Shown here piece after piece: positions 1 through 33,065 of a stretch of DNA of 33,065 nucleotides. The translations under genes were made by a program, and so were the position numbers. Origin of the DNA: Lentimicrobiaceae bacterium. GTDB taxonomy: Bacteria > Bacteroidota > Bacteroidia > Bacteroidales > F082. The number at the start of each line of letters is the position of its first letter. Position 1 is the stretch's first letter. The stretch covers positions 1-33,065 of the forward strand of contig SUWS01000031.1 of assembly GCA_015061365.1 (NCBI GenBank), written 5' to 3'. A model generated the notes under the pieces. It searched no databases and was not told the DNA's origin. It saw nothing but the letters and a program-made list of their open reading frames with translations.

Positions 1-2
1 AT

Positions 3-899
3 TGGGAGATTGGAAGATTGTTGGAAGAACGCAAACTCGACAGCAAACATGGTGATAGTATTGTCAGAAGATTGTCTGTTGATTTGAAAAAGAGATACCC
101 TAATATGGGAGTGTCTCCAAGAAACCTTTGGAATATGAAACGCTTTTATCTCCAATATTATCAATGTAATACAAAAGTGCAACGGAGCGTTGCACTTTTG
201 CCATGGAGGCATAATCTGCTATTATTGGGATATGATTTATCTGAAGAACATATTCTTTTTTACGCTAATGAAGTCTTGAATAAAGGTTGGTCTAAGGATA
301 TGTTGAACTTAGCACTGAAATCTAACTATCATCTATCATTACAGGCAAGCGAGAAGTCGAATAACTTTGCTCTTACAATGTCGAATGAGAATGCTGCTTA
401 TGCCAATGAGATTTTCAGGAGTCGTTATCATTTGGGATTTATCGATGCTGTTGAACCATTGAAAGAATTAGATTTAGAACGGCATTTAGTTAATAAAATA
501 ACGTCTTTCATTATGGAACTTGGCAACGGATTCAGTTTTATCGGCAATCAATATACTTTGTCGTTCAACAACAAAGAGTATCATGTTGATTTGCTGTTCT
601 TTCACAGACGACTGCGTTCAATGGTCGCTATTGAACTTAAGATTGGCGAGTTTAAACCTGAGTATGTGGGAAAGATGAATTTTTATTTGTCTTTATTGGA
701 TAAATTAGAAAAGTCAGCTGACGAGAATCCTTCGATAGGAATAATTCTTTGCGCAAATAAAGAACATATTGAAGTGGAATTGGCATTACAGGGTATCAAC
801 AAGCCGATTGGCGTAGCTGAATTTCAATATCTTTTGCCAAAGAACAAATTAGAGGAACTGATTACTAACGAGATCAAGAAAAGGGATGAAACGATTTAA
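3..899 (+). CDS. DUF1016 (YhcG-type) PD-(D/E)XK nuclease family protein, 5' end outside window
   Basis: The frame is open from the first complete codon and reads WEIGRLLEERKL, the middle of the N-terminal winged-helix domain of DUF1016/YhcG proteins, so the true start lies upstream of the window. The TTG at 18 is not a convincing start. The second half holds the C-terminal nuclease-like domain: EYHVDLLFFHRRL followed by AIELKIGEFKPEYVGKM, i.e. the D and ExK of a PD-(D/E)XK fold. DUF1016 proteins are widespread in bacterial accessory regions; their biochemical role is not settled, though a DNA nuclease role is implied by the fold. It lies directly before the restriction island and is separated from it by about 400 bases, so it is probably not in the same operon. 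The family call is firm, the function is not. Confidence 0.88.
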   Translation, partial: WEIGRLLEERKLDSKHGDSIVRRLSVDLKKRYPNMGVSPRNLWNMKRFYLQYYQCNTKVQRSVALLPWRHNLLLLGYDLSEEHILFYANEVLNKGWSKDMLNLALKSNYHLSLQASEKSNNFALTMSNENAAYANEIFRSRYHLGFIDAVEPLKELDLERHLVNKITSFIMELGNGFSFIGNQYTLSFNNKEYHVDLLFFHRRLRSMVAIELKIGEFKPEYVGKMNFYLSLLDKLEKSADENPSIGIILCANKEHIEVELALQGINKPIGVAEFQYLLPKNKLEELITNEIKKRDETI

Positions 900-1296
900 C
901 TTACAATTTTAACATTTTTTAACTTCTCGCAGCGTTTTTTAATGTTATCAAGGGCGCGAGAGGGATTGAAGTAGTTTTGTCAGATGTAGCTCGGTCCATT
1001 ATTTCTCTCTCGCAAAGGCGCAGAGGAACGCAATGTGATTTTCTTGATTTTTTCAGTACAAATAAAAGGAAGGATCATCTATTCTCTTGAGCTGTTTGAC
1101 AGTGGTATCATCTGATGTTCAAATGAAAAATTTTATGCTATATTTTGTCCTGTTTTTGGCGTAATAAACGGGACATATAGGTTCGATTAGTTGATACGTT
1201 TTATTGGGGATTTTTTTGTCTCCTATATTTATCTATAACATGGATTGCAAATGTTAATTTTTTAAACTTTGCGATACTTATCGTAATAGGTATCGT
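900..1296. other. Gene-free gap before the helicase gene
   Basis: No credible ORF or RNA gene was found in these 397 bases. The gap holds an inverted repeat (1146-1175, listed separately) and a short stretch near 1012-1033 with 7-base spacing (CGCAAAG, GCGCAGA) resembling a degenerate heptad run. A weak promoter candidate lies at about 1245-1271: TTG, then TA and TTTG with one base too many between them. No clear rho-independent terminator follows the DUF1016 gene. Confidence 0.5.
1146..1175. repeat. Inverted repeat, 10-base arms
   Basis: TGTCCTGTTT (1146-1155) pairs with AAACGGGACA (1166-1175) around a 10-base loop, with one G-T wobble. There is no T-run after it, so it is not a typical terminator. 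It lies about 120 bases upstream of the helicase start and could be an operator or RNA hairpin. The role is unknown. Confidence 0.5.
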
Positions 1297-4200
1297 ATGG
1301 AGCTGATTGATAATATAAACAAGACTTTGAAGGATGATTTTGTAGCTGAGTTACATGATGGCAGTAGGGTTGCTATTGCTGCTTCGTGCTTTTCTATCTA
1401 TGCTTTCGAAGAATTGAAGGAGCAGCTTAAAGATGTTGAAGAACTGCGTTTTATATTTACTTCCCCTACTTTCGTTACTGAAAAGGTTGATAAAAAAGAG
1501 CGTGAGTTTTATATTCCTCGCCTTAATAGGGAGCGTAATCTGTATGGCTCGGAGTTTGAAATTAAGTTGCGCAACGAGTTGTCTCAGAAGGCTATCGCTA
1601 AGGAATGTGCTGAGTGGATAAGAAAAAAGGCTTGCTTCAAATCGAATCGAACCAATGAGAATATGATGGGCTTTATCAATATTGATAAGACTAACTATAT
1701 GCCTATCAACGGGTTTACAACTGTGGATCTGGGTTGCGAACGTGGCAACAACGCCTATTCCATTGTTCAGAAGTCGGAGGCTCCATATTCTCAGCATTTC
1801 CTGAATCTGTTTGACCAACTATGGAATGATAGTACTCGTATGCAAGTTGTTACGGACGAGGTGTTAGATAATATCACAGTGGCTTACAAAGAGAATGCTC
1901 CTGATTTTATTTATTTCGTCACCTTATATAATATATTCAGAGAGTTCCTTGATGACATCTCGGAGGATGTGCTTCCTAATGAGGCTACTGGATTTAAAGA
2001 CAGTCAGATATGGAACAAGCTTTATAACTTTCAGAAGGATGCTGCCTTGGGTATCATCAATAAATTGGAGAAATATAACGGTTGTATTCTAGCTGACAGC
2101 GTTGGTCTCGGAAAGACCTTCACGGCTCTTTCTGTTATTAAATATTACGAAAATAGAAACAAGTCGGTCTTGGTTCTTTGCCCTAAAAAGCTGAACGACA
2201 ACTGGATTACATATAAAAGCAATTATCTGAACAATCCTATTGCAAAGGACAGATTGCGTTATGATGTCTTCTTCCATAGTGATTTGTCGCGCAACGGAGG
2301 AAAGACCAACGGTCAGGATTTATCGCATATTAACTGGGGTAATTATGACCTCGTTGTGATTGATGAATCGCATAATTTCAGAAATGGCGGTAAGGTTACG
2401 ACTGACGAGAACGACGAGAATCCAAAGGAAAATCGTTATTTAAGATTGCTTAATCAGGTTATACGCAAGGGCGTGAAGACTAAGGTCTTAATGCTTTCTG
2501 CTACTCCCGTAAACAATCGTTTCAACGACTTGAAGAATCAGATTCAGCTTGCTTACGAAGGTGAGAGCGAGAAGATTGATGAGTTGCTGAATACTTCTTC
2601 GAGCATTGATGATATTTTCCGCCAGGCTCAAAGGGAATATAATTTCTGGGCGAAACTTCCTGCTGAAGAACGTACGACGAAAGAGCTTCTGAATCGTTTG
2701 AGCTTCGATTTCTTTGAGGTTCTCGATAGTGTTACCATTGCCAGAAGTCGTAAGCATATTGAACAGTATTACGACACTGCTGATATTGGGAAGTTTCCTA
2801 CTCGTCTGAATCCTATCTCAAAACGTCCCGACTTGACAAGTCTTGACAGCGCTATCAACTATAATGAGATTTATGATATTGTAAGTCGTTTGAACTTAGC
2901 GATTTATACTCCTTCTGATTTTATTTTGCCAAGCCGACTCGACAAATATTATGATACTGAAAGCGACGGCGGCTATTTTGCCGGTCGTGGAATGGCTGGT
3001 CGTGAAAAGGGTATCAGGTGTTTGATGAGCATCAACTTATTGAAACGTTTAGAGAGTTCTGTCAATTCGTTCAGGCTGACTTTGGAACGTATCAAGAATC
3101 TGATTTCTAATACTATATCTAAATTAGAGACAATAAAACAGGGCGATGAGTTTGAAATTGAAATAGAAGATATTTCAAAAAATCTTGATTATGACGACCG
3201 TGAGACAGATATGTTTATCGGTGGCAAGAAAACCAAGATTGCTTTGCAGGACTTAGACCATATAGCTTGGAAAAAGTATCTGAACGAGGACTTAGAGAGT
3301 TTGAATTTGCTTCTTCTGATGCTGGCTGACATCACTCCTGAATATGACAGCAAACTGCAACAGCTTATTGAAGACTTGAGATATAAGTTCGCTAATCCTA
3401 TAAATCCAGGGAACAAGAAAGTCATTATTTTCACTGCTTTCAGCGATACTGCTGAATATCTTTATGATTGCTTAGCTGAACGTATCAGGGAGCGTCACGG
3501 ACTTCATACAGCTTTGGTTTCTGGTGATGTTGAGGCTCGCAGTACGTTGAAACTGCCTCAGCGTGAGAAGATGGACTTCAACAAGGTGCTTACTTTGTTT
3601 TCTCCTGTCTCAAAAGAGAAGTCAACGATTTATCCTCATATAAATGAGGAGATTGATGTGCTTATCGCAACAGACTGTATTTCAGAAGGTCAGAACTTGC
3701 AGGATTGCGATTATCTGATTAACTATGACATTCATTGGAATCCGGTGCGTATCATTCAGCGTTTCGGACGTATTGACCGTATTGGCAGTAAGAATGATGT
3801 TATTCAGTTGGTTAACTATTGGCCTAACGTAACGCTTGATGAATATATCGACTTGAAAGGTCGTGTTGAGGCGAGAATGAAAGTGTCGGTGCTGACAAGT
3901 ACGGGTGACGACAATATCATTTCTCCAGAAGAGAAAGGCGACCTTGAATATCGCAGAGAACAGCTGAAACGTTTGCAAAGCGAGGTCGTTGATATTGAGG
4001 AAATGAATACTGGCATCAGTATTATGGACTTGGGTCTTAACGAGTTCCGTCTTGACTTGCTTTCTTACATGAAAGAACATTCCGACATTGAGCATACTCC
4101 ATACGGACTACATGCTGTTGTTCCTGCGAGTGAAGCTTGTCCTCCAGGCGTTGTTTATGTTTTGAAGAACCGTAACAACGGAGTGAATATTGACGCAAAG

Positions 4201-4542
4201 AATCGTCTGCATCCATTCTATATGGTATATGTCAAGAATGATGAATCTGTACATATCAATCACTTGCAACCTAAAGAACTGTTAGATTGCATGAGATTGT
4301 TGTGCAAAGGAAAATCTGTTCCTGATATGGATATTTGTCGTGAGTTCAACAAAACGACTCGTGACGGCAAGAATATGAAGCAATATTCTGAACTGCTTGG
4401 TGAGGCTATCTCATCGATTATTAATGTTAAAGAAGAAAGCGACATTGACAGTTTCTTGAGTGGCAGTCAGTTCTCGCTCTTCACAGAAGAGATTAAAGGT
4501 CTTGACGATTTTGAATTGATTTGTTTTTTGGTGGTAAAATAA
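1297..4542 (+). CDS. PLD/SNF2-like DEAD/DEAH-box helicase of a restriction/defence island
   Basis: This 1081-residue superfamily 2 helicase has Walker A SVGLGKT at residues 268-274, a DESH motif II at 356-359, SATP motif III at 401-404, and in the C-terminal helicase lobe the motif VI run QRFGRIDR at 821-828. The first ~190 residues, starting MELIDNINKTLKDDF and including IAASCFSIYAF and LRFIFTSPTFV, resemble the phospholipase-D-like N-terminal domain of helicases found beside type III restriction systems. A clear HxK pair was not seen, so the PLD part may be catalytically dead. It is expected to act as an ATP-driven DNA translocase. It stands 89 bases before the AAA/TOPRIM pair. The start is the ATG at 1297, which matches the usual family N-terminus. 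Confidence 0.88.
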   Translation: MELIDNINKTLKDDFVAELHDGSRVAIAASCFSIYAFEELKEQLKDVEELRFIFTSPTFVTEKVDKKEREFYIPRLNRERNLYGSEFEIKLRNELSQKAIAKECAEWIRKKACFKSNRTNENMMGFINIDKTNYMPINGFTTVDLGCERGNNAYSIVQKSEAPYSQHFLNLFDQLWNDSTRMQVVTDEVLDNITVAYKENAPDFIYFVTLYNIFREFLDDISEDVLPNEATGFKDSQIWNKLYNFQKDAALGIINKLEKYNGCILADSVGLGKTFTALSVIKYYENRNKSVLVLCPKKLNDNWITYKSNYLNNPIAKDRLRYDVFFHSDLSRNGGKTNGQDLSHINWGNYDLVVIDESHNFRNGGKVTTDENDENPKENRYLRLLNQVIRKGVKTKVLMLSATPVNNRFNDLKNQIQLAYEGESEKIDELLNTSSSIDDIFRQAQREYNFWAKLPAEERTTKELLNRLSFDFFEVLDSVTIARSRKHIEQYYDTADIGKFPTRLNPISKRPDLTSLDSAINYNEIYDIVSRLNLAIYTPSDFILPSRLDKYYDTESDGGYFAGRGMAGREKGIRCLMSINLLKRLESSVNSFRLTLERIKNLISNTISKLETIKQGDEFEIEIEDISKNLDYDDRETDMFIGGKKTKIALQDLDHIAWKKYLNEDLESLNLLLLMLADITPEYDSKLQQLIEDLRYKFANPINPGNKKVIIFTAFSDTAEYLYDCLAERIRERHGLHTALVSGDVEARSTLKLPQREKMDFNKVLTLFSPVSKEKSTIYPHINEEIDVLIATDCISEGQNLQDCDYLINYDIHWNPVRIIQRFGRIDRIGSKNDVIQLVNYWPNVTLDEYIDLKGRVEARMKVSVLTSTGDDNIISPEEKGDLEYRREQLKRLQSEVVDIEEMNTGISIMDLGLNEFRLDLLSYMKEHSDIEHTPYGLHAVVPASEACPPGVVYVLKNRNNGVNIDAKNRLHPFYMVYVKNDESVHINHLQPKELLDCMRLLCKGKSVPDMDICREFNKTTRDGKNMKQYSELLGEAISSIINVKEESDIDSFLSGSQFSLFTEEIKGLDDFELICFLVVK

Positions 4543-4594
4543 GAATATTTTTTATAAATGTTATTTTTTATTGCGTTTATTAAAACATTTTTCC

Positions 4595-4602
4595 TATTTT
4601 TG
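4595..4602 (+). promoter_or_regulatory. Promoter -7 box (TATTTTTG) for the AAA/TOPRIM pair
   Basis: TATTTTTG is a full match to the Bacteroidetes -7 consensus TAnnTTTG. An ATTG at 4570-4573 could serve as the -33 box, but the spacing is 21 rather than 19. The predicted transcript start, near 4608, gives a leader of about 24 bases to the ATG at 4632. Confidence 0.6.
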
Positions 4603-4631
4603 CGTTTAAATTGATGTGTAAATGTAAAAAT

Positions 4632-5948
4632 ATGACCGCTATTAATAAAATATCCGTTAAAGGGTTTAGAAACATTGAGTCTGTCGAAATAGATTTACAA
4701 AAAGTAACTTCATTGTTGGCTCCTAACAATTACGGAAAGAGTAATCTTCTTGACGCAATTGGTTTTGGTTATGTATTTATGCGTACATCGGCTGAGCGAA
4801 AGCAAATGATGATGAAAAACAGTTCTTCAATCTCTATAAATAACATTGTTGCAGGCTTGCCTTTTGTATTTGATATAGAAGGTTCGTTTGATGAGCAAAT
4901 GGATTTTCAATATGGATACAGCTTTATTTGGGCTAAAAACAATAATGAAAACAACGATTTGACAGAAGGTTATATTACAAATGAATATTTTAAGATAAGG
5001 GATAACAGTGGTGAAAAGCCAAAATTTTCTGATTTATTTAAACGTACTTCCGAAAATACAGCAAACTATAAACCATGTAATACAGGTAGATGCAATAAAC
5101 ATCTAAATATAGACTCACACGAACTTGTGCTAAACAAGTTATCGAATTACGACGAGTTGCCATATCATAAACTAATAGATGAATTGCTGAAAATTAAATT
5201 TTTACAGATCGATACAATTTCTAATCCGGAAAATCATTTCGCATTAAGAATTAGAATGGATGAAGGCAATCCATCATTGGTAATAGGTGATTGGCTCGCG
5301 AAGTATTTATATGATTTAAAAGAAAAAGAGAGTGATACATACGAATTCCTTGTGTCTGCAATCTCAAATCTTCTTCCAAATATAGAGTCGATAGAACCAT
5401 TACGACTTAATACACAAAAAATTGTCGTTGATAATATTCCATATCTTTATCCAGACCAATACGATATAATGGTTAAGGAATCTTATAACAATCAATCGAC
5501 AAGATTCCAATATCTCTCAACGGGCAGTATGAAATTATTGTATTTATTGACATGTATTATACGAGCACAACGTGAAGGAACGCAACTTATATTGATTGAA
5601 GAACTTGAAAATTCAATTCATCCAAGATTGCTGCAAAGTTTACTTACAACCATAGAGGATTTGTTGGGTGATGTAAAATTGATATTTACAAGCCACTCTC
5701 CTAATCTGGCGCAATATCTGACAGCTTCACAATTGTATATAGGTTTACCTTCCGACATAGGCGTGGTTGATTTTCGTACTATAAAACAAAATAAAATAAA
5801 GTCTGTGCTTAAAATAGCATCGGCTGCCGATATGTCGTTAGGAGAATACCTGTTTGAGTTAATGTTGGATTTGGAATCTGATTATGATTTGATTGATAAT
5901 TTTTTCACGACAAAGAAAGGGTGGGTTTATGACAAAGAAAAAAGTTGA
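4632..5948 (+). CDS. AAA ATPase (OLD/RecF-like, ABC-type) defence protein
   Basis: This 438-residue protein has the layout of SMC/RecF-like ABC ATPases used in phage defence: Walker A APNNYGKSN at about residues 30-38, an ABC signature LSTGS at 295-299, Walker B LILIEELEN at 319-327, and a following switch histidine in TSHSPNL. There is no TOPRIM domain in this chain; it lies in the next gene, which overlaps by 20 bases, so the two are probably translated together and act as an ATPase/nuclease-like pair. An earlier in-frame TTG (4611) and ATG (4614) exist, but the ATG at 4632 fits the promoter position and the family start (INKISVKGFRNIESV). The gene is more AT-rich than mod and res. Which named two-gene ATPase/TOPRIM system this belongs to cannot be decided by eye. 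Confidence 0.85.
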   Translation: MTAINKISVKGFRNIESVEIDLQKVTSLLAPNNYGKSNLLDAIGFGYVFMRTSAERKQMMMKNSSSISINNIVAGLPFVFDIEGSFDEQMDFQYGYSFIWAKNNNENNDLTEGYITNEYFKIRDNSGEKPKFSDLFKRTSENTANYKPCNTGRCNKHLNIDSHELVLNKLSNYDELPYHKLIDELLKIKFLQIDTISNPENHFALRIRMDEGNPSLVIGDWLAKYLYDLKEKESDTYEFLVSAISNLLPNIESIEPLRLNTQKIVVDNIPYLYPDQYDIMVKESYNNQSTRFQYLSTGSMKLLYLLTCIIRAQREGTQLILIEELENSIHPRLLQSLLTTIEDLLGDVKLIFTSHSPNLAQYLTASQLYIGLPSDIGVVDFRTIKQNKIKSVLKIASAADMSLGEYLFELMLDLESDYDLIDNFFTTKKGWVYDKEKS

Positions 5949-6558
5949 TAAAATCATCAAGGTGATGGTCGTGATTTTTGTTGAAGGAGATGCTGATGAA
6001 ATTATAATCAACAGACTGCTCGATTATTATCGAAACAATGGCTGGCATACGAACGTAAGCATTAAAGTGGTAAATACACATGGTTTTCCTAACGAGACAA
6101 AAATGAAGTCTCAATTGACTCGAATCAATGTAACAGAAATAAAGAAAACCATTCAATTCAAGGCGGTGTGTTGCGAATACGACACTGATATTTTTGATAA
6201 AGGAATACAGAATAAGCCAGATTGGAAAAAGATTGAAAAAAATCTTAAAAATGATTTTGACATGTTGAATTTTTGCAGAATTGAAGCAAAAACAAGCATA
6301 GAAGACTGGTTGCTGGATGATTCCGAAGGTCTGTTAAAAGCTTTAAATCTGCCTACGGATACAATTATAAAAGGAACATCAGGACAGGATAAAGTAAAGA
6401 AGCTGTTCAAAAAAAGGAATATAATGTACGACAGATTCAAAGGAAAAGAAAAAATCAAACCATATCTTGAGAAACTTGATATCAGTAAAATTGCAAAGAG
6501 CAGAAAGGATGAATTAAAGGAATTAAAAAACATACTTAATGTTAACAACCAGTTATAA
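5929..6558 (+). CDS. TOPRIM-like partner of the AAA ATPase
   Basis: This 209-residue protein starts with a hydrophobic strand and an acidic turn, VIFVEGDADE (residues 15-24), matching TOPRIM motif I with E19, and has EYDTD at 83-87, matching the DxD motif (D85, D87). These residues bind metal in TOPRIM nucleases and primases. The C-terminal half carries IEDWLLDD and a lysine-rich helical tail. The ATG at 5929 lies inside the end of the ATPase gene; the upstream TTG at 5893 is not needed. Single-protein OLD nucleases join both parts in one chain, whereas here they are split, as in PARIS-like and RloA/RloB-like pairs, though no clear match to either was recognised. It is likely the effector, triggered by the ATPase. 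A hairpin terminator follows at once. Confidence 0.65.
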   Translation: MTKKKVDKIIKVMVVIFVEGDADEIIINRLLDYYRNNGWHTNVSIKVVNTHGFPNETKMKSQLTRINVTEIKKTIQFKAVCCEYDTDIFDKGIQNKPDWKKIEKNLKNDFDMLNFCRIEAKTSIEDWLLDDSEGLLKALNLPTDTIIKGTSGQDKVKKLFKKRNIMYDRFKGKEKIKPYLEKLDISKIAKSRKDELKELKNILNVNNQL

Positions 6559-6586
6559 AAAGCCGTCTTCACAGACGGTCTTTTTG
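6558..6586 (+). terminator. Rho-independent terminator after the AAA/TOPRIM pair
   Basis: CCGTCT (6563-6568) pairs with AGACGG (6573-6578) around a TCAC loop, preceded by A-rich and followed by T-rich sequence (CTTTTTG). It closes the two-gene cassette and separates it from the DUF4391-to-res operon. Confidence 0.85.
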
Positions 6587-6649
6587 TTATTACATGATTA
6601 CAAGCATGATTTTTTCTTAAAAAAAATTAACATATCTTCTTATTATTGC

Positions 6650-6657
6650 TAAATTTG
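6650..6657 (+). promoter_or_regulatory. Promoter -7 box (TAAATTTG) for the DUF4391-mod-res operon
   Basis: TAAATTTG fits TAnnTTTG exactly and lies 18 bases before the ATG at 6675, so the leader would be only about 10 bases. The expected -33 position (6627-6630) reads TTAA, a weak match. Confidence 0.55.
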
Positions 6658-6674
6658 CGTATCAATATTTTTTT

Positions 6675-7280
6675 ATGTACGGACTGCCACAATCAACGAT
6701 AGTAAAAAAGCAGCTTCCAAAGAAGGCAATCTTTGCGAAGTTCGACTTGAAGCCTTTACAGCGTGAGGGTTTCGATGCCGATATTGCTCGCATAGATATT
6801 GTGGCGGTGGTGAATCCGACTACAGTTCCTGCTGTTGGCGAAGGAACTGAAATTAAAGAATTTTATGTGTTGGCGGTACAGCTGAAACAAAGAGATTTCG
6901 ACGCAAAGAATATTGCCTTGTTGACGAAGCTTATTCCAAGGAATATTGTGTTTGCTTTGCATTACAAAGAAGAAGTGCAGTTTGCAATTTATCATACAAA
7001 ACTCATTACATCGAATTGGCAACTCCTGACACCAAACTCTTCATTTCTAACTATACAAGGTCTTGATTTGGATGTTGTTTGGGGAAATATTGTAAAAAGC
7101 ATCGGAAATATTAAGGTTGAAGATGGCAATACTTTAAAGGAGCAGATTAGAGAAGATGACGAAAGAGCAAAGATATTAAAACAGATTGAACAGCTCGAAA
7201 AGAAATGCCGTGCTGAGAAACAACCTCGAAAGAAGTTGGAACTCTATTCTAAGATACAATCTTTAAAACAATTATTATGA
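6675..7280 (+). CDS. DUF4391 domain protein, first gene of the type III restriction operon
   Basis: The 201-residue product has the DUF4391 pattern: LPQSTIVKKQLPKKAIF at the N-terminus, FDADIARIDIVAVVNPTTV, the strand EIKEFYVLAVQLKQ, and LIPRNIVFALHY. A basic coiled-coil tail follows (about residues 165-200, rich in E, K and L). From memory, DUF4391 genes often stand next to type III mod/res genes and PLD-type helicases; the biochemical role is not known to me. The last codons overlap the DUF4365 start as ATGA (7277-7280), a sign of translational coupling. The stretch QLLTPNSSFLT (about residues 116-126) is encoded by DNA with loose 7-base spacing and may be an old heptad insertion. The domain call is good, the function open. 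Confidence 0.8.
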   Translation: MYGLPQSTIVKKQLPKKAIFAKFDLKPLQREGFDADIARIDIVAVVNPTTVPAVGEGTEIKEFYVLAVQLKQRDFDAKNIALLTKLIPRNIVFALHYKEEVQFAIYHTKLITSNWQLLTPNSSFLTIQGLDLDVVWGNIVKSIGNIKVEDGNTLKEQIREDDERAKILKQIEQLEKKCRAEKQPRKKLELYSKIQSLKQLL

Positions 7281-9046
7281 ATCAGAATAGAATAGATAAA
7301 ATTGGTGTTGCAACTGTTGTTGATTATTTTTGTCGTATGGGACATATTGATCCTCATATTGCTTTTGATGATAAAATTCCTGTATGGGACGGAAATATAG
7401 ATGTACATAAGTCTGTCGATAGTAATTCAAAAGAAGATATAGAATTTAATATTCATGTTCAGGTTAAATCTTCAGAACATAAAAGCAATAACTTTAATAC
7501 AGACGTAGTGCAAACTATTAATATCCATGATATGGAGTTATATAAGGGGAAAGGTGGAACATTGCTTATTAAAGTACTTGTTAATAAAAATAAGGCGCAA
7601 TTATATTTCGCTTATTTAGGAAAAATACAGATTAATAAGTTACTTGAATCTATAAATGATACACAAAAGACAAAGGATATTAAATGTTATAAAGCTCCTA
7701 AAAATTATAAGGAATTATATTCACATCTTCGTACTATTTATTTACAGGCTAATCATAATTTAATTACGTTAGAGGAGTTAAAGGATAAAAAAGGCTACTC
7801 TTTTAACGTTATTGCTGGTCCAATGGAGAAAAACGCCAATCCTATTGATTGGTTCGCTACAAACTATACAGATGTTTTAGTAAAATTAGAAGGGCTTTCT
7901 GAACAATTCTATCTAAGTCCAGGACCTGCAAGATTATATGCTAATGTGGACGTTAATCAAGCTGTAACCGTTGATGGTGTTGAATATCCTTTTACAAAAG
8001 TTACATTCGGAACCAATTCTGAAGGCCATATAATCTCAATTGATAACTTTTTAAAATATCAATATCATGATTTCTCAAATGACAATAGACAAAAAAATAA
8101 AATTGATATAACAATTACTCCTATTTCTGATTACGTTGATGAACGATTAAACCAACTTAAATTTTTGCAGGCTATTATTACACATGGATATTTCTGTATA
8201 GGAAATGTAAGATTAGAAGTGGCATTTTCGGAATTGTCAGAAGAAGACATATCTTCTCTTAAGTCAGACATTTTATTCTTGCAAAAAACAAGTGATTTCT
8301 TTGAGCAAATACATGTAAGTAACCATTTCAATTTTAAAGGTCTTACTAAAGACGAATATGATAAATTGATATTTTTTGTAAAACTTTTCAATGATGAGAA
8401 ACCAGAAGCGTTGCCATGTATAGAAGAACCATATACATGTCTTAAGATTGGTGATTATAATTTATGCTTTGGAATTTCTAAATTAGAAAATATAGGCTTT
8501 CGTTTTAATGATATAAATAATTGTTTCTCATCAGGTATATATCAAAATGGAGAAGAAATGTCTTCAGCAGTTCATTCTTATTTTTTTAGGAAAAATATTT
8601 TTCCTGATAATTTAAATTATTCAGATATTGTAGCACAATATAAAAAATATAATGTAAGCAAAGAATATTTGACGATTGTAAATTATGATGTTTTATGTTT
8701 AATTTCTCAATATGATACCACTAATAATAAATTATTCCTTAATGCAGCAAAAGATTTAATTGAATGGATTATAGCATCTAATGCAGATGAAGATTCTATT
8801 TGTATTTTTAAAATAAATCTTCTACAAATATATACTAGATTGGATAAACCTTTTTCCAGTGATGATAGACAATTTCTTCTTAACATAAATAAATACAATT
8901 CGAGTCAGTTAAACTTTGCAGCATCTGTTCTTTTAAAGGAAGAATTACGTGCAAAGTCAAATTATGATAAACTAACAGATATAGAGAAAGAAGAAATTGG
9001 ACAATTCCCAATATATAACTTGTATAAGAAATTAATAGACAATTAA
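7277..9046 (+). CDS. DUF4365 domain protein with probable nuclease N-terminus
   Basis: The first ~150 residues match DUF4365: NRIDKIGVATVVDYFCRMGHIDPHIAFDD, then GNIDVH (D42) and the strand VQVKSS (Q62, K64). The D...QxK set resembles a PD-(D/E)XK nuclease core with Gln in place of the usual acid. The remaining ~430 residues have no recognised domain and look like helical repeats (many Y/N/K-rich helices), perhaps for binding a partner. The gene is strikingly AT-rich and A-ending in codon use compared with mod just after it, so it was probably acquired separately. It overlaps the DUF4391 gene by four bases, and mod starts one base after its stop. It may be an additional nuclease arm of the system; this is inference from fold and position. 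Confidence 0.72.
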   Translation: MNQNRIDKIGVATVVDYFCRMGHIDPHIAFDDKIPVWDGNIDVHKSVDSNSKEDIEFNIHVQVKSSEHKSNNFNTDVVQTINIHDMELYKGKGGTLLIKVLVNKNKAQLYFAYLGKIQINKLLESINDTQKTKDIKCYKAPKNYKELYSHLRTIYLQANHNLITLEELKDKKGYSFNVIAGPMEKNANPIDWFATNYTDVLVKLEGLSEQFYLSPGPARLYANVDVNQAVTVDGVEYPFTKVTFGTNSEGHIISIDNFLKYQYHDFSNDNRQKNKIDITITPISDYVDERLNQLKFLQAIITHGYFCIGNVRLEVAFSELSEEDISSLKSDILFLQKTSDFFEQIHVSNHFNFKGLTKDEYDKLIFFVKLFNDEKPEALPCIEEPYTCLKIGDYNLCFGISKLENIGFRFNDINNCFSSGIYQNGEEMSSAVHSYFFRKNIFPDNLNYSDIVAQYKKYNVSKEYLTIVNYDVLCLISQYDTTNNKLFLNAAKDLIEWIIASNADEDSICIFKINLLQIYTRLDKPFSSDDRQFLLNINKYNSSQLNFAASVLLKEELRAKSNYDKLTDIEKEEIGQFPIYNLYKKLIDN

Positions 9047-9047
9047 T

Positions 9048-10952
9048 ATGCAAAAACTCAAATTACAAACTGCTGATATGGCAGAACGAAATATAGAAAG
9101 ATTAGGGCAATTGTTCCCGTCATGTCTTACTGAAAAAATAAATGATGAAGGCAAACTCGTTAAAGCTATCGACTTCGATAAGTTGCGTCAGGAGTTGGCG
9201 TGCGAGGTTGTCGAGGGTGCAGAGGAGCGTTACCAATTCACTTGGCCCGATAAGCGTGCTGCTATTCGTTTGGCTAATGCCCCTACGAACAAGACGCTGC
9301 GTCCTTGCCGTGAGGAGAGTGTTGATTTCGACAATACCGAGAACCTCTACATAGAGGGTGATAACCTTGAGGTGTTGAAGTTGCTCCGTGAGAACTATTT
9401 GGGTAAGGTCAAGATGATTTATATCGACCCGCCATACAACACGGGCAACGACTTTGTCTATAACGATGATTTCGCACAGGGCAAGGCGGAGTTTGAGGCA
9501 CAGAGCGGTCTCTTTGACGAGGAGGGTCGCCGTATGGCAGACCCTATGGTGCAGAATACCGAGAGCAATGGTCGTTTCCATACCGATTGGCTCAATATGA
9601 TTTATCCTCGCCTTAAAGTAGCAAAAGATTTGCTTTCGGATGATGGAGTTATCTTTATCTCGATTGATGATAACGAGGTGGAGAATTTGAGAAAGGTATG
9701 TGATGAAGTGTTTGGAAGATTTAATTTTTTGGCTACGATTGTTTGGCAGAAGAAATATGCCGCAACAAATGATTCGAAGGGTTTTTCTACCACGCACGAC
9801 TATATTGTAGTCTATCAAAAATCCGCTCAATTTAACAGAAACTTACTACCACGAACTGCCGAACAGAATGCACCATATAAACACGATGATAATGACGGTA
9901 AGGGATTGTGGAGAAGTGATAACTTACTTGTGAAATCATTCTCTGAATCAGGCGTATATCCTATTGTAAATCCAAACACAGGTGTGGAGTATTATCCCCC
10001 AAAAGGAAGTTGTTGGAGAGCAAGCCGTGAAACAATGAATGTTTGGCTTGCAGAGAACCGTATCTTCTTTGGAAAAGATGGTAAGGGTGCTCCTCAAATG
10101 AAACGATACCTAAACGAGGTGCAGCAGGGAAGAGTACCTATAACTTGGTGGAACTTTGAAGAGGTTGGACATAACGATGAGGCGAATAAAGAAGTAAGTG
10201 CTTTATTCGGGTCAAAAACTCCATTTGATACACCAAAGCCCGTAAGGCTACTATCTCAAATGTTAAGGATAGGAGCAAATAGTGATTCTCTCATTATTGA
10301 CTTCTTCTCTGGTTCTGCAACTACAGCACACGCTGTAATGCAGTTAAATGCCGAGGATGGAGGTAATCGCCGCTTTATTATGGTGCAGTTACCCGAACTT
10401 ACAGACGAGAAGAGCGAGGCTTACAAGGCGGGCTACAAGAATATCTGCGAGATTGGCAAGGAGCGTATCCGCCGTGCTGGACGCAAAATTAAGGAGGAAT
10501 TAGCTGTTAGGAATGAGGAATTAGAAATTAAATTGGATGTGGGTTTCCGTGTATTGAAACTCGACGAGTCGAATATGGCAGATGTATATTACACCCCTGC
10601 CGAAACGCCTATACAGACCACATTGGCGTTTGATGCGTTGGTTGATAATATCCGTGAGGGTCGCACCGCCGAGGACCTTTTGTTCCAAGTATTGCCTGAA
10701 TGCAACTTGCCTTTGTCGAGCAAGATTGAGGAGCGTGAAATCCACGGCAAGAAAGTATTTGTGGTGGAGGATGGCTACTTGATGGCTTGCTTCGACAAGG
10801 ACATCAACGAGGCAGTTATAACCGCCATAGCGAAGGAGAAACCATACTACTTTGTGATGTGTGACCGTTCGATGGAAACAGATAACGTGGCTGATAATTT
10901 TGAACAAATATTTGAGGCATATAGTAAAGAAACAGTAAGGAGGATAATATAA
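9048..10952 (+). CDS. mod: Type III restriction-modification methyltransferase Mod (adenine-specific)
   Basis: This 634-residue protein is a beta-class DNA adenine methyltransferase. The catalytic DPPY lies at residues 127-130 (IDPPYNTGNDF) and the AdoMet-binding motif DFFSGSATT at 418-426, the order expected of the beta class. The N-terminal region (FPSCLTE, AIDFDKLRQEL, RYQFTWPDK) and the C-terminal RVLKLDESNMADVYYTP are typical of type III Mod, which both methylates one strand of a short site and gives specificity to the Mod/Res complex. The part between the motifs, roughly 9600-10350, is AT-rich and A-ending compared with both flanks and holds the target recognition region, suggesting exchange. 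Around 10495-10536 a run of 7-base words encodes the inserted residues ELAVRNEELEIK. Three genes separate it from res. Confidence 0.95.
   Translation: MQKLKLQTADMAERNIERLGQLFPSCLTEKINDEGKLVKAIDFDKLRQELACEVVEGAEERYQFTWPDKRAAIRLANAPTNKTLRPCREESVDFDNTENLYIEGDNLEVLKLLRENYLGKVKMIYIDPPYNTGNDFVYNDDFAQGKAEFEAQSGLFDEEGRRMADPMVQNTESNGRFHTDWLNMIYPRLKVAKDLLSDDGVIFISIDDNEVENLRKVCDEVFGRFNFLATIVWQKKYAATNDSKGFSTTHDYIVVYQKSAQFNRNLLPRTAEQNAPYKHDDNDGKGLWRSDNLLVKSFSESGVYPIVNPNTGVEYYPPKGSCWRASRETMNVWLAENRIFFGKDGKGAPQMKRYLNEVQQGRVPITWWNFEEVGHNDEANKEVSALFGSKTPFDTPKPVRLLSQMLRIGANSDSLIIDFFSGSATTAHAVMQLNAEDGGNRRFIMVQLPELTDEKSEAYKAGYKNICEIGKERIRRAGRKIKEELAVRNEELEIKLDVGFRVLKLDESNMADVYYTPAETPIQTTLAFDALVDNIREGRTAEDLLFQVLPECNLPLSSKIEEREIHGKKVFVVEDGYLMACFDKDINEAVITAIAKEKPYYFVMCDRSMETDNVADNFEQIFEAYSKETVRRII
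10495..10536 (+). repeat. Heptad tandem array inside mod
   Basis: Six 7-base units with variation: AGGAATT, AGCTGTT, AGGAATG, AGGAATT, AGAAATT, AAATTGG. They lie in frame in mod, between the KIK and DVGFRVLKLD parts of the C-terminal region, adding about a dozen residues rich in E and K to a surface linker. The 7-base period is the same as in the intergenic arrays of the second half of the window. Confidence 0.65.
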
Positions 10953-10954
10953 GT

Positions 10955-11551
10955 ATGATAGAAAAAGGTGATTTATTAAAACTTGTTTCTGCAACTCAAA
11001 ATTATGATGAATGTTTGAAAATTGTTAGAAAATATATTATTCATGGTATTCCGTACGTATTTCAAGATAGAGAAAACGATTACTATGAATTTAGAGATCG
11101 TATTGCTAAAAATTTTCAGATTAATTTCCATGAGGTTCTGATTTTAGGTTCTGCAAAATTGGGTTATAGTTATTATAAAGATACTGTTTTTTCTGCAGAA
11201 TCTGATATAGATGTCGCTCTTGTTAATGAAAGATTATTTGAGTGGTATTATAATAATATATGCGATTATCAATACAAAATAGATAAGGGCAATATTACTA
11301 TGACACAACAAGAAAATAAAGAATATAACACTTTCCTACAGTATTTGATAAAAGGCTGGATGCGTCCAGATATGTTACCACCAAGGTTTCAGATATTATC
11401 AATGAAGCAAGATTGGTTTGACTTTTTTAAATCGATATCATATGATAAGAGTCCTGTAGGAAATTACAAAGTGGCAGGAGGCTTGTTTAAAAATTATCAC
11501 TATATGGAAAAATATTATGCAGAATCATTATTAAGAATAAAAACTAATTAG
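10955..11551 (+). CDS. Nucleotidyltransferase-like small protein
   Basis: The 198-residue protein has the polymerase-beta-type nucleotidyltransferase signature: ILGSAKLGYSYY (G65, S66) and, 18 residues on, SDIDVALV with D84 and D86 as likely metal ligands. The third acidic residue and an antitoxin-like HEPN partner were not identified, so activity is uncertain. From memory, small proteins of this kind often sit beside DUF262 genes, as here. It starts two bases after the mod stop, and the DUF262 gene starts seven bases after its own stop, so it is within the operon. It could be a nucleotidyl- or AMP-transferring toxin, or a regulator of the DUF262 protein; it is not clearly a CBASS cyclase. 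The gene is AT-rich. Confidence 0.6.
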   Translation: MIEKGDLLKLVSATQNYDECLKIVRKYIIHGIPYVFQDRENDYYEFRDRIAKNFQINFHEVLILGSAKLGYSYYKDTVFSAESDIDVALVNERLFEWYYNNICDYQYKIDKGNITMTQQENKEYNTFLQYLIKGWMRPDMLPPRFQILSMKQDWFDFFKSISYDKSPVGNYKVAGGLFKNYHYMEKYYAESLLRIKTN

Positions 11552-11558
11552 AAAGAAT

Positions 11559-12557
11559 ATGGCAACACAGATTTTTACAAGTATAGGTTCGGTAAGTATA
11601 TCATCTCTCATTAATGATATTAGGCAAGGTCGGCTCATTTTGCAACCAGAATTTCAAAGAAATCTTGTTTGGAATGAGAAGCACAAAGAGTCATTTATTG
11701 ATACGATATTGAAAGGTTATCCTTTCCCAGAAATATATATTGCGCAATCTGGTGTGGATTTTGAAACATTACAAACGCAGCAAGTTGTTGTTGACGGTCA
11801 GCAACGCCTTTCAACAATTATGAAGTATGTTTCAGAAGAATTAACTTATAAAACAATACCAAGATTTAAAGATTTGAGTGAACAAGATAAAATCGATTTT
11901 CTTGGATATGGCGTATCTGTAATCAATCTAGGCAATGCATCTTCGGAAACAATTAAGGAAATATTTCGTAGAATTAATCAGACTAAGTATAGTCTAAATC
12001 CTATAGAAATTCAGAATGCATTTTATGATGGTGAATTCATATCTACGGCGAAAGAGATATTGAATCATTTTGATGCCAATACATTACCGGTTTTTAGTGA
12101 AACTGATATCACAAGAATGGTAGATTTAAATTACATTCTTTTGCTAATGGCTACATATGAAGAAGATGGTTATTTTGGTGGCAATAATCAAACTGAAAAC
12201 TATGTCATAAGATATAATGATGAATATCCAAACAAGGATTCTATAATTCATGTGTTTAGACAGATGTTTCAACGGATTACGGATTTAGATTTACCTTATG
12301 ATTCTATGTGGTTTAGGAAATCAAATTTCTTTACTATGTTTTGTGAGATTGTTAAGCAAGAGGATGTTCCTGGTGATTTAAAAGAGCGATTGATTTCATT
12401 TGAAGAACATGTAATGCGGAATAAAGGCAATAATGAATCCCATTATGGTAAGTATTATTCTGTTATGTACACTGGTACAAATAGTAGAGCTGCAAGAATA
12501 GAACGTGGAACCTTATTTAAAGTAGGTGTTATAGAAAATAAAGATTTAGACTCATGA
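11559..12557 (+). CDS. DUF262 domain protein (ParB-like, GmrS/SspE-type fold)
   Basis: The 332-residue protein carries the DUF262 hallmark DGQQRLST at residues 79-86, after LILQPEFQRNLVWNEKHK and PFPEIYI. In characterised relatives (GmrSD, SspE, BrxU) this motif hydrolyses nucleotides and gates a nuclease in phage defence. No C-terminal DUF1524/HNH domain is present, so this copy would need another protein as nuclease or act as a regulator. Possible partners are the nucleotidyltransferase-like protein just upstream and the AlbA/ATP-binding protein downstream, whose ATG overlaps its stop (ATGA, 12554-12557). AT-rich composition matches the preceding gene and differs from mod and res. Confidence 0.85.
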   Translation: MATQIFTSIGSVSISSLINDIRQGRLILQPEFQRNLVWNEKHKESFIDTILKGYPFPEIYIAQSGVDFETLQTQQVVVDGQQRLSTIMKYVSEELTYKTIPRFKDLSEQDKIDFLGYGVSVINLGNASSETIKEIFRRINQTKYSLNPIEIQNAFYDGEFISTAKEILNHFDANTLPVFSETDITRMVDLNYILLLMATYEEDGYFGGNNQTENYVIRYNDEYPNKDSIIHVFRQMFQRITDLDLPYDSMWFRKSNFFTMFCEIVKQEDVPGDLKERLISFEEHVMRNKGNNESHYGKYYSVMYTGTNSRAARIERGTLFKVGVIENKDLDS

Positions 12558-14392
12558 AAAGAATATACGAATATACAGACTTGCAACCGGTTTTGGATCA
12601 ATTGTTACAAAATAAGGAATCCAGCGACTTGGAATTTAAGTCGGCGAAAGGAGGTTTTCCTCATTCTTTTTGGGAAACTTATTCCTCATTTGCCAATACT
12701 AATGGTGGTGCAATTGTTTTTGGTATCAAGGAAAAAAATGAACAATTCTTTCTTGATGGACTGACAGAAGAGCAGGTGAAAAAATACGAGAGAGATTTTT
12801 TTAATGCTATGCATAATAAGGAAAGAGTAAATATAGCTCTTTTAAATGAGAATGATGTGCAGACTGTTAAGTTTGGAGAAGCCTATTTCCTTTTCTTCTA
12901 TGTGCGGAGGGTTGATAGAGGTTTAAAACCAGTATATTGTGGACTTGATCCATATACAGGGACTTATCGTCGTGACCTTGAAGGTGATTATCATTGTTCT
13001 CGCGAAGAAGTAAACAGTATGTTTGCCGATGCCAATTTGACAAGTCCGGTAGATGGACGTATTCTGAAAAACTTCAGTAAGGAAGATTTGGATGGGGATT
13101 CAATCAAGCAATATCGTCGTAGATTTGAGCAATGGAATCCTGATCATGTGTGGAATGCATTGCCTGAAGATAATTTTTTGGAAAAACTGAATGTGTTCAG
13201 GAAAGACCGCAATACGGGTGAGTATGGTCTGACGTATGCCGGTTTGTTGATGTTTGGAACTTATAGTGCCATTATGGATGAAAATCCTAATTTCTTTCCG
13301 GATTATCAAGAAGTGCAAGATCTGAAGGATAGGTGGGTAAACCGCATTTGTCCCGACGGAAATTGGGAGTCAAATCTGTTTCAGTTCTACAGTCGGGTAT
13401 TGCCTATTTTGCAAAACTTTTTGCCTAAACCGTTTATATTGGAAGATAATCAGAGAAAGACGGAAACACCGGCACATGTGGCTGTAAGAGAGGCTTTGAC
13501 TAATGCTTTGGTTCATTCCGACTATACAGAGAATGTTTCTTTGAACATATATAAATACCCCAATAAAATGGTATTTGCCAATCCGGGTACAATGTTGATT
13601 CCTTTGAAGCAATACTATAAAGGCGGTGAGAGTGTGTGTAGAAACAAATATTTGCAGACAATGTTCACGTTCCTAGGGTCGGCAGAGAAGGCTGGTAGTG
13701 GAGCTGATAAGATTATACACGGATGGGAAAAACAAAACTGGAAACGCCCCTATATAGAAGAGAAAAGCAAACCGAATAAAGTGGTGCTCACCATGTCAAT
13801 GGAGTCGTTGTTGGACGAATCAATTATGCAGGGTCTTGCAAAACATTTTGGCGATCAAATTCAAAAACTTTCTCGCCAACAACTTATGACACTTGCATTA
13901 GCCTACTCGGAGGAAGAAATTACGAACGAACGTTTGCAGTGTGTATTGGATATGCATAGGACTGATATTACACAGATGCTAAGTAGATTATGTGCTCAGA
14001 AATACTTAGAATCCACTGGATATGGTAGGGGAACAAAGTATCATATATATGGACTTAATATAGGACTTCAAGATGCTAATATAGGACTTCAAGATGCTAA
14101 TATAGGACTTCAAGATGCTAATATAGGACTTCGAGATGCTAATATAGGACTTCAAGATGCTAATATAGGACTAAGAAGGAAAAGATATTCGAAGGAGCAA
14201 ATGAGAGAACTTATTATTGATTATTGCCAAGAATGGAGAACGGCAGAGGAGATAGCCATTGCTGTAGATAAGACGACAGCTTATATTAGAGACATCGTTC
14301 TTCCAAAACTAACCGATGTTTTGGAAAAGAGATATGATGTACCTCATCACCCAAAACAGAAGTATAGAGTAAAGCAACAGAAGAAGGAGTAA
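12554..14392 (+). CDS. AlbA/Schlafen-type ATP-binding protein with 7-residue tandem repeats
   Basis: This 612-residue protein has an AlbA_2 (Schlafen-like) nucleic-acid domain at the N-terminus (ESSDLEFK at residues 22-29, SFANTNGG at 45-52) and a GHKL-type ATP-binding region with REALTNALVHSDY at 312-324 and NPGTML soon after. A helix-turn-helix region (about 430-495) and a final winged helix (about 540-605, HPKQKYRV near the end) suggest DNA binding. Residues 502-540 are a tandem NIGLQDA repeat encoded by 21-base units. Proteins of this family are usually described as putative transcriptional regulators, but Schlafen-like domains also occur in nucleases, so it could either control the operon or take part in defence. 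It overlaps DUF262 by four bases, and res starts four bases after its stop. Confidence 0.85.
   Translation: MKRIYEYTDLQPVLDQLLQNKESSDLEFKSAKGGFPHSFWETYSSFANTNGGAIVFGIKEKNEQFFLDGLTEEQVKKYERDFFNAMHNKERVNIALLNENDVQTVKFGEAYFLFFYVRRVDRGLKPVYCGLDPYTGTYRRDLEGDYHCSREEVNSMFADANLTSPVDGRILKNFSKEDLDGDSIKQYRRRFEQWNPDHVWNALPEDNFLEKLNVFRKDRNTGEYGLTYAGLLMFGTYSAIMDENPNFFPDYQEVQDLKDRWVNRICPDGNWESNLFQFYSRVLPILQNFLPKPFILEDNQRKTETPAHVAVREALTNALVHSDYTENVSLNIYKYPNKMVFANPGTMLIPLKQYYKGGESVCRNKYLQTMFTFLGSAEKAGSGADKIIHGWEKQNWKRPYIEEKSKPNKVVLTMSMESLLDESIMQGLAKHFGDQIQKLSRQQLMTLALAYSEEEITNERLQCVLDMHRTDITQMLSRLCAQKYLESTGYGRGTKYHIYGLNIGLQDANIGLQDANIGLQDANIGLRDANIGLQDANIGLRRKRYSKEQMRELIIDYCQEWRTAEEIAIAVDKTTAYIRDIVLPKLTDVLEKRYDVPHHPKQKYRVKQQKKE
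14057..14173 (+). repeat. 21-base tandem repeat inside the AlbA/ATP-binding gene
   Basis: Five complete 21-base units (14057, 14078, 14099, 14120, 14141) and a 12-base partial unit at 14162. Four of the five are identical; the unit at 14120 differs by one base (Gln codon to Arg codon). Each unit encodes NIGLQDA. As 21 is divisible by three, loss or gain of units by slippage would keep the frame and change only the length of the linker. Confidence 0.95.
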
Positions 14393-14396
14393 AAGT

Positions 14397-17300
14397 ATGA
14401 AATTCAAATTTAAGATACAGCAATATCAGACCGATGCGGTAGAACGCACTGTGGAGGTGTTTACTGGGCAACCGTCAATGGATAATCTTACATATCGCCG
14501 TGACCTTGGTAGGCGTAATGCTACTTTATACGATGCCGAGTTGGAGACAGGCTACCGTAACAGTGAGGTGCAGCTAACACCATCGCAGTTGCTTAATAAT
14601 ATCCATAAATCCCAAGCCGCAGGAGATATTAAGTTGTCGAGTACTCTTGTGCCAAGCATAGGTGCATGTAGCCTAGATATTGAGATGGAGACAGGTACGG
14701 GTAAGACCTATGTTTACATCAAGACCATGTTCGAGTTGAACAAGCGTTATGGATGGAGCAAGTTTATTGTGGTAGTGCCAAGCATTGCTATTCGTGAGGG
14801 TGTGGGCAAGAGTTTCGCTATGCTCGAAGACCACTTTATGGAGCACTACGGCAAGAAGGCCCGTTGGTTCATCTACGACAGTAGCCGCCTAAAGAGTCTC
14901 GACGACTTTTCGAGCGATGCGGGTATCAATGTGATGATTATCAATACTCAAGCCTTTGCTGCTTCACTTAAAGAAGGAGGCAAGAGCAAAGATAGCCGTA
15001 TCATTTACTCCAAACGCGATGACTTCGCAAGTCGCCGTCCTATAGATGTTATTGCGGCCAACCGTCCTATTATCATTATGGATGAACCACAGAAGATGGA
15101 AGGCGAGGCAACGCAGACTGCACTCAAACGTTTTATGCCGCTTTTTGTTCTCAATTATTCGGCAACACACAAGACAAAGCACAACACGGTTTATGCACTC
15201 GATGCACTCGATGCTTTCAATCAAAAGCTGGTGAAAAAAATCCAAGTGAAAGGTTTCGAGCTTAAAAATCTGAAGGGTACATCGAGTTATCTATATATCG
15301 ACAGCATCATACTTTCTAAGACAGAACCTCCGATGGTTAAGATTGACCTTGAAGTTAATACAGCTTCGGGCATACAACGCAAATCGATGAAGTTCGGCAA
15401 AGGTGATAAGTTGAAGAGTGCAAGCGGACTTGCACAGTACGATGGATTCGATATTACTGACATCAATCCATATACTGACAGCATTACATTCCTTAATGGG
15501 ATAACACTTCGCAAAGGTGAAGTGTATGGTGATAGCAATGAGTTAGCGATGCAACGGGTACAGATTCGTGAAACTATAGCTTCTCATTTCGAGAAAGAAC
15601 GCGAACTATTTGCACGAGGCATCAAGACTTTGTCACTGTTTTTTATCGATGAGGTGGCGAAGTATAAAAGTTATGGTGAAGATGGTGAGGTAGATAAAGG
15701 CATATTCTGGAAGATATTTGAAGAAGAATATAACACCATCCTTAATGAAAATTTATCGTTATTTGATTCCGATTATCAAAAGTATCTGCTTAAATACGAT
15801 GCAAGCGAAGTGCACAACGGCTATTTCTCGATAGACAAAAAAGGACGTTCTGTGAATAGTGAGGTGAAACGTGGTCATGACACTTCTGACGATATTTCAG
15901 CATACGACCTAATCTTGAAGAACAAGGAGCGCTTGTTAAGTTTCGAGGAACCAACACGCTTTATATTCTCACACTCGGCATTGCGTGAAGGATGGGACAA
16001 CCCTAATGTGTTCCAGATATGTACACTTAGACACGCAAACTCAGAGACGGCCAAACGACAAGAGGTTGGACGTGGTCTTCGTATCTGTGTTGATGCCAAT
16101 GGTAATCGTATGGATTTTGAAACATTAGGCGAGAACGTACACGAATTGAATAAGTTAACCGTTATTGCCAACGAAAGCTATAGTTCATTTGTAAAGGATT
16201 TACAGGATAAGACTCGAGAAGCATTACGAGACCGTCCTACAAAAGCTGATGAAGCATACTTTACCGGCAAAATTGTATTTGTGGGAGATGAGAAACACGC
16301 CATCACAGCAGAAGAGGCTAATTCTATCCGAGCATACCTTTGGGATAACGATTACATTGATGACAAAGGACAGATTACCGATTTGTACAAGAACGATTTG
16401 GCTGATGGAAATCTTGCACCAATGTCTAGAAAAATGTCACCTATGGCTGATGGAATTCAGTTGTTGATTCGTGCACTATATGATGAGTCTGTGGCTATAG
16501 ACAATATGTTTGAGGATGGCAATGCAACTGTTATCAAAGAGAATAAGTTGAATGATAACTTCGCGAAGGCAGAATTCCAAGCATTGTGGAAAGAAATCAA
16601 TCATAAATACGCATACACAGTTCACTACAATAGTCAAGAGTTGATTGAAAAGGCAACGTTGCATATAAACGCAAAACTCGAAGTGAATCAGCTGCGTTAT
16701 GTAGTGGTTACAGGCGAACAGGATAGCGTAGATGCATTTGGCAGTACTACATCAACTTCGAAGCGAGTGGGAACAGTATCTACTTCAACCGTTAAGTATG
16801 ACCTTGTAGGAGAAATTGCAAGAGGTTCAGCATTAACTCGTAAAACCGTTGTAGAAATATTGAAGAAGTTAAGTCCTACAAAGTTGGCTATGTTCCAGAA
16901 TAACCCTGAGGAGTTTATTCGCAATGTGGTTAAGTTGATTAAAGAGCAGAAAGCTACAATGATTGTGGACCATATAACGTACAACCTAATTGAAGGCGGA
17001 TATGATAGCACAATCTTTACGCAGGAGAAACAATCACAGTCTATTAGCAAGGCATATCCTGCAGAGAAACACATTATGGATTATGTTTTTAGCGATTCTG
17101 ATTGCGAACGTAAATTTGCCGAAGCACTTGATGGAGCGGCAGAAGTGTGTGTATATGCGAAATTACCTCGTTCGTTCCAAATTCCTACTCCTGTTGGCAA
17201 CTATGCTCCTGATTGGGCCATTGCCTTTAATAAGGGCACTGTCAAGCATATATTTTTCATCGCTGAGACCAAGGGTTCTATGATCTCCATGGAACTAAGA

Positions 17301-17426
17301 GGTGTTGAATGTGCAAAGATTGAATGTGCAAAAAAACTATTCAACTCAGTCTCAACATCAAATGTCAGGTACCATGAAGTGACGAGCTACCAAGAACTAA
17401 TGAATAAGATGGAATCCTTGGATTGA
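14397..17426 (+). CDS. res: Type III restriction endonuclease subunit Res (SF2 helicase plus nuclease)
   Basis: This 1009-residue protein starts with FKFKIQQYQTDAVERTVEVF, the usual Res opening. Walker A GTGKT is at residues 100-104, motif II is DEPQ at 229-232 (the form typical of type III Res), motif III reads NYSATHK, and motif VI includes QEVGRGLRICV. The C-terminal PD-(D/E)XK nuclease core is complete: PD at 938-939 and ETK at 957-959. With Mod it forms the complex that senses unmethylated sites, moves or slides along DNA and cuts. It is the last gene of the operon, four bases after the AlbA-type gene, and a hairpin terminator follows. Length and motifs indicate an intact enzyme. Confidence 0.95.
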   Translation: MKFKFKIQQYQTDAVERTVEVFTGQPSMDNLTYRRDLGRRNATLYDAELETGYRNSEVQLTPSQLLNNIHKSQAAGDIKLSSTLVPSIGACSLDIEMETGTGKTYVYIKTMFELNKRYGWSKFIVVVPSIAIREGVGKSFAMLEDHFMEHYGKKARWFIYDSSRLKSLDDFSSDAGINVMIINTQAFAASLKEGGKSKDSRIIYSKRDDFASRRPIDVIAANRPIIIMDEPQKMEGEATQTALKRFMPLFVLNYSATHKTKHNTVYALDALDAFNQKLVKKIQVKGFELKNLKGTSSYLYIDSIILSKTEPPMVKIDLEVNTASGIQRKSMKFGKGDKLKSASGLAQYDGFDITDINPYTDSITFLNGITLRKGEVYGDSNELAMQRVQIRETIASHFEKERELFARGIKTLSLFFIDEVAKYKSYGEDGEVDKGIFWKIFEEEYNTILNENLSLFDSDYQKYLLKYDASEVHNGYFSIDKKGRSVNSEVKRGHDTSDDISAYDLILKNKERLLSFEEPTRFIFSHSALREGWDNPNVFQICTLRHANSETAKRQEVGRGLRICVDANGNRMDFETLGENVHELNKLTVIANESYSSFVKDLQDKTREALRDRPTKADEAYFTGKIVFVGDEKHAITAEEANSIRAYLWDNDYIDDKGQITDLYKNDLADGNLAPMSRKMSPMADGIQLLIRALYDESVAIDNMFEDGNATVIKENKLNDNFAKAEFQALWKEINHKYAYTVHYNSQELIEKATLHINAKLEVNQLRYVVVTGEQDSVDAFGSTTSTSKRVGTVSTSTVKYDLVGEIARGSALTRKTVVEILKKLSPTKLAMFQNNPEEFIRNVVKLIKEQKATMIVDHITYNLIEGGYDSTIFTQEKQSQSISKAYPAEKHIMDYVFSDSDCERKFAEALDGAAEVCVYAKLPRSFQIPTPVGNYAPDWAIAFNKGTVKHIFFIAETKGSMISMELRGVECAKIECAKKLFNSVSTSNVRYHEVTSYQELMNKMESLD

Positions 17427-17448
17427 GGTAAATTAATTACAAAAAGCC

Positions 17449-17481
17449 AAAACAGCCTGACTTTTTTCTTCAGGCAGTTTT
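17449..17481 (+). terminator. Terminator after res
   Basis: GCCTGA (17455-17460) pairs with TCAGGC (17470-17475); an outer AAAAC/GTTTT pair extends the stem across an A-A mismatch. The tail is T-rich. It marks the end of the restriction operon. Confidence 0.75.
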
Positions 17482-17576
17482 GCATTAATCGCATTTTAAA
17501 CCTCACTATAGGTCCCACTTCCCCCTCCACACAAAATAAAATCACATCTGCATAAAATAACTATACTTTTATTTCT

Positions 17577-17584
17577 TATCTTTG
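17577..17584 (+). promoter_or_regulatory. Promoter -7 box (TATCTTTG) for the sugar aldolase/kinase genes
   Basis: TATCTTTG matches TAnnTTTG. No good -33 box is seen 19 bases upstream. The transcript would have a leader of about 200 bases made mostly of heptad repeats before the ATG at 17797. Confidence 0.55.
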
Positions 17585-17595
17585 TGAGGTGATTG

Positions 17596-17782
17596 TTTGA
17601 GCTTTGAGCTTTGAACTAAGGCTGTTGAACTTTTGAAAATGTATTCTCGTGAAGTGAGTAAAAAGATGATAATAAAAGCCCATAGCTCACAGCCCACGGC
17701 TCACAGCAGTTGAAAATTGATAATTGAAAAATCTTGCAGAAGTGGACATTGTCTGTTGACTGTTGTCCGTTGTCTGTTGACC
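17596..17782 (+). repeat. Cluster of heptad tandem arrays
   Basis: Several different 7-base words in tandem: TTTGAGC (17596-17616), CTCACAG with CCCACGG (about 17684-17709), a TTGAAAA/TTGATAA run (17710-17731) and CTGTTGA with CCGTTGT (17750-17782). The last stretch, read in frame, would add 21 residues to the aldolase; that extension was rejected. The same words return in 30010-30180 and inside the TPR gene. Confidence 0.85.
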
Positions 17783-17796
17783 TAAAAAATAACATC

Positions 17797-18438
17797 ATGG
17801 GTATCATAGACGAAAAACATTATAGAGAATTTTTGAAGCAGGCGCATCGTTATGGTGATGCCAAACTGACTTTATGCTCCAGCGGTAACCTCTCATGGCG
17901 CGTCGATGACGACATCGCGCTTGTCTCGGGAACAGGATCATGGGTTCCTACCTTGAAATTAGAAAACATCTCGCTTTGTAATATAGAGACCGGCACTGTT
18001 CTCAACGGCGTGAAGCCTTCCATGGAAAGCACCTTCCACCTCGGCATCATGCGTCAGCGTCCCGATGTCAACGTGGTGTTTCACTTCCAGTCGGAATACG
18101 CTACCGCGATTGCTTGCATGAAAGAGAAACCTGCTAACTTCAACGTCACTGCCGAGATCCCGATTCACGTCGGCGTGGAGATTCCGGTGATACCGTATTA
18201 CAGACCTGGCTCTCCTGAACTCGCAGCTGCTGTGTTGGAAGCGATGAAAGAACATAACTCTTGTCTCATGACTAATCACGGACAGGTGGTCTGCGGAAAG
18301 AACTTCGACGAGGTGTTCGAACGCGCCACTTTCTTCGAGATGGCTTGCAGGATAATAGTGCAGTCGGGTGGCAACTATTCCACATTGAGTCAGAAAGACA
18401 TCGACGATTTAAGTATTTACATTGCAGGAAAGAAATAA
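17797..18438 (+). CDS. Class II aldolase, probable L-fuculose/rhamnulose-phosphate aldolase
   Basis: The 213-residue product has class II aldolase features: SSGNLS at residues 28-33 (phosphate site), E77 in PSMEST (catalytic acid), and zinc-ligand positions H96 in VFHFQS and H161 in TNHGQVVCG. In E. coli FucA the first pair is HxH; here it is H-F-Q, so the second histidine is replaced by Gln98. Length is normal for FucA (about 212-215). It would split a deoxy-ketose 1-phosphate into dihydroxyacetone phosphate and lactaldehyde. The kinase gene follows after one base, giving a two-gene kinase/aldolase unit as in fucose operons of Bacteroides; isomerase and permease are not in the window. The ATG at 17797 is chosen because the upstream extension consists of repeat DNA. 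Confidence 0.8.
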   Translation: MGIIDEKHYREFLKQAHRYGDAKLTLCSSGNLSWRVDDDIALVSGTGSWVPTLKLENISLCNIETGTVLNGVKPSMESTFHLGIMRQRPDVNVVFHFQSEYATAIACMKEKPANFNVTAEIPIHVGVEIPVIPYYRPGSPELAAAVLEAMKEHNSCLMTNHGQVVCGKNFDEVFERATFFEMACRIIVQSGGNYSTLSQKDIDDLSIYIAGKK

Positions 18439-18439
18439 T

Positions 18440-19777
18440 ATGAGATTCATAGCAGCAGACTTCGGCGCAGGCAGCGGACGCGTTATCGTAGGGACGTGGT
18501 TTGCCGCGTCAAAAACCATCGGATTAGAAGAGATTCATCGTTTTGGAAACGAGCAGAAAATGATGGACGGTCATCTCCGTTGGGACTTCGAGGCTCTCTT
18601 CAATGAGTTAAAAACTGGTCTGAAGAAAGCCTTCGCGAAATACGGCGACGAGATAAAGAGCATCGGCATCGACACTTGGGGCGTGGATTACGGTCTCTTA
18701 AATAAAGAAGGTCGTCTGATTGCCAACCCTATCTGTTATCGCGACGACAGAACTAAGGGCATGATGGATGCCGCGTTTCAGAAACTGCCTAAGGAAGAGT
18801 TCTTCCAACACGCCGCCAATCAGTTCATGGAAATAAATACGGCCTTTCAGTTAATGAGCGAGACTGATCTGCAACGCGCTGAGAGACTGCTGTTCATGCC
18901 TGATCTGTTTAATTATTTCCTTACGGGAAAGTGTTATAACGAATTTACCATAGCATCGACATCACAGCTGCTGAATACCAAGACGCATCAGTGGGACGAT
19001 GTCATTTTCGAGAAGTTAAATCTCCCAAAACGTTTGATGCAGGAGATTATCTATCCTGGCACTGTGATAGGTGAACTCACCGCTGAGCTCGCCGCTGAAG
19101 TGGGCGGCAACGCAAAAGTCGTCGCCATCGGCTCGCACGACACCGCGAGTGCAGTGGCTTCGATAAAAGACGATGGCAGCGACTGGGCTTTCATCAGCTC
19201 CGGCACATGGTCGCTCATGGGAACGCCATCGAAAGAACCGATAATATCTAAAGAAGCCTTGGAATCTGACTTCACCAACGAGGGCATGACCGACGGAAGA
19301 ATACGCTTCCTCAAAAACATCACAGGTCTCTGGCTCATACAGCAATTGGTAAAGGAATGGGAACAAGAGGGTTACAGATGTAACTATTCGGAATTAGTTA
19401 AAGAGGCTGAGCTTTCTTCATTGGATTCTTCTTTCGATGTGGATGACGCTCGTTTCATGAATCCTGAGAAGATGTCGGAAGCTATCGTTTCTTATCTTAA
19501 AGAAGAAAATCAAGAGCTTCCAATAACAAAAGGCGATTTCATGCGATGTGTATGCATCTCTTTGGCGAAGAAATATGCCGAGGTCAAGACGCAGATGGAA
19601 CGTTGTACGAATAAGAAGATAAATAAGATTTATATCGTGGGCGGCGGTTCTAAGAATCAGCTGCTTAACCGACTCGCTGCGGAATATACAGGCTGCGAGG
19701 TGATCAGAGGCGAGGTGGAAGCCACCGCGATGGGAAACGTTTTGGTTCAATTAAAATCTGAGAATCTGAAAAACTGA
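18440..19777 (+). CDS. FGGY-family deoxy-sugar kinase (rhamnulokinase/fuculokinase type)
   Basis: The 445-residue protein is of the RhaB-like FGGY type: ADFGAGSGRV at the N-terminus, GIDTWGVDYGLL, GSHDTASAVAS, SSGTWSLMG, and the ATP-site strand IYIVGGGSKNQLLNRLAA. It would phosphorylate rhamnulose or fuculose to feed the aldolase upstream. Two oddities are visible. Residues 17-24 (VGTWFAAS) are encoded by a copy of a REP-like hairpin (18488-18510) that also occurs between genes in this window. The last residues, LKSENLKN, and the stop codon lie inside an octad repeat array; relatives usually run on past the VLVQ element, so the C-terminus may have been replaced. The ATG at 18440 is used; the TTG at 18422 lies inside the aldolase gene. 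Confidence 0.85.
   Translation: MRFIAADFGAGSGRVIVGTWFAASKTIGLEEIHRFGNEQKMMDGHLRWDFEALFNELKTGLKKAFAKYGDEIKSIGIDTWGVDYGLLNKEGRLIANPICYRDDRTKGMMDAAFQKLPKEEFFQHAANQFMEINTAFQLMSETDLQRAERLLFMPDLFNYFLTGKCYNEFTIASTSQLLNTKTHQWDDVIFEKLNLPKRLMQEIIYPGTVIGELTAELAAEVGGNAKVVAIGSHDTASAVASIKDDGSDWAFISSGTWSLMGTPSKEPIISKEALESDFTNEGMTDGRIRFLKNITGLWLIQQLVKEWEQEGYRCNYSELVKEAELSSLDSSFDVDDARFMNPEKMSEAIVSYLKEENQELPITKGDFMRCVCISLAKKYAEVKTQMERCTNKKINKIYIVGGGSKNQLLNRLAAEYTGCEVIRGEVEATAMGNVLVQLKSENLKN
18488..18510 (+). repeat. REP-like hairpin, coding copy in the sugar kinase
   Basis: The stem GACGTGG (18493-18499) pairs with CCGCGTC (18504-18510) around TTTG, with one G-T pair. The 5' extension GTAGG is shared with the intergenic copies at 22437 and 25777. 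Read in frame it gives VGTWFAAS in the beta-hairpin after the first phosphate-binding motif. Confidence 0.75.
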
Positions 19778-19792
19778 GAATCTGAGAAATTG
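19753..19792 (+). repeat. Octad array at the end of the sugar kinase gene
   Basis: The 8-base units AATCTGAG, AATCTGAA, AAACTGAG, AATCTGAG run through the kinase stop codon. The same word is found in the TPR gene and, inverted, at 26346-26394. Confidence 0.85.
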
Positions 19793-19809
19793 TTTCGTAA
19801 ATGATTTAT

Positions 19810-20076
19810 GGGGATTTCTATAAATTGCTTTGCGAGTGATTTATAATTTTATCTTTGAGAAGATTTTTGTTTTTCTCGAAAGAGCATAGCGAGCTATGTG
19901 ATTGAGAGAAAGATAAAAAAATTCCAAAGAGAAAGTTGCGGTTAAGCGAGTGAAGAACAATGCTAACATTGGTTATACCGAGCGCAAGCAACTTGGACGA
20001 AGTCAAACATAAAGCACGCAAAAGTTTTTAACATGATTGTCAAAATTTATTAAACTGGGAGTTTATATAAGTCCCC
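19810..20076. mobile_element. MITE-like element, long copy (a)
   Basis: The left end GGGGATTTCTATAAATT (19810-19826) and the degenerate right end (20060-20076, ending AGTCCCC) are inverted relative to each other, as in the short copy at 25871-25956. About 55 bases at the right end (from 20021) match copy (b) at 22809-22870 closely. The interior, about 190 bases, holds a small palindrome CATAGC-GA-GCTATG and no credible gene. The left flank is TTAT, but the right flank is TGAA, so no target duplication remains. The element fills most of the 400-base gap between the kinase and aminopeptidase genes. Confidence 0.6.
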
Positions 20077-20111
20077 TGAAATATTAGGATGTATAATAAC
20101 ATCCTTTTTTA

Positions 20112-20142
20112 TTTGAAATACAAAAAAAAATTATTACTTTTG
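20112..20142 (+). promoter_or_regulatory. Consensus Bacteroidetes promoter for the aminopeptidase gene
   Basis: TTTG at 20112-20115, exactly 19 bases, then TACTTTTG at 20135-20142: a perfect match to TTTG-N19-TAnnTTTG. The leader to the ATG at 20181 would be about 33 bases. Confidence 0.85.
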
Positions 20143-20180
20143 AGACTTGAAAAATTAGTCCGGTTCAAATAGAAATACAA

Positions 20181-21473
20181 ATGAGTAGTAATAAAATAGA
20201 CAACAGCACTTTTATAAACAACAGAAAAAATTTCTCCGAGAAACTTGCGAAAAATTCTATGGCTGTGTTCTGCGCCAACGAAGAGATGCCTCGTAACGGT
20301 GACCAATTCTATCCTTACCGTCAGCAGTCGGATTTCTTCTATCTCACAGGCATCGACCGTGACTGCGCATACCTTATTATATATCCCGACCATCCGAATC
20401 CTGATATGCGCGAGATTTTATTCGTGGAACCTTATAGCGAGAATAAAGTTATCTGGCGCGGAGAAATGATAGATGCTAAGGAAGCAGCCGAAATATCGGG
20501 AGCAAAAAACGTGATGTATTCAGATAGATTCGATTCCGTGATGCAAGACCTCGCTCTTTCTTGCGAGACAATTTATCTCAACACTTACGAATATCCTAAA
20601 TATGAATGTCCTGTTGTCACCATCCAACAGAGATTTCTCGATGAGATAAAATCAAGATTCCCTCTGCATAAGTTCGAGCGCAGCGCACCTATATTAAATA
20701 AGTTGCGTATGGTTAAGTCGCAGGAGGAAATTGAGATTACGAAGCAAGCTTGCGACATCACAGCTGAGGCTTTTCGCAGATGTCTTAAAACAGTGAAACC
20801 TAATCTTTATGAATATCAGGTTCAGGCTGAGATAGAATACACCTTTAAATATAATGGAGCTAACGGCAATGCTTATCATCCTATCGTCGCTGCTGGCAAA
20901 AACGCATGCTGTCTTCATTACTCGGCAAATGATAAGATCTTGAACGACGGCGACTTGATACTCTTCGACATAGGCTGCGAATATAAAAATTACTCCTCCG
21001 ATTTAAGTCGTACCATTCCTATCAACGGTAAATTTACGCCAAGACAGAAAGACTGTTATAACGCTGTTCTTCGCGTGATGAAAGAGATTACCAAATTATA
21101 TAAGGTAGGCGGTACCATCGACGAGATTAATAGAACTACTTATAGACTGATGGAAGACGAGATGATAAAACTCGGACTTTTTACGGCACAAGATGTTGCA
21201 AATCAAGATCCTGATTTCCCATTATATCGTAAATACCTGATGCACGGGATGTCGCATCATATCGGATTAGATGTTCACGACAGCGTCGATAAATACGAGC
21301 CTTTCAAGCCAGGAATGATACTCACCTGCGAGCCAGGACTTTACATCAGAGAAGAAGGTATCGGCATCAGAATTGAGAACGACTTGCTCATCACTGAAGG
21401 CGAACCGATAAATCTTTTCGAAGGACTTCCTATCGAGGTGGAGGAGATTGAATGTATAATGCATAATTCATAA
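20181..21473 (+). CDS. Xaa-Pro aminopeptidase (aminopeptidase P family, M24B)
   Basis: This 430-residue cytosolic peptidase would remove N-terminal residues that precede proline. The N-terminal AMP_N domain (FYPYRQQSDFFYLTG) is followed by the pita-bread catalytic domain with a complete two-metal site: D263 and D274 (LFDIGCEYKNYSSDLSRT), H359 in HGMSHHIGLDVHD, a Glu in LTCEPGLYI and a Glu in GIRIENDLL. A perfect promoter stands upstream. The last residues, CIMHNS, and the stop codon are encoded by a TAATGCA heptad array (21457-21483), so the original C-terminal residues may have been replaced. A second, longer member of the same family is encoded at 24311-25732. Confidence 0.93.
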   Translation: MSSNKIDNSTFINNRKNFSEKLAKNSMAVFCANEEMPRNGDQFYPYRQQSDFFYLTGIDRDCAYLIIYPDHPNPDMREILFVEPYSENKVIWRGEMIDAKEAAEISGAKNVMYSDRFDSVMQDLALSCETIYLNTYEYPKYECPVVTIQQRFLDEIKSRFPLHKFERSAPILNKLRMVKSQEEIEITKQACDITAEAFRRCLKTVKPNLYEYQVQAEIEYTFKYNGANGNAYHPIVAAGKNACCLHYSANDKILNDGDLILFDIGCEYKNYSSDLSRTIPINGKFTPRQKDCYNAVLRVMKEITKLYKVGGTIDEINRTTYRLMEDEMIKLGLFTAQDVANQDPDFPLYRKYLMHGMSHHIGLDVHDSVDKYEPFKPGMILTCEPGLYIREEGIGIRIENDLLITEGEPINLFEGLPIEVEEIECIMHNS

Positions 21474-21483
21474 TGCATAATTG
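21457..21483 (+). repeat. Heptad array at the aminopeptidase stop codon
   Basis: Units TAATGCA, TAATTCA, TAATGCA and a partial TAATTG. They overlap the last five codons and the stop of the aminopeptidase gene and run directly into an imperfect hairpin. Confidence 0.8.
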
Positions 21484-21584
21484 TAGAGACGTGACATATT
21501 ACACCGATGAAAATGAAAGAGATGTAATTGGTGCGTCTCAGTGAATTAACAAATGAATAATTAACGGACGTGGCTTGCCGCGTC
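21484..21584 (+). repeat. REP-like hairpins after the aminopeptidase gene
   Basis: An imperfect long stem runs from TAGAGACG (about 21484) to GGTGCGTCTC (about 21530-21539). A typical REP-like copy follows: GACGTGG, CTTG loop, CCGCGTC (21566-21584). They separate the aminopeptidase and DUF5020 genes and may stop or stabilise transcripts. Confidence 0.6.
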
Positions 21585-21620
21585 TTAAACAAATAATAAA
21601 CTTTTTAAAACTCAAACAAC

Positions 21621-22397
21621 ATGAAAAAAACTTTATCAATTTTTGTTCTCATGATTTTCATGGGATTAGGTTTTGCAGCAAAGGCTCAGAACATTCAGGT
21701 GATGTATGATTTTGGCGGTGAACGTGAATACATCACGACGACATTAGAAATGTACAAAGCAGACAAATGGGGCGGCACATTCTTCTTCGTCGATATTTAT
21801 CATGACGGAAAGAAGAACCATAACAACCTCCCGGGCTTCAACAACTATGGTCCTATGGGAATGTACATGGAAATTGAGCGTTCATTGAACTTCTGGCAAA
21901 ATTCGAAACTCAAGAATTTAAGCGCACACGTCGAATACGCTGGTGGTCTCGGCGTAGCTCCAGGATTTCTCGGCTATAACATCAACAACGCATGGATGTT
22001 CGGTGCCGAATATTTCTTCCATTCAAAAGATTTCCGTAACACATTGACAATTCAAGCTTTGTATAAAACCATCTCTCAGACAAATCAGAAATTACCTTTA
22101 CAATTCACTGTCGTTTGGGGAATGCAAGATTTGTTCAATGTGAAAGGATTGAGATTTAATGGCTTCGCTGATTTCTGGTGGCAAGATAACACTTGGGTTG
22201 GAGAGAATCTTATTCCATTTACAACAGGTTATGTCTTCATTTCAGAGCCACAGTTATGGTATAATGTAGGACAGTTCTTCAACTGCGACAATCTTAACAT
22301 CGGTGGTGAAGTAGAGTTTTCATATAACTTCGGCGGCTTGAGCCAAGGAAAGAAATTCTATGTCAACCCATGTCTCGGTGTGAAGTGGAATTTTTAA
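21621..22397 (+). CDS. DUF5020 family outer-membrane beta-barrel protein
   Basis: The 258-residue product opens with a signal peptide (KKTLSIFVLMIFMGLGF, probable cut after AAKA, residue 22). The rest alternates aromatic and polar residues in strands (GGTFFFVDIYHD, NFWQN, AEYFFH, FADFWWQD) and ends in KWNF, a terminal phenylalanine as in outer-membrane barrels. The pattern fits DUF5020, related to Tsx-like nucleoside channels. It probably lies in the outer membrane as a small channel; the substrate is unknown. The stop codon forms part of the first unit of a TTAACAG heptad array. No good TAnnTTTG box was seen in its short upstream gap. Confidence 0.82.
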   Translation: MKKTLSIFVLMIFMGLGFAAKAQNIQVMYDFGGEREYITTTLEMYKADKWGGTFFFVDIYHDGKKNHNNLPGFNNYGPMGMYMEIERSLNFWQNSKLKNLSAHVEYAGGLGVAPGFLGYNINNAWMFGAEYFFHSKDFRNTLTIQALYKTISQTNQKLPLQFTVVWGMQDLFNVKGLRFNGFADFWWQDNTWVGENLIPFTTGYVFISEPQLWYNVGQFFNCDNLNIGGEVEFSYNFGGLSQGKKFYVNPCLGVKWNF

Positions 22398-22438
22398 CAG
22401 TTAACAGTTGACAATTTACAATTAACAATTAACAATTG
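22394..22438 (+). repeat. TTAACAG/TTAACAA heptad array
   Basis: Six full 7-base units and TTG; the TAA stop of the DUF5020 gene lies in the first unit. The array runs straight into a REP-like hairpin, the same pairing as at 25734-25802. Confidence 0.9.
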
Positions 22439-22461
22439 TAGGGATGTGGCTTGTCGCATCC
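22437..22461 (+). repeat. REP-like hairpin with compensatory changes
   Basis: GGATGTGG (22442-22449), loop CTTG, TCGCATCC (22454-22461). Compared with the GACG...CGTC copies, the C-G pair is a T-A pair (GATG...CATC), so both arms changed together. Confidence 0.8.
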
Positions 22462-22465
22462 AATA

Positions 22466-22521
22466 ATCTAAGCGTGTCAACGACATAGAATGTTAATAAT
22501 TTGTCGTTGACGCGTTTAGAT
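22466..22521. repeat. Long inverted repeat, 20-base arms
   Basis: The 20 bases at 22466-22485 pair with 22502-22521; 18 are Watson-Crick pairs and two are G-T. The loop is 16 bases. An A-rich stretch, not a T-run, follows. It lies 30 bases before the DUF1016 remnant and may be an attenuator-like hairpin or another palindromic repeat. Confidence 0.8.
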
Positions 22522-22551
22522 AAAAAATAATAACCAATAAAAATCAAAATC

Positions 22552-22842
22552 ATGGAATCGAATCTTATTTATGTAAAGACTGCGGATTTATTTGCTGATT
22601 CGCAGCAGATTATTGAGGCTACAAAAGAGTACGCCTATCGTTCGGTAAACATTGCTATGTTACAGAGAAACTGGTATTTGGGGAAACGTATCAGTGAAGA
22701 AATCTTGAATGGAGAAGATAGGGCGGAGTATAGTGCAGAAACGATAATTACCCTATCAAAACAACTTACGGAAATTTATGGTAAAAGATTTTTAACAAAA
22801 TATAAATCTCGAAAAAGTTTTTATCAGAATCGTCAAAATTAA
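22552..22842 (+). pseudogene. DUF1016 N-terminal remnant, 3' part replaced by a MITE end
   Basis: Residues 1-80 fit the DUF1016 N-terminal winged helix (EYAYRSVNIAMLQRNWYLG, AEYSAETIITLSKQLTEIYGKRF). After this the family would continue with its conserved LWNM/FY region and nuclease domain, but the reading frame passes into DNA shared with the MITE-like element, gives the tail LTKYKSRKSFYQNRQN and stops. The nuclease half is missing altogether, and no continuation was found after the element. A different, complete C-terminal half occurs at the left edge of the window, but it is not the missing part of this gene. The product, if made, would be a 96-residue DNA-binding fragment. Confidence 0.8.
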
Positions 22843-22870
22843 TTTAAACGTGGAATTTATAGAAGTCCCC
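22795..22870. mobile_element. MITE-like element, copy (b), left end degenerate
   Basis: The right end (22854-22870, AATTTATAGAAGTCCCC) and the 60 bases before it match copies (a) and (c). The left end lacks a clear GGGGATTTC sequence; 22785-22806 (GATTTTTAACAAAATATAAA part) shows only partial resemblance. The left boundary is approximate. The element ends the DUF1016 frame. Confidence 0.6.
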
Positions 22871-22917
22871 TATAGCGATGGATTGATTATTTCACATTTG
22901 ATATATTATAGCACCTC

Positions 22918-24033
22918 TTAACATAGTAGTTGTTTTTTTATCTCATAACTCGAGCTTCTGCCGCCGCTTTCGGTTTTAATGAGAATGTTTCTTTCCAATA
23001 AATCTTGTATATCGCGTAATGCTGTCGCTTGCGAGGTGTGACATATCTTTGCATATTTGGATGTCGTAAGTTTTCCTTCAAAACCATCAAGCAGTCGATT
23101 TAAAATCTTGACTTGTCGCTCGTTAAATGTGAGTTCGCTGTTGTTCTGCCAAAATATTGCTTTTTGTCTTACCTTAGAAAGTGTTTCGTATGATCGTATT
23201 ATAGCGGATTCCATCGTTTCCAAGAACCACAATAACCAATCGGTGATACATAAATCTCCGCTTGTTGTCTTTTGTAAGATGTCGTAATAAGAATTGCGCT
23301 TTCTCATTATCTCGGCTGACATGCTATAAAACCGTAATCTCTGTCCGTCGGATCTTGATAGCATCATATCGGTAATCGTACGTGTAAGTCTTCCGTTCCC
23401 ATCGTCAAAAGGATGTATTGCGACAAACCATAAATGTGCAATTGCCGCTTTTAACACCGGGTCAATATCGCAAGCTTTGTTTATCCACTCTAAAAATAAA
23501 TCCATCTCATGAGAAACAACAGAACTTGACGGAGCTTCGTAATGAACTTTTTCATGTCCCATTGCGCCCGACACTATCTGCATCGGTTCTTCACCTTGAC
23601 GGTATTCGGCGACAGATATTTTATACATTCCGCTTCTGCCTGTCGGGAAAAGTGCAGCGTGCCAGTCGCATAGTCGTTCTTTTGTCAAAGCCTCGTTATA
23701 ATTCTTAATGGCGTCCATCATTACTTCAACAACGCCTTCGGTATAATGATCAGGAATAGGTAATCCTTGAGTGCTCAATCCTAAACGCGATGCAACAGAT
23801 GATCTTACTCTTGCAGGATCTAATACTATGCCTTCTATCTCCGATGAACTAATCACGTCTGATGTTATGATTTCTAAAGAGGCATTGTTTTGTAAATCAA
23901 AGCCGAATGTGTTAAGTTCTCCTAATAGCTTTCCTTGTAACATTCTGACACGCGATAGTATGGTGATAACCTTACTGTCATCCCAGTAGAATTTAGGCCA
24001 ATCATTCTGCTGCCATATCCAGATAGCTCTCAT
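22918..24033 (-). CDS. Fic family protein with DUF4172 domain and C-terminal winged helix
   Basis: The 371-residue protein has the Fic active site HPFDDGNGR at residues 207-215, which transfers AMP (or a related group) from a nucleotide to a target side chain. An N-terminal DUF4172 region (WIWQQNDWPKFYWD) is followed by the inhibitory-helix motif SSEIEG at 63-68, with E67 expected to block ATP binding, so it is a self-inhibited class II Fic. The C-terminal ~70 residues (NERQVKILNRLLDG, ATALRDIQDLLERNIL) form a winged helix. An inverted repeat between its promoter and start may be the binding site for its own winged helix. It is read divergently from the second aminopeptidase gene. Confidence 0.93.
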   Translation of the reverse strand: MRAIWIWQQNDWPKFYWDDSKVITILSRVRMLQGKLLGELNTFGFDLQNNASLEIITSDVISSSEIEGIVLDPARVRSSVASRLGLSTQGLPIPDHYTEGVVEVMMDAIKNYNEALTKERLCDWHAALFPTGRSGMYKISVAEYRQGEEPMQIVSGAMGHEKVHYEAPSSSVVSHEMDLFLEWINKACDIDPVLKAAIAHLWFVAIHPFDDGNGRLTRTITDMMLSRSDGQRLRFYSMSAEIMRKRNSYYDILQKTTSGDLCITDWLLWFLETMESAIIRSYETLSKVRQKAIFWQNNSELTFNERQVKILNRLLDGFEGKLTTSKYAKICHTSQATALRDIQDLLERNILIKTESGGRSSSYEIKKQLLC

Positions 24034-24048
24034 AATATTTCTCTCCTA

Positions 24049-24090
24049 TGACGTGATTATTTACATTATTCACGTCAAATAATGACGCGA
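24049..24090 (-). promoter_or_regulatory. Possible operator upstream of the Fic gene
   Basis: TGACGTGA (24049-24056) and TCACGTCA (24070-24077) form a perfect 8-base inverted repeat around 13 bases; a third half-site, TGACGCGA, lies at 24083-24090. All three are in the leader between the -7 box at 24101-24108 and the Fic ATG, a good place for repression by a DNA-binding protein or for an mRNA hairpin. Confidence 0.55.
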
Positions 24091-24100
24091 ATAGTTTTTG

Positions 24101-24108
24101 CAAATATA
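24101..24108 (-). promoter_or_regulatory. Promoter -7 box for the Fic gene
   Basis: CAAATATA on the + strand reads TATATTTG on the - strand, a full TAnnTTTG match, about 68 bases before the Fic start codon. Confidence 0.6.
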
Positions 24109-24152
24109 ACATTTTATTAAACCAAAAAGAAGAATATAACGACAAAAATTAT

Positions 24153-24160
24153 TATCTTTG
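24153..24160 (+). promoter_or_regulatory. Promoter -7 box for the second aminopeptidase gene
   Basis: TATCTTTG matches TAnnTTTG, about 150 bases before the ATG at 24311. The leader between contains heptad arrays. It diverges from the Fic promoter. Confidence 0.55.
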
Positions 24161-24175
24161 TTGCAATAAAAATGT

Positions 24176-24296
24176 CTAAAGGCTAAAGACAAATGGCTAA
24201 AGGTTTTTTGAATATTACCTTAAACATTAAACTTTGAGCCTTAAATAAATGAATTAATAATCAGCAGCTCTGGGCTCAGGGCTCAGAGCTCATAGC
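24176..24296 (+). repeat. Heptad arrays in the leader of the second aminopeptidase gene
   Basis: CTAAAGG, CTAAAGA, CAAATGG, CTAAAGG at 24176-24203, and GGCTCAG/AGCTCAT units at about 24262-24296. The bases between include ACTTTGAGCC, a trace of the TTTGAGC word. Confidence 0.8.
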
Positions 24297-24310
24297 AAAA
24301 ATAAATAACT

Positions 24311-25732
24311 ATGTTTGCAAAAGAAATCTTCGCGAGCCGTCGCGCCGCTTTATTGAAATCAGGGCTTAAAGGTATAGCCTTCTTCCCTGCTAATGACGAG
24401 GCTTCCCTCAATTATCCAGATAACACCTACCGCTATCGCCAAGATAGTAACTTCGCTTATTTCTTCGGTCTCGATACTCCCGACTTGGTCGGCGTCATCG
24501 ATTTCGAATCTGGCGAGGAGATATTGTTCGGTAGAGAAATAACTATCGACGATATTATTTGGTGCGGCAACCTTCCATCTCTCACTGAGCAAGGCGAGAT
24601 GATAGCCGTAAAACAAACCCGCGACATCAACGGCTTCGGCGAATATCTCCGCGACGCTGTCAATAAAGGAAGACAAATCCATATCCTTCCTCCTTATCGC
24701 GGCGACATGAAAATAAAACTCGCTAAATGGTTTAACACCGATATCGACAGCCTTTCTAAATATGTAAGTCAGGAGCTTATCACAGAAGTTGTTAAACTTC
24801 GTGAGATTAAATCTGATGTCGAGATTGAAGATATGGAAAAGGCTGCCAACACAGCATATTTCATGCATACCACAGCGATGAAGATGTGTAAGCCTGGCGT
24901 GATAGAACAGGAAATAGCTGGCGCAGTGGAAGGCATCGCTATCTCTAACGGCTACGGCGTTTCATTCCCTGTGATATTGAGCGTCGATGGTCAGACCTTG
25001 CATAACCACAATCATAACAACGTGCTTCAAGAAGGAAGAATGGTGGTATGCGACGCTGGCGCTGAGACAAAGAATTATTACGCTTCCGACTTCACTCGTA
25101 CCATTCCTGTAGGCGGTAGATTCAACTCACGTCAGAGCGATATTTACAACATCGTGTTGAAAGCCAATATGGAAGTCATCAACAACACTCGTCCTTTCAA
25201 CAGATATTTCGACATGCACGTCTTGGCTTGTCGCACTATCATCGAAGGCTTGAATGCTGTCGGCTTGATGAAAGGTAATGTTGATGATGCTCTCGCTGCT
25301 GGCGCACATTATCTATTTATGCCTCACGGCTTAGGTCACGCTCTCGGCATGGACGTTCATGATATGGAAGGTCTCGGTGAGAATAACGTAGGTTACGACG
25401 CAGAGACTCCACGTGCAACAAAAGAAGGCTTCAGAGGTTTACGCTGCGGTAAGGTTCTAAAACCTGGAATGGTCGTTACCGATGAGCCGGGAATCTATTT
25501 CATTCCTACTTTGATTGACATCTGGAAAGCAGAAGGTAAACATAAAGAATTCATCAACTACGATAAAGTTGAGACATATAAAGACTTCGGTGGAATCAGA
25601 ATTGAAGATGACTTGTTGATTACCAACGACGGCGTAAGAGTTCTCGGACGTCCGATACCAAAGACAGTTGCAGAAGTTGAAGCCTGCTGCGCTGAAGGTA
25701 GAGAATGGATGAGAATACCGGGAGTTATATAA
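24311..25732 (+). CDS. Aminopeptidase P family protein (M24B), longer paralogue
   Basis: This 473-residue protein has the AMP_N domain (TYRYRQDSNFAYFFGLDTPD) and a complete M24 metal site: D248 in VVCDAGAE, the second Asp at 259 in YASDFTRTIPVGG, the histidine motif HGLGHALGMDVHD, a Glu in TDEPGIYF and a Glu in GGIRIEDDLL. An insertion before the last Glu (IPTLIDIWKAEGKHKEF) distinguishes it from the paralogue at 20181-21473, so the two probably differ in substrate range. It would release N-terminal residues before proline in the cytosol. The stop codon is followed after one base by a TTAACAG heptad array. Confidence 0.93.
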   Translation: MFAKEIFASRRAALLKSGLKGIAFFPANDEASLNYPDNTYRYRQDSNFAYFFGLDTPDLVGVIDFESGEEILFGREITIDDIIWCGNLPSLTEQGEMIAVKQTRDINGFGEYLRDAVNKGRQIHILPPYRGDMKIKLAKWFNTDIDSLSKYVSQELITEVVKLREIKSDVEIEDMEKAANTAYFMHTTAMKMCKPGVIEQEIAGAVEGIAISNGYGVSFPVILSVDGQTLHNHNHNNVLQEGRMVVCDAGAETKNYYASDFTRTIPVGGRFNSRQSDIYNIVLKANMEVINNTRPFNRYFDMHVLACRTIIEGLNAVGLMKGNVDDALAAGAHYLFMPHGLGHALGMDVHDMEGLGENNVGYDAETPRATKEGFRGLRCGKVLKPGMVVTDEPGIYFIPTLIDIWKAEGKHKEFINYDKVETYKDFGGIRIEDDLLITNDGVRVLGRPIPKTVAEVEACCAEGREWMRIPGVI

Positions 25733-25733
25733 A

Positions 25734-25775
25734 TTAACAGTTAACAATTGACAGTTAACAATTGACAATTAATAT
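25734..25775 (+). repeat. TTAACAG/TTGACAA heptad array
   Basis: Six 7-base units immediately after the aminopeptidase stop codon, followed at once by a REP-like hairpin. Confidence 0.9.
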
Positions 25776-25776
25776 A

Positions 25777-25802
25777 TGTAGGGACGTGGATTGCTGCGTC
25801 CC
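25777..25802 (+). repeat. REP-like hairpin
   Basis: GGACGTGG (25782-25789), loop ATTG, CTGCGTCC (25794-25801), with two G-T pairs. It may serve as a transcript end or mRNA-stabilising hairpin for the aminopeptidase gene. Confidence 0.75.
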
Positions 25803-25838
25803 TTATATTCACATCTCGTTTCTTTTAATTCAAAATTT

Positions 25839-26252
25839 ATGAAGACGCTATTTAAGATATTTTCGTTTATGGGGATTTCTATAAATTCATAAATCTTGAA
25901 AAAGTTTTTATCTGTTGTAGCATAATTATTCAAACGTGGAATTTATAGAAGTTCCCTTATAATTTTATTTGTGATGGCTTCGTGTTCGTCGCCTGATTTC
26001 TCTTTAGAAGGTCGTTGGGTTGTTGATGAGTTGAATTTCGATTTCGATGAGAGACGCAATACGCCGGAGATAATTTCTCAGATAAGGCAGAAGGAGAGTA
26101 AAGACGAGCTGATATTCAGAAATGATAGTATCGTTTATATCAAAATGCTTACTTACGAAGGCGACTATCGTTATGCTATAAATGAAAAATCGGAGATAAC
26201 ATTCGAGGACGCTACTTCCGATAATAATAAATTAGGTGTCTTAAAAAAATAA
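25839..26252 (+). pseudogene. Small lipoprotein gene split by a MITE-like element
   Basis: The ATG at 25839 starts MKTLFKIFSF, the positively charged and hydrophobic start of a signal peptide. The frame then enters the element at 25871 and soon meets a stop. After the element the same gene resumes at 25957 with ILFVMASCSSPDFSLEGRWVVDEL. Joining the two sides at a single TTAT gives MKTLFKIFSFIILFVMASC, a normal lipoprotein signal with the lipid-carrying Cys at residue 19, in frame with the 90-residue body. As it stands, translation could only begin at GTG 25971 or ATG 25974, giving a protein without a signal. Two TAA codons end it at 26250-26255; the same frame beyond them reads AKHRHWKDEIFFIKSE, possibly a former C-terminus. 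The body belongs to no family I recognise. Confidence 0.8.
25871..25956. mobile_element. MITE-like element, intact short copy (c), with TTAT target duplication
   Basis: The element is 86 bases long. The left end GGGGATTTCTATAAATT (25871-25887) and the right end AATTTATAGAAGTTCCC (25940-25956) are 17-base inverted repeats with two mismatches. It is flanked by TTAT on both sides (25867-25870 and 25957-25960). It has no coding capacity and would depend on a transposase elsewhere in the genome. Confidence 0.85.
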
Positions 26253-26305
26253 TAAAATCTATTCGGAGCAAAACACCGTCATTGGAAAGATGAGATTTTT
26301 TTTAT

Positions 26306-26394
26306 AAAATCTGAAAAATTGAAAAATTGAAAACCTGAAAATTTTTCTCAGATTCTCAAATTCTCAGGTTCTCAATTTCTCAGATTCTCAGTTT
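26306..26394. terminator. Inverted octad arrays between convergent genes, probable two-way terminator
   Basis: A forward run of AATCTGAA, AAATTGAA, AACCTGAA units (26306-26340) is followed by inverted units TTCTCAGA, TTCTCAAA, TTCTCAGG (26346-26390). The two halves can pair into a long imperfect hairpin with A- and T-rich ends. It lies exactly between the disrupted lipoprotein gene and the MBL gene, which converge here. Confidence 0.6.
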
Positions 26395-26395
26395 T

Positions 26396-27043
26396 TTACT
26401 CTGTGATTTCATAATTATTTCTTTTCTCATCGCCGATTGTCGTTTCGGGTCCATGTCCGCAGTAGCATACTGTCTCGTTAGGAAGTTGATACAGTCTCTT
26501 TCTGATACTATCGACGAGTTCTTCATAAGAACCGCCTGGCAAATCCGTGCGTCCTACGCCACGACAGAACAACGTGTCGCCGGTAATGACAAAAGCCTGT
26601 CTCTCGCAATAGAAACAGCAGCTTCCTTTGGCGTGACCTGGCGTGAATAAAACCTCCAACACGTCATCACCTATTTTTATTAATTTACCGTCGTATAAGT
26701 CGATGTTCGGATATAAGGTCTCTTCTTCGTTATAATTCATTCCGAAGGCGGCAGCGTATGCGTAAGCCGTCTTGTAATATTCCTTTCCGTCGGGATGAGC
26801 AGCTAACGGAATATTGTATTTCTTCGCCGTTGAATAATTGCCGAGGATATGGTCAATGTGAGCATGAGTGTTAAGAATCATCAGAGGTTTCAGATTATTA
26901 TCGTCGATAAAATCGAATAATCTTGTATCTTCTCTCATATTACAATTTCCCGGGTCGACGATGACGCATTCCCCCGATTCATTATATATTATCAATGTGT
27001 TTACACTTATAGAGTTAAAAACAAAACATTTTATATCTAACAT
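26396..27043 (-). CDS. MBL-fold metallo-hydrolase (glyoxalase II-like)
   Basis: The 215-residue protein has the zinc-binding motif THAHIDH at residues 59-65 (H60, H62, D64, H65), then FTPGHAKGSCCFY, ITGDTLF with the bridging Asp, and CGHGPET with the last His. This is the glyoxalase II/YcbL-like branch of metallo-beta-lactamase fold hydrolases, usually acting on thioesters; the exact substrate cannot be told. The frame is open for 53 more codons upstream, but that stretch is lysine/phenylalanine-rich and AT-rich without similarity, so the ATG whose complement is at 27041-27043 is used (MLDIKCFVFNSISVNT, the usual start). A near-consensus -7 box (CATATTTG on the - strand, 27096-27103) supports this. 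Confidence 0.9.
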   Translation of the reverse strand: MLDIKCFVFNSISVNTLIIYNESGECVIVDPGNCNMREDTRLFDFIDDNNLKPLMILNTHAHIDHILGNYSTAKKYNIPLAAHPDGKEYYKTAYAYAAAFGMNYNEEETLYPNIDLYDGKLIKIGDDVLEVLFTPGHAKGSCCFYCERQAFVITGDTLFCRGVGRTDLPGGSYEELVDSIRKRLYQLPNETVCYCGHGPETTIGDEKRNNYEITE

Positions 27044-27267
27044 AAGTATACTTTTTTTAATTTTTGATGCATAAATATAAGAACAAAATGGAAACCAAAT
27101 ATGGCTTTTTTTAAAATTAATTTTCAACAATATGTTGAAAAAAAATATCAAAATTTTTAAGATTTTTTGTTGTTCAAATCCATCTCTTTTATAATTTAGC
27201 AAGTGGAAATTTTGGTAGAAAAATTATTCTTTTTATTTCGTAATCCATTTAAAATCAATAACAGACT

Positions 27268-29985
27268 ATGAGCAAGAAAAAAACTCAAACGCAAGATTTA
27301 TTCTCAATGGTAGATTTTGAGAATGACAAAGTATCTGAAAAGGAATCAGACGAAAAAAATGTGGATTACGCAGATAAAAGCGAAGTTATTGAAGAACAAA
27401 TCACTAACGACAATACAAACACTATAGGAAACAACGATAAGACAATGGAGCAAAAAGAGTACAAAAAATATTCTGTTGCGGAGGTAAAAGAAGCAACGAT
27501 AAAATATTTCGATGGCGACCAGTTGGCTGCCGACGTTTGGATGAATAAATATGCCTTGAAAGACAGCGATGGCAACATCTTCGAGTTGACCCCAGACGAT
27601 ATGCATCACCGTATCGCTTCGGAAATCGCACGTATTGAGAACAGGTATCCAAACCCAATGTCGGAAGAGGAAATATTCGAAGTTCTTAAAGACTTCAGAT
27701 ATATCGTACCTCAAGGTAGCCCTATGGCAGGTATCGGCAACAACTTCCAGATCTCTTCATTGTCGAATTGTTTCGTGATAGGAACTAATGGAAAATCGGA
27801 TTCGTACGGTGCCATCATGAAGATCGACCAGGAACAGGTTCAGCTCATGAAACGTCGTGGCGGAGTGGGACACGACTTATCTCATATACGTCCTGCCGGA
27901 AGTCCTGTCAAGAACTGCGCTCTCACCTCAACAGGTGTCGTGCCTTTTATGGAACGTTATTCCAACTCTACTAAAGAAGTCGCGCAAGATGGTCGTCGCG
28001 GAGCCTTGATGATGAGTATCAGTATCAATCACCCGGACTCGGAAGACTTTATCGACTCTAAGATGGAACAAGGTCGCATCACCAACGCCAACGTCTCCGT
28101 ACGTATCAGCGACGAGTTCATGAAAGCCGTCAAGGAAAACAAACCTTTCGTACAGAAATATCCTATAGATTCCGACAATCCTCAGTTCACAAAAGAGATA
28201 GATGCCAAGAAATTATGGGACAAGATCATCCATAACGCATGGCAATCTGCCGAACCTGGAGTACTCTTCTGGGACACCATCACCCGCGAGTCTATCCCGG
28301 ATTGTTACGCCGACTTAGGATTCAAGACATTGAGCACTAACCCCTGCGGCGAGATTCCTTTGTGTGCTTACGACAGCTGCCGTCTCCTCGCGATAAACCT
28401 TTATAGCTATGTCGAGAATCCATTTACCGACAAGGCTCGTTTTAACGCTGAGCTCTTTGCAAAACACGTGGCAATAGCTCAAAGAATGATGGACGACATC
28501 ATCGATCTTGAAATAGAAAAAATAGACGCTATATTAGAAAAGGTATATTCAGACCCTGAAAGTGACGAGGTGAAGAAATGTGAGATAGACCTCTGGTTGA
28601 ATATCCGTAAGAAAGCTCTCCAAGGTCGCCGTACCGGTATCGGCATCACCGCTGAAGGTGATATGCTCGCTGCTCTCGGCAAACGTTATGCTTCAGATGA
28701 AGCCATCGACTTCTCTACATCAGTGCAGAAACTCCTCGCTTTCGAGGCTTATAAATCTTCAGTGAATCTCGCTAAGGAACGTGGCGCATTCGAAGTGTTC
28801 GACGCCAAACGCGAAGAAAACAATCCTTTCATCAAACGTCTTCGCGAGATGGATGAGAACTTCTATCAAGACATGGTGAAATACGGACGTCGAAACATCG
28901 CCATGCTCACTATAGCTCCAACAGGAACCGTAAGTATCTGCACACAAACCACATCAGGTATCGAGCCGGTGTTTATGGTCTCTTACAAACGTCGCCGTAA
29001 GGTTAATCCTAACGACAAAAACGCAAAGGTATCTTTCACCGACAACGACGGCAACTCATTCGAAGAATATAACGTCTTCCATCCTAAGTTCATGACGTGG
29101 TTAGAAGTGAACGGTTATAATGTTGAAGAAGTCAAGAATTATGACGACACCAAACTTCAAGAGATTATCAACAAGTCTCCTTACTATAAAGCTACCGCCA
29201 ACGACATCGACTGGGTCAGCAAGGTGAAGATGCAAGGCGAGATGCAAAAATGGGTCGACCATTCAATCAGTGTCACCGTCAATATTCCTGCTGAGACAAC
29301 GGAAGAATTAGTAAGCCAGATATATCTGACAGCATGGGAGTGCGGATGTAAAGGCATGACGATATATCGTGACGGATCCCGTACCGGTGTCCTCGTTTCA
29401 AACAAGAAAGAAGAAAAGAAAAATAACGACAACGATTTCGTTGAGACTCATTCGCCAGTTCGTCCTAAGACTCTCGAATGTGACGTTGTACGTTTCCAAA
29501 ATAATTATGAAAAATGGATCGCTTTCGTAGGTAAGATAAATGGCCGACCATACGAGATCTTCCTCGGTAAACAAGACGATTTCTATTTGCCTCCTTTCGT
29601 TGAGACAGCATGGATTACCAAAAATAAAGACGAAGAAGGTAAGTCGAGATATGACTTGCAATTTAAAGATAAACAAGGTTATAAAATTACTATCGAAGGT
29701 TTGTCACGTTCGTTTAGCCCAGAGTTCTGGAACTACGCTAAGTTGATTTCCGGTATCTTACGTCATGGCATGCCTATTTCCAACGTGGTGACTTTGATTC
29801 AGAACCTTAGTGTTGATGAAGATAACATCAACGCATGGAAGAACGGTATCGCCCGTGCCTTGAAACGTTATATCCCTGACGGAACTAAAGTCGACAAGGA
29901 AGTATGTCCTACATGTGGCGAGGCTTTGGTTTATGAAGACGGATGCAAACACTGCAAAAACTGCGGATATTCAAAATGCGGATGA
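27268..29985 (+). CDS. nrdJ: Adenosylcobalamin-dependent ribonucleotide reductase (class II)
   Basis: This 905-residue enzyme reduces ribonucleotides to deoxyribonucleotides using coenzyme B12 to make a thiyl radical. The active-site set is present: C168 in SNCFVIG and C371 in YDSCRLL as the redox pair, N358-C360-E362 in NPCGEIPL for radical chemistry, and APTGTVSICTQTTSGIEP in the phosphate region. The C-terminus has a zinc-ribbon-like tail (CPTCGE, CKHCKNCGYSKCG) that would pass electrons from thioredoxin. The first ~65 residues are charged and low in complexity (E/N/D-rich), outside the family core. No other ribonucleotide reductase is in the window. A weak promoter candidate is TTTG at 27211-27214 with TA 19 bases later (TATTTCGT). 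Confidence 0.95.
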   Translation: MSKKKTQTQDLFSMVDFENDKVSEKESDEKNVDYADKSEVIEEQITNDNTNTIGNNDKTMEQKEYKKYSVAEVKEATIKYFDGDQLAADVWMNKYALKDSDGNIFELTPDDMHHRIASEIARIENRYPNPMSEEEIFEVLKDFRYIVPQGSPMAGIGNNFQISSLSNCFVIGTNGKSDSYGAIMKIDQEQVQLMKRRGGVGHDLSHIRPAGSPVKNCALTSTGVVPFMERYSNSTKEVAQDGRRGALMMSISINHPDSEDFIDSKMEQGRITNANVSVRISDEFMKAVKENKPFVQKYPIDSDNPQFTKEIDAKKLWDKIIHNAWQSAEPGVLFWDTITRESIPDCYADLGFKTLSTNPCGEIPLCAYDSCRLLAINLYSYVENPFTDKARFNAELFAKHVAIAQRMMDDIIDLEIEKIDAILEKVYSDPESDEVKKCEIDLWLNIRKKALQGRRTGIGITAEGDMLAALGKRYASDEAIDFSTSVQKLLAFEAYKSSVNLAKERGAFEVFDAKREENNPFIKRLREMDENFYQDMVKYGRRNIAMLTIAPTGTVSICTQTTSGIEPVFMVSYKRRRKVNPNDKNAKVSFTDNDGNSFEEYNVFHPKFMTWLEVNGYNVEEVKNYDDTKLQEIINKSPYYKATANDIDWVSKVKMQGEMQKWVDHSISVTVNIPAETTEELVSQIYLTAWECGCKGMTIYRDGSRTGVLVSNKKEEKKNNDNDFVETHSPVRPKTLECDVVRFQNNYEKWIAFVGKINGRPYEIFLGKQDDFYLPPFVETAWITKNKDEEGKSRYDLQFKDKQGYKITIEGLSRSFSPEFWNYAKLISGILRHGMPISNVVTLIQNLSVDEDNINAWKNGIARALKRYIPDGTKVDKEVCPTCGEALVYEDGCKHCKNCGYSKCG

Positions 29986-29990
29986 TTTTA

Positions 29991-30180
29991 AATCTGAAAA
30001 ACTGAGAAAAACTTTGAGCTTTGAACTTTGAACTTTGAGCTTTGAGCTTTGAACCTTGAACTTTGAGCTTTGAGCTTTGAACCTTGAACCTTAGTTCAAC
30101 AGCTTTAGTTCAAAAGCCTTAGTTCAACGTTCAACGTTCAAAAAAAAAAATCCGTTGCCTGTTGACCGTTGTCCGTTGAC
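29991..30180 (+). repeat. Large heptad array between nrdJ and the TPR gene
   Basis: Twelve consecutive 7-base units at 30010-30093 (AACTTTG, AGCTTTG, AACCTTG variants), then about seven units of the inverse type (AGTTCAA, CGTTCAA) to about 30140, an A11 tract, and CCGTTGA-type units at 30151-30180. A trace of the octad AATCTGAA stands at the beginning. The forward and inverse parts could pair into a hairpin after nrdJ. Confidence 0.9.
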
Positions 30181-30186
30181 TTTTAT

Positions 30187-30194
30187 TATCTTTG
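30187..30194 (+). promoter_or_regulatory. Promoter -7 box directly before the TPR gene
   Basis: TATCTTTG, a full TAnnTTTG match, ends six bases before the ATG at 30200, so the transcript may have almost no leader. Confidence 0.5.
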
Positions 30195-30199
30195 CAATC

Positions 30200-32575
30200 A
30201 TGAGAATGCTTCTGCTTTACATATTGCTCGCTTTGCTCGGTCAACAGACAACAGTCAACGGACAACAGACTCCTTTTTTAGAATCTGAGAATCTGAAAAC
30301 CTCAGAATCTGAGAAAGGCTGTGAGCAGCAAACCATAAGCAATGAGTCCTTTTTAGAATCTGAAAAATCCGTGAACATCAGTGAAATTTGTGGGAATGAA
30401 AAAACAAACCATAAATTGGTACAGAAAAAATCTGAGAAAAGCTGTGAGCCACGAGCCATGAGCCATGAGACTTTTTTAGAATCTGAAAATCTGAAAAACT
30501 CAGAATCTGAGAAAGGCTGTGAGCTACGAGCCATGAGCCATGAGCAGAGATTCCGCAAAGCTCAAAGCTCACAGCTCGAAGCTCAAAGCCCTTCTCAGGT
30601 TTTCAGTTTCTCAGTTTCTCAGATTTTATACTTCGAGAACCAAATCCGTCTCGCCGACTCTTTATATAAAAACTATCTCCCGCAATATAATTTTGAGGAA
30701 GTTAAAGCTGCGGTGATGTTTTTTGATAGCCTGCGGCTGACAACAGACAACAGTCAACGGACAACAAACTTTTTGGAAACTGAAAATCTGGAAAACTCAG
30801 AATCTGAGAAAGGCTGCGAGCAGCGAGCCATGAGCAATGAGCCTTTTTTAGAATCTGAAAATCTGAAAACTTCAGAATCTGAGAAAAGGCTAAAGTCGCA
30901 GGGGCGCAATGCTCAAAGCTCACAGCTCGAAGCCCAGAGCCTCAAAAAAACTGTTGACTGTTGTCCGTTGACTGTTGACATAGAATACCTACGCGCTCGC
31001 GCGCACTACTACCACGCCGTTGGCTTGACTGAGCGTGACGACATTGTAGGAGCCTGCGAGCATTATCTGACCGCTTTGGAGATAATGGAATTTGAAACTG
31101 AGAATCTGAGAACCTCAAAATCTGAAAGTATTCTGACTAATGGCAAAAGGCTAAGGTCTAAAGGAAAAGAAAAAGCTCATGGCTCACAGCTCATAGCTCA
31201 TAGCCCCGAGTACGAAAAAATCCGTTTCCTCGCATTGACCTACAACCGTCTCGGAAGGTTGTTTCTTAATGAGAATTATTGTGACTTGGCAATTCTGAAA
31301 TATAGGAAGGCATTGGATTATGTTGAGTTATTAGGAAATAATGAATATAAAGCAAATATCCTTAAAGAATTGGGGAATGTTTATCAGCTTATGGGGAAAT
31401 CTGATAGTGCATTATATTATTATAATAGCTCACTGAAAGCGAATACTGATTTGACAAATAAGTTAGACCTTGAAAAGAACATAGCCCAGATATTATTTGA
31501 TAAAGGGGAGAAAGATAGTGCTTATATTATGATTAAAAGTAATCTTGAGAAATTGGATAATTACAGGCCAATAGATTCATATTATGGTATTTTAGGAATT
31601 TTTTATCATGAAGATGGAGTATATGATTCAGCAATATACTATTTGGGAAAATGCAGTGAAAGTACTAATAACTATGTTAGGAATGCATCATCAATAAGAC
31701 TATCTGCCATATATGATTCATTAGGCGATCTCGAGAAAAAAGCATATTACGACAACATTTCATCAAAATTACTGATAGAAAAAAACAATAAAGAAACCGA
31801 GCACAATAAAATTCAAAGCGTGTATAATGGTTATAAGGAAAGGAAACAAGAAAGAATCAATCTTGCCAATAAGAAAAAAATAACCATATTGTTAATATTT
31901 ACATTTACCGTTATTCTTATTTTATCTATTGCTGCTACCTTATTAAGGTATATGTATAAACGTAGGCAGAAATATTATATCAACTCTATAAAAGAAAAAG
32001 ATGAGTGTCTTCTAACAAAAGATATAATAATTAAACAAATAGAATCGGAAATAAAAGAATATCATAAAGAGATAGAAGACAACAAACTGATAAATAAAGA
32101 TAAAGACAATCTTGTTTCTCTTGCAATAGAATGTCTTGAAATGAGAAAAAAGGAGATTTCTGATAAGGATAAGATTATAAAAAAACAACAGAAAGAATTA
32201 GCAAATATCAATCATGCCAACAAGCCTTCTTTAGACATATATTATGATTCTGAAATATGCAAAATGATTTTAAGCAAAAAGGAGATAGAATATGCTCCAT
32301 TATCGACCGAAGATTTAACATCATTGCTAGAGTCCGCCAATAATAACCTGGGAGGAATAATAGACACTTTAAATTTAACATACCCACAACTTAATAAAGA
32401 TGATATGTATCTTATTTGTTTGATACTATTAAATATCAACAAAAGCGGATTGCCATATTTGTTGAACAGAAGCCGCAAGAACATATGGGAGAGAACCAAA
32501 AGAATAAAAACCATTATGAATATTGGAGAAAAAGAAGATATTTTCTTATTCATAAGAACCAAATTTATAAGATAA
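30200..32575 (+). CDS. TPR/transmembrane/HTH regulator with three in-frame heptad-repeat insertions
   Basis: The 791-residue product begins with a signal-like segment (MRMLLLYILLALLG) and has TPR helices (ENQIRLADSLYKNYL; YLRARAHYYHAVGL; RLGRLFLNENYCDLAILKYRKALDY; LGNVYQLMGKSDSALYYYNSSL), a membrane segment at about 561-582 (ITILLIFTFTVILIL), a charged coiled coil, and a C-terminal HTH-like region (LNKDDMYLICLILLNI, SRKNIWERTKRIKTI). This is the layout of Bacteroidetes membrane-bound TPR regulators, with the sensor outside and the DNA-binding part inside. Between the helices lie three blocks (30240-30627, 30739-30979, 31091-31204) encoding repeats such as FLESENLKTSESEKGCE and TVDCCPLTVD, made of the same 7- and 8-base words seen between genes. 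Without them the protein would be about 540 residues, normal for the family. The earlier in-frame start at 30155 is repeat DNA and is rejected. Confidence 0.75.
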   Translation: MRMLLLYILLALLGQQTTVNGQQTPFLESENLKTSESEKGCEQQTISNESFLESEKSVNISEICGNEKTNHKLVQKKSEKSCEPRAMSHETFLESENLKNSESEKGCELRAMSHEQRFRKAQSSQLEAQSPSQVFSFSVSQILYFENQIRLADSLYKNYLPQYNFEEVKAAVMFFDSLRLTTDNSQRTTNFLETENLENSESEKGCEQRAMSNEPFLESENLKTSESEKRLKSQGRNAQSSQLEAQSLKKTVDCCPLTVDIEYLRARAHYYHAVGLTERDDIVGACEHYLTALEIMEFETENLRTSKSESILTNGKRLRSKGKEKAHGSQLIAHSPEYEKIRFLALTYNRLGRLFLNENYCDLAILKYRKALDYVELLGNNEYKANILKELGNVYQLMGKSDSALYYYNSSLKANTDLTNKLDLEKNIAQILFDKGEKDSAYIMIKSNLEKLDNYRPIDSYYGILGIFYHEDGVYDSAIYYLGKCSESTNNYVRNASSIRLSAIYDSLGDLEKKAYYDNISSKLLIEKNNKETEHNKIQSVYNGYKERKQERINLANKKKITILLIFTFTVILILSIAATLLRYMYKRRQKYYINSIKEKDECLLTKDIIIKQIESEIKEYHKEIEDNKLINKDKDNLVSLAIECLEMRKKEISDKDKIIKKQQKELANINHANKPSLDIYYDSEICKMILSKKEIEYAPLSTEDLTSLLESANNNLGGIIDTLNLTYPQLNKDDMYLICLILLNINKSGLPYLLNRSRKNIWERTKRIKTIMNIGEKEDIFLFIRTKFIR
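30240..30627 (+). repeat. Repeat insertion 1 in the TPR gene
   Basis: Mixed words: GACAACA/GTCAACG (30240-30267), octads AATCTGAG/AATCTGAA (several sites), TGTGAGC/CATGAGC (30443-30470 and again before 30545), CTCAAAG/CTCACAG (30561-30588) and TTTCTCAG octads to 30627. A unit of roughly 100 bases is repeated with changes, so the block has itself been duplicated. No stop codon occurs in the used frame. Confidence 0.85.
30739..30979 (+). repeat. Repeat insertion 2 in the TPR gene
   Basis: Starts with GACAACA, GACAACA, GTCAACG, GACAACA (30739-30766), continues with the same octad and GAGCCAT words as insertion 1, and ends with CTGTTGA, CTGTTGT, CCGTTGA, CTGTTGA (30951-30978). The last word is the reverse complement of the first type, so the ends of the block are inverted. 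Confidence 0.85.
31091..31204 (+). repeat. Repeat insertion 3 in the TPR gene
   Basis: A shorter block: an octad run (AACTGAG AATCTGAG type), a CTAAAGG-like part (GGCTAAGGTCTAAAGG) and GCTCATG, GCTCACA, GCTCATA heptads at about 31175-31202. The encoded residues (ENLRTSKSES, AHGSQLIAHS) interrupt the TPR region. Confidence 0.8.
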
Positions 32576-32661
32576 TCACATAGTAATCATACACATATAC
32601 CATCTGCCAAAGGTAACAAAAAGTAACATAATTTTTCTTGACAAACAATATTTCACGTCAC

Positions 32662-32669
32662 TATCTTTG
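32662..32669 (+). promoter_or_regulatory. Promoter -7 box for the DUF3244-like gene
   Basis: TATCTTTG matches TAnnTTTG, 31 bases before the ATG at 32701. A CTTG at 32637-32640 may serve as the -33 box at 21-base spacing. Confidence 0.6.
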
Positions 32670-32700
32670 CATAAGTTGATTAATAACCAATTTAAAAATT

Positions 32701-32943
32701 ATGGCAAAGAAATTATCATTATTATTATTTCTGCTTCTGACAATATTTGTTGTTGAAGCAAAAGAAACATCAACAAAAGAAAAAGTAGATGTGGCGGCTA
32801 TACACACTGGCATCCAAAACGGTTCCGAATTTCGTTCCGAATCCATCTCAGCGGATATCACGGGACATGTACTTACTATCACCTTTAACGATAATGTGGG
32901 TATAGCGCATATCGTCATTAAGGATTCTAACGGTGTCTCCTGA
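32701..32943 (+). CDS. Small secreted DUF3244-like protein, possibly shortened
   Basis: The 80-residue product has a signal peptide (KKLSLLLFLLLTIFVVEA, probable cut after residue 20 or so) and a body that fits the DUF3244 pattern: RSESISADITGHVLTITFNDNVGIAHIVIKDSNGVS. DUF3244 proteins are usually about 110-130 residues and carry on with another pair of strands after the NSxGxxVY turn. Here a TGA stops translation just at that turn, and no continuation is visible in any frame downstream. It may be a truncated gene or a natural short form. It lies 125 bases after the TPR regulator, has its own promoter, and could be a target of that regulator. A strong terminator follows. Confidence 0.65.
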   Translation: MAKKLSLLLFLLLTIFVVEAKETSTKEKVDVAAIHTGIQNGSEFRSESISADITGHVLTITFNDNVGIAHIVIKDSNGVS

Positions 32944-33004
32944 CTTCGTCACTCTATTTTTAGTAAAAATATAAGTTATAGAAAAACAATACTTTAACTC
33001 TTTT

Positions 33005-33039
33005 GCGTACCCTATTTTGGGGTACGCAAGTGTTTTTTT
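33005..33039 (+). terminator. Rho-independent terminator
   Basis: GCGTACCC (33005-33012) pairs perfectly with GGGTACGC (33020-33027) around a 7-base loop; a T7 tract follows at 33032-33038. It ends the DUF3244-like transcript. Confidence 0.85.
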
Positions 33040-33041
33040 AT

Positions 33042-33049
33042 TATTTTTG
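33042..33049 (+). promoter_or_regulatory. Possible promoter -7 box for a gene beyond the window
   Basis: TATTTTTG matches TAnnTTTG directly after the terminator; no -33 box is seen. The gene it would serve lies outside the window. Confidence 0.35.
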
Positions 33050-33065
33050 TGATATGTATGTAAAG

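Follow-up and report, generated by a model that had tools for sequence, protein, structure and literature searches.

The window analysed here, a stretch of 33,065 nucleotides, comes from a bacterium related to uncultured ruminant gut bacteria and carries a gene for a TPR regulator (30200..32575; 791 aa from the ATG; all window coordinates refer to the forward strand), parts of which consist of the same words as the gaps between genes. The question raised by this locus is where these words came from, how they came to lie inside a reading frame and what keeps that frame open.

Three in-frame blocks in a regulator gene

The name regulator follows an earlier, first-pass annotation of the sequence and the domain layout; NCBIfam assigns no family name to 30200-32575. 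The translation, a Pfam TPR_12 match at aa 345-414 and helices modelled by AlphaFold2 give the order N-terminal hydrophobic helix, TPR helices, long membrane/coiled-coil helix and helical C-terminus, and the 50 PDB fold matches listed are mainly TPR and other helical-repeat proteins. The first-pass annotation had claimed that intergenic words interrupt this gene in frame at three places, which is borne out by three blocks totalling 762 nt. Block 1 (30239..30616, aa 14-139) runs through heptads, a T-run, octads and heptads, followed by reverse-complement heptads and octads, and occupies the linker from the signal peptide to the first helices. It is followed by the helices of core 1 (SQILYFENQIRLADSLYKNYLPQYNFEEVKAAVMFFDS; 30617..30730), with 100% amino acid identity among five paralogs, and by block 2 (30731..30994, aa 178-265), where heptads, octads, heptads and reverse-complement heptads fill an inter-helix loop. 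Core 2 (ARAHYYHAVGLTERDDIVGACEHY..ALEIME; 30995..31090), again helical and 96% identical at the amino acid level in the paralogs, leads to block 3 (31091..31210, aa 298-337), an inter-helix loop made of octad words, KRLRSKGK words and reverse-complement heptads. By eye, blocks 1 and 2 are similar, but block 2 ends in heptads. The earlier description of the blocks as lying between TPR helices applies to blocks 2 and 3, whereas block 1 precedes the first helix, after the signal peptide. Without the blocks, 537 aa are left, as compared to 482-545 aa (stop to stop) in five block-free ORFs of the family, so that the remainder has the usual protein size, as had been proposed.

The predicted structure follows the same division. 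In the AlphaFold2 model, built on 29 rows (mean pLDDT 72.7), confident helices are found between the blocks, while pLDDT values below 50 occur at aa 13-114, 132-134, 184-257 and 312-327, inside or edging the three blocks, and elsewhere at aa 629-633 and 671-673. Two helices, at aa 106-125 and 241-248, are modelled within blocks. The suggestion that the blocks might form disordered loops is thus in line with the prediction, in which all three block sites are of low confidence and mostly coil, although the low pLDDT of the blocks is partly due to the few homologous rows there.

The sharing of words with the gaps between genes is readily apparent from the comparison of 12-mers. With the blocks trimmed slightly, the share of their 12-mers that is found again outside called ORFs (33.8 kb of the same genome) is 30% for block 1, 28% for block 2 and 14% for block 3. 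In 500 control segments of 380 bases from the window's other genes this share averages 1.1% and reaches 5.1% at most, and in the regulator's own cores it is 0-5%. The "intergenic" set comes from a simple ORF script and includes some uncalled genes, among them L087:12695-14165, where an open frame carries an in-frame block. Called ORFs in the sample likewise contain block 12-mers (25%, 31% and 29%, the controls averaging 9.2%), and it was this recurrence that drew attention to such words in other genes. Within the window, the regulator holds 10 of the 21 period-7/8 arrays. Intergenic heptad arrays lie upstream of it (30010..30143), heptad words (GTTGACCGTTGTCCGTTGAC) were recognized by eye directly before its start codon (30161..30180), and an intergenic octad array is followed by its own reverse complement at 26306..26394. 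One further octad array (19755..19788) provides the end of an FGGY-kinase ORF (18422-19777), namely its final codons and its TGA stop.

Folding calculations indicate that most of the blocks are hairpins. The RNA of the block 1 region (30235-30640) folds into a long stem with a z value of -9.8, and block 2 gives -7.9, while five core controls range from -0.8 to 0.6; among all 15 blocks of five regulator genes, z is about -2.5 or below in 14. The exception, block 3 of the window regulator, forms no hairpin (z 0.4) and, having also the fewest shared words, is the weakest case. An intergenic copy (L080:3870-4255), in which the order of words resembles that of block 1 by eye, folds with z -5.0. The hairpin unit proper of block 1 (30466..30632: octads, heptads, loop, reverse-complement heptads, reverse-complement octads) extends a few bases into core 1 and has at least 93 matches at E<=0.001 in its own genome, self included, with 40 of 241 candidate stretches scored. 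Among the matches listed, those of at least 120 bases comprise one outside known genes (C60:7679-7821, which reads with one TGA), one in a TatD gene and others in regulators. Since most of these long matches sit in regulators, the full hairpin unit is mainly a regulator feature.

On all the data of this analysis taken together, we assign a probability of about 0.74 to the reading that the blocks are copies of the genome's own hairpin-forming intergenic repeats, entered into three loops of the regulator. A contig misassembly that placed intergenic repeats in genes is extremely improbable: the named relatives are metagenome-assembled, the window's genome consists of 115 contigs and several loci meet contig ends, but the insertions are in frame and stop-free, with an intact gene on both flanks, and they are seen in records of different series (RGIG, SIG).

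Open frame, paralogs and selection

Read forward, the octad puts a TGA in frame every third unit. At the corresponding in-frame position, the octads of the blocks carry TCA 25 times and TGA 0 times, whereas out of frame TGA is found 68 times, TCA 26 and TAA 7 (TGA vs TCA, in vs out of frame, p 7.5e-12, a value that assumes independent copies and is to be read with the relatedness of the paralogs in mind). Octads outside genes contain TGA 120 times and TCA 90 times, as counted by a permissive detector that picks up TTA (166) and TAA (153) units too and from which only TGA and TCA were used; TCA octad units consequently pre-exist. Across 1223 block codons, the three frames contain 0, 86 and 123 stops. 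The idea that selection keeps the regulator frame open is supported by these counts.

Four further genes of the same genome (C92, C59, C45 and C58) hold blocks at the same three sites, with in-frame size differences, and block 2 ranges from 46 to 169 aa across the five paralogs. The C23 paralog has a single N-terminal block, and five family genes (C50, C8, two at C41 and one at C26) are block-free. The blocks had been expected to be true domains if the same residues were kept over diverged DNA. Among the five paralogs this pattern is seen in core 1, where the differences at the first, second and third codon positions number 0/0/28, as opposed to 156/121/186 in block 1, an outcome in favour of the first-pass interpretation. 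The corresponding values are 18/7/84 for core 2 (77% third-position), 122/102/130 for block 2 and 93/81/134 for block 3. The dN/dS ratios are 0.48, 0.46 and 0.41 for blocks 1, 2 and 3, with an added error from aligning repeats (0.31-0.56 in well-aligned runs), and 0.00, 0.06 and 0.15 for cores 1, 2 and 3. Full neutrality of the blocks is ruled out by these ratios; being below 1, they indicate that the blocks are loosely constrained rather than freely evolving.

The history of the paralogs was approached through two trees, built on 29 of the 34 collected rows. On the tree of the 5' core (180 bases), the genome labels need 12 changes (shuffled mean 21.3, minimum 11); good support is confined to 3 of its 26 inner branches, and own_C59 stands apart from the other four own genes. 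The 3' core protein tree requires 18 changes (minimum again 11, shuffled mean 21.4), and at least three changes of the own label are imposed by its well-supported branches, an example being the pairing of own_C58 with RGIG7249_L106 at 100/99. This contrast fits a putative homogenisation of the 5' halves within genomes, and weakens the view that the five paralogs took up their blocks wholly independently.

A mechanism compatible with the preferred reading, that of copied intergenic repeats, can be outlined as follows. Hairpin-forming composites, made of tandem heptads and octads and their reverse complements, would enter the three loops of the TPR regulator and would be translated as disordered linkers, selection presumably requiring chiefly an open frame and a tolerable linker. 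Gene conversion that homogenises the 5' halves and leaves the 3' halves distinct might perhaps account for blocks in several paralogs. Arrays would also get into loops of other proteins, the survivors being open and a multiple of three in length. The copying itself may proceed by recombination or template switching between arrays, with no dedicated transposase; this step is a guess and the weakest link of the scheme.

Related genomes and unrelated genes

Relatives were taken from 60 genomes of the same genus (own included) and from GTDB genome contigs (40 loci). The titles of the RGIG records name yak, roe deer, water buffalo or cattle gut; SIG, RUG and SRR titles name no host. In these related Bacteroidales the same protein cores are found, and the repeat words at the sites are partly or wholly different. 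The occupants include VPEPVEGTTSGASTSSA, SLTHSLGDSVTRRLGDS, SASQNLSVSTSQQLS, RTSGTQELRTSGHQGPRNPEI and NDELAIRNYG...NSTFLIPNY, among others; the heptad words QQTTVNGQQT and RTVDCCPLSVD are common to relatives' sites, and octad words like those of the window appear in RGIG4154 and SIG105. Short linkers are present in L120 and SIG106, site 2 of L120 having 15 residues (LSSIYPKDADLAYKT).

In both relatives tested, RGIG7675 and RGIG4235, the block is dispersed elsewhere in its own genome. The RGIG7675 block (L119) has at least 73 matches in its own genome G047, self included, and 0 in G052; in the window's genome it has at least 78, mostly to heptad ends (best E 1.5e-13). The RGIG4235 block (L117) has at least 41 matches in its own G116, self included, as well as 4 in the window's genome and 6 in G047. 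These match counts are lower bounds, 40 of 150 and 40 of 254 candidates having been scored for the first block and 40 of 72 for the second. The octad pattern, allowing up to 3 mismatches, is matched 110 times in the window's genome and 0 times in 59 other genomes of the family, including four from the same genus. In closer relatives it is matched 41 times in G117 (RGIG4154), 13 in G040, 9 in G027, 2 in G047, 1 in G053 and 0 in G009, which rules out a family private to the window's genome. The octad family is restricted to the lineage as far as sampled, in greatly differing numbers, and is not private to one species.

Block 3 allows a direct comparison of DNA. With L112 (SIG105) it shares 97% of nucleotides over the aligned bases, while the flanking cores share 85% and 83%; in the comparison with L089, the figures are 91%, 92% and 73%. 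Block DNA can thus be common to different species. In L112 the likeness of block 3 extends to the nucleotides and is therefore one of shared DNA, not of a protein conserved over diverged DNA.

These comparisons bear on the alternative that the blocks are functional linker domains, maintained for their amino acid sequence. Such a role would agree with the block dN/dS values below 1 (0.41-0.48), with the presence of FLESENLKTSESEK or near variants in all five regulators and in an HU/SPOR-like protein at C75, and with a block 3 common to L112 and L089. The unrelated repeat peptides at the same sites in related genomes, the 15-residue linker at L120 site 2 and the length range of block 2 in the paralogs (46-169 aa) argue against it and make it quite unlikely. 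A different, more far-reaching interpretation of the site occupants regards the protein loops as standing landing pads, emptied and refilled with the repeat family current in each genome, and the blocks as recombination handles that keep one 5' half across many 3' halves. We regard it as doubtful; if it were true, intergenic repeats would be a continuing, lineage-wide source of protein linkers.

Arrays are also present outside the regulator family. Of the 266 ORFs (150 aa or more) sampled from the window's genome, 13 hold interior period-7/8 arrays, or 11 of 244 once L087 and L088 are removed; the sample is non-random, since its contigs were picked by length and these two by known hits. Among the genes concerned are those for TatD, TilS, RimO, RNase H1, a PAP2 protein, a GHMP kinase, dTDP-glucose dehydratase, a UDP-sugar dehydrogenase and two proteins with T9SS tails; a Pfam match is absent in 2 of the 10 proteins checked. 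The notion that the finding is peculiar to the regulator gene was dropped once these genes showed arrays: no case found is denser than the regulator family, but the same is seen in several genes unrelated to it. In 381.5 kb of the window's genome, 16 interior arrays have period 7 and 4 have period 8, whereas periods 4, 5, 10 and 11 gave 0 interior gene arrays in the five genomes sampled, and codon-shuffled genes gave at most 0.4 arrays per period (thresholds 11-15). These counts exclude arrays masked with N and those no more than 15 codons away from an ORF end (29 listed: 20 kept, 7 at ends, 2 rows masked). In relatives, the gene-interior arrays number 4 in 78 genes of G047, 3 in 71 of G009, 12 in 58 of G040 and 0 in 67 of G052, counts taken without individual inspection.

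Of the 20 interior arrays, 16 lack stops in every frame of the coding strand and 4 in every frame of the opposite strand; where exactly one strand is stop-free, it is the coding one in 14 of 16 (sign test p 0.004). For the 87 arrays outside called genes, the numbers are 28 with a single stop-free strand, 1 with two and 58 with none. The density falls from 87 arrays per 33.8 kb outside called genes to 20 per 327.5 kb of called genes (ends excluded), a difference that would be expected if insertions into genes are mostly lost.

Units of 7 and 8 bases, which are not multiples of 3, could also act as phase-variation switches, the gain or loss of a unit toggling the gene, and the TilS gene (L085), with about five perfect octads, would suit such a function. 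The regulator arrays, however, are degenerate, which should reduce slippage, and arrays are carried by housekeeping genes such as RimO and TilS; phase variation is accordingly a rather improbable explanation.

Known repeat systems and the question of a transposase

The first-pass annotation had likened the blocks to the palindromic elements of Rickettsia (RPEs). As those are described in PMC10969869, palindromic repeats lie in frame in unrelated genes and also outside genes, and the likeness holds on these points; the finding that blocks 1 and 2 are hairpins brings them closer still. However, an RPE in that account is a unit of about 150 bp whose ORF specifies a conserved peptide, whereas the present blocks are 40-169 aa of repeated 7- and 8-mers, their arms are tandem heptads and octads of variable length, and one loop holds different families across species. 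Since an approximately 150-bp unit with a conserved peptide is lacking here, we do not class the blocks as RPEs, even though they work in a similar way.

The heptamer arrays TAACTGA, reported in PMC4679880 from Beggiatoaceae, Cyanobacteria and five Bacteroidetes, are similarly intergenic; their forward repeats have stops in all frames, and stop-free reverse ones are described in 11 ORFs. In that report, most of these ORFs (7 of 11) code for short hypothetical or domain-only proteins, and the repeats are mostly peripheral. In contrast, the present arrays occupy loops and linkers of named enzymes, include octads and are also found in the stop-carrying orientation with the in-frame stop changed. 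Enterobacterial RU elements (PMC2759123) are likewise small intergenic repeats with a frame continuing in gene loci, but they are presented there as MITE-like units of 103-168 bp and not as tandem heptads or octads. The coding palindromes of Nematomorpha mitochondria (PMC6649704) are long hairpins within coding genes as well; as that source has it, both arms encode conserved protein, whereas here the arms encode variable linkers. REPs are characterized in PMC3733652 as palindromes of 20-40 bp with GTAG or CGTC tags, over half of the intragenic ones occurring as dimers or groups and encoding 20-30 residues; the blocks considered here differ in being composite hairpins of many tandem units. A literature search lacking most subscription journals yielded, as judged from titles and the openings of abstracts, no publication on heptad/octad or intergenic repeats in genes of this lineage.

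In-frame repeats are known from Rickettsia and some REP-rich species, and are found here, in another lineage, in about one of every 20 genes sampled. Several repeat families and comparable relatives provide a natural experiment on loops that tolerate near-arbitrary sequence, and such inserts let it be asked whether they are passive or recruited. Caution is advisable with gene models and protein alignments from these genomes, which contain repeat-derived segments.

A REP/RAYT-type transposase carrying a palindromic element into genes would offer a dedicated route of entry. The blocks are hairpins, one Y1_Tnp protein is encoded (C40), and the sites in relatives as well as block 3 of C58 contain peptides that are presumably REP translations. 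The 3.3-kb locus of this sole Y1_Tnp match in the genome, however, shows by eye no arrays of the present heptad and octad families, other palindromes adjoining it, and leaves a RAYT origin unsupported. The elements have variable ends and tandem units, and the single insert aligned with three relatives at the DNA level, where the neighbouring bases also differ, shows no target duplication. We consider this route unlikely.

Two enzymes illustrate how inserts appear among homologues. The homologue searches matched 57 and 48 of the 60 genomes (own included), and 30 loci were aligned in each. The dTDP-glucose dehydratase of the window's genome is 6-7 residues longer than those of all 29 fetched relatives, an insert that is not clean at the DNA level because the neighbouring bases differ too. 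The TatD loop measures 77 aa, compared to 14-38 aa in 29 fetched relatives, some of which have at this loop peptides resembling HFDWSEAEWRN, presumably a translated palindromic repeat.

Block 3 and the start region of the TPR regulator gene

The third in-frame repeat block of the TPR regulator gene (31091-31210) is 97% alike between the window and L112, a stretch of the related genome SIG105, whereas the adjoining cores are less so, at 85% and 83%. Upstream, a TATCTTTG box (30187-30194), which we take to be a Bacteroidetes-type -7 motif, adjoins heptads and ends five bases before the regulator ATG. Given the placement of this putative box, a leaderless start of the gene is possible.

Repeat arrays at gene 3' ends

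The 3' end of the FGGY kinase gene (18422-19777) is overlapped by an octad or heptad array, from which its last codons and TGA stop come. The last codons of the M24 peptidase gene (20181-21473) likewise derive from an octad or heptad array overlapping its 3' end.

Repeats within other coding sequences

An in-frame repeat block is present in the linker of an HU-CCDC81/SPOR-like protein (contig C75, L017:431-1501), and an in-frame heptad/octad block (QVFRFSDSQIL) lies in an open frame, presumably RecO-like, that the ORF-calling script missed (L087:12695-13600). Heptads also occur inside Por_Secre_tail regions, the T9SS C-terminal sorting domains (L082:19468-19999 and L074:10321-13858).

In several genus members (stretches L138-L150), the TatD loop is occupied by a different peptide, HFDWSEAEWRN or a variant of it, which may be the translation of a further family of palindromes. 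The period-21 array in the C-terminal part of the Schlafen/AlbA_2 protein (14056-14172; NIGLQDA and variants) is an ordinary in-frame tandem repeat that differs from the heptads.
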